Shown here piece after piece: positions 1-64,000 of a stretch of DNA of 64,000 bases. The first letter of the stretch is position 1; each line of letters opens with the position of its first letter. The notes under the pieces were generated by a model. The model was not told the origin of the DNA and ran no database searches. It saw nothing but the letters and a program-made list of their open reading frames with translations. Source of the stretch: Physcomitrium patens (Eukaryota; Streptophyta; Bryopsida; Funariales; Funariaceae); NCBI RefSeq assembly GCF_000002425.4, contig NC_037266.1, positions 2,910,007 to 2,974,006 of the forward strand, read 5' to 3'. Made by a program: the position numbers and the translations under genes.

Positions 1-310
1 CCCCGATTGCTTGCTATTCCCATACACTGGCATGTAACTATCACTAGCTCTAGGATTGAGACATTCACTAGCATAATGACCAATCTGTCTCTAATGAAAA
101 CAACAAAGTGGTCTTCTTGCACCTCCGTCAGGCATATTGGGTGTCTCCACCAGTGTATACCTACTAGGCTTGTTCTATGTAGGATTAAAAAATGATCATG
201 GTCATCCCATTGGTATGGAGGATACTTGCTTCGATGACGCCGATGGAGCATACGCTGTTGTCACGTTCGGTGGTATAGCTTGCAATGAAGTAACATTAAT
301 TGGCCTCTGA
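1..310 (-). mobile_element. Ty3-type gag relic with zinc knuckle
   Basis: Read on the minus strand, this edge segment is mostly open and contains a CCHC zinc knuckle (C-x2-C-x4-H-x4-C, core CFHCRQIGHYASEC, at about 70-115) preceded by a Pro/Ser/Thr-rich stretch. Such knuckles end the gag nucleocapsid of plant LTR elements. The rest of the element would lie off the left edge. The sequence differs from the gag of the chromoviruses elsewhere in the window, so it is a separate family. Fossil, broken. The knuckle is seen directly; the family is inferred. Confidence 0.45.
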
Positions 311-471
311 ATATTGGCACTGAAATTGGTCACTATTTTTAACATCCAAGATGACTAAATATTAATAAATCTTTTCCATTTATATTTTCACCATATACTC
401 GTGTTGCAACACAACAATGTGTAATATGTGGCTAATTTGTTGGCTAAGTTTTCAACCTATCAATCACCTAT

Positions 472-1027
472 TGTCACGGACATAATCATGTAAGCTAATA
501 ATTACATATAGAAATAGGTAGAAGTAAGTAAAAGTAGGTGAAAGTAAGTTAATTCTATAATATTTAATATAGAAGCTTCCTAGAAATTTCCTAGACGCTG
601 CTTTGACTTCATAGGTGTCTTTAATTGACTTTTTTGGATTAGAAATGTGGTCAACAAGTTGGCCATGTGCCACACATGTTGTTAGCTTGAAGATCAAGCT
701 AACTATGTGGCCCACACGTAGAAAAACTTGCCTTGTAAGTCAAGGCATGTGCCCTACAAAGTCAACACATATTGGAGGTCCTATAGAACGTCGCTACGTA
801 GCCCCTAGTTAGAGAGTATATATAGAGACAAGAGTGAAGGCTTCTTCACTCTTGTCAACTCTTTTCTTGCTTCTAGTCTGTTTCAAGGGTCTCTAGTTTT
901 CTTTTGGCAATAGCCATTCCAATTTCTCTTTCAATATATATACTTGTTTATATATATTTTGTTACCTCTCTTTGAGTGAATGCTCACTTGTTTGAATTGT
1001 TTTTCCATTGAGTTCTTATCCTTGACA
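472..1027 (+). mobile_element. Solo LTR of chromovirus family 1
   Basis: A 556-bp solitary LTR. It begins TGTCACGGACATA, ends CTTGACA, and is flanked by a perfect 5-bp target duplication, CCTAT (467-471 and 1028-1032). It matches the 3' LTR of element C (27302-27853) over its whole length. Inside it are two GAAnnTTC heat-shock modules (572-579, 583-590), a 10-bp-stem hairpin (681-703), a TATA box (817-824) and a putative transcript start at about 849. It was left by recombination between the LTRs of a once full element. Confidence 0.9.
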
Positions 1028-1047
1028 CCTATGAATATATATAAAGG

Positions 1048-1171
1048 TGAAATTACATCTATAAAGCTTTTAGGAAGCTTTTTTATAAGAAATTATAAAT
1101 TATTTTTTACTTTTATCTACTTCTATCTATTTATATTATCTAAGTAATTATTAGAATAAATATGTATGTTA
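1048..1171 (-). mobile_element. LTR fragment, chromovirus family 2
   Basis: This segment aligns in inverse orientation with the outer end of the LTRs of element E (56411-56960), including the AAGCTT-rich part and the TGTCA terminus at 1171. Only the outer 120 bp or so is present, so it is a decayed piece of an older insertion. The solo LTR at 472-1027 lies just beside it. Confidence 0.6.
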
Positions 1172-2024
1172 ATGACACCACTCTATCAAGAAACCAAGTG
1201 AAATAAAGATCTCTTATTGTTACCAGTATACCTTTGAGGTAGCAATTTTGAGTCTGTACAATACTGGCTTTTATTGATAATGTATTTTTTAAGATTACCT
1301 TTATTATAAGGCTGAAGTCTTATTTGGTACATTCACCTAAAATGCTCAATGATAGGTTTAAATTTTCATCGAATGCAATCACTTGTAAAAACAAATAAAT
1401 TTTTACAATAATCTAAAAAAAAGATCATTGACCATAGACACGACTTTTGAAGACTTTGCATACAATTGGCCTTCTACAACATATTTCTAATGCATCTGTC
1501 TAATTTTCATCTTAATAAGTAACATCAATTTGAATTCTTTCTATAAGAACTGAGCATACATAAGAAGAATCAAAGGCATCTTATTATTAAGCAATGAACA
1601 ATCTCCACTCTGACATATAGGCATTGTGTAGAGTTGTTAGATGAATAGTCAATAGCCCTACATTATTAAACCTTTCAAATATAGACATAGTCTCAGCTAT
1701 AGTATAATATAATGAACATAATATAAATGAATACAATGTAATTAATATAATGCAAATAACAACTCAAATCGGTTATTACAATGATTACAAAGAAAATATA
1801 GGATGAATTTAATAATGCAACATTCCAAAACATCTCAAAATATAATAATTAATATCTCTCTAATTTGAATTTTGGTTCAATTTTGATTTAGTTTTTTAAT
1901 GAAAATAATGACAAATATAACCAATCAAAGAAGGTTTTTAATTCTTCTTATTTATCCCTTATATTTGTCTTTCCATAAATTATTTTATATAATAGATATA
2001 TATCTTATATATAGCTTATTATTA
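1172..2024. other. AT-rich spacer, nothing recognised
   Basis: About 850 bp of AT-rich sequence with frequent stops in all frames. I see no conserved coding motif, structural RNA or clear repeat. It probably consists of very old transposon debris. Confidence 0.5.
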
Positions 2025-2547
2025 GGGATATATATCTATTGTAATTATTACCTAGGTAATATGAATAGGTAGAATTAAATAAAAATAGATTAATTTCACA
2101 ATACCTTCTAGAGAAGCTTCTTAGATACTCTTTTGACTTTACATATATTTGTAGTTGATTGTTAAGTTAGAAACTTGATCAACAAGCTATCCATGTATCA
2201 CATGTATTAGTAGCTTGTGGAATAAGCTAACTATGTGGCATCCATATAAAAAACTTGCCTTGCAAGTCAACATACATGTCATACAAAGTCAACACATTTT
2301 TGTAGGTCCTATAGAACATCTTCATATAGATCCTAAATAAATAGTATATACAAAGACAAGAGTGAAGCCCTCTTTATTCTTATCAAATCTTTTCTTACTT
2401 CTAGTCTAGATTGAAGAGTTTTTAGTTCCCTTGTCTTTTGGCAATAACTATTCTTATTTTCTTTTTAATATACATACTTTTCTATTTCTATTTCTTTGAG
2501 AGAGTCTCACTTATTTATTTGCTTTCATTGAATTCTTGTCCTTGACA
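2025..2547 (+). repeat. 5' LTR of chromovirus B
   Basis: LTR of family 2, ending CTTGACA at 2541-2547. It aligns with the 3' LTR at 9945 and with both LTRs of element E. TCTTATCAA at 2378-2386 lies where the transcript should start. Its complement TTGATAAGA follows the LTR end after two bases (2550-2558). The outer terminus is worn, so the left border is approximate. Confidence 0.75.
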
Positions 2548-2549
2548 AA

Positions 2550-2558
2550 TTGATAAGA
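2550..2558 (+). promoter_or_regulatory. Candidate self-primer binding site of B
   Basis: TTGATAAGA lies two bases after the LTR end and is complementary to TCTTATCAA in the R region of the same LTR (2378-2386). The arrangement matches that of elements E and G and resembles the self-priming system of Tf1-like chromoviruses. A worn tRNA-Met-like motif at 2569-2579 is the alternative primer site. Confidence 0.5.
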
Positions 2559-5500
2559 GTACACTTATAATATTAGAGATTTGTCTTTTGTCAATTAAGA
2601 GTGGATTATCTTTTTTTTCTTAATAAGACATAAGTGTATTAGAAGTTTTGGATTACCTTCTTCTAAACTAATATTATTCTTAGTATTTTCTTCATTTTCA
2701 ATTCCTCTCTTTTGCTTGTCTTTAGTGTTATTAGACATTTTTTTTCTTCTAAATGTTGTCATGACAAAGCTTCTTGAAATAAAGAGTGTAATTGCATAAA
2801 TGCAAGAACAATTGAGAAAGTTAATGCTTGCAGTGCAAAAATTCAATTTATCACCACCAACAGCAATAAAAATAGCAAAAAATAAAATTACAAACATGAT
2901 TGGAAGGACTTAAATATCTATATCAAATCACATCTCTTTTTTTATAAAAGAATATCCTTCCAATATTTAAAAACTTAGAATTGACTTACCCGGGAAGTTT
3001 GATGGCACAAGATCTAAGTTTTGAAGATTCATCAATCAAGTACAATTTGTAATTGAATTTCAACCTTAAAACTATCGAATGTCACAATCACAAGTTAGAT
3101 TCATTAATACACTTCTTTCAGATTTAGCATTATCATAGTTTTCATCTTTTTTTGAAAGACAAGATCCAATATTAGATAATTTGGAGGTTTTTATGGCAAA
3201 ATTTTGATCTATGTATGGAAAATATGATGTAATTTGAATTGAAACTAATAAGATTTGTATCTTGTAATAAGATAATCAATCATTGATATCATATGCTTTA
3301 TAATTTTGACAACTAGTGATTGATGTCAAGTAGGATGATGCTGCTTTTATCAAATAATTTCTCTATGGATTATAATATGAAATAAAGAAATTGATGCTCA
3401 ACTTATCTAATCCTCAGACATTAAGTCAAGCAATTGGCTTTGTTGTAAAGTATGACAATCAGCTTTTTGAGTTTCAATCTAAAATCATATAAGAGAATCT
3501 CCATGTTATTATAATTCAATGATAATATCAATAACTTTTCAATCTAAATATTTGGAAGTAGAAGACATGCAAATTGATGTGGTATATTTTAAACCTCTTA
3601 TTAAATAAGAAAAGACTCATTGTTGTTAAAAAGGATTATATTTATAGTATATAAAAGATAAGCACAGTGCTCAATATTATCCAAAGAAATAATATAATTA
3701 TAAAATGAAGAGTTCGATTGTTAAAGATGAAAAAATGTTGAAAAATAAATTTGTCTACTGCAATAGGGACTATGTGGCTAGAATCTTATAAAAATAAAGG
3801 TCCTATCTTCTCTTTAGAATCTTCTTTTTATTTTATAATAGATATATATTTAGGACCTAATAATCATAAAGCCTTTGCTTTGATAGATTCTAAAACTTGG
3901 GCTTGTTTCTTAGATGAAGAGTTTGTTAAAAGCCATAGAATACCATTAATACAAAAAACTAAATTCGTACATGTAGAAGTCATAGATAGCCATCTATTAT
4001 CTTTTGGAGATATTATTTATGAGACACTTTATATAGATGTAGCAATAAATGGTTATAATAGTTGCATAATTTTTAATATAATTGGGTGTCTTTTTAATTT
4101 CGTCATTTTAAGTTTATTGTGGCTAGAAAAATATAATCCTCTGATAGATTGGATTTTTTGTAAACTTGATTTTTCTCAGAGCATTATTAAGAGTTTTATA
4201 AAAAGTTATGAGTTTAATATAGCCAAACATGTACTTGTAGGTGCAAAAACTTTCTTGTATGTTGCATAAGAAGGATCACCTTTTGTTATTTATGCCACAC
4301 CCATTTTTCATGATAGAAAGACTTTAAGTGGCATTCTGAGATAATATTAAGATTTTCAAGATATTTTTGAAAAAAAGAATACAGATATTCTCCTAGAGCA
4401 TCATCCATATGATTGCTCAATTGACCTTAAAGAGGGAAGCCAGCCACCATTTGGTCCAATCTATAATTTGTTACGAAATGAATTTGCTAAATTCAAGAAG
4501 TACATTAACAAGAATTTGGCCAAAAATTTCATATACCAATTAAAATCTCTTGCAAGAGTTCATATCTTATTTGTGAAGAAATAAAATAAATCACTAAAAA
4601 TATGCATAGATTATTCAAGACTCAATAAGATTATCATCAAGAATAAGTATCATTTTTTTTTAATATCTTGACTTTTTGATCAACTAAATGAAGCTAAGAT
4701 CTATACAAAAATAGATCTACAAAGAGAATATAATTTGGTCCTCATTAAAAAAAGAGATAAATGGAAGATTGCATTTTGAACAAGGTATGGACACTTTGAA
4801 TATAATATCATGCCTTTTGGACTCACAGATGCACCAACTGCTTTTTAACATCTTATAAATGATGTTTTTTGTGATTTTTTAGATGATTTTATTATCTATT
4901 ATTTAAATGATATTTTAATCTATTCTAAAAATATAGAAAATCATAAAGCTCATGTTTGTCATGTATTACAAAAACTTACAAACATGAGATTGTATGCCAA
5001 GTTGAAAAAGTGTGTATTCTACACCACTCAAATTGACTTCCTAAAATATATCATTTTCAATAAAGGACTTATAATAGATCTTAAGAAGATTCAAACTTTT
5101 ATAGGTTAGAAGATTTCCAAAATAGTAAAAAATGGGAAATATTTTTTGAACTTTACCAATTACTATTGGATCTTTATCAAGAATTTTTTTCAAGTTGCAA
5201 CTCTTCTTATATATCTTACATGCAAAGACAAACTTGATTAGAGCAAAAAAGCTGTAGTATCTTTTGAAGTATTGAAGTTGGTATTTATTTTTGTACCAAT
5301 TCTGCATTATGTCAATTTTTCCAAGCTATTTTTTATAGAAATATATACATCAGATTTTGCTATGGATGTTATTTTGTCACAAATAGGAAAAAATGACAAG
5401 CTCTATCCAATAGCTTTTCATTCTAGGAAATTCTTAGCAGTCGAGACTAATTATAAGATCCACAATAAAGAACTTCTTATAACAATAGATTCCTTTCAAG

Positions 5501-7142
5501 AATAGCATCATTATCTAAAAGATGCTTTTATTCTAAGCATCATATATATAAATCACAAGAATCTCAAGTATTTCATATCAACACGTATTTTAAATTGTCA
5601 CTAAGCTCATTGGAATATATCTTTGTCAAGATTCAAGTTCAATATTACTTATTGGTCAAAAATACAATAAAATTTGTCTAATGCATTTTCTAGATATTCT
5701 TATCTTGTACCAAAGGAAAGAGATGTAACTTTTGATAAATAAAAGATAATTTTATTGAAGCTAAAAAAATTTCATCTTTAAGTAGTGAAATCAATATTGA
5801 CTGTTGATTCAACTTTTTTCAAGCAAATTCAATTAAGTATGTCCTTTAATCTTCTTATTTATGATATCAAGAATACTTCTTTTAAGTCTCATAATACTTT
5901 TAAGTTCAAATTCAAGAACAACCTACTTTATTTTGAAAGACCTCTATATATTCCAGAAAGAAAAGTACATTTACATTTTTTTCAAGCATATCACAACTTT
6001 CTTACAACAAGATATTTTGGATTCCAAAAGACTTTGAAGCTAATATCTAGAGATTTTTGGTGGCTATAAATAAGTAAGGCTGTAAAAGACTTTCTTCAAT
6101 CATGTGATATTTGTTTAAGGTCAAAAATTCTTCGTCATCGACCTTATGGATTTCTTCAACCATTAATTATTCTAGAACAATCATGGTCTTCTATTTCCAT
6201 GGACTTTATTATAAATCTTCTAGTCTCAAATTTGAATAATTTTATATTTGTGATAGTAGATCATTTTATCAAAATGGTGTATTTTGTACCATCCAAAAAA
6301 TCTATCATAAGTGAAGAAATTCCCAAGCTTTTTTTTGTTAATATCTATTGATATTATGGATTGCTAAAAGATATTATATTGAATAAGAAGACTTAATTTA
6401 TATCAAGTTTTAAAGAGTATTTTTTAAGATTTTAAAAATGGACATAAATTTTTTTTTGGCCTTTCATCCTCAAATTAATGGATAGACATAACACATAAAT
6501 CAATTTTTAGAGCAATACTTGAGGTGTACCAACAATTATCAATAAGACAATTGAAGAACCTTCTTGCCATTGACAAAATTTACTTACAACAAATACCTTT
6601 CTTTGCCAATTATGATTATCATCTATGACTTGATATTATTAACTTTTGAAAAGTTGATAATCCTATAGTGAAAGATTTGGCAAATCATTTATCAGAGCTA
6701 CATGCAACAACAAAGGTGCAATTAAAAGAAGCTCAAGAACAATAAAAGATCAACTCAGATGCCTATAAAAAGAAACAACTACAATTCAATATAGGTAACA
6801 AGATATGGCTACTTTGTCTTAATATCAAGACTATTCATGCTTGTGACAAGCTGAACTACCGCAAGCTTGGATCTTTTTCTATTTATAGATAAATCAATCT
6901 AGTTGCTTATCAATTATATCTACTAAAGTCAATAAAAATTCATCATATATTCCACGTGTCTCTTCTTGAATCATATAAGGCTATGAACATACCAAGAAGA
7001 AGACAAGTTCTATCTTCTCCTATAAAAATAAACAATAATGAAGAATTTGAAGTAAAAGAAGTTTTAGATTCAAGGAATTACTAAAATAAGTTGAAATATC
7101 TTGTCCATTGGTACAGATATGATATTAGTGAATGTACATGTG

Positions 7143-8242
7143 TAAGCTTTCAATTATGCTTTAAAATTTAAATTTTTGTTATTTTCCTATTTTATAATAA
7201 TTGAGCATGTTAGATTAAGATTTATATGAGTGGAATTTAGTTTTATAGAATTTTTAGGATTACAACCTTTGATGGCTTAAATTATAGCATAATTCCTTGA
7301 ATTAGGTTAATTAGGACTAAAGAATTAAGAGTTAGAAAATTAAAATAGTAACTTAGTTAATTTTAATAATTTAGAGGTTTTTAGTCATTATTGAGAGGGT
7401 TGACTAAAAGCCTATGAATGCACCTATAATCATTTTACATGATTTAGAAGGAGTTAGAATTACACTTAGTGAAGTTTAGCAATGATAGTTTTGAGCTTTC
7501 TTCCAAATTTGACAAATTCAAGCAACATGGTAGTTCTTCTAATTAATGGGAGTCTTTTTAATATAATGGTGGCACCAGATTTACCTCATGGAGTGAAGAA
7601 AATAAGATCGGTACCTCGTGGAATGAAGAAAACAAGATCAATACCCAAAATACAAGTAAAGCAATGAAATTCTCATTTTGAAGTATTTTACAAAAAAAAT
7701 TGCTAAGATCTTTGTAAGTAAAAACTTCCATGAAAATTATAATTGAGCATGGATTAAGGCATGTGAGTAATTGATCTCAACTAAAAAAGATATTTTGAAC
7801 ACAATGATGAAGTTAGATTTACCAAAAAATGCTTTCTTGATTACTTACAAGAGCCATCAGCTTTAGTAATGAGATTGGCTCTTGGATGAATGAAGGCTGT
7901 AGATCTAGATTAGGGATCTTAGAAGTCAAGGGTAGAGATGCAGCCACCTTTCTATGAGTTTCCACTCAATTTTATAAGAGAAGCTTGATTTTTTAAGCCC
8001 TCTCTCTCTTTTCTTTTGGTGAAGGACAAAGCCATGCTAAAATTTAGCCAAAAATCCTAATCTTAATTTTATTTAGATTGTTAAATCTCATTTTGAACTT
8101 GTGGGTGGGTGTGTATGGATTTTCAGTTATAAATGACAATCATTGGATTTTAAAACATGCTTCATTGTGTTAGATAGCTCCCTTGGCCTCTCAAGTACTC
8201 TAAGGGTTTCAAGAGCATCAGATTTCCTATGATCAGTCAATC

Positions 8243-8274
<32 letters not shown>

Positions 8275-9296
8275 CAATTTAAAATTCCTTGCAGTTATAG
8301 CTTTTGTTGTTGGCTTTTCAACAAGATAAGTATCGCTCAATTTGGAGTTGAATTGAATTTTTGGTGAAATTTTGACTTCAAGGGAGTTGAGTGCCTTTAC
8401 AGTTTGGATTAATTACGTTTGGGAAGGCATTTCTCAGTGCCTTATAATTGGATTCAATTTAAATTTTGGGATCATTGAGCTTTATAAGCTAAGCTTTGAA
8501 AGGCATAATTTATGCTAGATTTAAAGACGATTTGGATTTTTAGTGAACTTCTAAGTGAAGGGGGATGGTTGCTGTGGAAATTTAGATTACTCAACTTTGA
8601 AGGAATAATTCTCACAATTGAATTACTAGATTACAACAAGATCTATTAGAAAAAAAGTGCCTTTAAGTTAACCTTGTAACAAGCTAAGAATCATCTAATT
8701 TGGAGCTAGTTACAAGTTTTGGCAAATTTTGGAGTAGAAGGGGGTCACTACCTTCAATCCTTAGATGTTGTCAAGGTACCTTCACTTTTACTTTTCTTAT
8801 TGTATTTTTACTTTCATCTTCACAGTGACTCGTAATCTCCATATTTCGACTTTTGGATAATAAATTTTAAGTTTTAAGTTTTAACCTTTAATATTCTTAC
8901 TTTAATTTTTAACTTAAATTTTTAATTTTTAACTTAAACTTTTAAATTTAATTTTCAACTTTAACTTTAAAATTTAAACTTTAACTTTTGAACTTAATAT
9001 TTAACTTTTAGTTTTAAATTTAAATTTTAACTTAAGTTTTATTCTTATTATGAGTTAATAATAATAATAATAATATATTTATTTATTTATTTTTATCATT
9101 TTTTCATAGTGAATTTCATATAATATTTTAATTTAATATTGGTAACCATTTTTAAAAGGCATTAATTTTAATTGAACTACAAACACCTCCATTTAAATTA
9201 ATTTAACAATCTCACAATTGAGAGTTCTTCCTTTCTACCTCTTGAGCTTGTTGTGTAGTACTAATTTCATAGAATAGTGGATTTTAGGCTCACAAT
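7143..9296. mobile_element. Unclassified 2.15-kb insertion inside chromovirus B
   Basis: Alignment with elements C and E shows that the chromodomain region of B is interrupted here. The text matches C up to about 7142 and resumes at about 9297. The inserted DNA has no recognisable reverse transcriptase or transposase. It holds a 30-base poly-T tract (8245-8274), two degenerate copies of a segment with CTCAATTTGGAGTTG-like wording (about 8335 and 8695), and an irregular TTTAACTTTAAA-type low-complexity stretch (about 8860-9060). No convincing target duplication was found, so the class is unknown; a non-autonomous element or a truncated retroelement are both possible. Confidence 0.6.
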
Positions 9297-9639
9297 ATAG
9301 GAGCGAGCAAAGAATCTTATAAAAATAGCAAAGATAATAGAAACTTTTTATCAATGACATCCATCAAAATTAAAATAAAGAATAGCAAACCTTTGTTATA
9401 AAATAAACACAATTTAGGAAAGATTGCATTCTATCTTCTATCTTTATTTATAATTTGTGTATAATTGTAGCATTGAGGGAATGGAGAACCAACCACTAAT
9501 AGATTCAATTTAAGAGCCATCATTTGTTGCCTTACCAGACAAGACATTAAAATTATCACAACCTTCAAGACGATGTAGTAGGGATGAACATCTTCAAAAT
9601 TGACATACTATTTTTTGAATAGATTGTGACATATAACAT

Positions 9640-9900
9640 GTTTGGTATCATGATCTGAGAAACGATTCTTGATGTTTGGTGATTTTATTGGAGGTATGCA
9701 CAACTTCTAATCGTATTGCAAATTTTTTGATTGAAGAAAGTTATGAAGGTTTCAACAATGATCAAATTACAGGGTGGTCTTTTTGCTTTAGAATGAGACA
9801 TTATCATTGGCTGAAAAGACCTATCAACTAGCTTCAAAGTGAACAAAGATTAGAGTATATGGCAAATATAATTTGTTGCATTTTAGACTTCTTCAACATA
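9640..9900 (+). mobile_element. Conserved post-chromodomain tail (copy in B)
   Basis: This stretch aligns with the tail coding region of C (about 26990-27260) and keeps the wording around the YRWL...EQR block. Its function is unknown. It lies between the chromodomain and the purine tract of B. Confidence 0.6.
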
Positions 9901-9944
9901 AGTTTATTGCTACTTATGGAACTCGTCCTAATAAAAAGAGGTAA

Positions 9945-10319
9945 TGTGATGGATATATATCTACTGTAATTATTACCTAGGTAATATGAATAGATAGAAT
10001 TAAATAAAAGTAGATAAATTTCATAATACCTTCTAGAAAAGATTCCTAAAAGCTTTTTAGTCATTATTTTGACTTTACATATGTTTATAGTTGATTGGTA
10101 GATTAGAAACTTGATCAAGAAGCTATCTATGGACCATATGTGTTGATAGCTTGCAAAATAAGCTAATTATGTGGCATCCATATAAAAAACTTGCCTTGCA
10201 AGTCAAGATACATGTCATGCAAAATCAATACATTTTTGGAGGTCCTATGGAATGTCGCTTCATAGATCTTACGTAGAGAGTATATATAGAGGCAAGAATG
10301 AAGCCTTCTTCACTCTTAT
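9945..10319 (+). repeat. 3' LTR of chromovirus B, partial
   Basis: It starts TGTGATGGATATA after a purine-rich tract and aligns with 2025-2400. The match stops around 10319, shortly after the putative transcript start, in a TA-rich run. The remaining third of the LTR is absent. Confidence 0.75.
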
Positions 10320-13300
10320 TATATATATATATCTTATATATATATTCTTTTGATTTTTATAGTTAAAAAAATATTTTAAATAATAGTACTTTATGAATAT
10401 TTTTGGTGATAGAGGTTATTAAATGTAAAAATAAAAAAACATTGTTTATATAATAAGAAAAATTTTATATGTATAAAAAAATTTGATTAAGATTTGGATG
10501 TCAAAATTTTATTAAAAAAATATATTGGATTACATGAAAAAAATTAAAGAATCTATATCAAATGCATGTTTCTTGCTTGATGCTAAAAAATAATTTAATA
10601 AAAAAATATTTATCTTTATTTTTAATACAATACATTTAAAATTAAAATCTATATTTTATTTTTAAGATACTATTTTAAAAAATGGTAATGTATCTATTTG
10701 GATAATATAATAATTATAAATAGTAGAATAAGCTAAAAAAATTAAATAAATTTATTTTGATAGTTAAAAAAATTAAAATAAGAAAGGCCTTTAAATTTTT
10801 AAAATTTAAAAGAAATAAAAATATGCCTTAAAATAAGATAATAAATGGATAAAATTTTATATTTATCAAATTATTATTATTTTTTTACTATAGAAAAATT
10901 TAAAAGAAGCTCAATTGATTTATGTATTTTATTTGTAATAAAAAAATATTAGTAAATCATATTAATATCTAATGATTAAATCTATTTTTTAATAAATTTA
11001 TTTGAGTATAAGAAATTATTAGAAATAAAGTCAAATTTGGTAGTGTAAATAAAAAAATAAGTATATGTTTTTTTTATTCTACTCAAATAAATATAAGAAA
11101 TAAAAAAAAATCAGTTGCAATTAAGTTAGTATAGAAAACAAGGTGGCAAATCCTATTGTCAGATTGAAAAATTAAATCTTAAATTAGAAGGTTAAATAAA
11201 GTCTGCCAAGTAATAAAAGAAGAAGAAGGTGAATTTGATAAATTTGAATTTTAAAATAAATATCAAAATAAATTTTAAGAACTTTTTGGATTTAATTATA
11301 GATGTAATAAAATTAGATAAGATTAAGGGCAATAATTTTTTTTTAAAGCATAATATCGTTATAATGTTTTTTTAATTTAATAATATATAGTAATTATTTA
11401 GATTATATGATTATTATTTATTAATTTCATGAAGTTTTGTATAGCTAAAAAAGATATATTTGGAATTTTAGTATTGAATTATATATGAATCTATAATATA
11501 AAAAATAAAAAAAATTATAAATTTATAAATAAAAGAGATTAAGACAAAGATTGCTCTATAGTTGCTATAAAATTAAATTTGTTAAGTCTTTTATAGAAGA
11601 AAGTTTTTATAATAAGAAAATAAAATAACTTATTTTAGTCTAATTTTTTATATTATTCCTTTAAAAACATGCTTTGAACTATTTTTTTTAAAAATAATCA
11701 TAATTTTTTTAGATATAATTGTATAAAGTTTTAAAATAAATTATAAATTGAAACTTGTATATATTTTTTCAAAATATTTAGAATTTATTTATAAATATAA
11801 TTTTTTTCAAAGTTTATTTTTATTTGAAAATATTATTAGTTATAAAAAATTAAAAAACTTGAATTTATTCCAATAAAAACATAAATTTTATATTGAAAAG
11901 AAATATTTAAGAAATTAAAGATCACCACCAAATAATGGTGCATTTATTGGATTGCATACATTTATATTAATTGGTAATAAGACTTAAATTTTGTAAGTGA
12001 TTGGATTATTAATTTGTTTCTTTTTTGTCCTTAAAAATACATCTATTTTAAATATATAAGATATAATTTATTTAAAATAAATTAGAAACTATTTTAGTAG
12101 ATTGAAGTATATATAAGGAGCAAATAGTAAGATGCCTAAGATAGTAATGGTATTGAAATGTTTAAATATTTAATTTTAAAGAGGTTGTGAATGGGTTGTA
12201 AGATCTAGTAAGTTTAATGTTAGTACTAAGATGTAAAAGGTTTTTATATTTTTGGATGTAAAGCCATTTTTTTAAATTTTAAAAATAATAATAAATAAAA
12301 TAATAATCAGAATAATAAAATAAGTATCACATATTTTTATAATAAGCTAGATAATTAGGATTATAACTTTAGCAAAGCTAAAAAAAAATTCTTTTAACAA
12401 AGAGACTCTATGAAAAGGTTAGATAAAAAATTGACTTCGTGAGTGCAAAAAGGCTTAACAAGACTTGTTGATAAGAAGAATAAGAATAAGATGTGATATT
12501 TAGTGTAATTCTAGAGAAAAGAATGCAAGACAAGCATATTCTAGCTTTTACTTAAATCAATGTATTAGCTACATTAAACAAATGTATTAGATGCAATAGA
12601 AAAGAAGAAAAAAAAATTGAATGTTTTGATAAGATTGTAAATATAAATTTAAAAAATAATAATTTTAATTTTTTTCTTCTATCTATTATAATATACCTTA
12701 ATATATCATAATAATATTATTAGACAAAATTTGAGTTTGTAGATATAAAAAATTATCAATAATATTTCTTTACTTAGTTAAAAATAGGTTGATGGATGTA
12801 TTAGAAAATGTCTTTGATTGTTGAATTTCATATTTTTTTAAAAGATATTTACAATAGATTTTTTCAATTCAAAAAACAAAGAGTAATTTTCAATATAGTA
12901 TAGAGTATTAAAAAATAGTTTGGTGAAAATAAGATTAATGATATAGTTTTGGATTTTAATATTGCATTCTATATATCAAGTAATGAAATAAAGAAAAAAA
13001 TTATTTATCAAAGATTGTTGATGACGTAAGTTTAAAAAATTATTTTCAAAGAATTAATTATTAAATTTCTAAAAAATTAATTACATCTTAAATTTGTATC
13101 ATGATTATTTTTATTTATTAAATATCACTTTATTAATTTTAATAGATTTCTTAAAAAAATATTTAATGTAATCATAGATATTCTTTAAAACTGGTCAAGA
13201 ATAATATATATTTTAAATATGTATATATCTCAATTACAATAGATTTTAGTCCAAATTTTGAATCTTTGAATTACTAAATTAAAAGGCCAATAACATTTAT

Positions 13301-14510
13301 AAAAGAAAAAATAATATTTGTGCTATTTTTAATATACATAAATTTAGATCATAAAAACATATGAATATTTTTGCTCTATATAATATAATTAATTATTATG
13401 TTGTGAAAAGGAGCATATAAGATATATATAAGACAGTATTGAATCCTAAAAAAGATATAGTTCAATTACACTATTATAAAACTAATAAGTACAAGAACAC
13501 AATAGTCAAAAAAATCAAAGTATGAAGAACACCAACCATAATAATAAGAATTTCTATAGTGGAGCAAAAGAATATATATATATATATATATATATATAGC
13601 TTGATACCATATAAACTAAGCTAAGCTATATTATAAGAGAAATGAAGATGCTAATTTTTATTTATTAAGTTAATAAAAGGTTACAAGATAAGTCAACTTT
13701 ATATTCTAAAAGAACATGTTTAATATGTTTATAGACAACAAATATGACTTTTATTAAAATATTGTAGTTATTCAATCTAAAAATGTAGTTGATCTAATAT
13801 TATACTCATCTATTTCATAATATTATATCCATAACATATGATGCAATCTTAAAATTAATTTTAAAACCATCACAGATATATTACAAAACTCTATTAATTT
13901 GAATGATTTGTGTACAAATAATAAATGGTTTTAAACATGGAAAAATTACAAAATCAAATAACTAAATTTCACCATCTAACATTTCTAAGATCACTCAAAA
14001 TATTATATTCAAAATATTACCATTCAAACCTTAGTACTCCTTGATATTTGCTTTGATAAATATGTGACATCCATGCACTACATATTGATTTTGCAAAGTA
14101 TCAAGTAATTTTTTGATAAAGTATCAACTAATGTGAAGTTGACATAGCATATCAAATTAACTTCAACTACTATATTCTATATCTAATCTTTTTCACTTTT
14201 TTTTTCCATACATTTGTTCATCCATATACCTCCAAAGAAAATCCTTAGCATTGCAAATTATAGCAAAGGAGGTCATTTTGGGAGAATTAAGTATGCTACA
14301 ATTTTTTTCTCAGCTAGAAGACTTAACAAACTTTCAAAAGTTGTATGATTCAAATAAGACAGGTATGCAAAAAGAAAACATTAAAATTTGGAGTTCTAGT
14401 ATACTTGTCTATCTAGATCAATAAATTATTGAAGGATAAATTCAATCTTTATGCAACCAATGTGTTAGATTGATTGCACTCTTTTAAGACCAAGTACATG
14501 GCTACCTATG
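10320..14510. other. AT-rich spacer without recognisable genes
   Basis: About 4.2 kb of extremely AT-rich sequence with short A and T runs and no long open frame. I see no LTR, transposase or RNA gene. It contains one TA microsatellite. Ancient transposon debris is likely but not demonstrable by eye. Confidence 0.5.
13572..13598. repeat. (TA)n microsatellite
   Basis: A perfect run of about 13 TA dinucleotides in an AT-rich spacer. Confidence 0.9.
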
Positions 14511-14511
14511 A

Positions 14512-14901
14512 TTAGTCAAATAATACCAATACTAGAATCAATAAAAAAGATTTCAAGCAAGGTATATATACTTTAGATGTAAAATTAGAAGACACATGTC
14601 TATTAATTAAAAAAATACCTGCTTTATATAGTACAAGGCCAAACATAATCTTTCTTTGTAAGAAAGACTCCACAGCAAAAATAATCACCAATTCATTGTT
14701 GATATTCCTTAATTTAAATTTATTATATAAGAAAACACTATCTAAGGATATTTGTGAGGCTTTAATGCAAGACAAATCTAAAGAAGTTTGCAAGAAAGAG
14801 CATAATCTCTTGTTGTCTTTTATTTCTTTATAGTCTCTATCTTTATCACCATCAACACCTCTCTTAAGATATCTATCAACTAACAACACCACCACCTTCA
14901 T
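14512..14901 (-). CDS. Unrecognised 129-residue open frame
   Basis: A minus-strand frame starting at a true ATG (14899-14901), unusually long for this AT-rich surrounding. The product is basic in its first third (Lys/Arg/Asp-rich, with an RYLKRGVDGDKDRD segment) and hydrophobic at its C-terminus. A long pyrimidine run ending in CAG lies directly upstream, so the frame could be an internal exon. I recognise no domain. It lies 550 bp beyond, and on the same strand as, the Harbinger-like transposase relic, so it might be that element's second gene; this is only positional inference. A chance frame is also possible. Confidence 0.25.
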   Translation of the reverse strand: MKVVVLLVDRYLKRGVDGDKDRDYKEIKDNKRLCSFLQTSLDLSCIKASQISLDSVFLYNKFKLRNINNELVIIFAVESFLQRKIMFGLVLYKAGIFLINRHVSSNFTSKVYIPCLKSFLLILVLVLFD

Positions 14902-15449
14902 CTGAAAAAAAAAAATTTAGCTACTTGTTTTAGTATCTAAAAGAAAATTTTTAAAGAGGCACTACACAATGGCCAATAAATTTATAAAGTCATCAAGATT
15001 GAAAATTGCCATAATGATAGAGTACATAACTCTACAAGAGTAAGATAGTAAGAAAACTAAGACTTAGTTACAAAAGAAATTAAAAATGAAGAAAAAGTTG
15101 GAGAGGAATAAGATGGCATTTGAAAAGAAAAATTAGTGATAAAGTACAAAAAAAGATAGATGATTTGGAAACATGAGCAAGATGATAAGTTTGTTGACTT
15201 GGTCTAATTATAATTAAATCAAGAAAAGAGTATGCAAGAAATAGAATATATTATAGTCTTTTTGAAGAAAGAATATAAATGATTTTTTTTTATAATTTGT
15301 ATTTTGGTTAATATGTCATGTCTTACACTATAGTTTGTTTGGCATTGGTAAAATATCCAATGCATAATTCTATACTACAACTTTTTTTAAAATCTTTTTT
15401 TCAAAACAATCATGTCTTTCAATATGGCAACTCAATTTTTTGATGGCTC
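14902..15449. other. AT-rich spacer
   Basis: No recognised gene. It separates the unassigned frame at 14512-14901 from the transposase relic and may be internal or flanking sequence of the same DNA transposon. I could not find terminal inverted repeats by eye. Confidence 0.4.
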
Positions 15450-16250
15450 TCAATCAATCTGAGTGAATTTTATCATCCACACATTGCCAAAGTTAACAAG
15501 AAAATTATGTAAAATACAATAGGCAAAAATCCAATCCATAATGCATTTCACATTTTTTGTTTGATTAAATTGGATACAAATTTCTTTGAGCAAAGTCCAC
15601 TTGCCTTTTAGGATCCTAATGTAGTGTTTATTTGTAGCATGTACTTTAGCCAAACAAAAAGTGAATTCTTTATTGATCAACTATTTTATGGCTCAAGGCT
15701 TGTAGCCAAAGATAACCATCTAATTTATACCATAGGCCGAGTTTGCCAACAAGTATTGTCTAATATCAAAGTATTTTTTGAGGTTTTTGTATATCTCTAT
15801 CATCTTAAACACCATTGTTTGTATACATGATTTAAGCCAACCAATGATATAACAATCAAGATCACAAATGACCTATGCATTCATAGAGTACATCTTCTTT
15901 TTGTCAAAAAATGCATCTCCATTAGTCTTAGGGCACTGATTTATAGGAAATTGTATTCTATTGACAAATTCAATGCAATATTCAAAGCCAAGTACATTGA
16001 AAGATTAGCTAATTCAAAGCTTTTTGGCAACATCAAACCACTACAAATATTGTTGTTCAAGTGATAGGATTTCCTAAATTAGTTGGTTAGTAATGAAATA
16101 TATGTTGCCATTGCCAACATTCTAGGTCCTTCTCAATCATTTGATATTGGTTCCATTTCCATTTGACCAAAGACACTCTAGTGTTAAAGCCAATTGCTAA
16201 GTGATATTGGTTTGTAGGCAATAGCTATTATTTTTAAAAACAAGATGGTC
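15450..16250 (-). pseudogene. PIF/Harbinger-like transposase relic (HARBI1 family)
   Basis: The minus strand carries the C-terminal half of a DDE superfamily nuclease of PIF/Harbinger type. In order, a KKKMYSMNA block with the following CDLDCYIIG (first catalytic Asp region) lies at about 15840-15910. QYLLANSAYG, which in the family reads LLADSAYG and carries the second Asp, lies at about 15735-15765. NKEFTFCLAKVHATNKHYIR-ILKGKW and WIFAYCILHN, the family's terminal signature, fall within 15450-15680. The second catalytic Asp is Asn here, and the residue after ATN that is usually Glu is Lys. At least three in-frame stops interrupt the 16000-15680 part, so the gene is dead. The last 76 codons remain open. 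N-terminal wording is only dimly visible up to about 16250, and no inverted termini were identified. It sits at the border of the GC-richer gene island. Confidence 0.7.
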
Positions 16251-16259
16251 TTTGATAAT

Positions 16260-16900
16260 TGAAAGCAATGTCTGAAAGCCCTCATTTTATAAATATCAAA
16301 CATCTTACTGTTTATCTTTTTGGTCGTTCACTCCATACCACACCGCCTAACACTATGCTTCATCACTCAAAAAACAATAGACCCTCGAAGATCTTGAATT
16401 ATTAATCACTTTTGTAATTGATTAAGAGTTTGATGAAATGTTCGAAGAACACTGCCAGTAGGTTGACAGCAATTTTCATGATTTCTTTGACATTGATGAT
16501 GCAAAAGAACTTGCAGATGTCCATAATGCAATCAATAACTCTTACTTCATATTCACTCAAAACCAGATATCCAATTCACACAATTGGATTTTGATCTATT
16601 TTATAAATGAGCCTAATTCTGAACACAACGTGAGTTTTGGTGGTGGTTATTTATCTGTCCTTGAGGTATGATTGAAAGAACATCAGCCTCCAATGCACAG
16701 CCACGCTAACAACTTGGGGAGAGCTAGATGACAAGAGAATATTAAATAAAGATTACTGTTGGCAATAAATCATGCATCCAAAACTAAAAGAAAACAAAAA
16801 CAGAAAGAACTGACATTCTGTAATAAGGTTACAACAACGTCATGGGGTAAAATGTCATCACAGTTATCACAGTGAACTCAGCATATACTTAACAAGAGCA
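16260..16900. other. Transition zone into the gene island
   Basis: Base composition rises here towards the gene island. A plus-strand stretch at about 16390-16670 is almost open, with two interruptions, and encodes an acidic-hydrophobic sequence with no domain I recognise. It could be debris of the neighbouring transposon or of an old exon. Confidence 0.3.
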
Positions 16901-17344
16901 GCGTTGATGTCCTAACTTTAGACTCAACCTTGCTTCCCCTATACCCAGCTGCTTCGAACTCAGCATGGAGTGCCGCTCAATTGAAATTTTCTTTACTTTC
17001 CTACGACAAAGTACCTGTCCAACAAATTTCGAGTCCTACATTAGTTCCTTTCTTCAGATGTCATCTCATATCCTCGAAAAAAGTGCCCTCTATCGGCATG
17101 CCCCGTATGTTCAAACAAAATTAGATTACAAGTGCTAGAAAAGCTTTTTGTGACAACTTGATCCATTGACCAAATGACCCACAAATATGAGCAAGGAATC
17201 CACTATTCACATCTCTAGTTGTCATGCTCAGACACAAACGATCACACATTACATTTTTTCATGTGAGTGATCACGACTGTTAATTAAAAAAACGTTGTTT
17301 GAACCAGTCATTATCCAATGCTTGGTTCATTTCAGCAAAAGATA
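16900..17344 (-). other. Probable 3' flank or UTR of the host gene
   Basis: Moderately GC-rich sequence downstream of the minus-strand host gene. A plus-strand open frame of 64 codons here lacks any recognisable domain and starts at a non-ATG codon, so I do not call it. The segment most likely contains the 3' untranslated region and downstream flank. No polyadenylation site can be fixed by eye. Confidence 0.35.
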
Positions 17345-17705
17345 TCAGTGACAAAAGAAAAGCCTACCACTGATGATTGAGAAGAAATCGAGCAAACCTA
17401 TTGTTGAGGTTTTTGCCCTAAAGTCTGTATCCTCTCTCTCCAGAAGATTGGACACAGTGCGAGGAGAATCGGCGTTTCTTATGCCATATTTTCTGTACCT
17501 TGTGTTGAAGATAGGAATATGCCCAACATTCCCCATTTGAGATATGACCTGCAGCGACATTAAATTTCGACACAGTAGTTGGAAAACTTGGCTGAAGATC
17601 TTCTGAAGATCACTTTGAGAAGCTGGTATTTTTGAGCCAGTGCTTGAGACAGCCCGGTTGAGTCTTCAGCCAATCTCCGCGCCGCGAAATTTTGAGGCAT
17701 CAGTT
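17345..17705 (-). other. Coding-like stretch after the host gene stop
   Basis: Two minus-strand segments look coding but are not in the frame of the gene ending at 17766. One runs from an ATG at 17700 to a stop at 17560 (46 codons, MPQNFAARRLAEDSTGLSQ and on). The other follows a CTGCAG acceptor at 17547 and runs to a stop at 17345 (wording ISQMGNVGHIPIFNTR). A possible donor AAA|GTGATC at 17614 would link them in phase through a 66-bp intron. They may be extra exons of the same gene used in another splice form, the eroded former C-terminus, or a small separate gene. Composition resembles the exons, not the surrounding AT-rich DNA. Confidence 0.35.
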
Positions 17706-17765
17706 CCTTTGCTTCATAATTTTGTCATCAAGAATATCTTTTGTTGGTAGCCACAGCATTCACAC

Positions 17766-19570
17766 CTAGATCCTCACGCATCTGCAAAGTTTGCACGAAT
17801 TCAAATCAGCGTCCGATGTAGGCTCCAGCCTAAACGGAACTTCACAACGCTTTTGTACAGCCTGCTTCGCAACCAGGGCCATGATCGATTGTGCATATTC
17901 AATCTCCTTCATGAGGTTTCTCGCGCTTAACTCCAAGCTTGGCCATCCAAGATTTTCTGCATGCTTATCAGAAAAAGTGGTCTCCTCAACTTCGGGATCG
18001 TCTTCGATATTATTCCAGGGGTTGCACACTGGCAAATTCGTCTCGACAGGGTTCTCTATTATCCTCTGGAAAAGGCAAATCACCCGTTGTCCACATGTTA
18101 CAACCCAAGGACCATCAAGCTCTTTTAATGAATATGACATTGAAAGCATCGCGACAAACATGGCTGACACGACCTGTAAAAACGAAATGTACGATTAAGG
18201 AATAGGATTTGCATTTTAATGTACGAGATTAAACATATAAACTTGAAATTATTCTGCATGAAATCTGAAACTAATTTAATCATCATGAACCTAATTTGAC
18301 AGGGCAGTTTACTTGACAATCAAATGACCTATGGATTTCACCTTAAACTCCTGCACATTTGTTGTTAGGGTAGCAACATGTTTGTATAGCTTCACTTGCA
18401 TTGAGTTGACTGTACATATCACATCCCTCAACACCTCGTCCTTCTCCGCCATGTTATCGGAATGTAGTTGCTAGACAGCCAGGTCAACAATCGCCTCAAT
18501 TGACATAAGATTCTAATTTGAACCACAATGGACAGCAGAACCCTCAATCCAATGTTGAAGGAACATACTTGAACATATCGATTGAATGCTTAATGTTTAA
18601 ACAGTTTAAAGTAGCTTGCAGATTATGTAGGACTGCTCACAAACCAGCAATTATCTTGCATGCAAGAAAACTTCGAAAGCGGATGGCTTACAGGTTAATT
18701 TTCTTCATTTAACAAGGTTACGCCAATACCTTCTGTTTCTCTAGTTCGGCAATATGGAACTGTAGCGCAACTATTAAATCATTCTTTTGCGAAAAAAGCA
18801 CTTCATCTTGGGCCTTTTTCCCCGCTCTAGACTCCTCAGGTGCATGACAGAGGTTTAATTTTCTCTCCATTTCTGCGAACTTTTTGTTCCTGCTTTCTAT
18901 TTCTGCTTCAAGCCCTTTCATGCTCGCGAGGGCACTGGTGCACAAATTCGACCATTCATCTCGTTCTTTTTGAAGCTTGCAGCACTCTTGCAGTAATTCT
19001 TTCTCTATCTTCTTTCTGAAATCTTGGTCTCTGAGAAAATCGACTTCCCTCTGTCTTAATGCCTCCAGTCTTCTCCATAACATCCCCTCCCTATTCTTCC
19101 TTGAGCTCAGCTCTTGCACTAATGTCTCTTCCTTCATCATCCTTGTTTTTAGTTCCTGGACCAGAACGTCTTCTCTTTTCGTCCGTAACTCCAACTCCTG
19201 CAACAGTTGGCGCCTCGTGCATGGAAGGGGTTGGTCTTCCTGGCTGGTAACGATTCTTCGTCGTCGCTGCACCTTGGCAAATTAGAAAATAGAGTGGGAT
19301 CTCCCAGAGCAAAATGAAGCAAGAAACCTTGTGCAAAGAAGCACGTATGCATGCATACTTAGTTCTGACTTTGAACCACTATTCTAGTATAATTCTCAAC
19401 CGGGGCAATACTAATCCCACACAGTACAGCAAATAAGTGGAGCATCCTACCACGTCCGTAACAAACGTTGCCAAGGGTGATCGCATCTGAACATAATGCT
19501 GGCCTGCCTGCATCCGAAAGGTGTCCTCTCCACAGCGTTGTGCTTGTTCTGGTCCAGGGTACGTATCCAT
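17766..19570 (-). CDS. Coiled-coil protein, four exons, about 399 aa
   Basis: The only convincing host gene. Four exons join in phase 0 at good GT-AG sites: 19570-19451 (40 codons from an ATG), 19272-18730 (181), 18470-18342 (43) and 18173-17766 (135 plus TAG). Introns are about 178, 259 and 168 bp and AT-rich. Residues 1-40 are a neutral leader. Residues 41-220 are strongly charged and heptad-like (LLQELELRTKRE, LVQELKTRMMKE, LVQELSSRKNRE, a roughly 14-residue internal repeat), predicting a long coiled coil that continues through exon 3. Exon 4 encodes a mixed, probably globular C-terminus with an acidic patch (NIEDDPEVEETTF) and a final Cys cluster (CKLCRCV). There is no signal peptide, membrane segment or known catalytic motif. 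I do not recognise the family; a structural or scaffold role is only suggested by the coiled coil. Coding-like sequence in another frame continues past the stop, so the C-terminus may be mis-modelled or recently shortened. Confidence 0.7.
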
Positions 19571-20560
19571 ACTGACGATTGGGTCAGCGCTTCAAGTGTG
19601 AATCACGGAGAATCTTCAAGATTCCTGTAAACCACCTAAATTTCACGGCAAGGGCGTCAAGTAGACGTGAGGAGAAAATTGCATCACACCATCACGTCAA
19701 CCCTTCAAAATTTGCAACTTCCTCCAGAGCTCGGCACACTTGCAGGGCAATGAACGAAGTGGCGGAAGCAAGTAAGAAACCAATGTACAACTTGTGAAGA
19801 CCATTCAATTGAGAACCTAATCGGATTGAACAATCAAATCGGATGGCTTGAATTGTCTCCTACCACATATCGTTCCTACAACAGCTAAAATTCCAAATGA
19901 ATATTATCGGTGCCATTCTTGGCCAAATTTGGTAATGGAGAGAACGCCAAAAGAAAAGCACAACTAACAATGAGACATAAGATGAGGTGCAAAACATAAT
20001 ATAGCAGCATATAATCACACTCCATCTTCCCTTGTCTCATAATCCGCAAAGCATTTAACTAGACCAACTCATGATATCTAATTGTAGCTCAATGTCAGCA
20101 AGTCGCGATCAATCAACTCTGATGCGCTCCCTCCCTCCCTCTGTCAACACAAGTGAAATCATCCTGCAGGGCCCTAATCAAATAATTTACTCCCTTAAAT
20201 TCTCCTCCCTGGCACCACCTATCACTACCTCTTGGGGGCTTGATTCTACAACGTCACGACCACTCTGCAATTCACCATGGTGTCTCCATCAAGACTCCCT
20301 GCTATCCTCCTCATTCACCATGAGCTGTACCGACTTCTAAAGGTCATGAATTAGAGCGGAACGATTTCGGAAGCTACGAAGTGTGTGTCAGATTTCTCCT
20401 TCTGAAATGCTTCCGGAGTTATGGCCATCATGAACACAACAGAAATGAACCTCACGACACTGGCCATTCGCTCATTGCTCGTGACCTAGTGAAAGTCTAT
20501 TCTACAACTGTCCCCTATCACCGTTGCCAAGTTTGGTGATGAGAAATGACACATTAGGAA
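19571..20560 (-). promoter_or_regulatory. Upstream region of the host gene
   Basis: About 1 kb of GC-richer sequence preceding the ATG at 19570. The part nearest the start (to about 19800) most likely holds the 5' untranslated region. It contains ACGTG-type cores (GACGTG near 19670, CACGTC near 19695) of the kind bound by plant bZIP factors. No TATA box can be placed with confidence. A plus-strand Ser-rich frame of 89 codons (20071-20340) has a true ATG but no recognisable domain. Confidence 0.35.
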
Positions 20561-22138
20561 AGGGGGAATAAGTTTGGGCATTAAAGGCTTCTTTATACCT
20601 TTTACGCTTCCTTGATATTAAAGAAAACTAGAGTTATTCGTTATTATGACATGTAATAATATCAATAATAGTAGGTCTTCTGTAAGTAGTCTTCTGTCGC
20701 ATTTGTGTTGATTGACATGGTTCTCAAATCACAATTTTTGGCACTTGTTCACACTGAGAAAAACTATTCATTTTAAAGATTTTGTATATATATATATATA
20801 TATATATGTATTTTAAGTTTTTTGACCCTTTTGAATATTTAAACTATACAATTACAGTACTTGAATATTTCACTTTTCTCTTGTTGGTTATTATGTTTAT
20901 TAGGTTTAAAAAATAACTTCTTGTTATTATGTTACATTTTAAATACTGATTTTTATTTACTTATTTATTTATTATAATTTGAATGGGTAACATAAAAAAA
21001 ATTAAACATAGAATTTAGGTTTCAGTATTTGATAACTAGATTTTAACTAACCAAAAATGAATACTTTATACATTGATATTTATTGTTGAAAAGTAATAAT
21101 TTATCTTCTATAATGTACATAAAAGATGATGCATTATATCTAAATGGCTTTCATGGTTTAAAACAATTGATAGCTGGTGGCTTAAACTACTTTGATAGAT
21201 TGTAACAAAACAGTCATACTTTTGGATTTACATTTTACAGCTTGTATATGCTTGTGAATTTGTCTACATATATACCTGTGAACACTGGCACATACTTGCC
21301 ACAAATAAAATTTATATTTAATGATAATATTAATATGATTCTTCTATTAAGAACAGACTGTTATAATTCATTCTCATAAAAAACTAGAAATTACATTCAT
21401 TACATTTTAAAAATTCATTATTCAATAGTCAAATATACTACAAATAGCTAAGCTTTTAAAAAATTTGTTCCATATATTTGATATTGTACGAACCAAAATA
21501 TTGATAATATGAAATGAAAAACATTAAAATGACCCAAGATTTTACTAAATCAATATACCCATCCTAACCATTATGGAAAGAAAAAAAATGACTTCTAAAT
21601 TCATTTATCCGCTATTGGATTTGCAACCAATGAAAAGCAACTACATTCATCATTATCTTAATCTTAATCATTGTTATAATCATGGTGGCCATACAATCAA
21701 TTACTTCTTGTAAAAAAAACTTAATTTTTTTGTTTAAAAAAAGAGCTAGAGACAAATTTGCATTCAGTCTTCTTACCATGCCTCCCATCTGCTTCTCAAA
21801 TTGCATTGTGTCTTTCATATCGCAATCCTACCTTATTAAGCTTTATCTCTTATGTTGTGCTCCTATCTTATTGCTAGGATAATTTAATGCTATTGAGACC
21901 CATTTCCATAGCACATAGGTTATTTGTGAAGTTTGTGTTGGTTGGAGATGTGATTTAGTATAAATGATTTTATTCATGTTGAATACTACATAAATTTATC
22001 ATAAAGTGTGACTGGTTGCAATTGAGTTGTATCTTCATGAATATAGAGCCCAAGCTCTAAAGTCTTTTAGAACATCTATTTTGACCAAATGTATAAAGAC
22101 AATGATCAACTACTTCATCAAGATACACATTCTTTATG
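20561..22138. other. AT-rich spacer between gene island and element C
   Basis: Composition drops back to AT-rich at about 20560. It contains a (TA)n run (20785-20807). Short open frames at 21612-21882 on both strands have no recognisable domains. The right border is where the leader of chromovirus C appears. Confidence 0.45.
20785..20807. repeat. (TA)n microsatellite
   Basis: A run of about 11 TA units within the spacer following the gene island. Confidence 0.85.
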
Positions 22139-25100
22139 TTTTTAGAGGTTGCGGATTACCCTCCTCTTATTTAACTTTTGAATTCGTTTGAATTGTCTAT
22201 AGAAGGAAAAATCATGGGTGCTACACTTGGTGGAAGTGAAAATAGATTTACAACTATTGCAGATCTTCATGAGCTTGTCAACACTCTTAGGACCAAAATT
22301 TCACGCATCACCAACACCAACCATGGAAGCACTATTCCTACTACTATGGAAGAAGTTCAAAGTCTATGCCAAGAAGTTGTGCAATTGAAGGAAACAAGTC
22401 GATTAGCCTTGCAACCAAATTCCAGGAGTTTTGCTTCTATAAGCTCGAGGGAGGCAAGGATTAGTATGCCTAAAAAGTTCAATGGAACAAGATCAAGATT
22501 TTGAGGGTTTTTGCAACAAGTTAAATTCTACTAAAGGTTGCATCCTTTTCAATACCTTGATGGATTTACTCAAGTTGGATTCATAGGAGCACTTCTATCT
22601 GGAAGTGCTCTCTTTTGGTTTGCACCTTTGATGGAAAAAGATTCACAACTACTCTATGATTTGAATTCATTCTTGGAAGTATTTATGGCTACATTTGGAG
22701 AAAGTGATCGAGAAAGGGTAGCAGAGACCAAGCTTGTATCACTACAACAAGGATCACATTCAGCCACCACATATGTTGGTGAATTCCAAAGTCTTGCTTG
22801 TAATGTGGACTGGAATGATAAAGCTTTTATCAATCAATTTTGCTATGGATTAAAAGATAATGTCAAAGATTTGTTATTGATAATGCCAAAAATAGATTCT
22901 TTAGAATAATTCATTACTCAAGCTATTGCATGTGATAATCGTTTATTTGAAAGATGTCAAGAACAAAGATATGGCTGGAGATGAATAAGTCAAGTCATGG
23001 CAACACCTTTTAAGTTTTTGGAAACCTTTCCATCAAGGCCAAAGCGAATGCAAATTGATACGATACGTTTTAAATCCCTCACAAAGTAGGAAAAGACTCG
23101 ACGACGTGAAGAGGGCTTATGTCTATATTACAGAGAAGCTAATTACACTGCTCAACATTGTCCAAGGAAGCAATGCAATCACAAAATGAGGAGTACGATT
23201 GCAAAAGAAGACAATGTATCAGAAAACGAGTTCCTCCAGCTACAATAGGGACTGTGCGGTTGGAACCATGTGCAACATCTAGTTAAGGTCCTATTCCCTC
23301 CTCAGATCCCTCACCTTGTTTTATAATAGATGTGTGTTTAGGATTCAAAAATCATAAAGTCTTTGCATTATTAGATTCATGAGCCTTAGCTTGTTTCATA
23401 GACGAAGACTTTATCAAAAAACAAGAAATATTGTTAGTCAAGAAAACCAAACCCGTACATGTGGAAGTCATAGATGGTTGTTCGTTGTCTTTTGGTGATG
23501 TTACCCATGAAACTATTCTTTTAGATGTAGTAATTAAAGATCATAATAGTATAGTAATATTTAATAAAATACGATCTCTTTTGAATCTAGTCATTTTAGG
23601 ACTATCTTGGTTAAAAAAGTACAATCCTCAGATAGATTGGATTTCCCGTAACCTTAATTTTCTTAATAGTTTATTTCGAAATTCTATTAATCAAGAAAAA
23701 ATACATAAGTCTAGTGCATCTAAGCCCTTACTAATAGAGGCAAGTGCTTTCATGCATGCAGCCAAAGAGGGATCATCTTTTGCTATATATGCCACGTCTA
23801 TTTCAGATAGTGAAAAGACAACAAGTGGTATTCTTAATCAATATCAAGAATTTCAAGATATTTTTGCGAAGAAGAATGCAGATATTCTTCCAAAATATTG
23901 ACCTTATGATTGTTCAATTGATCTTCAAGAAGGAGCTCAACCGCCATTTGGACCAATCTATAGCTTATCACAAAACGAATTGGCTGCACTAAAGGAGTAT
24001 ATTGACAAGAACTTAACTAAAAACTTCATACGCCATTCAAAATCTCTAATAGGAGCACCGATCTTATTTGTGAAGAAAAAAGATGGATCTCTACGGATAA
24101 GCGTAGACTATCGAAGCCTTAACAAGATCACCATAAAAAATAGGTATCCTTTACCTTTGATTTTAGGACTTCTTAATCAACTCAATCAAGCAAAGATCTA
24201 TAAAAAAATAGATCTACAAGGATCATACTACTTGGTCCGCATCAAAGAAGGAGATGAATGGAAGACTACTTTTTGAACTAGGTATGGACATTTTGAATAT
24301 AATGTCATGCCTTTTGGACTCACAAATGCACCAGTTGCTTTTCAACATCTTATGAATGATATTTTTTGTGAATTTTTAGATGATTTTATTGTTTTTTATT
24401 TAGACGATATTCTAATCTATTCTAAAAACACAAAAGAATATAAACTCCATGTTCGTCGTGTGTTACAAAAACTAAGAGATGTAGGCTTATATACCAACTT
24501 GAAAAAGTATGTATTCTATACTACTCAAGTTGACTTTTTAGGATACATCTTTTCCAATGAAGGCTTGATGATGGATCCCAAGAAGGTCCAGACTATCATA
24601 GATTGGAAGATTCTAAGAACAGTACAAGATGTGCAATGCTTTTTGGGCTTTCCAAACTACTATCGAATCTTCATCAAGAACTTTTCTCAAGTTACAGCTC
24701 CACTTACGTGTTTGACTTGTAAAGATAAATTTGAGTAGAGTAAAGAAGCTAAAATAGTGTTTGATGCTTTAAAGAAGGAATTTACTTCTGCAACAATCTT
24801 GTATTGCGTCGACTTCTTTAAGGTATATTTTATGAAAATAGATGCATCAAACTTTGCCTTCAGTGCCATTTTGTCATAAATGGGAGTAGATGACAAGCTC
24901 CATCTAGTAGCTTTTTATTCCCGGAAATTTTCAGCAGCCGAGATTAATTATAAAATCTACGATAAAGAGCTTCTTGCAATTATGGATTCATTTCAAGAAT
25001 GGCGTCATTATCTAGAAGGCACCTCAAGTCCAATTACCATGTACACAGATCATAAGAACCTCAAGTATTTCATATCAGCACACATATTAAATCATCGTCA

Positions 25101-26559
25101 AGCTCGTTGGAGCATGTTTTTATCAAGATTTGAGTTCATCATCACTTATCGACTAGGAAAACAACAAGGTTTGTCTGATGCCTTGTCTAGACGTTCTTAT
25201 CTTACACCAAAAGAAAGAGATGCAGCTTTTGAGGAATAAAGAACGGTTCTCTTGAAGCCAAAGTAATTTCATCTTCGAGTAATAAAATCAACATTGACTG
25301 TTGATTAAACTTTTCTCAAGCAAGTCCAGTTAAATATGTCTTCATACCCTCTTGTTTACAATATCAAGAATAATTCTTCTAAATCTCATGATCTCTCTAA
25401 ATTCGAGTTCAAAAACAATCTACTCTATTTCGAAGGACACCTATATATACTAGAAAGAGAAGCACATTTACGTGTTCTTGAAGCTCATCACGACTTTCTA
25501 GTAATAGGATATTTTGGATACAATAAGACTTTGGAGCTAATATCTAGGGATTTTTGGTGGCCTCAAAAGTGGAAGGCAGTCAAAGATTTTATACAATCAT
25601 GTGATGTTTGCTCAAGATCAAAAACTCCTCGTCATCGACCTTTTGGACTTCTTCAGCCATTATCCATTCCAGAACAACCATGGTCTTCTATTTCTATGGA
25701 CTTCATCACAGATCTTCCAAGCTCAGGTTCTTATGACTCTATATTTGTGAAAGTAGATCGCTTCACCAACATGGCACATTTTGTGCCATGTACAAAATCC
25801 ATCAGAGGTGAAGAAACAGCTAAGCTTTTTATTGACAATATCTATTGCTATCATGGGTTATCAAAGGATATTATATCGGATAGTAGAACTCAGTTAGTAT
25901 CAAGATTTTGGAGAACCCTTTTTAAGATTTTATAAGTGGATATAAAACTATCTTCGGCTTTTCATCCTCAAACTGACGGACAGACAGAGCGAGTAAACTA
26001 AGTCTTGGAGCAGTACTTAAGATGTACCATCAACTATCAACAAGATGACTGGACAACTCTTTTGCCATTGGTAGAGTTTGCTTATAATAATATGGTGCAT
26101 TCTTCTACACAACAAACATCTTTTTTTGCCAATTATGGTTATCATCCATAACTTGATATGTTTGATTTCTCAAAAGTTGATAATTTTGCGGCTGAAGATA
26201 TGGCAAATCGGTTATTAGAGTTACATCCAACAATAAAGGCGCAATTAAAAGAAGCTCAAGAATGACAAAAGATAAATGTGGATGTCTAACGAAAGGAACA
26301 ACCACTATTCTATATGGGCGATAATGTATGGTTACTTTAATCGCAATATCAAGACTACTCATCCTTGTAACAAGTTGGACTATCGAAGGCTTGGTCCATT
26401 TTTAATTTCTACACAAATCAATCCAGTTGCATATCGTTTACATCTACCAGAGTCAATGAAAATCCATCCAATAATCCATGTATCTCTTCTTGAATCATAC
26501 AAGACAATGGACATACCAAGAAGAAGACAAGCTCCACCTCCTCTTATAGAAGTAGACAA

Positions 26560-26745
26560 TAATGAAGAGTTTGAAGTGGAAGAAGTCTTAGATTCAAGGC
26601 GGCGCTGAAATAAATTAGAATATCTTATTCATTGGTGTGGATATGATATTAGTGAACGTACATGAGAGCCAGTAAAGAATCTTGTAAATGCAGCAAAGGC
26701 GGTGGAGGCTTTTCATCGACGACATCCATCGAAATCAAGATAAAA
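26560..26745 (+). mobile_element. Chromodomain of element C
   Basis: The wording EFEVEEVLDSRRR, then LEYLIHW and a WEPVKNL-like end, is that of integrase-linked chromodomains, which bind histone tails and guide insertion. It assigns the element to the chromovirus branch of Ty3. It is fossil, like the rest of C. Confidence 0.75.
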
Positions 26746-26829
26746 ATCTTTTTTATAAAAGAAACAAGATCTAGACAAGATAACATTTTACTTTCAATCC
26801 TTGTTTGTAACTTCTTTGTAGTTGTGACG

Positions 26830-27260
26830 CTAAGGAGATAGAGAACCAACAACCAACGGATTTGACTCAAGAGCCTTCATTTACTGACCTATCGGACGAG
26901 ACATTACGATTGTCACAACCTTCAAGACGACGCAATCGAGATGAAGATCTTCAAGAATGACATGTTCTTCCTCAAATAGATGGCGAGATACAACGCGTTT
27001 GGTATCACGACCTTGAAAGGGACTCCCGATGTTTGGTGATTTTACTAGAGGTAAGAACAACTCCTGATGGTGTTCCAAATGTTTTATTTGAAGAAAGTTA
27101 TGAAGGCCTCAACAATGACCAAATAATTGGGTGGTCTTCCTGCCCTAGTATGGGATACTACCGATGGTTGAGAGGCCCTATCAATCATCTTCAAAGAGAA
27201 CAAAGATCAGAGTATGTGGCAAATATAATTCGTCGCATCATAGATTTTTTCAACATATAA
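26830..27260 (+). mobile_element. Conserved post-chromodomain tail (copy in C)
   Basis: About 140 codons between the chromodomain and the purine tract. A charged linker (LRLSQPSRRRNRDEDL) is followed by a compact block with GYYRWLRGPINHLQREQR near its end. The same block, with GHYRWLQGSMNHL...EQQ, occurs in element G and in worn form in B and E. I recognise no family. Its conservation across diverged elements indicates that it was under selection while the elements were active. Confidence 0.7.
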
Positions 27261-27301
27261 TGACTGCTCCTCGTGGAACTCATCCCTGAAAGGAGGGATA
27301 A

Positions 27302-27853
27302 TATTACGGACATATTCATGTAAGCTAGTAATTACATATATAAATAAGTAGAAATAAATAAAAATAGATAAAAGTAAGTTAATTCTATAGTATTTAGTAT
27401 AGAAGCTTCTTAGAAGCTTCATAGATGCTGCTTTGACTTCATAGGTATCTTTAATTGACTTTTTGGATTAGAAACATGGTCAAAAAGTTGGCCATGTGCC
27501 ACACATGTTGTTAGCTTGAAGACCAAGCTAACTTTGTGGCCCTCACGTAGAAAAACTTGCCTTGTAAGTCAAGGCAAGTGTCCTACAAAGTCAACACATA
27601 TTGGAGGTCCTATAGAATATTGCCACGTAGCCCCTTGTTAGATAGTATATATAGAGACAAGAGTGAAGCCTTCTTCACTCTTATCAACTCCTTTCTTATT
27701 TCTAGTCTAGTTTCAAGAGTCGTCATGTTTTCTAGTCTTTAGCAATAGCCATTCTAGTTCAATATATTATCACCTTTGAATGATTTCTAAGTATTTTCGA
27801 GTGACACAAGAGTGTATTGAGATTATCCTTCTTTGGAGTTCATGTCCTTGATA
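27302..27853 (+). repeat. 3' LTR of chromovirus C
   Basis: A 552-bp LTR of family 1, matching the solo LTR at 472-1027. It has two exact GAAGCTTC modules (27402-27409, 27413-27420), the GTTAGCTTG hairpin (27511-27533), TATATATA at 27646-27653 and CTCTTATCAA at 27678-27687, the putative transcript start 32 bp after the TATA box. It ends CTTGATA. Confidence 0.88.
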
Positions 27854-27863
27854 GTTCCATGTT

Positions 27864-27929
27864 TTTTGTTTGTTTGTTTGTTTGTTTGTTTGTTTGTTTG
27901 TTTGTTTGTTTGTTTGTTTTTTTTTTTTT
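27864..27929. repeat. (TTTG)n microsatellite with T run
   Basis: About 13 TTTG units followed by a run of T, directly after the 3' LTR of element C. Confidence 0.9.
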
Positions 27930-28529
27930 CCTATAATAGTTCAATACCAATTGTGTACTTAAGGATGTAGTAGTATGTGGCCTTTGTAATTGAATGGTAT
28001 TAATTGAGATGTCTTTGATTAGAGCTATGTCCATTAATATTAAATAATATTATTTGTCTTTTACTTTTGACACATAAGAGGGACTCTTTAAAACATATTA
28101 CAATGTAATAAGAGATTATGATATTGGTTATTCTTAAAATAGAATGTATAAGAAATAACTTAGTCATAATAATTGAAAGAATAGTGATGGTTTGGATGGT
28201 AGTAGAGATTTGATAAGTTATCACTATTTTTAAGATTACAAGGTCATTTGGCAATTAGAATAATAAGTTTATGTATGGATTATTTAAGATCATTGTGTAA
28301 TTTTGCTTAACCTTTAAATTAGAATTTATTGGATTGTAGTTGAGACGTTGATTAGTTATGATGCATAGTACATGAGACAATGATCTAAATTGATATTATA
28401 AGTTGATACAAATAGGTGTTAGAGGAGAAAAATTAGATAGCAATGATATAAGTCTTGGCCTTGGTATTAGCGTACTTGATAGCACATGTGATGTTGTATA
28501 GTGACATGATTATATAATAAAAAATAAAA
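27930..28529. other. AT-rich spacer, nothing recognised
   Basis: No coding motif or clear repeat between the TTTG tract and the first copy of repeat family P. Confidence 0.45.
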
Positions 28530-29164
28530 ATACAAAAGTTATTATAAAAAAATATAGTAAAAAGATGTAGTAGAAAAATAAGAATAAATGATAGAAAGAT
28601 AGTAAAAAGTTTAATCTTAATGTTGCTTTGTATAGAAAGAATTTCTATTTATTTTATAGAGGTATAAAAAGCCTTAAATCAAAATAAATGAGATAAGTAA
28701 ATAATATAGGCATGTTTATGAAAGAATTAACAATAGATTCAAGCAAAAATTATCTCAAATTACCAAAAATTGATACTTAGAGAGGATTGATTATAAACTT
28801 AGGTTGAAATCAGATCCTAAGGTACAAAACTACACAGTTATGGCGACTTTAGGATCTTTTTGTTAATTAAAGAATAGAATTTGATAGCAAATAAAAGAAG
28901 AATTTTTAAGAGTTGATTTTATATCATTTGGATTAATATTGAGGTTTTGAGGGATTTTCAAAGTTAATTATATACTTGATAGGTTCTAATTTTGAGAAAT
29001 AAAAATTTGTTTATAAATTTGAGGATTTTTTGAGTTGTGTAGCATGTATACATGTGAAAATTTGGCAGTTTATTGTTGTACTTGTTATAAATATGTGTGA
29101 AAAATTCGAAGTCAATTAAATAGTTAAATTAAAGAATACAAGAATTTTTGTAGATTATGGTCTT
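28530..29164 (+). repeat. Unclassified repeat family P, copy 1, left part
   Basis: Aligns base for base with 45680-46450 (for example AGCAAAAATTATCTCAAA near 28742 and near 45868) and with the inverse of 36400-37340. Copia element D interrupts it at 29165. The part from 34521 onward continues the same repeat. No coding content was recognised. Confidence 0.7.
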
Positions 29165-29521
29165 TATTAAAGTATATAAATAAATGTGAAAGTAGAATAA
29201 ATAATATTGTAGAAGATTTTACTTTAGATAAGTTGGTATTGGTTATAGGGTTAATTCTTGATATGTAAGAAGAACAAGAGTTAAAGTAGATGAATGGACA
29301 AAGGATCTCAAGTATATAAAGAATATGCTAAAAGTAATCAATAGTCTCGATAGAATGTTGGATGGATGTATTCATCAAGGATAGAAGTTATCTATTACGG
29401 CAGCAGCCACCACCTATAAGTAATAAGTATTGGAAGTAAAAGATATTTTACTTCATACTCTATTTATATGCAATCTTATTGATGCTAAGTAATGTGACTT
29501 CACAGTACTTGTTCTTAAATA
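29165..29521 (+). repeat. 5' LTR of copia D
   Basis: A 357-bp LTR aligning with 34157-34515. The outer end corresponds to TGTTAAAATATATAAA in the 3' copy. The primer site follows it directly. Confidence 0.85.
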
Positions 29522-29540
29522 GGTTATGAACCCACTCACC
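29522..29540 (+). promoter_or_regulatory. Primer binding site of copia D, half-tRNA type
   Basis: GGTTATGAACCCAC follows the LTR without a gap. It resembles the complement of the anticodon arm of plant initiator tRNA-Met (GGTTATGGGCCCAC, recalled from memory), not its 3' end. Priming by a cleaved tRNA-Met half is known from Drosophila copia and the alga element Osser. The match is close but the site is short and worn. Confidence 0.55.
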
Positions 29541-32500
29541 TTTAATTGTGATTTTTGAAGTTCTTTAAAGTCTTATTTATTGTGAGGAGTAGATGTTTTT
29601 GTTGTTGCTGATGTTAGGATTTGATATCATATAATTCCATTATTGCATCTAATTGTTGATGTAGTTTTGCTCTTATTTGTTATTAAGTGCATTGATAATC
29701 TTGGAGGTTCTTAGATACCTTAGAATGATATTTTAAAATACTTATATTTTATTATTTTACTCATTTATATTATTTATTATCTAATATTGTGGTTTTATTT
29801 GATAAACTTCTCTTGAGATCTTCTTATACTGATAAGAAGTATTTTGTGAGGTTAAATATATTTTATAAAAGAAAAGGATGATTGACGAGTGGTAAAGCTT
29901 ATACAAGAGGTTTAGATAAAATATAAGACTTGTGAGAAGTCCTATAAGTATAGTTGAGAGTGATTAAAGAGTAATATCACTAGTTCATTTATAAAGAGGG
30001 CATTCTGGATTTCTAAGGTAGCAACATTTTCTTGTTGATTTTGAAATCTCTTTCTTTTCTTTTCTTGATTTTCTTTGATACACCATTTTTTTAGACATGG
30101 CTTCAAGTGAACGTGAAGATTTGAAAGTAATTGAGAAATTTAGGGGTAACAATTTCTACCATTGGAAGAATAAAATGGAGCTTTTGTTGGTTTTATTGGA
30201 CTTTTGGAACATTGTGGATGAAAGTGAAGAGCCTTTAAGTGACAATACTGATGTCAAGGTGAAAAAAGAATACAAATATTGTGAAAGAAAGGTATTTGGT
30301 ATGATTACATCAAATTTGGATGATGCCAATTTTTGACATGTAATTACTTACAATAAATCAGCAGAAGTATGAGAGATTCTTTGCAACATCTATGAGAATA
30401 GAAACCTTATCAACATTCTATGGATTAAGAAGAAGTTCTTAATAGTAAAGATGGAAGAAAGACATGACTTCATTGCTCATGTCAATAAAGTAAAAGTACT
30501 TACAAATCAACTAGCAGTTGTTGACAAGCTAGTTGATGATAATGAAATTAAATTGACATTGCTCATGAGCCTCCCAAAGTCCTACAACTATCTTATTAAA
30601 GCATTGGAGTCTATCAACATGAAGGAGCTTACTATAAATTATGTCACATCAAGACCTGTCCATGAAGTGAGCAAGAAGAAAGAAAAAGAACTCCAAAGTG
30701 ATGATTTGGCTTTGTTTTCAAGTCAAGATAAAAATAATTATTTTCATCAATGTTATAATTCAAAAAATAATATAAAAAATTACTATATTTATAAAAAATG
30801 AAATTACTTTATTAGAAATTGCTACAAAGTCAAGAAAGGAGATAAAGAAATTATAAACAATATTCATGATAACTTTGATGGAGATGACTATGCTTTCATA
30901 AAAAATGAAGGAGCCTCCATGGCTGCTATGTCCAATTGGATTATAAATTTGGGTGCTACTAAGCATATGACACCATAAAAATGTTCATTTGACACTTATG
31001 AAGAAATTCTAGCAACTAAAGTTTGATTGAAAGCCAATGGCATAGTAGAAGCCATTGAAATTAGATCCATTGTTGTGAAAATTATTGTGAAGGACCAAAT
31101 GAAGAAAATCAAGCTAAAAGAAGTCTTACATGTGCGAAAGATAAAAAAGAACCTCCTTTCAGTAAGCAAACTTGTATCACATGGTTATAAGATTCAATTT
31201 GATAAGAACAGATGTTTTGTGAAAACATTAGGTAGACAATATATTGCCAAAGGCCTCAGAGATAGCAATCTCCACTTCAATTATAAAAAGGTGAATGAAA
31301 AAGAAGTAGTAGCATTTGCTGATTTTCCACAAGGTCAAAACAAGTTTGGAATTTGGCATTAACAACTTCATCATTTGAATGCCAAAAGCATGAAGGAGCT
31401 CTAATTCATAGTAAGTGGCTTAGATCTTGGTCAATTCAACCATAATACCTTGTCACTTACTTTTGGAGATTGTATACAAAGTAAACATCAAAGGGCTTCA
31501 TTTTTAAAAAGAGTTGCAACAAATATAAGCAAATTATTAGAAATTATATATTTTGTTATTTGTAGACCAATGAAAATACCATCAATTAGAGGATTAAGGT
31601 ACTTTGTTATATTTATTGATGATTTTTCAAAGAAAGTATAGATTAATATCATTAAAATTAGGAATGAATATTTTTGAAGGTTTAAGAAGTTTAAGACTCT
31701 TATAAAAAAATAATGTGAGTATAACTTCAAAATATTACACATAGATAATAGAATTAAGTACATGTCAAATATTTTCATGAATTCTTAAAGATTCAAGGTA
31801 TTGCAAGACAATCCTCTACTTCCTACACTTTACAATAAAATAGAGTTGTTAAAAAAATAAATCATATCATTGTGGAGATGACAAAGAATATGCTTTATGT
31901 ACAAAATTTTAAACATGAATATTGGGCGGAAGCAATAGAAAATGTAGTTTATACAAGGAATAGGTATTCAACAAGTGCAACTTACATCAATGACTCTACA
32001 AGAAGCTTGAAGTAGTAAGAAACCTTATATTTCATACATAAAGATTTTTAGATGCATTGCCTATACAAAGGTATCAAATTGTATGAGGTCCAAACTTGAT
32101 GAAAAAGGTACAAAATATGCATTTGTTGGATATTGTGAGGATATCAAGATATAGAGGTTGATATGTTTAGAAAGCAAGAAAATCATCAAAAGTTGTGATG
32201 TAGAGTTTTTGGAGTATTGAAGTACTTATGAGCACTTGGAGATATGTGCAAGTCAGAGTAATGATATGTTTGTGGATACATCTTTAATTTTAGTAAAAAA
32301 ATAAATAAATAAAAGAAAAAAGATGATAATATTAATAATGGTGGAAATTCAAATGAAAATGAAGAACTAAAGAAGGTAAACCATAGTGTGTCTATAATTG
32401 ATAGAACAGTAATGAATACAATAAAGATGTTAAAAATGATGATGATGATACAAAATACCAACTCTTGAATGTGAAAAAGCAAATTTTAAATGAAAAGAAG

Positions 32501-34156
32501 CTTACAAAAAATCTTGGAGTGAAAGAAGGTGAATCTTCATCAAGTGAAAGGAAATATCTTTTGAAAGATAGAAAACAACTTAGCACAAGATAGAAGAACC
32601 ACATCTTTCTTCAAATAAGTGAAGAACATACCAATAGTACACTCTTTGTTGATTTATTGAGTTTGTGTGATGTAATGAAGTCCACGAATGCTATGAAGTG
32701 AGAGAATGCCGTAAAAAATGACTACAAATTACGCATGGACAATGGAACATAGAAATTCACTCAACTCCTATAAATTTGATCTTTAATTAGTTATAAGTAG
32801 GTGTTTAGAATCAAAAAAGATGTAATGGACAATGTTATAAGATATAAGTCTAAATTAGTTGCCAAAGGTTATTTACAAGTTGTTCATATTGATTTCAATG
32901 AGATGTTTGCTATTATGGCAAAATTCACCACCATTAGAATTATTGTTGCAATTGGTACAGCAATAGCCTTTGAGATGCATGAAATGGATGTGAAGATGGC
33001 TTTCTTGAATGGAAATCTAAAAGAAGACATCTATATAGATCAACATGAAGGATTTATAGAAGAAGAGAAATAACAACTTGTTTGTAAGTTGAGAAAAGCC
33101 TTGTATGGACTCAAGCAACCTCTAAAAGCATGGTATTAATATATTGATATAATCTTTGTGAATGAAGGATTTGGAAGAAATAAATTTGATCATTCTAATC
33201 AATACTATGAAGATGATGGATTGATTGAAAGTAAAGTTAAAAAAAGAATATGAGATGAATGATTTGGAAGAACTTCACTATTATTTGAGAGTAGAGTTTA
33301 TGAAAAATCGTGCTAAGAAGACCATTACAATGAGTCAAAGCAAGTACATTAAAGAATCATTGAAACAATTCAACATAGAAGAATATAAGCTTATTAGAAC
33401 ATCTCTGGAGCCTAATTTAAATTTGATGAAGTTTACAAATGAAGAGTATACTAAAGTTGAAGGTTAAATATAAGTGGTTCTATACAAGATAGCAATAGGT
33501 TCACTTATGTATGCAATGATTGGTACAAAGGTAGATATTGTATTTGCAGTGAGTATTGTGAGTCACACATATTAAAGGCTGAACCAATCCATTGAACAAC
33601 CATAAAAAGAATCATGATGTACATAAAAGGTACTTACATTTCAAATTTTGCCTTAGAGGTGAAAACATTAATTTGCATGGTTATTGTGATGCAGATTGAT
33701 CTAGAAATATAAATAATAAAAGGTCAATAATAGAATATGTATTTTTTTTGGAGTAGGAGATATCTCATGGAATTGCAAGAGGCAATCCTCAATTGTAAGA
33801 TCAATAATAGAAGTGGAGTACATAGCAATAAGCCATAGTACAATGGAAGAAATATAGCTAAGACAATTTTTAGAGAACATGAAAGTAGTAAAAATAGAAG
33901 CAACTTTAATAGAGTATGACAATCAAAGATTTCTTGTATTTGCAAAGAATCTAAAACATCATTTAAGGATCAATCACATTGACATTCAATATCACTTCAT
34001 AAAAAAGAAGATTGAAATGTGAATGATTGATATTAAGTATTATATAATAGAAGATATGTTTACTCATTTGTTGACAAAGGCACTAATAAAGGATAGAGAT
34101 TACGAATTGAAAAAGATATTAGGATTGAGAGCCTTTAACCAATAGCAAAGTGAAAG

Positions 34157-34515
34157 TGTTAAAATATATAAATAAATGTGAAAGTAGAATAAGTACTATT
34201 ATAGAAGATATTACTTTTAATTAAGTTGTTGTTAATTAAAGAATTGAGTCTTGGTATCTAAGAAGGCTAAGAAATAAAGTAGATGGACCAAAAAAAGATC
34301 TTAAGAGCATAAAACATATGCTCAAGATAATAGATAGTCTTGGTAGAATATTACATAGATGTATTTATGAAAAGATGGAAGTTATCGATTAGGATGGCAA
34401 CTACCATATATAAGTAATGGATGTTAGAAGTGAGAGATAATTTATTCCATACTCTATTTGTATGCAACCTTATTGATGCTAAATGTTGTGACTTCAAAGT
34501 GCTTGTTCTTCAATA
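34157..34515 (+). repeat. 3' LTR of copia D
   Basis: Begins TGTTAAAATATATAAA after the purine tract and ends at the target duplication. Pairs with 29165-29521. Confidence 0.85.
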
Positions 34516-34520
34516 GTCTC

Positions 34521-35460
34521 AAATAATTGAGATTAAAGATTAATGAAATTATTTACAATTTGGTAATACTTGTTAATTTTATTAAAGAAAAAATTAGTGA
34601 AAGCAATTTAGACTTGAATATTTATACATATTCAAATTTTAAAGCAATTGAACAATTAAACTAGAGAAAATCTTTTTTGAAATATCAATTTTTAAGTCAC
34701 AAAAAGAAAGGCACTCAACAATTTAAAGGTTTTTGGAAGCTTTTTTTGAAATTAGTATGTACAATTTATTTCAATTTTTTTTACTTGTTTCTTATTTAGT
34801 TTTTGCAAAGTTTACAAATTGAGTCATAATCAATAATTCAAGTATTAGTTATGAAATTTTTAATTTGCTACAAGATTAGTTACAAGTTTATTTAAGATTT
34901 AAGATTTGATTAAAGATTGATTAGATTTGATTTAGAATCTAGGATTTGATTAGAGTTTGCTTAAAATTTGGTTTAAAATTTGGTCAAAGATTAAGATTTA
35001 TGATTTGATTAGGATTTATTTAAGATTTGATTAGACCTTAAGATTTTATTAGGATATAATTAAGGTTGATCTAAGATTTAAGATTTGATTAGGATTTAGG
35101 ATTTTGCTAAGATTTGATTAGGATTGGTCTTCAATTTAAGATTTGAATAGGATTTGATTTAAGATTTGATTAAGATTCATTTGAGTTTTAATTAAGATAT
35201 TATTAAGATTTATTTGAGATTTTTATATTTAGTATTTTTAAATATTTTTATTTATAATATTTTTTTATGGTTATTATTATTTCTTTAATTTTTATTTTTA
35301 TATTTTTTATTATATTTTTTTAAGATTAATTTATGACTTTTTTATATTTATTTTATAATTTCTTTTAAACTTACTTGGATTGATTAAAGTTTGATTAATT
35401 TTATGAAATATTACTTAAAGTTTATTTAAAACTCTATTAGACTTGGTAAGATTTTTGTTG
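34521..35460 (+). repeat. Repeat family P, copy 1, right part
   Basis: Continues family P after the copia insertion. It contains a degenerate short-unit array (about 34860-35220) built from AAGATTTGATTAGGATTT-like words. The equivalent region of copy 2 (46640-46990) contains the same kind of array. The right border is approximate. Confidence 0.6.
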
Positions 35461-36169
35461 AATTTCTACTTACCTTCTATAGGTACGTGCCTAGTGCATT
35501 CTCAATCAAGAATATACACAATATGAAAGCAAACTTGGACTACTTGGTCTTAGAAGTATTCTTGATAAATCTCAATTGATCAAGTTAGAAGTGATCCAAT
35601 GAAAATATTTTTTCTTTTAGATAAAAAGAACAATTCTTACTTGTAATTAATTATTTTTGTATAATTTATTAGATACTATTATTGTGTTTGAAATTGATGA
35701 ACATAGTTCTTATTATATTTTAAAGTCTCTCTAAAATTGCTGATAATTTATTTATTATCTTTAATACTAAATGTAATTTTTTGTACATAATAATGAAGGC
35801 AAATGTATAGCTATAACAATGGCAAAAGTTCATATCAATCAAAAAGAAACAATTGTATGCACTACACTAAAGATTGTATCCAAATCAAATATAAGTGGTC
35901 CTAAAGCAAGCCAAAAAATTATCAATAATATTGATGATTTTCACCTTTGTGGAAGAGGCCACTCAACTTTTAGTAAGTCCTATTTTTTTATAATTTTTAT
36001 AAGTTTTGCAACTAGATTGAATGGATAAAAAAACATAGTTTGTAGTATCAAAATTCAAATGAATTCTATGTATTTAATTAGTCCATATAAATAAAAAGTA
36101 AAATTTCTACATATATTATTTTTATAATATTATGCTATATTTAAATACTAAACACATATTTAAGCATGT
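35461..36169. other. Spacer between P copies 1 and 3
   Basis: AT-rich. A plus-strand frame at 35819-36028 starts with ATG and encodes 69 residues, the first 50 of mixed, protein-like composition, but I recognise nothing in it. It may be an end part of family P. Confidence 0.35.
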
Positions 36170-37340
36170 TATTCTAAATTTTAAAGAATTTCTAAAGAAA
36201 TCTAAAGAACTTTATAAAAAAACCTAAAGAAATAAGAAATAAATTTAATATTTAATATTTAAAATAAAATATTAATTAAATCTTAATAAAATTCTAATAA
36301 AACTCCTAAATAAATTTTTAAAGATCCTAACTAAATCTTAGCAAAATCTTGACTAATATTTTTATCAAATTTTAAAGCAAAATAAATCCTTGATTATTAA
36401 TAATTAAAACATTAAATTCTACTTAAGATTTTCATATCTTAAAAATTATTAATTAAAATAAATAATTTTTTTTTAAAGAAGATCAAATATACCAGATGAG
36501 AGGTAATTTTCATAATTTTTTTGGAAATTGGATCGCTTCTTTTTTTAATCTTAATGCCAATTTTCTAATGCCAACATTTTTTAATTCGACTATTCAATTA
36601 CTTTGAAAATTTTAATACTTATAAGTAATTAAATATGCTACTAGTGAATTTGTTTTAACTCAATCTAATTGATGAATTGCTACAAATTTTAAGAATATTT
36701 ATTAATCTATTAAATTCTAATTTTTAAGTTTTCAACACACTATAATTTTAATAACCTTTAAATAGACCATTTGATCAAGTTAAAACTTATAATGCATATT
36801 TTATACAACTATGATTATACAACCACAAAATTTCACATGTAGATCTACTACCAATCTTTCAAAAGTTTCCAAAGTATAAATCCTTTATATTTTTCAAAAA
36901 AACAAAGTTATTCAATAAAAAATTTGACTTTCTAAAACATATAATAAGTCATTGCAAATCCAAATCACTCAAAACTTATGCTAAAAAAACCTCTATTTAG
37001 TTTTTTCTCAAATTCCTTCCTTTAATCTACAAAAAAATCCTAAAATCACTGTAGGTATATGATTTAGTGCTTGAATATTTGATTTTAATCCTAATTCACA
37101 ACTAGTCTTCTTTAAATATCAATTTTTTGTTTTTTATAGTAATCTTTATTATAAACTATTTTTAAATATTTTTTAAAACTACTTACATTAATTAATTTTT
37201 TATCTACTTTATTTTACTTTATTTATGGCTGTAAAAAGTAAATAGAAGCCTATTTTACAAAGAAGCAATATTAACACTTATTAATTTTTATGACCTCCTT
37301 AACTATTATCTATACTTCTAAAATAATTTATAATAATATT
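36170..37340 (-). repeat. Repeat family P, copy 3, inverted
   Basis: The inverse complement of this segment aligns with copy 2 (45680-47000). It shares the TAAATTATTTTAGAAATATAG-like left end (near 37330), the AAAAAATTGATAT segment (near 37120) and the array of AAGATTT/AGGATTT words (near 36180-36350). Together with copy 1 it forms a large imperfect inverted pair around 35460-36170. Confidence 0.6.
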
Positions 37341-37424
37341 TTTAATTAAGTTTTTTATAGTATGATTATTACTTTTTTAATCTAATACCTATAATATAAT
37401 ATACCAATATTATTAATATGTATC

Positions 37425-37595
37425 ATGTACAATGTTGGACCTTTTCTTATTTTTAAATAAATCAATTTTATTGCTTATTGATTACATCTATCAGAGTCTT
37501 TGAAGATCTATTCTATATTTCACGTGTTTCTTCTTAAGCCATATAAGATAGTGAATATCTTTAGAAAAAGATAAATTTAGATTATTCTTTTGAAG
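37425..37595 (+). mobile_element. Chromovirus fragment (integrase C-terminal part)
   Basis: Aligns with 26380-26540 of element C, the region between integrase core and chromodomain that includes FHVSLLE-type wording. It is an isolated 170-bp piece of the same family, plus strand, broken at both ends. Confidence 0.65.
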
Positions 37596-37619
37596 TATCC
37601 ATAGATATCTCATCTTCTT

Positions 37620-39110
37620 CAAGTTATATTAAATCTAATGATTTTTTGATATTTTTACTTCTAATTATAATCAAAGAAGGTAAATATGCAATATCTATAT
37701 CTATGAAGATCTCCTTGTTGTCTAGTTGTACTAAGTTGGATTGAAGAGATGATAAATTTGATATAGAAAGTAGATCAAATTAAGCCACTTTGTATTTAAT
37801 AGCTTGAAAAGTTTGTAGTTGTTGGTTTTGATTATATACTATAGATTTTTGTAATATCTTGTGATTGGTTTGAACCATCGTTAAAGTATGATGATTTTGA
37901 TCATTGTTTGAAGGATCATGGTACATATTTGATGGACCTTTTATAACAATAAGCTCTGCAAATTTAACTCCTTACATATTTCCAATAGCTTGGTTATTAT
38001 AGTTCCTTAAAAAAGAAGTTGAAGGAATAATTTGTTTGAATCTTCTACAAAGATTTCTAGAATGAGAACCTTTATAATTAGAGTATAAAATTCTATTTTT
38101 AATCCAACATTGACTCATTAAATATTATTTTTTGCAAGTAAAATAAGGTACCATACTATTTTTTTGATTTGAAGAAAATTAAAACCTACTTATTTCAATT
38201 AATAAAGACGCTTATATAATTGAGGTAGATTTATTTTTATAGGTTGTTTTTGTAAAAATTTTAGATAAAATTGAAACATATGATTCACTTATCTACAATT
38301 TATACACCACAATTTAGAGGTATGAATTTTCAATTCATTGTATCTAGATTCTATAATTGAAATTTTATTTTTAATGAAATAATGTTCATTTTTAATGAAA
38401 CATTTGTTTATTAATGGCCTTCAAATTGTTCATCATTTCATCTTTGAATATATCATTGGCTTGCTTTATTTCTTTTTTAAATTCTTCAAATCTAGTATCA
38501 TTGAAGGTCTTAGTTTAAACTTAATCATATAGAATTTATATAGCTAAAGATATTAGATTGCTAATTGGCAAAAAAAAGATAGAAGGTTTTGAGTGGCTTA
38601 AGACTAAAGATTGATAGAATTTTATAAAATTCCTTTTTTTAAGAGATGATGTCTTATAAAGGACCTTGTTTAATATTTGTCAAGGTTAAATGAGCTTGTT
38701 GTTGGCCAATTATAGGCCTATATTGACAAAAGAATGTTATTAGAAGTTATTTCTATTTAGTGGATGCTTGTTCTACATGTAATCTATACCAAGCATATGC
38801 AAAATCTATTAAGGTTGTTAAAAACCATATTAAATATTAACTAAGATTGATTACTAAACTAATAATAAGTACCTCTAAAAATCTTTTTACATGGATTGCT
38901 GAATCTTCATTGATAGATCCATTAAATCCTAGGAGATTAGGTAGAATTGATATCCCTTGTAATCTTAAAGGTACTACAACTAGTAATGTCCTAGACAACA
39001 TCATTGGATCAATTTGGGTATTGGTTTAAAAGTTGCAATTATCTCCATTGGCTACATTAATCTTTAAAGTTGAAAATGGTAAGGATTTATCTTGATGCTC
39101 TAAATGATGC
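37620..39110 (-). mobile_element. Ty3-type gag relic of another family
   Basis: The minus strand shows gag wording: NLLGFNGSINEDSAIHVKRF and AYAWYRLH (about 38740-38960), QYRPIIGQQQAHLTLTNI (about 38650-38730), a charged stretch (38400-38520) and a worn zinc-knuckle-like segment (about 38060-38120). It fits the retrotransposon gag family but differs from the gags of B, C, E and G. No LTR or pol was found with it. Heavily broken. Confidence 0.5.
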
Positions 39111-42100
39111 CCTCTACCATACTCTATCTCAAAAGAAGCTTGTAACATCTTATCATTAATTTCTTTTAATACATGGATTTCTAAATATATAGGTTTAATA
39201 TTTACTATGCATTGTAAAATACAACTAGACTACAAAATAAGGCTAGTAAGGAGATAAACTATCTTAGACTTAATTCTAGATGGCGTAAAACTAAGTATAT
39301 AATTTTTAAATAACTTCTTTAAAATAGAAGATCTAATAGGTGGTCTAAAGCAAAATAAGAAGATTTTAAATTATTTCTATTTTTATTTTATGAAATAATA
39401 TAAAATCTTTTTTTTATCTATTTATTAAGCATGTGATTTAATTATATAGTAAAATGAGATCTTGTGCCAAATTCAAATTAGTAGTCTTATCCAATAATTA
39501 AACCTTTCTCATAAGTGATACAAAAGTTTTAACTAAATACCAAGTTAAGATCTTGTTCTGATTTTAATATGGTGGAATCACCCATTTGTTGGACTTAATT
39601 CACAATTTAGATATTGAAAAAAAGGCCAAGGATAGTACAAGTAGTTTAAAATTTTAATTTGTAGATTTTACAAAAATCAAATGAGCCGGATACAAAGCAA
39701 CTTGTAGAATAACATGAAATAATCAACTTTGGCTCATAGAGGTCATCACTTCCCACAAATACAGATTCATACCAAAAAAAAGTCATGCCAGCTATTAATC
39801 CGAATTTACTTCTTATAAAAACATCTAAAAATTGAAAGTGCCTAATATAAATCAACGAGATTCTCTTAACAAAAAAAGGTAGATTGGAAAAAAATTTGAT
39901 GCATGTAATTAAATATTTTAATATTTAATTATACTATGAGATGATTGAATAGTTAAGATAATACCTTTAAGGCATCAAGTCTTGTTGTGCTCCTTCTTAA
40001 GTGTACCTAAAATTTGAAATAAAAATAAAGAGCTAAGATTTCAAACCCACCTAATTTTGCCAAGCCATGCTCTTTCCATACATGTCTAAAATTTTAAATG
40101 TTTTAAAGAGCTAAGATTTGGAACTTAATAAGATTAATTTTTATGTTTGAAGTTGTACTTGAATTCAATTCTTTATGCTTTGGAAATGACAACCAACCTA
40201 AAGAAAAGCACCCAATAATACTAATACTAATAATAAAATAATCAAATATTACTTAAAGTTAGAAGTAACAATATTGCATAAAAAATAAATTAATGAATTA
40301 ATAAATATATATTAACTTATTTCAATACATAAAAAATATTATGCATGTAAAAAAATAAAAATAAAATTAATAGTAATATAAAATAAAAAGATGAAAATAA
40401 AAAGATAAGTAAAAATAAAAAATAAAAGTTAAAATAAAAACAAAAGTTAAAATTAAATTAAAATATTTATTGATTTTATTTTTTATTAATTGATAAAATA
40501 ATTAATTTAATTTAATAATATTATTTTTAATTAAAATATTATTTTTATTTTATTTTTTATTTTTTATATATAGTATTTTATTTTTTATATATAGTATTTT
40601 ATTTTTATATATATAATATTTTATTTTTATTTTATTTTATTTTTATTTTATTTTATTTTTATAATTTAATATATTTAAGATGAATTTAAAATATATAATT
40701 TAAAATTATAATATAAAATCAATAATATAAATGATTGAATAAATAGAAATCACTAACTTCAATTATATTCTATTTAAGTTAGCAATCCCTATCTATTCTA
40801 AAAATCGCCACAAATTCAATTTTTATTCAATAGCATTAAATTTTATATAACTAAAATCTTAACTTTAAGGTGCTTGTACTCAAAAATTTCCACTATTAAA
40901 TAGTCACCAAGCACTAGAAATACCTTCTAAACAAGGAATATATGAAACTACCAAGGCAATGAAATCCTTTCTAAACTAAAACTCACTACAAATTCAAATC
41001 AAGTCCAAATAAAATATGCAGTAGCTTATTAGAAAGCTAATATTAACATAAAAAACCTCAAAAAGTTTCAACTTAAAAGATGAAACATGTAAGAACTGAT
41101 TGATGAAAATCCATGAGCAAATCAACATTCAACTTAATAATATTTTTTTGATTATATTATAAATTGAGAATATGAAATGCTTTATAGACACCAATAAGGA
41201 AGAGATGTAGAGAACTTACCAATAATAAAGACCTATTTGAATTTATCACTTAATAAAATCAAACAAGATCAATCATAGCAAGTAAACTTCACATTCACAC
41301 ATACCATTAGAAGAACCATCTTCCGGCAAATGCACCATTTATGTGAAGGTAATATTCACCTTTTCAACTCAAATTATAAGATGGCATCAATTAAAAGTTT
41401 TTTATAATTGGTGGTGAAGTAGAAGTAGCAAAGACAAGAACAAAAGAAGAACAACTCAAAACAAATGAAACAAGTGCAATCAAGCAATTTTATACTATAC
41501 AATTAGTCAAAATCTTTTTATTAGATTTTTATCTAGTTGAAAATAAAATTAAAATATATAAAATATATTTTTAGATAGATGTTTTTTTATCTTTTTAATG
41601 ACATAAAAAATATATAAATCTAAGTTAATATGTATAAGTTATAATAGATTAAAGATAGAATATAAATAATAAAAAAGTTTAATAAATAATTTTTACCTCA
41701 AGGTTAATTTGCTTAAGAGATTAAGAATTCAAACCTCACTAAGGCTAAGAAGTAGTGTATATTGATTGTTAAGAGAGGCCACAAGGCCTTAGTCTTATCT
41801 TTCTAACTCTATTCAAGGTGCTACAACCCATATGAGACTTGTGCACCTCCCTTTCTACAAAGACTAGACTAACTACTAGTCTTCCTATTTTCTACTACTA
41901 AAATTCATAATTTTAAATTTTTGACTTTATCATGGCATTTAAAAACATCAAAGTAGTCCATGAACCTTGTATGGCCTTCAAATCTTATTCAATTTTTTCA
42001 TAATGACTCCTAAAATGATAAAATTCAATTTTATCAAGGTCTTGAAATCTTCTCTTAAATTCTTAAATAATTCTAAATAAATTATAAAAAATCCTATAAT

Positions 42101-42530
42101 ATTTTTATAAGAATAATATCTATTTAAGACTATATTTTTCTATCTTTATAATCTCATATTTTTATATAATTAATTAAAAAGACATGAAGTTCTTTTTATA
42201 CTTCTTTTAACTACTAACTAATCATTGATAGGATTTTTATAAGTAATAAATGTAGATATGAGGCCAATAATGACATTGGTCTCAATAACTAATCCTTCAT
42301 ACTTAACATTAACTAAAAATACTAAACCAACTAAGATAATTACCTTAAAGACTTATTGAGACTCTATTTTTATGACTTTTCTTCTAAAAATACTTTTGTA
42401 ACTTATAAATACTTTTAAATTCTAAAAAATAATTAAATAGTCAAAAAAAATCTTTATCTTAATACTTGTATAATTGAATGACTTAAAACTATGTTTTTAA
42501 CCAATCTATTAATTAAGATGAATTGATGGG
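39111..42530. other. AT-rich spacer
   Basis: Mostly featureless AT-rich sequence. A short-unit AT array lies at 40430-40680. A segment at 41690-41900 has moderately higher GC and a weak tRNA B-box-like string (AATTCAAACCT) that is too poor to call a SINE. A 69-codon minus-strand frame at 39646-39855 has no recognisable domain. Confidence 0.45.
40530..40675. repeat. AT-rich short tandem array
   Basis: Three near copies of a roughly 21-bp unit (TTTTATATATAGTATTTTATT), followed by TTTTA-type repeats. Confidence 0.7.
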
Positions 42531-42539
42531 ACTTACATT

Positions 42540-45500
42540 TTTTTTTTTTTATCTTTCTTCTCTAGTGTATTAGCTTGTTTTTTTTGGAAAGTCTTCTTTA
42601 ACTTTCTTGACTTCCTATCCTTCTCTTTAGTCCAACATTCTTTTTCATAGTGATCTTTTTTGCTATAATATCTATATTTAGCATCTTTTTTGTAATCCTA
42701 TGAAGACTTTATTTGAATATGAGTATGAAAATAAGGCTTAGATTTTCTTTTCTTAGCCAATACCACCTTAGAGATTGATTCTAAATTCTTATTGTAATAT
42801 TTTTATTGCAATAGTTGAGCTATGACCATAGTTAATATCAATTTGGCAAGAAGTCATATTTCTAAGAACACTACTAGGGTACAATATGACTTGAGGAGAT
42901 TCCTTGGTAATTTCATGACAAAATGTATATTTAATTTTTTTCTCTAATTGAAGAAGGTTCCATAATTTGCCTATATAAGTCACAATGTTGTCACTTTCAT
43001 TCATTTTCACAATCCAAAACTTATAAATAAAAAATAATAGGTTTGAGATATTTTTATTTTTATACATTATTATATTGAAAAGTAGCATAATATGTAAAAA
43101 TAATATGAAATATTATAAAATTTTGGAATATAATTAAAATAAAATAAAATTTAATATAAAAATAAATATAATAAAATATTTATCTAATTTATTTAAGTTT
43201 ATAATTTAAATTTAGAAATTATAGGATTTATTAGAAAAATTTATAAGGGCTTTGAAATCAAAAGTATAATATTTTGACTTCTAATCCATTCCATATAGGT
43301 AGATAAGATGAGTAATAGAGGACTTCATATGAGTAATAGAGGACTTTATTTTTATTGATTGAAAGTCATATATAATGGGCCTCAAGATGTTATCTAGGAC
43401 CATACTAGAGTTTGGAACTACTTTAAGGCGATCCATTCAAGGCAAGGTAGACCATTTGAAAAAAGGCAAGACATTTGAAGTTTAAAGGTTGGATTCAAAA
43501 GGTTTGTTTTTTGGACTAGAATTTGGATGAAAGAAATGGATGATTTGGAATTATAATGAGAGAGTTATGGTTGTTTGAAATTAGGATGTGATTTTGGTAC
43601 CTAAAAACTCTTTTAAGTATATAGAGAGTTGTAAAAAAACTTTGAAGAATCAAGAAGTAAAGTTTGAAAGCTGATTTAAAGAACTAAAATGAATGAAAAT
43701 GAGTTGTTGGAAATTAGTATTCAAAATTGAAATTTGTAAGTGAATTGTTTTTAATGGAGGTTTTGGTTTTTGCCATATCTTGAGTTTTTGGACGATTTTT
43801 TGGCTCAAATTTTTTATAATTTTATATGATTATGTCAAGAAATTATATATAAAAAATTCATGATATTTGAGCATTGGATTTTTGAGATATAAAGAAATAA
43901 GTACGTGGATGCCTAAAAAATTGACATGTATAGTACTTGCTAGAAAATAGGCAATATCCAAAGACTTGTAATGAATTTATAGTTGAATTTTTGTGTGGAG
44001 GTAGTCAAGAATATAAAATAATTTGTAGAAAATTTTGAATCCAATTAAATAGTTAAATTGGAAGTTATTGAATGATACATATATAGAAAGAATCACTACA
44101 AGAATAGAAGTGAATTTAAGATATTTAGTCACATCTTAGATGCTCTTGTACATCTTAATCTTGTATATTTGATGTATTTTTCTTCTTAAAGATAAATTAT
44201 AAATCATATTAGTATTTTATAATCTTATAATTTTTTTGAGCAATTACTAGTAGCTAGAAGGCCAATGCTTTTTTGAAGCAACTCTCTCTACTACAACAAT
44301 GCTTCTTTTAGACTCTTCCATAGTAACCTTTGTATTTCTTGCTTTTCTTCTTGTCATAAACTCTAGATCAAAGAGTTGTTGAAAAATTATATATAATATT
44401 TGCTTATCTATAGCTTTTTATTTTTTTAATTCAATTATATCTACGAGTGACTTGGTATGTTTTTTATATTTTTTGCATACAACCTTCCATAATCCCTTGT
44501 TGATTAGAATAAATCTAATCCTCTCTTTTAAGAAGTGCCAATTTTTTCCAGTAATTTTTTTTATGATATAATACTTTGTTACCATCATATAAAAAATATG
44601 CTAAAGATAGAAGAAATAATAGAATCAAAAGAAGAAAATTAAAAGAGATAATAATAGAATCAAAATGAGATTCAATAATTTTGTATATAATCTTTTATTT
44701 GAATATTTATAAAAATTCTACATTTTTTCTAAAATATTAAAAATTCCTATTAAAATGCCATTGGCACTTCCAAAAAAATTCAAGTTTAAATTTCTAGAAT
44801 TGAATATGATATATTAATTTTAAATCCAATTTAAATCATATATAACAACATAAATCCAATTTAAATCAAAAATTTTAATTTGTAAATCATCTTAGAATCC
44901 TTGAACTTTTTGGACTTTTAAAATTCTCTAAATTTCTTCAAGCTCAATGTTTGAAGTCTTAATTTTCATCCCAAAACTCTCAATTGACTAATTTAATTGT
45001 CCATTTTTAATAATCAAATTCCAACTGTATATTTTTAACAATCTATTTCTACCAAGACAATCTCAACTGCTTGTTCTCAATAGCCAATTGAGACTAGGCA
45101 TTCTTCATAGCCCATTTCCAACTATATATTTTCAACTATACTATGGCTTTGTATAGATTATGGATTATGCTTGCAGGGGCTGTGGATTGTGGATAAAGCT
45201 TCTTAAAGCTCTAACACCTTTTTCTTGCTCTTCTTAATTTATTACATTGCTTCTTATAAGAACTACCAAAAAAAAATTAAACTTCCTCAAAAGTAATTAA
45301 AATTCTATATTTTACATAAAACCTCACATATATATTCAATCTACAAAGGATAATTCAAAAATACCAAGCTTTAATACCATGATATAAAATATAAAGAAGT
45401 ATATTATTAGAATAGAAGTACAAACATTTAAAGAAAAGAGAAATAAAATTTCTTGCTAAAATGAACTTCTGATTTGAGTTCTTATACTATTAATTCAATA

Positions 45501-45640
45501 TCTAATAATTAAGACTTTATAATGTCAATACACAAACATCTAACTTATTCAACGATGCTCTATTTAACATATAGATATTTATCTTATTAGGCTACATGAT
45601 GGTATTATGATGTAACATGACTAATAGGTGAAATATATAT
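42540..45640 (-). mobile_element. Copia element K relic (gag, PBS, possible LTR)
   Basis: The minus strand carries copia-type gag. An N-terminal part lies at about 44240-44560 (LWKVVCKKYKK, with a following KAIDKQILYI). A second part lies at 42789-43060 (MNESDNIVTYIGKLWNLL), followed by a worn CCHC knuckle and Lys-rich tail (about 42545-42700). The two parts are separated by about 1.1 kb of unrelated AT-rich DNA that includes dispersed repeat Q. Upstream, a worn complement of the tRNA-Met 3' end lies at 45368-45379, directly next to TGATATAAAATAT, which may be the inner end of an LTR extending to about 45620. No pol was found. Heavily broken and old. Confidence 0.5.
43600..44060 (+). repeat. 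Dispersed repeat Q, copy 1
   Basis: Contains GGATTTTTGAGATATAAAG (about 43884-43902) and neighbouring wording that recurs in the same order at 63840-64000. It lies between the two parts of the copia K gag, so it may be part of an insertion there. Class unknown. Confidence 0.45.
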
Positions 45641-45679
45641 ATCTATATATATATATATATATTAGAAGAACTTATTTCA

Positions 45680-47130
45680 AAATATTATAGTAAATTATTT
45701 TAGAAATATAGATGATAGTCAAAGGATAGTAAATTAAAAGTGAAAATGTTGCCTTTTTACATAATAGAATTTTATTTATTTTGCAAGACCATAAATAAGG
45801 CAAAAAAAGATATATTAGAAAAATAAAAGATATAGGCATATTTAAGAAGAAGTTATGAATTAATTGTAGCAAAAATTATCTCAAAAAGATAAAAATTGAT
45901 ATCCTAAAAATACTAGTTGTTAACCTAGATTAAAATCAAACCTTGAAGCTCAAAAATACACACTTGTGGCAATTCCAAGATTCTTTTGTAAATCAAAGAG
46001 TGAATTTTGGAAGAAGACTTTATAAGATTTTTTAAAAGAATAGATTTGAATAATTTGAATTTTCGATGACTTTGTAAGAGCTTTACAAATTTATGATTTT
46101 TTTTGATGACTTTGGATTTTATGAAATAAAATATAATTTAGAATTAAGATAATTTTATAAATTTTATAGTAGATCTAGAAATGAAATTATGTAGAATTGT
46201 GAATATAGTTGTGTTAAACATATATTGTGAATTTGAGCTTGATGGGATAGTTGGATTAGAATTCATTAAAATTCAAAGGAATTAAGGACTCAAAAATTGG
46301 AATTTTAGATCCAATAAGGTTATTTAAGACTTGCACTAATTTGCTAGTTGGATTGACATGATTTTTATTGAAGTAAATAATTGACTTGATTTCCAATACT
46401 TATGAAAAATTCAAGAGCAAGTTAATGGTACAATTAGGAGTTATTACTATTGGATGGTCAATATTAAAGTCAAAGATGGAGGCTGGCTAATATTAGAATA
46501 AATTATGATATTTTTCTTTCATTTTGTATATTCAATTTTCTTCAAATTTATTGTGCTTATTTTTAATTAAGAGATTGAAAGTTATATAAAATTTTAAGCA
46601 AGAAAAATAATTTTGTCAATAAATATTGAGATTCTAAATCTACCTTAGAATTGATCTAAATTGATTAGGTTTTAGTTAGCATAGGTTTGAATTAGTTAGA
46701 TTTTGATTAAGATTTGTTTAAGGATTAATTAGGATTTTATTTAAAATTAGGATTTTTTTGGGATTGATTTAGGATTTAGGATCTAATTAGGATTGATTAA
46801 GGATTTAGGATTTTTTAAGATTTCTTTTGGATTCTTTTGAATTTCTTTAGGATTTTTTAAAGATTTATTTAGGATTTCTTTTTGAATTTCTTTTAGATTT
46901 CTTTAAAGATTATTTTTATTTATTTTTAGTTTTTAAAGATTTTTTTAAGTTTTTTTTTTTATTATTTCTTTAAGATTTCTTTATGTTTCTTTTATAATTT
47001 ATTTGAAAATTTAATTGAGCTTGATCAATATTTGATCATGTTTTTTAAACTTTAATTGTTATTTATATATGATTCTATTATAGTTATTAGGACTTCTTAT
47101 TACAAATTTCTTTTAACTTCAATATCTAAG
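45680..47130 (+). repeat. Repeat family P, copy 2 (uninterrupted)
   Basis: The most complete copy of P. The left end is near the TAGTAAATTATTTTAGAAATA segment and the array of TTTAGGATT-like words is at 46640-46990. It shares its whole order with copy 1 (28530-29164 plus 34521-35460) and inverted copy 3. No protein motif was seen. The size (about 1.4 kb) and the lack of coding capacity suggest a non-autonomous element or a large LTR. Confidence 0.65.
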
Positions 47131-47399
47131 TATGGTGTATTTTTAAATAAACTTCATCTAATATAATATATTTAATAAATTCCACGTAAAAAACTTAAAA
47201 TATAGGGTATTTGGATTTTTTTTTGGTTTATTTGAAATATGGAGAAAAAAAGCAAGAAAATGGAAAGAAGAGCTTTTGATGGTATTTAAATTATTATTTT
47301 AAGTGGAATTGAAAGTGAAACTATAAGTAGAAGACAAGATATGTATTTTGATTCCAATTCCATATGCATATTTGAGGCTTTTCCCCTATTCATGCAAAA

Positions 47400-47800
47400 A
47401 TAATAGATTAAAGATTGCAAAGAAGGTATGGCAAACAAATCATTAGAAGCAATTATAGATAAGATTTATTAATTTTAAAGAAAGGATATTATAAAATATT
47501 TAAGATATTATATTAAAAAAATATAGTTAAAGTATGTTTTAGAGTAAGAGATGGTTCAATTATTTAAATTAGCTATTGCATTAGAGATAAGAAAATATCT
47601 GAAGTCCATTATAGAATATTCTAGAGGTTCATAGAAAAAAATATCTCAAGCATTAAAGGATGATATTTTTTTAGAAGATAGTCACATGGTTACAAAGAAG
47701 ATATTTTTTGAATGGATTGAAAGGCCTAAGAAGAATATTTTAGCAATAAAATTATTAAAAAAGTTAAAAAAAAATATATTCTTTTTTATCAAATATAAAA
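47400..47800 (+). mobile_element. Gag-like relic, plus strand
   Basis: One frame is nearly open and reads MVQLFKLAIALEIRKYLKSI, then SQALKDDIFLEDSHMVTKK and FFEWIERPKKN. This resembles the N-terminal gag-like region of plant LTR-element polyproteins. No other part of the element is identifiable. Broken; family uncertain. Confidence 0.35.
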
Positions 47801-48049
47801 ATAGCCTTAATTAGTTCTATTTATACTTTATTCAACCATCTTAGAAATTTTCAGAATATTCTTAATGATAGGTCCTACCTAAATAACTGCCTTAAATTCT
47901 TTTTAGAATATTCTATGGTAGATCCTATATAGACCACCAACCTAATTCTAATTCTAAAAACTTCTAAAAACTTCCTAAACATGGTTCCTATCACCTATCT
48001 CTATGTGTCAACAATTTGAATATCTTATCCATATCCCATTATAATTAAT

Positions 48050-50780
48050 TTTCTTCTACTAATGAAGAACGTCCTTGCTTTGTTTTTGATAGTATCTCCA
48101 AATTTTTTGTTGATAGTAGATGAGATTTTGTACATATTCTCACATTGCATTATAAATGAGATAACCTTTCCAGAGGACTTTGTATTGAAGTTGTAGATGT
48201 TAATTGCTATAGCATAAATAGCGGTGTTCCAAAATGCTATCTATTTCATATTCTTGTTGATTATTGATCACAACTAATGGTGGTGGTGGTGGTTGGTATT
48301 GGTCCAAAAAATACCTTAGCTTAGTATGAAATTCCTTGAGTTACAAAACATGGAAGAATGGATAGATCCAAATATATGATAGAAGCTTGGGGTAGTATGC
48401 AATAACAAAAATCACTATAGAAATGTAAAAAGATTCAAGCTATAGAGGTACCAACTTACAAATTTGGATTGATGTAGCAAGTAGAAAGTTAGCATTGAAA
48501 AGTAACACTTAGCCATCTTTTTGAAAGGTCATATGTTGTCGATGGTTATCCGCATATTACTTTTGTGAATTTTGTATAATAAAGAGGTAGTATTGTGCGT
48601 CCTACAAGATTATTATAAGTCATTGTATAAACTCCTCTGTCATCTAATTGTTGATGTCAATCAAATAATAAAAAATTACTAACAAAATTGGATGCTAACT
48701 AGTGTTAAGCAAGAATGGTGAATGATTGGTACTTACTTGAATACTATTATTATAAGTAAACTCTAAGAACATCAAATATTTATCCTGGTCATTATGATAA
48801 ACTACCACAAATATCTATAGCATATCTTTTAAGGTCTAATTTTCATGCTTTGTTTATCTATGTATTTGAGGATAGAAGATCATGAACATAACAAGTCATA
48901 TACCTAGTGGCTTAAATAAAATCTGCAAAAAACTTTCTATGAAGTATGGATCCTAATTTGAAATGATGATATAAGGTAATCCATCGTAACAAAAGACATA
49001 TTAAAAAAGACTTGTGTAAGTATTGGAACATTAATATCAAAGCGTACCATAGCTAAATGAAGTTTCTTTAAAAATTGATCCACAAAGACAACAATTGCAG
49101 TAAAATTATGAGACATTTGCAGCAAACACATAATAAGATCTATAGTAACTTGCTCCCAATATACTATAGGTAGTGGAATTGGGTGCAATAGTCCAAGAGA
49201 TGCTATATTGTGTACTTTGTTATGTTGGCATGACTTGTAAGAATGCACAAAAGTTTACACATCACAATCCGAATTTGTCAAAATTCATATTTTTAAGATC
49301 CATTCTAAAGTCTTTTCACACCTTAGATCTCCAAATATTTAAATGTCATACTCTTCTTAAAGTATGCACATCCAGAATATAGTATTGTTAAGTACATAAA
49401 TTTACTTTTTAAAATAGAGCAAGCCATTACTAAGATGGTAATAATGATATTACACATTATCCATCTTCAATCAATCAATAATCATCTTAAAATAAGCATT
49501 CCAATGCATAGCTTCTTTCTATTTCACTTCTTTAGTTAAGTTTGAAATAAAACTACTAATGGTAGCGATTTGTACTTTATTTTTTAATTTGAGCTTCAAA
49601 TCTAGTCTATGCAATAAGGTATTCAACACAATATATTATCATTCTTATTTGTATTTAAGTTGAATGTCAAAGAGTTATAATTTATTTATTTTTTAATTAT
49701 GATATCATAATTTCATATTTTTCAAATGCAAATCATATAGTAAGGGCTAATAGTCAATCCAAATAGTCATTGGCTTATCCAATAGATAGTATTGCCACAC
49801 TTTTATGGTATGTACAATTACTAGTTGCTCTCAATTATATGTAAAGTAATTGTGCTCTGCTATTTTGAAATTGCATGATTTGTATGCCATAGATTAAAAG
49901 TTCCTACGAAAGTCTTGATAAAGGACCATGATAATAGCAAAGTAAAAAGTAACAATGTCAAGTATATAGAGAAGGTTGAGATCATATGATTACAAAATGA
50001 GTGGCTCCTTCAACTTATCAAAGGCCTTTTTTTCTCTAATTTCTATTCAAATAGGGCACCATTTTCCAATAGGCTTGTCAATGAGGCATCAATGTATGCA
50101 AATTTTTGAATAAAACAACATTATTATCCAATAAGGCCTAAAAATGAACAGACTTCAGAAGCATCCCTGTAAGTTGGTCAATCTTCTATTATTTTTATTT
50201 TATCTTGCTCCATATACACACCTTCGGAGGATACAACATACTCCAAAAAGGTAACCTTTGACTTTCAAAGTTTACACTTTGGTTATTTGCAATAGAAGCA
50301 AATATCTTATAGTCGATACAATACATCCTATAGATGTTGCTCATATTCATAAAAGATTTTATTATAGATTATAATAACATCAATGAAGACAACTACATAC
50401 TTATCCAAAATATTCCAAAACAATCCATTGATGTGACCTATGAAGTAGGTTGGAGTATTAATAATGCCAAAAGATAAAAAAAAAAAAAAAAAAAAAAAAC
50501 CATTCAAAACATCCATAGTACGTACAAAAGGTCAACTTTTTTATATCCTCTTTTGCAATAGGTGTCTGTCAATAGTCACTCTAAAGATCTTATTTGCTAA
50601 AGATAGTTATATCTTGAAATTGGTCAAGAAGATCATCTATACATAAAAGTGGATATACATTCTTGACAATCTACTTATTGAGGCCTTGATAGTTGATGCA
50701 AAGCCAAAGTCTACATTCTTTTTAAGTACAAAGAATATAAGTACTTCTGATAGTGATGTGCTTTCTTAAATGACATCCTT
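48050..50780 (-). mobile_element. Ty3 element J, pol fragment of a second lineage
   Basis: Minus-strand pol parts: reverse transcriptase (about 50760-50300, with a FVVVFIDVIIIY-like catalytic box near 50350-50390), RNase H (about 50290-49550), integrase finger and core (about 49260-48600, HSYKSCQHNKVHN and WEQVTIDLIMCL) and a C-terminal integrase segment with an LDQYQPPPPP-like run (about 48270-48310). The wording is that of the classic plant chromovirus lineages, distinct from B, C, E and G. It is cut off where the 3' LTR remnant of element E begins. A 24-base poly-A tract (50476-50499) lies in the reverse transcriptase region. Heavily broken and old. Confidence 0.7.
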
Positions 50781-51159
50781 CAAGGCTTCACTCTTGCCTC
50801 TATATATACTATCTACCTAGGAGCTACGTGGCAACATTCTATAGGACCTCTAAAAAGATGTTGACTTTGTATAACACGTATCTTAAGTTGCAAGGTAAGT
50901 TTTCTATGTGGGTGCCACATAATTAACTCGTTCCATAAGATACCAACATATGTGGTACATGGTTAATTTTTTGACCAAATTTCTAATCCACCAATCAAGT
51001 ATAAATACATATAAAGTCAAAGTAGTGTCTATAAAGCTTTTAAGAAGATTATCTAAAAGATATTATAAAATTAATCTATTTTTATCTACTTCTACCTATT
51101 TATATTACCTAAGTAATAATTACAGTAAATGTATGTTTGTGACATTATTCCCCTTTCTA

Positions 51160-51560
51160 GGGACAAATTCCACGAGGAGTGGTGATCGCATATCGAGGAA
51201 GTCTAAGATGCGGCGAATTATATTTGCCACATACTCTAATCTTTATTCTCTTTGAAGATGATTGATAGGGCCTTTCAACCATGGATAGTGTCCTATACTA
51301 AGACAAGAAGACCACCCTATTATATGATTGTTGTTGAAGCCTTCATAACTTTCTTCAAATAAAATATTTGGAACACCATCAAGAGTTGTTTCCATCTCTA
51401 GTAAAATCACCAATCATCTTGAATCTCTTCCAAGGTCGTGATACCAAATGCATTGCATCTTGCCATGTATTTGAGGAAAAACATGTTGTTCTTGAGGATC
51501 TTCATTTCAATTGCATCATCTTAAAAGTTGTGACAATCATAATATTTTGTCCAATAAGTC
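51160..51560 (-). mobile_element. Conserved post-chromodomain tail (copy in E)
   Basis: The minus strand between chromodomain and purine tract aligns with the tail of C, including the segment equivalent to GWSSCP and the EQR block near the end. Unknown function. Confidence 0.6.
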
Positions 51561-54500
51561 AGCAAACAAAGGCTCTTGAATCAAATTTGCTGGTTATTGA
51601 TTTTCCATCTCCTCAGTATCAAACTACAAAGAAGCTACAAATAAAGATTGAAAGTAGAATGTTATCTTGCTTAGATCTTCTTTCTTTTATAAGGAAGGTT
51701 TTCATCTTAATTTTGATGGATGTCGTTGATGAAAAGCCTCCACCACCTTTTTTTGCATTTGCAAGATTCTTTATTGGCTTCCATGTGTATTCACTAATAT
51801 CATATCCATGCCAATTTATAAGATATTCTAATTTATTTTGACGCCGCTTTGAATCTAAAACTTCTTCCACTTCAAACTCTTTATTATTGTCCACTTCTAT
51901 AAGAGGAAGTAGAGCTTATATTCTTCTTAGTATGTCCATTGTCTTATATGGTTCAAGAAGAGATACGTAGAATACTAGATGGATTTTCATTGACTCTAGT
52001 AGGTATAAACAATATGCAACTGGATTGATTTGTACAGAAATAGAAAATGGTCTAAGCCTTTGATAGTCCTACTTGTCATAAAGACAAGTAGTCTTGATAT
52101 TGCAATGAAGTAACCATAACTTGTCACCCACATGGAATGATAGTTGTTCCTTTTGATAGACATCCGCATTGATCTTTTGTTGTTCTTGAGCTTCTTTTAA
52201 CTATACCTTCATTGTTGCATGTAGCTCTATCAAATGATTTTCTAAATCTTTTGCCACAGGATTATCAACTTTTGAAAAGTCAAAAGTATCAAGTTGTGGA
52301 TGATAACCATAATTGACAAAGAAAGGTGTTTATTTTGTAGAAGAATGTACCATATTATTATAAGCAAACTCTGCCAATGGCAAAAGAGTTGTCCAATCAT
52401 CTTGTTAGTAGTTGATGGTACATCTTAAATACTACTCTAAAACTTGATTAAAATGCTTTGTTTGTCCATCAATTTGAGGATAGAATATCGAAGATAGTTT
52501 CATATCTACTTTTAGAATCTTGAAAAGAGTGTGCAAAAATCTTGATACAAATTAAGTTCCTCTCTCTGATATAATATCCTTAGATAATTCATGATAGCAA
52601 TAGATATTGACAGGAAAGAGCTTAGTTGTTTCTTTACCTGTGATAGATTTTGTACATGGTACAAAATGTGCTATCTTGATAAAACGATCTACTATCATGA
52701 ATATAAAGTCATAAGAACTTGAGATTGGAAGATCTATTATGAAATCCATAGAAATAGAAGACCATGGTTGATCTCAAATAGATAATGGCTGAAGAAGTCC
52801 GTAAGGTCGATGACAAGGAGTTTTTAATCTTGAGCAAATATTACAAGATTGTATAAAATCTTTGACTGCCTTCCACATTTGTGGCCACTAAAAACCCATG
52901 GATATTAGTTCCAAAGTTTTATTATATCCAAAATATAGTGCTACTGAAAAGTCATGACAAGCTTGAAGAACACGTAATCGAGCTTCACCTCCTGGAACAT
53001 ATAAGTGTTCCTCAAAATATAGTAGATTGTTCTTGAATTCAAACTTAAAAGTAGCATGAGACATTGAAGGATTTTCCTTAATATCACAAATAAGAGGATC
53101 AAAAGACATACTTAACTGAACTTGCTTAATGAAAGTTGAATCAAAAGTTAGTATTGATTTTATTGCTCAAAGATGAAGATGCTTTGGCTTCAAGAGAGTT
53201 GTCCATTGCTGATGAAAAGCAACATCTCCTTCCTTTGGTGGAAGGTAAGATCGTCTAGAGAGTACATTTGACAAACCTTGATGTTTTTTCAGTAAATAAT
53301 TGAAGTTGAATTTGAATCTTCACAAAGATATACTTCAACAAGCTTGGCAACGATTCCAAATACATGCTAACATAAAATATTCAAGGTTCTTAAGATCCGT
53401 ATATACGGTGACTAGACTAAAAGCACTTTCTAGATAATGGCATCATTCTTAAAACGAATCCACAATTATAAGAAGTTCTTTGTTGTAGATCTTGTAGTTG
53501 ATCTTCGCTGTTGAAACTTTTCTGGAATAAAAAGCTACCAGGTGAAGTTTATCATTTGTTCCCATTTGTGACAATATGGCACTTAAAGTAAAATTTGGTG
53601 CATGTGTTTCCATAAAAAATGGCTCAAAAAAATCAACGCAATACAAGATTGGTGCAGAAACAAAGGTTGGCTTCAAAGCTTCAAATGCTACTTTTGCTTC
53701 TTGATTCCATTGAAGTTTGTCTTTACAAGTCAAACATATAATTGGAGCTGCAACTTGAGAGAAGTCTTGGATGAAGATCCAATAGTATTTAATAAATCCC
53801 AAAAAGCATTGAAATCTCTTACTGTTTTTGAGATCTTCCAATCCATAATAGCTTGAACTTTCTTAGGATCCATCATAAGTCCATCATTTGAAATGATGTA
53901 TCCTAAGAAGTCAACTTGAGTAGTGTGAAATACACACTTTTCTATTTTGGCATAGAATCCCGCATCTCTTAGTTTTTGTAACACACAACAAACATGAAGT
54001 TCATGTTCTTTTGTATTCTTAGAATAGATTAAGATCTTGTCTAGGTAACAAACAATAAAATCATCTAAAAATTCCTGAAAGATATTATTCATTAGATGTT
54101 AGAATGTTGCTTATGTATTTGTAAGTCCAAAAGGTATGACATTGTATTCAAAATATCTATACCTTATTTGAAATGCAGTCTTCTATTCATCTCCTTCTTT
54201 GATGCATATCAAATTGTATGCTCTTTATAGATCTATTTTTATATAGATTTTAGCTTGATTCAACTAATCAAAGAGTCCAGATATCAAAGGTAGCAAGTAC
54301 TTATTCTTGATGGTGATTTTGTTAAGTCCTCGATAATCAATACATATCTGCAATGATCCAACTTTTTCCTTCACAAATAAAATTGGAGCTCTTGCTGGAG
54401 ATTTGGAATGATGTATGAAGTTCTTAGCCAAATTCTCTTCAATATATTCCTTGAGTTTAGCCAACTTATTTTGTAATAAATTATAGATTGGTCCAAATGG

Positions 54501-56378
54501 TGGTTGTACTCCTTGAAGGTTAATTAAGCAATCATAGGAACGATGTTTCGAAAGAGTATCCACATTCTTCTTCTCAAATACATCTTAAAAATCTTGATAT
54601 TGGCTTGGAATGCTACTTAAAGTCTTTCTACCAATAGAAACAAGTGTGGCATGAATGACACAAGGTAATCCTTCTTTTGCAGCATGCAAGAAAGGACTTG
54701 CACCTACAAATACAGGTTTTATTATACTAGACTTATGACTTTCTACTTGATTAACTATGCTCTTAATTATACTTTCAGAAAAGTTAAGACTACAAGAAGT
54801 CTAATCTATTTTAAGGTTATATTTTTTTAGCCATGGTAAATCTAAAATGACTGAATTAGAGGGAGATCTAATGATATTAAATATTATAAAGCTACTATGA
54901 TAATTAGTTGCTACTTCTATAGGAAGAATTTTATGAATAACATCTCCTAAAGACAATGGACGACCATTTATGACTTCTATATGAAGAGGTTTAGTTTTAT
55001 TCATTAAAAGTATGATATGTCTTTTAACAAATTCTTCATCTAAGAAACATGCTGAGGCTCATGAATCTAACAAGGTAAAGGCTTTGTTATATTTAGGTCT
55101 TAAAATAATATTTATTGTATAAGAAGGAGAGGATTCTAAGGAAAGAATAGGACCTTCACTAAGTGTTGTACAAGGTTCTAGCAACATAGTCCCTATTGTA
55201 GCTAGACAAACTCATTTTCCAACATACTATCTTCTTTGATAGCTGCACTCCTCATTTTATGGTTGCGTTGCTTCTTTGGACAATGTTGAGTAGTGTATTT
55301 AGATTCTCTACAATATAAGCATAATCCTTCTTAACGACGACTAGTCTTTTCTTGCTTAGTAAGAAGTTTGAAATATACTACATCAATTTGCATATCATGT
55401 ACTTTGAATGTATGTGTTGAAGAGATGTTGGTGTTGCTATTGAATTATAGTAACATTGAAGTCCACTTATACGGTTCTCATATCAAAATTCAAAAAGACA
55501 ATTGTCACACTTCACAGCAAAGTCAATTGCTTGACTCAATGTTTGAGGATCAGATAAATTGAGCATTAATATTTTTACCTCATATTATAATTCGTAGAGT
55601 AATTGGCTAACAAGTGTAGTATCATCTCACTTGATATTAGTTGTAAGTTATTGAAACTATGAAGCACATAACGTTATTGATTGATTGTCTTGTCGTAAAA
55701 TACAGATCTTCTTGGTTGCAACACAAATTGCATCATATTCTCCATACATGGATTGAAACTCTACCAAAAAAATCTCCAAATTATCCAATATTAGATCTTG
55801 TGGTTCAAGAAAAGATGAAAAGGATGATAATGCTGAACCTAAAAGAAGCATATCAATGAATCTAACTTGTGATCCTAGAGTTGGATAACTTTGGAGTTAA
55901 AGTTTAATCATAAGTTGTACTCGATTGATAAATCCTCTAAACTTTAATCTGGTACCATCAAACTTTTTGGGTAGGATAATTCTTGGTTCTCTAACATTGG
56001 AAGGATGTTCCACCATAGGAGAAGGAACATGATTTGGTGTAGATGTTGAAGCAGCTCCAAATATTTTTATATCTTCACTTCTTGCCAATCTTCTTACTCT
56101 CTGTAGTGATAAATTGAGTTGATGCATCATAAGAATTAACTCCCTCAATTGTTCTTGCATTTGTGCCATTGCACTCTTCATTTCAGCAAGTTCTATCATG
56201 ATAACACTTACAAAAGAAAAGATGTGTACTATCGCTCAAGAAAATAGAAGAGAGTACTTGAGAACAAAGAAAATACTAAAAATAATATTAGTTTAAAAGA
56301 GGGTAATCTGTAACTTCTAATATGCTTATGTCTTATCAAAAAAAAGGGATAATCCACTCTTAATCAAAATTAGATAAA

Positions 56379-56408
56379 GCTCTGATATTGTAATTGTAAT
56401 CTTATCAA
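56379..56408 (-). promoter_or_regulatory. Candidate priming sites of E
   Basis: Two bases inside the LTR, TTGATAAGA (56408-56400 on the minus strand) is complementary to the putative start of the transcript (56592-56583). About 20 bases further, AATATCAGAGC (56389-56379) resembles the usual tRNA-Met primer site. The first is favoured because its pairing co-varies with the LTR in element G. Confidence 0.5.
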
Positions 56409-56410
56409 TC

Positions 56411-56960
56411 TGTCAAAGACAAGAACTTGATAAAAATAAATAAAAAAATGATAATTTTTTTAAAGAAATATGATAAAATAGAAATAACTAAATATTTATA
56501 TTAATAAAGAAATTGGAATGGCTATTGTCAAAAGACAAGAAAACTAGAGACCCTTGAAACTAAACTAGAAGCAAAAAAGGAGTTGATAAGAGTGAAGAAC
56601 GCTTCATTCTTATATCTATATATACTATCTATCTAAGAGCTACATAGCGATGTTCTATAGGACCTCCAAAAACGTGTTGACTTTGTACAACACGTATCTT
56701 AACTTGCAAGGCAAGTTTTCTATGTAGGTACCACATAGTTAGCTTGTTCCACAAGCTACCAACATGTATGGCATGTAGTTAACTTGTTGACTAAGTTTCT
56801 AACCTACCAATCAAGTATAAATACATGTAAAGTCAAAGCAGCATCTATAAAGCTTCTAATAAGCTTCTTTAGAAGATATTATGAAATTTATTTACTTTTA
56901 CCTACTTCTATCTATTTATATCACTTAGGTAACAAATACAATAAATATATGTTTGTGATA
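56411..56960 (-). repeat. 5' LTR of chromovirus E
   Basis: A 550-bp family 2 LTR. On the minus strand its TATA box is 56624-56617 and the putative start CTCTTATCAA is 56592-56583, 32 bp from the TATA box. The hairpin with arms TAGCTTGT and ACAAGCTA is at 56738-56760. It ends CTTTGACA at 56411. Confidence 0.85.
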
Positions 56961-56965
56961 TTTGG

Positions 56966-58089
56966 TTTTTGTGCCATAGAATTGGATAGTAATATAAGAC
57001 TTTGTACTATAGATCATATTCCATGATTATTGAAATCTATGATATCAACCATCTCTGCAAACGCAATTGCCTCCTAAATGTTTGTAGATTTGTTAATTCC
57101 ACATCTTGTTAAACCACAAGTTTTAATCCATGTACAAACCAATCCATTATCTCTATCTTTAAAACATTGCTAATTTAAAAATATAGGAACTTAATTCAAA
57201 AGACATAATTTTACATTGACTTAGATTGTATAAGATTAACCAATTGATTGTGTGCTATTTTTTTTGCATTGATGGTCCCAAATTAACTCCTAAACTTGGT
57301 TTCAAATTCCTCTTAGTCACAAAATCCACTTTTAGCTTCATAGCTTTGAATTCAATGCCACTATCAAATTGTAGCTGTATCTCTCAAATAGCTAGTGGCA
57401 TAAATAGTTCTTTTGGTGGTGTTTGCCTCTTATAATTAAATGTATTATCACATGCTGAAGAACCATTAGCATACATCTTCTTGCCTTAAAATCTCAAAGT
57501 ATATATTAGGTTTACTTAATTTCAGCCTAATAGATATTAATTTCCTTGTGTTAGAGGCTTTTATTTTCTTTTGTATAATAGTTATCTAGCTTAAGAAATA
57601 TTATATCTGAGTCTCCATTTTGAATTACTTTGCCATTTCTCCCATGCTGCAATTTCATTATTAAACTTTGCTATTATAATGCCTTCTTTTCTACTAACTT
57701 ACTTTTTAAAAGTAATTTATGATAGAAGTAAAATAGTACTTCATGTAACTACAACAATTGACCTCTAATTGGATAGTAGCTAATAATACACTACTAAAGA
57801 ACAAACTAACACTTGTTTTGATATCATTAAAATAAGACTGGATGATTTCTAAGGTCTAAGATTCTTTCAATCCATAGCAATATAAATCTCATCATAACGT
57901 AAGACAACATAGATCAAAAAAAAATAAAAAATAAAAAATAAACAAAAGTAAACATAAAATATAAAATAAATTAAAAAATTAAAAATTAAATAGAATTGAA
58001 TAGAAATATACAAAACCAAACTTTACTAAGAAAAAGGGACCAAAGTTATATCTGACCAAATATCCAAATAGTCCTAGCCAATCTTAACA
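56966..58089 (-). mobile_element. Element H: LTR, primer site and gag of another Ty3 family
   Basis: The minus strand reads a possible LTR (58089 to about 57839, starting TGTTAAGATTGG), a worn complement of the tRNA-Met 3' end (57826-57815) and a gag relic (about 57480-57010) with wording such as CGLTRCGINKSTNI and EAIAFAEMVD, the kind seen in retrotransposon gag. Its gag is unlike that of G, yet its LTR abuts the purine tract of G exactly. Element E cuts it at 56960. Broken. Confidence 0.5.
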
Positions 58090-58139
58090 TCACCCCCTCT
58101 TTTAGCTTCGAGGTCTCTGAGAAGCAATATTATTGTGAA

Positions 58140-58500
58140 TCAGTACCAACACAAGAAAATGAAGATCTGTCGCATAACGTCTGCTATAAACTCCAACTGT
58201 TGTTCACAAGATAAGTGGTTCATCGATCCTTGAAGCCAACGGTAGTGGCCCACGCCTTCAACTTCTGACCAAGCATGAACTTCCATGTCTTCATTGTGAA
58301 ATTGTCCTGCAAACACGCCTTCTGGCTGACCATCGTAAGCAAGCTCGAACTCAAATACAATCATCAGTGATCGTTTACTCGATATCCTCCGTCGTCGTCG
58401 TGGTATAGGCAGTTCTTCATCTCGGGGTCGCCTTCATGAGCTAGTCGGTTGAGATAATCTGACTGGCATAGTATCTATCTCTTGGCTATCCATATCAGAA
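58140..58500 (-). mobile_element. Conserved post-chromodomain tail (copy in G)
   Basis: It reads RLSQPTSS, a short Arg-rich stretch (PRRRRRISSKRS), then a block with VFEFELAYDGQPEGVF and GHYRWLQGSMNHL near the end. The order and key residues match the tail of C, although most other positions differ. Family unknown. Confidence 0.7.
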
Positions 58501-61500
58501 GGCTATTGAAAAAATTCTACTTTATCAACTACGAGTTTTGGTGGTGCTCTCCCCTTTTCTTATATTCTTAGGTGAACAAGCTTCAGAAGGAAGCTATCGT
58601 CAAACTGCCTTAGGTTTATGAGGATGTTGTTGATGAAACTCCTGTATCTTTTGTGGCGCATTGGGAAGATTTTCAGTTGGTTCCCACGTTTGCTCATTAA
58701 TGTCGTAGCCACACCAATGAACAAGATACTCCAACTTGCCCTACCTTTGCCGTGAATCCAACACCTTTTCGACCTCGTATTCCTCGTGGTTCTCGATCTC
58801 AATACTAGGTGGCGGACATTGCACTCTTCCAGGAAAGGATGACTCTCGATAAGGCTCCAACAGAGAAACATGAAAGACTGGATGTACCTTCATAGAAGTC
58901 GGTAATTCCAGACGGTATGCCACTGGATTGATTTGCTTTTGGATGATAAATGGTCCCAATCTTTGATAGTCTAACTTATCATATGGTTGCTTGGTCTTGA
59001 TATTCCGTCAAAGAAGCCATATTTTATCTCCAATTTTGAAAGTAGGTGCTTGATTCCGAAATCTATCTGCAGACACCTTGTAGGATTCTTGAGCGCATTG
59101 TAATTAAAGCTTCAACGTAGTTTAAAGCTCTGATAGTTGCTTTGCAAGTCCTTCAGCTGCTGGATTGTTATTTGTTGACGGATTCAATAAATCAAGCTTC
59201 GGATGATACCCATAGTTAGCAAAGAATGGTGTGTATTGAGTCGACACATGGAGGGTGTTGTTATATACAAACTCGACTAGTGGCAGATATGCGGTCCAAT
59301 CATCTTGCTCATAATTGATGTTGCATCGTAAATATTGTTTCAAGACTTGGTTCACCCATTCCATTTGGCCGTCAGCTTGAGGATGGAAAGCCGAAGAAAG
59401 CTTGATATCCACCTTCAGTATCTCAAAAAGAGATCTCCAAAACTTTGATACAAACTGGGTTCCTCGATTTGATACAATATCATCTAGTAGTCCATGATAT
59501 CAATACACATTATCAAAAAAGAGCCTTGCTGTAACTTCACTTGATAATGTCTTCTTGCAAGGAACAAAGTGCACCATCTTTGTAAGCCGATCTACCACAA
59601 CAAAGATGCTGTCAAATGAGTTTGATGATGGCAGGTCTGTGATGAAGTCCATGGAAACTGAAGACCATGGTCAACGTGGAATCGGTAATGGTTGTAGAAG
59701 TCCATAAGGGCGATGTCAAGGATTCTTAGATCTTGAATAAATATCGCAAGAGAAGACAAAATCTTTCACATCCTTCTACATTTGGGGCCACCAAAAATCT
59801 CGAGAAATAAACTCTAAGGTCTTGTTGAATCCAAAATATCCCGCAGCTAGAAAATCGTGGTGAGATTGAAGAACTCGGAGTCGTGCTAGTCCTTTTGGAA
59901 TATACAATTGCTCCTCAAAGTATAAAAGATCTCCCTCCACCTTGAACTTGTTGTCATTGGTACGCTGCTTGATATCAATGGCTACTGGATCTTCAATGGT
60001 TACGGCATGTACCTAGTTCAAGAAGTCAGCATCAATTGACACAATAGTAACGCAAAGCCAAAATTGCTCTGGCTTCAACAACGTCATACATTGTTGATCA
60101 AACCCTGCTTCTCCAGCCTTTGGTACAAGATATGATCTCCTCGATAAGGCATCGGATAGTCTTTACTGCTTTCCAAGTTGATAAGTGATAACAAAATCGA
60201 ATCTAGATAGCAACATACTCCAACGAGCTTGACTTCGATTTAAAACTCGAGCCGACATGAAATACTCCAAATTCTTGTGATCAATATATATGGTCACTGG
60301 GTGTGCAGTTCCTTCAAGAAAGTAATGCCATTCTTGGAAAGAATCCACTATAGCAAGAAGTTCTTTATCGTGGATCTCATAATTGATTTCAGCAGCAGAG
60401 AACTTTCGAGAATAAAATGCAACCGGATGGAGCTTCTTATCTTCTCCCATTTGTGAAAGTACAGCTCCCAAAGCAAAATCCGAAGCATCAGTTTCTAAAT
60501 AGAAGGCCTTTGTAAAGTCTGGATGTACCAAGATCGGAGCTGTAGTAAATGCCGTCTTCAGGTCTTGAAACGCCTTCTCTACTAGAGGTCCTCATTCCAG
60601 CTTATCCTTTCATGTCAATCGAGTGAGAGGAGCAGCAACTTGAGAGTAATTCTTGATGAAGATTCGATAGAAGTTAGCAAAGCCAAGAAAGCATTGTACG
60701 TCTCCAACCGTCTTCAGAACCTCCTAGGACACGATTGCTTCTACCTTCTTGGGGTCCATCTTTAAGCCTTCCATGGTCGCAATGATCCCCAAAAATTCCA
60801 TCTCCATTTGTTGAAATAAATACTTCTCCAACTTGGTATATAGTCCTCGCTTGCGTAGTTTCTCCAAGACCAAACAAACATGCTTTTCATGCTCTTCCTC
60901 ATTTTTGGAGAATATCAGAATATCATCCAAGTAGATGACAACAAAATCGTCAAGGTGCTCCCGAAAAATGTCATTCATCATATGTTGGAAGACTGTTGGA
61001 GCATTGGTAAGACCAAAAGGCATGACATTATATTCAAAATGGCCATACCTTGTACGGAATGCTATCTTCCACTCATCTCTTTCCTTGATTCGTACGAGGT
61101 TGTAAGCTCTCCTTAGATCAATTTTTGTAAAGATCCTTGCACATCCAAGTTATTCTAAGAGACCAAAAATCAAGGGTAATGGGTAACGATTCTTCTTTGT
61201 TATCTTGTTGAGGCCTCGATAGTCCACGCACATCCGCAATGAGCCATCTTTCTTCTTCACAAATAAGATGGATGCCCCAGCTAACGATTTTGAATGACAG
61301 ATGAAGTTCTTGGCTAGGTTCTCATCGATGTACTTCCGCAACTCCGCCAACTCCGTTTGCGATAGATTGTAGATTGAGCCAAAAAGCGGTTGTGCTCTTT
61401 CCTACAAGTCTATGGCGCAATCATATGGTCGGTGTTCCGATAGCATGTCGGCATTTTTCTTTTGAAACACGTCTTTAAAATCCTTATATTGCTCCGGTAT

Positions 61501-63364
61501 ACTTGCTGTCGAGATCTTCTCTCCAGTAGTTGGAGTCGCATAAATGACAAATGGTGTGCCTTCTTTAGATGATCTTACAAACGTTCTTGCTCTAATGAAT
61601 AAGGATTTCTCTATTCATGGTTTTTTACTAGGCTTGCTCTTGGATGATTTTGTGAGAAAGGTCATCTTCCGCAACCTCCAATCTATGGATAGGTTATGCT
61701 TTTTCAACCAAGAAAGACCAAGAATAATATGATTTGATGGGATTCTAATAATATTAAAAATAATATGGCTACTATGGCCCTTAAACATCACTTCTATAGA
61801 TTCTGATTCATGGGTGACACTACTAGACAATAAAGGTCGTCCATCTATGACCTCAACGTGAACAGGTTTGGATTTTTGTACTAAAGGGATCTTATGACAC
61901 TTCGTAAACTCTTCGTCTAAGAAACAAGCAGATGCTCCTAAATCTAATAATGCTAATGTTCTCAGTTTTTGAGGGCCAATAAACAAAGGGATTGTAAAAC
62001 AAAGGGCAGGTTGAGCGGAAAGAAAGGAATTTGATTGTTATTGCGATATTTCACTGTCTAGCCGCATAGTTCCTATTGTAGTTGGGCATCCTCGTTTTTC
62101 TGAACAAACGTGCCCATGGTCCTGACAATGCGTCGATTTTGCTTCTTGGGACAGTTTCCAACTTTGTGGCCTTCTTCACCACAATATAAGCATAGACCTT
62201 CCTCCATACGCCGCTTTTTTTCTTCTAGAGTAAGGAATTTGACACGTACCGCATCAATTTGCATGTCTTCTACCTCTGAATGTAAATTCACACTGCTTGC
62301 CGACATAGTTGAGGCGTGACGAACCATATGTTGTCTTGAGTTTTGGTCTTGGCGACGTTGGAATAGGCGGTTATCGCACTTCATAGCTTGGCTAATAGCT
62401 TCATTGAACATTCGCGGATCAGGAAGAGTTAACAATAAATCCTTCACATCGTCCCTTAAACCCCAATAGAATTGACTCATCAATGCTTCTTCGTCCCAAT
62501 TGATGTCTCATGTTAGTTGCCTGAAATCCGATGCATAGATTGATGTAGAGTGCATCCCTTCTCGTAGTCACCGGATCTTTGTTGTAGCCCATCGAACCTT
62601 GTCGTATTCACCAAATGCTTCCACAAATGCCTCCAAAAAGGTTTCAAAGTTGTTTAGTATGGATGATCGTTTCTCAAACAAAGGAGTAAACCATGATAGA
62701 GCTTGCCCTGTAAGTAAGGTTCCAACAAGCCCAACATGTGACTCCTCCGTTGGATAGCATTTGGGCTGTAAAATTGTTATCAATCTTATTTGATTGATAA
62801 ATCCTCGAAACTTGGAATGTGTGCCATTGAACTTGTCTGGAAGGCTAACTCAAGGCTCCTTATATTGTAGAACTAACGGTGATTGTCAAACCTGAGGCAA
62901 AGTTGCTTCTCTAAGTGTAGAAGTTTGAGGCTGGTGCAACCTAGATTGTGCCATCCCAGATACTCCATCATTATAAAGTCTTGCCACGACTCCTTCAATT
63001 TCTGCAGTTCTTTGTGATAATGTAGCGAGGGCATTCATGATAGCATCCAACTTGGACTCCGAACTTTCTGTCATATTAATGTCTTCGCCTCCAGCCATTC
63101 TAGGAGAAGGACAGAAATGACTCTATAAGAAGACAATATTGGTTTAGAAGAGGGTACTCCGCAACCTCTAAAACGCCTTAAGAGCTTCAAAAAAAGGGGT
63201 AATCCACTCTCTCCAAGAAGAATAAGATTCCAATATTAAAACAAAAGAAGTATCAGTTTAGAAGAGGGTAATCCGCAACCTCTAAAATGCTAATACACCT
63301 TCAAGTAGAGGGGTAATCCACACTCTAACGAGGAAGAAACTAGCTCTGATATCTAAGGTGAGTT

Positions 63365-63376
63365 CAATCTCGATAA
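63365..63376 (-). promoter_or_regulatory. Candidate self-primer binding site of G
   Basis: On the minus strand TTATCGAGATTG begins two bases after the LTR end. It pairs with CAGTCTCGACAA (63517-63506), the predicted first bases of the transcript: ten Watson-Crick pairs, one G-U pair and one mismatch. A tRNA-Met-like ATATCAGAGC (about 63353-63344) lies 24 bases further inside and is the alternative. Confidence 0.5.
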
Positions 63377-63557
63377 AGTGTCACGGACACAGAAATACAG
63401 GCTCGAGATCTAACAAGAAGTTCAAGAAGAACTGATAAGAACTAGATTAATCAGATGAATACAAAAACAACACCAGAGAGGTGAGCTAGAGCTCCAAGAG
63501 ATGTGTTGTCGAGACTGAAGAACTCTTCAACCTCGATTCCAATATATACTCCTATTT

Positions 63558-63737
63558 AGGAAGCTTCTCAAGCAACTTCTACCAACTAGGAAGCTTCTCA
63601 AGCGATTTCCACCAATTAGGAAGCTTCTCAAGCAACTTCCACCAACTAAGAAGCTTTTCAAGCAACTTCCACCAACTAAGAAGCTTCTCAAGCAACTTCT
63701 ACCAACTAGGAAGCTTCTCAAGCAACTTCCACCAACT
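63558..63737 (-). repeat. Six-copy 30-bp tandem array in LTR G
   Basis: Six exact-length 30-bp units (AGGAAGCTTCTCAAGCAACT then TCYACCAACT) with few differences. Each holds GAAGCTTC or a one-base variant. A partial seventh unit follows. The array lies in the promoter part of the LTR. Confidence 0.92.
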
Positions 63738-63744
63738 AGAAAGC

Positions 63745-63781
63745 TTCTAGAAGGTTCCAGAGACTTGCTTCTAGAAGGTTC
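63745..63781 (-). promoter_or_regulatory. Two perfect heat-shock elements in LTR G
   Basis: TTCTAGAAGGTTC occurs at 63745-63757 and 63769-63781. Each is TTC-nn-GAA-nn-TTC, the consensus for heat-shock factor trimers. Both lie upstream of the TATA box on the strand of element G. Confidence 0.7.
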
Positions 63782-63806
63782 TAAGGACTATGTCCCTAAC
63801 AAAGGG

Positions 63807-64000
63807 TAGTAAGTGATCTGATTTATTAGTGGTTGTGTTTTGAGCTATATCTTCAATAATTTGATAAGATTTTGGCTAAATTTTTTCTAAAGTATGTAAT
63901 TATGTTAATAAACTTTAAATATAAATTTTGTGACATTTAGATTTTGGATTTTTGAGATATAAGAAAAATAGTTTTTATGTGCTTATAGATTAGGATTTAG
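63807..64000 (+). repeat. Dispersed repeat Q, copy 2
   Basis: Aligns in order with 43740-43910, sharing GGATTTTTGAGATATAAG (about 63945-63963). It runs off the right edge. Confidence 0.45.

Follow-up and report, generated by a model that had tools for sequence, protein, structure and literature searches.

Self-priming of reverse transcription is described for Tf1 of Schizosaccharomyces pombe, in which bases 1–11 of the transcript act as the primer (PMC7175516). In plants, the available part of one survey predicts the same for most chromoviruses of the Tcn1 clade, found in mosses and clubmosses, which are described as lacking a tRNA PBS (PMC6317226). The predicted complement measures at least 10 bp and starts 0–5 bp past the 5' LTR, and the other plant chromovirus clades are set apart there as not self-priming and mostly primed by tRNA-Met (PMC6317226). 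For a Tcn1 relative in Selaginella, a further report found evidence for neither tRNA priming nor self-priming (PMC2864245). Physcomitrium patens itself harbors an abundant chromodomain family, RLG1, with reported expression in protonema (PMC7466625).

Here we analyzed a window of 64,000 nucleotides from P. patens (NC_037266.1, positions 2,910,007 to 2,974,006), together with genomic copies of its elements. Two families of chromodomain Ty3/gypsy elements appear to use their own RNA as the primer for reverse transcription, a reading to which we assign a probability of roughly 0.88. Since self-priming is already known as a prediction for most of the plant Tcn1 clade, what we add are the limits of the 11-nt complement, its spacing from the TATA box, a set of compensated changes that separates two families, and an apparent mutation hotspot at position 12.

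Two chromodomain families

Elements A, B, C and E of the window belong to one family (f1; 2021 places matching its genome pattern), and element G represents another (f2; 1135 places). The main features are as follows.

2025..2547, plus strand: 5' LTR of element B (f1), worn; from sequence and repeat copies
56411..56960, minus strand: 5' LTR of element E (f1); from its end ...TTGACA and repeat copies
51619..51915, minus strand: stop-to-stop piece of E that holds its chromodomain; Pfam Chromo, E=1.3e-10
63379..63801, minus strand: 5' LTR of element G (f2); from sequence and relatives in the genome
58600..58740, minus strand: stop-to-stop piece of G that holds most of its chromodomain; Pfam Chromo (profile positions 16-53), E=4.2e-13
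58741..59007, minus strand: SH3_Tf2-1 domain (integrase C-terminal) of G; Pfam, E=5.4e-18
60724..61149, minus strand: reverse transcriptase piece of G; Pfam RVT_1, E=6.4e-30; best PDB matches 4ol8 and Ty3 7q5b

At the positions that we take, after HP1, to form the aromatic cage, the chromodomain translations read F, W, Y (E) and Y, W, Y (G, over two adjacent pieces). By Pfam match and translation, E and G both have the chromodomain with aromatic-cage residues that characterizes plant Tcn1 elements. We regard f1 and f2 as very probably chromodomain Ty3/gypsy retrotransposons of the moss Tcn1 (Tf1/sushi) group. A search of viral contigs for relatives of the elements found none.

An 11-nt complement two nucleotides past the LTR

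The original prediction held that the bases starting two nucleotides past the 5' LTR of B, E and G pair with an LTR word about 30 nt past the TATA box, and this pairing is present in all three elements. The sites are listed below; each self-primer word was located as the best PBS complement in its LTR, and each TATATA from the LTR sequence.

2550-2560, plus strand: PBS of B, TTGATAAGAGT; by complementarity to the LTR word
2376-2386, plus strand: predicted self-primer word of B, ATTCTTATCAA
2345..2350, plus strand: TATATA of B
56398-56408, minus strand: PBS of E, TTGATAAGATT; starts two nt past the LTR
56583-56593, minus strand: predicted RNA 5' end and self-primer word of E, ACTCTTATCAA
56617..56622, minus strand: TATATA, LTR promoter of E
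63366-63376, minus strand: PBS of G, TTATCGAGATT (usual family form TTGTCGAGACT); by complementarity to the LTR word
63506-63516, minus strand: predicted RNA 5' end and self-primer word of G, AGTCTCGACAA
63543..63548, minus strand: TATATA, LTR promoter of G
848..858, plus strand: self-primer-like word in the LTR of A, ACTCTTGTCAA; no PBS found adjoining
27677..27687, plus strand: self-primer-like word in the LTR of C, ACTCTTATCAA; no PBS found adjoining

PBS and word form 10 Watson–Crick pairs and one G-U pair in B, pair at 10/11 positions in E, and form nine Watson–Crick pairs, one G-U pair and one mismatch in G. Counted from the start of TATATA, the distance to the opening A of the word is 31 nt in B, 29 nt in E and 32 nt in G. 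In each case the word is the top-scoring PBS complement of the entire LTR, leading the next best by 5 points in B, 3 in G and 1 in E (20 versus 19). A and C had been thought to carry the same start word; C does share the word of E, but that of A is one base off.

Short complements might arise from AT-rich LTRs by chance or composition, and in these worn copies an equal score was indeed reached somewhere in 10 (B), 79 (E) and 50 (G) of 2000 dinucleotide-shuffled LTRs. With the site constrained to ±2 nt of its real position, however, the shuffles matched the score in 0, 0 and 1 of 2000. As the commonest words of the two families are, moreover, exact 11-mers with three compensated differences, we regard an accidental origin as exceedingly improbable.

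Genomic copies give the family-wide forms, with PBS and LTR word reading TTGACAAGAGT/ACTCTTGTCAA in f1 and TTGTCGAGACT/AGTCTCGACAA in f2. Watson–Crick pairing just outside the 11 nt drops to 12/71 f1 and 12/68 f2 loci on one side and to 5/71 and 0/68 on the other, and farther out it resumes at isolated positions only. The natural unit is therefore 11 nt, and not 9 or 12 as originally proposed; a pairing profile limited to positions 1–11 in both families is what an 11-nt self-primer of the Tf1/sushi type would give. The LTR site is the unique best PBS complement in 70/71 f1 and 67/68 f2 loci, and its opening A falls 29 nt past TATATA in 70/71 f1 loci and 30–32 nt past it in 66/68 f2 loci. As in Tf1/sushi elements, then, the PBS is complementary to the RNA's own 5' end, here the end predicted from the TATA box. 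These counts omit loci picked for variant PBS words (L001-L008, L069-L128) and L211-L230; L151-L210 were selected by exact PBS, and no locus was ever selected by its LTR word. Among the matches listed, two nt separate TGACA from the PBS in 100/100 for f1 (of 2021 places) and in 97/100 for f2 (of 1135).

Genome patterns designed to find a third PBS family (12, 46 and 22 places) yielded none; apart from a few accidental or shifted matches, the places carried variants of the f1 and f2 words. Because all of these patterns require ATATCAGAGC, PBS families without it would escape them.

Covariation between and within families

The f1 and f2 words differ at three positions, and at 3/3 the difference is compensated on both sides so that pairing is kept. 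Set against the PBS of the other family, an LTR word pairs at a mean of only 7.8–8.0 of 11 positions, versus 10.4–10.7 with its own. B and E had been counted as independent evidence. Because they belong to one family, the covariation amounts to a single comparison of two families.

Within families, the covariation originally claimed does not extend. Across 227/228 element loci, enriched for variant PBS words (one chance match, L068, was dropped), compensated double changes were not above chance (f1, 6 versus 5.33 in shuffles; f2, 3 versus 1.36), the few single matched pairs (L088, L222) included. Where PBS position 6 is changed, 0/20 loci are compensated there. All 12 position-4 variants (L069-L080) keep the LTR word ACTCTTGTCAA; in 11/12 the change is to G, giving a G-U pair, and in 1/12 (TTGCC) it leaves a mismatch.

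Initiator tRNA as an alternative primer

A second motif lies further inside the elements.

56378..56388, minus strand: ATATCAGAGCT, tRNA-iMet-like motif without TGG, element E; compared with tRNA-Met genes
63342..63352, minus strand: ATATCAGAGCT, tRNA-iMet-like motif, element G; from sequence

Initiator tRNA-Met could in principle prime at the TATCAGAGC motif, about 23–28 nt inside the element. The motif is common to f1 and f2 and complements the nine bases at the encoded 3' end, ...GCTCTGATA, of two tRNA-Met genes (2/17 places), which we take to be initiator genes from their likeness to the plant tRNA. However, the match stops after those nine bases, and opposite the CCA end of the tRNA there is usually CAA (f1) or AGA (f2), not TGG, so that the 3' end would stay unpaired. 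Conservation is also imperfect: ATATCAGAGC is altered in 21/100 among the matches listed (of 2664 places; counted by eye), and 7 of the 21 altered motifs share ATATGAGAGC, which suggests that one subfamily propagated while lacking ATATCAGAGC. Among loci anchored by their PBS, ATATCAGAGC is intact in 17/20 (f1) and 33/40 (f2). We consider priming by this tRNA very unlikely. As a normal primer site, the motif was rejected for want of TGG.

In the most frequent word of each family the PBS itself opens with TTG instead of TGG, and CANNTGGTATCAGAGC occurs at only 18 places genome-wide. Like most plant Tcn1 elements, f1 and f2 lack a PBS that would pair with the 3' end of a tRNA, in a screen that covered the TGG start and tRNA-Met, and the TGGTATCAGAGC-type PBS found directly after the 5' LTR in the tRNA-iMet-primed Tekay, Reina, CRM and Galadriel elements is not seen. 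The lack of a TGG-type site after the LTR also fits the inference of self-priming.

Proposed mechanism

We propose that transcription begins at an A about 30 nt past the LTR TATA box, as the position of that box suggests, and that nucleotides 1–11 of the RNA fold back onto the 11-nt PBS two nt past the 5' LTR, as the pairing indicates. By analogy with Tf1, the RNase H activity of the element-encoded reverse transcriptase would cleave behind nucleotide 11, releasing a 3' end from which synthesis would proceed through U5. Plus-strand synthesis would then presumably copy the primer RNA back into the PBS.

The same words might instead serve RNA folding (for packaging, dimerisation or translation), with an unrecognised primer, such as a half-tRNA, starting reverse transcription. 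The 11-nt helix is present in the minimum-energy fold of 5/11 loci and costs 0.7–8.9 kcal/mol in the remaining 6, which is compatible with a structural role. Yet the helix is 11 nt long, sits at the required PBS place two nt past the LTR and begins where the 5' end of the RNA is expected, and no alternative PBS was noticed in f1 or f2. A structural role combined with another primer thus seems very unlikely. Self-priming, as originally suggested for this lineage, is supported by the 11-nt complement, its placement on both sides, the copy number and the two compensated words.

We also looked for counterparts of the further duplexes of Tf1. A possible pretzel duplex in f2 is a crossing 7-bp helix, CTAGCTC:GAGCTAG, present in 24/27 loci; f1 has a different, non-crossing helix in 13/36 loci (one of the 36, L044, being a misassigned f2 copy). 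Neither shows covariation, and the search for further pretzel duplexes in loci of the two families gave no consistent result.

A candidate mutation hotspot at position 12

Position 12, the base that directly follows the 11-nt PBS, appears to be a hotspot of mutation; the signal is strong in f2 but weak in f1. Some results tell against it. In a leave-one-out homoplasy test of f1, position 12 took only 6 steps, sharing ranks 4 to 9 among 231 columns, with zero transversion steps. With the column kept in the tree, position 12 took 9 steps in f2 (tied 2nd to 5th of 229) and 4 steps in f1.

The hotspot is possibly new. One tentative explanation, to which we give somewhat less than even odds, is that self-priming itself creates it, as a footprint left when the capped 5' end of the primer is copied. 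Reverse transcriptase would copy the 11-nt RNA primer up to its cap and add an untemplated or cap-templated base, or would copy an RNA that starts one nt further upstream; the base so gained would stand at position 12 in the new copy. In that case, the primer's length and 5' end would be recorded in thousands of genomic copies, and the hotspot could serve as a marker of primer length and self-priming that can be read from sequence in any genome.

Comparison with known systems

These data lend support, from many copies in one genome, to a published prediction of self-priming for one plant chromovirus lineage. Because f1 and f2 are so abundant, the mechanism could be tested with RNA of a model plant.

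Self-priming would liken the moss lineage to the fungal and vertebrate Tf1/sushi elements. The self-primer of Tf1 is of the same length as the f1/f2 complement, 11 nt (PMC7175516). For Tf1, the available descriptions report a cut between bases 11 and 12 and a three-duplex 'pretzel' (PMC7175516, PMC10085805), whereas f1 and f2 are known from sequence pairing. Tcn1 of Cryptococcus and Tj1 of S. japonicus, here compared by description, belong to a related group for which self-priming has been proposed, but their hosts are fungi (PMC7175516, PMC4600332, as far as the available text goes). Among plant elements, the TAR lineage is likewise predicted to self-prime, but it is Ty1/copia and not a chromovirus (PMC6317226). 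SM2-Galahad of Selaginella resembles f1 and f2 in its setting, a nonseed-plant chromovirus with a group I chromodomain, but is described as having an 11-bp PBS complementary to tRNA-Met directly after the LTR (PMC3350952). Closest are the plant Tcn1-clade elements, chromodomain gypsy elements like f1 and f2, from which the accessible part of their description reveals no essential difference (PMC6317226).

LTR–PBS complementarity in the window elements

Three window elements, B (plus strand), E (minus strand) and G (minus strand), have 5′ LTRs ending in TTGACA or GTGACA. Two bases separate the LTR from a word that is complementary to part of it. The original observation that these post-LTR bases (the PBS) pair with an LTR word is borne out. 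Aligned as 11-mers, the two words form 10 Watson-Crick pairs and one G-U in B, match at 10 of 11 positions in E, and form nine Watson-Crick pairs and one G-U in G. The PBS complement is the top-scoring site of the entire LTR in all three, with a margin of one point only in E. Each LTR was dinucleotide-shuffled 2000 times; the observed score was reached anywhere in the LTR in 10 (B), 79 (E) and 50 (G) shuffles, and within two bases of the real place in 0, 0 and 1, respectively.

These elements are chromoviruses by their Pfam domains: a chromodomain is detected in pieces of E and G, while C and G have pieces that match SH3_Tf2-1, RT, RNase H and the integrase zinc-binding domain. Ty1/copia pieces (gag-polypeptide and Pol beta-barrel domains) lie between the chromoviruses at 30373-31362. 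A 30-bp tandem array occupies 63527-63766 inside the LTR of G, mostly upstream of the TATA box, and perhaps represents promoter or enhancer repeats.

Pairing and predicted RNA start in genomic copies

We searched the window's own genome (470 Mb) for further copies. The window elements fall into two families, f1 (A, B, C and E) and f2 (G). The f1 pattern TGACA-N17-TTACAATATCAGA occurs in at least 2021 places, and TGACA-N16..34-BATATCAGAGC, chiefly f2, in at least 1135; among the 100 matches listed for the latter, 94 are f2 in register, three f1, one f2 with a shifted PBS and two chance. The commonest PBS and LTR word are TTGACAAGAGT and ACTCTTGTCAA in f1, and TTGTCGAGACT and AGTCTCGACAA in f2.

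Pairing was profiled in 71 f1 and 68 f2 loci, none picked for variant PBS words; loci fetched by exact PBS (20 f1, 40 f2) inflate PBS intactness but not that of the LTR word, which never served as a selection criterion. Positions 1-11 are Watson-Crick paired in 64-71 of 71 f1 and 58-68 of 68 f2 loci. Pairing drops at position 0 (only 12/71 and 12/68) and position 12 (5/71 and 0/68), and isolated outer positions (e.g. –2 and 16) are paired again in most loci. Full 11/11 Watson-Crick pairing is seen in 52/71 f1 and 39/68 f2 loci, or 58/71 and 48/68 with G-U allowed. From 60 bases upstream of the LTR word to the PBS, that word is the sole best PBS complement in 70/71 f1 and 67/68 f2 loci.

The distance from TATATA to the opening A of the LTR word is 29 nt in 70/71 f1 loci and 30, 31 or 32 nt in 66/68 f2 loci, and the A is preceded by C in 69/71 and 62/68. 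A plant transcript driven by such a TATA box is expected to start at that distance, and we infer that the RNA begins at this A.

Covariation

The f1 and f2 words differ at three positions, all three matched on the opposite side. An LTR word pairs on average at 7.8-8.0 of 11 positions with the other family's PBS, versus 10.4-10.7 with its own. This is a single evolutionary comparison, not many. The covariation originally proposed holds between families (3/3 positions compensated) but not within them, and B versus E provides no evidence of it because both belong to f1. Compensated double changes showed no excess within f1 (six in 141 loci; shuffle mean 5.33, with 890/2000 shuffles reaching six) or f2 (three in 86 loci; shuffle mean 1.36, 285/2000 shuffles), and compensation at PBS position 6 was found in 0 of 20 loci fetched for a change there. 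C-to-T and G-to-A account for many of the single changes, the pattern that post-insertion decay should leave.

A variable base after the PBS

The base directly after the 11-nt PBS (position 12) is unusually variable. Among 100 f1 matches listed, it is A in 84, G in 14 and C in 2, making it the most variable of 17 free bases; in the first 60 of 100 f2 matches listed, the counts are A 29, T 18, G 10 and C 3. To assess homoplasy, parsimony changes were counted for each column on a tree from which that column had been left out. For f2 (68 loci), position 12 shows 16 changes, 11 of them purine-pyrimidine, ranking top of 223 columns on both counts (runners-up, 14 and 6), and PBS columns show 0-4. 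Two results count against a hotspot. In f1 (51 loci), position 12 has six changes, none purine-pyrimidine, and shares ranks 4 to 9 among 231 columns. With the column kept in the tree, f2 position 12 has nine changes and is tied 2nd to 5th of 229, most of the other columns ranking beside it being mainly C-to-T or G-to-A sites.

This variability may be a trace of self-priming. The 11-nt primer RNA would be copied into plus-strand DNA, and a polymerase running off its capped end may add a base, which would land at position 12. PMC8857657 cites a FEBS J. 2012 paper on template-independent synthesis by Tf1 RT. If transcription began one base earlier, at a C of the LTR, this would also yield G at position 12. 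Our literature search, with most subscription papers outside its reach, found no paper on a hotspot after a self-primer PBS.

A tRNA-iMet-like motif

Both families share ATATCAGAGC, located nine (f1) or 13 (f2) bases past the PBS. Two tRNA-Met genes in the genome (2 of 17 matching places), probably initiator by likeness, end in ...GCTCTGATA before the later-added CCA, and their final nine encoded bases are matched by TATCAGAGC. The element bases opposite the CCA are usually CAA or AGA, which rules out the motif as a normal primer site; the canonical CANNTGGTATCAGAGC was found in at least 18 places. Possible readings of the motif are a remnant of tRNA priming and a leader element.

Conservation of the motif and of the PBS was compared, as originally proposed. 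Within f1 the two are similar, with the motif intact in 79/100 places (PBS fixed) and the PBS in 87/100 (PBS free, exact flanks and motif region fixed), although each count has its own anchor. The two families have the same motif but agree at only 8/11 PBS positions, a pattern that self-priming with a compensated word would allow. Motifs were intact in 17/20 f1 and 33/40 f2 PBS-anchored loci. The 21 changed motifs, counted by eye among 100 matches listed of at least 2664 PBS-anchored f1 places, include seven identical instances of ATATGAGAGC (e.g. G000:C1:985216, 1649008 and 3436203), and an f1 subfamily with this word instead of ATATCAGAGC seems to have expanded.

Leader structure

We folded 11 predicted 5′ leaders. 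The primer:PBS helix is part of the minimum-energy structure in five; in the remaining six, forming it carries a penalty of 0.7-8.9 kcal/mol. In f1 leaders (L009-L038) the PBS core, TTGACAAGA, recurs ∼68-70 nt downstream of PBS position 1, exact in 19 of 30 loci and matching at 8/9 bases in another 10; the primer might anneal to this copy as an alternative site or a decoy. In f2 the best match to the PBS core is 6/9 bases, in 28 loci. The G leader also has two 76-nt repeats (63137-63212 and 63251-63326), spaced 114 nt apart, that surround GGATTACCC-type motifs, and E has a third, related stretch (56286-56361); these are possibly a packaging signal.

Comparison with known elements

The proposal that this lineage may self-prime is supported by the 11-nt complement in many copies, the TATA spacing and the two compensated words. 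Self-priming is already predicted in print: most plant Tcn1-clade chromoviruses (moss, clubmoss) are described as lacking tRNA PBSs and predicted to self-prime, in contrast to other plant chromovirus clades (PMC6317226), and Physcomitrella chromoviruses group with Tcn1 (PMC2864245). For a Selaginella relative, PMC2864245 reports no evidence of either tRNA priming or self-priming; Selaginella chromoviruses with tRNA-Met PBSs are described in PMC3350952. PMC10085805 includes a P. patens element in a chromovirus comparison with Tf1/sushi elements and places that group in nonseed plants. We infer that f1 and f2 belong under RLG1, a protonema-expressed chromodomain gypsy family with 5092 complete P. 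patens elements (PMC7466625). To this the present analysis contributes an 11-nt site length defined on many copies, a bound on how far covariation goes, and position 12 as a lead.

Tf1 uses an 11-base self-primer (the 11-base rule; PMC7175516), and pairing in f1 and f2 is likewise confined to 11 nt, the primer length predicted here from sequence. Tf1 RNA is reported to adopt a ‘pretzel’ fold; here, 24/27 f2 loci have a crossing 7-bp helix (CTAGCTC:GAGCTAG), and among 36 loci assigned to f1 (one, L044, a misfiled f2 copy) 13 have a different, non-crossing helix. By our estimate such a 7-mer is not rare by chance in the space searched.
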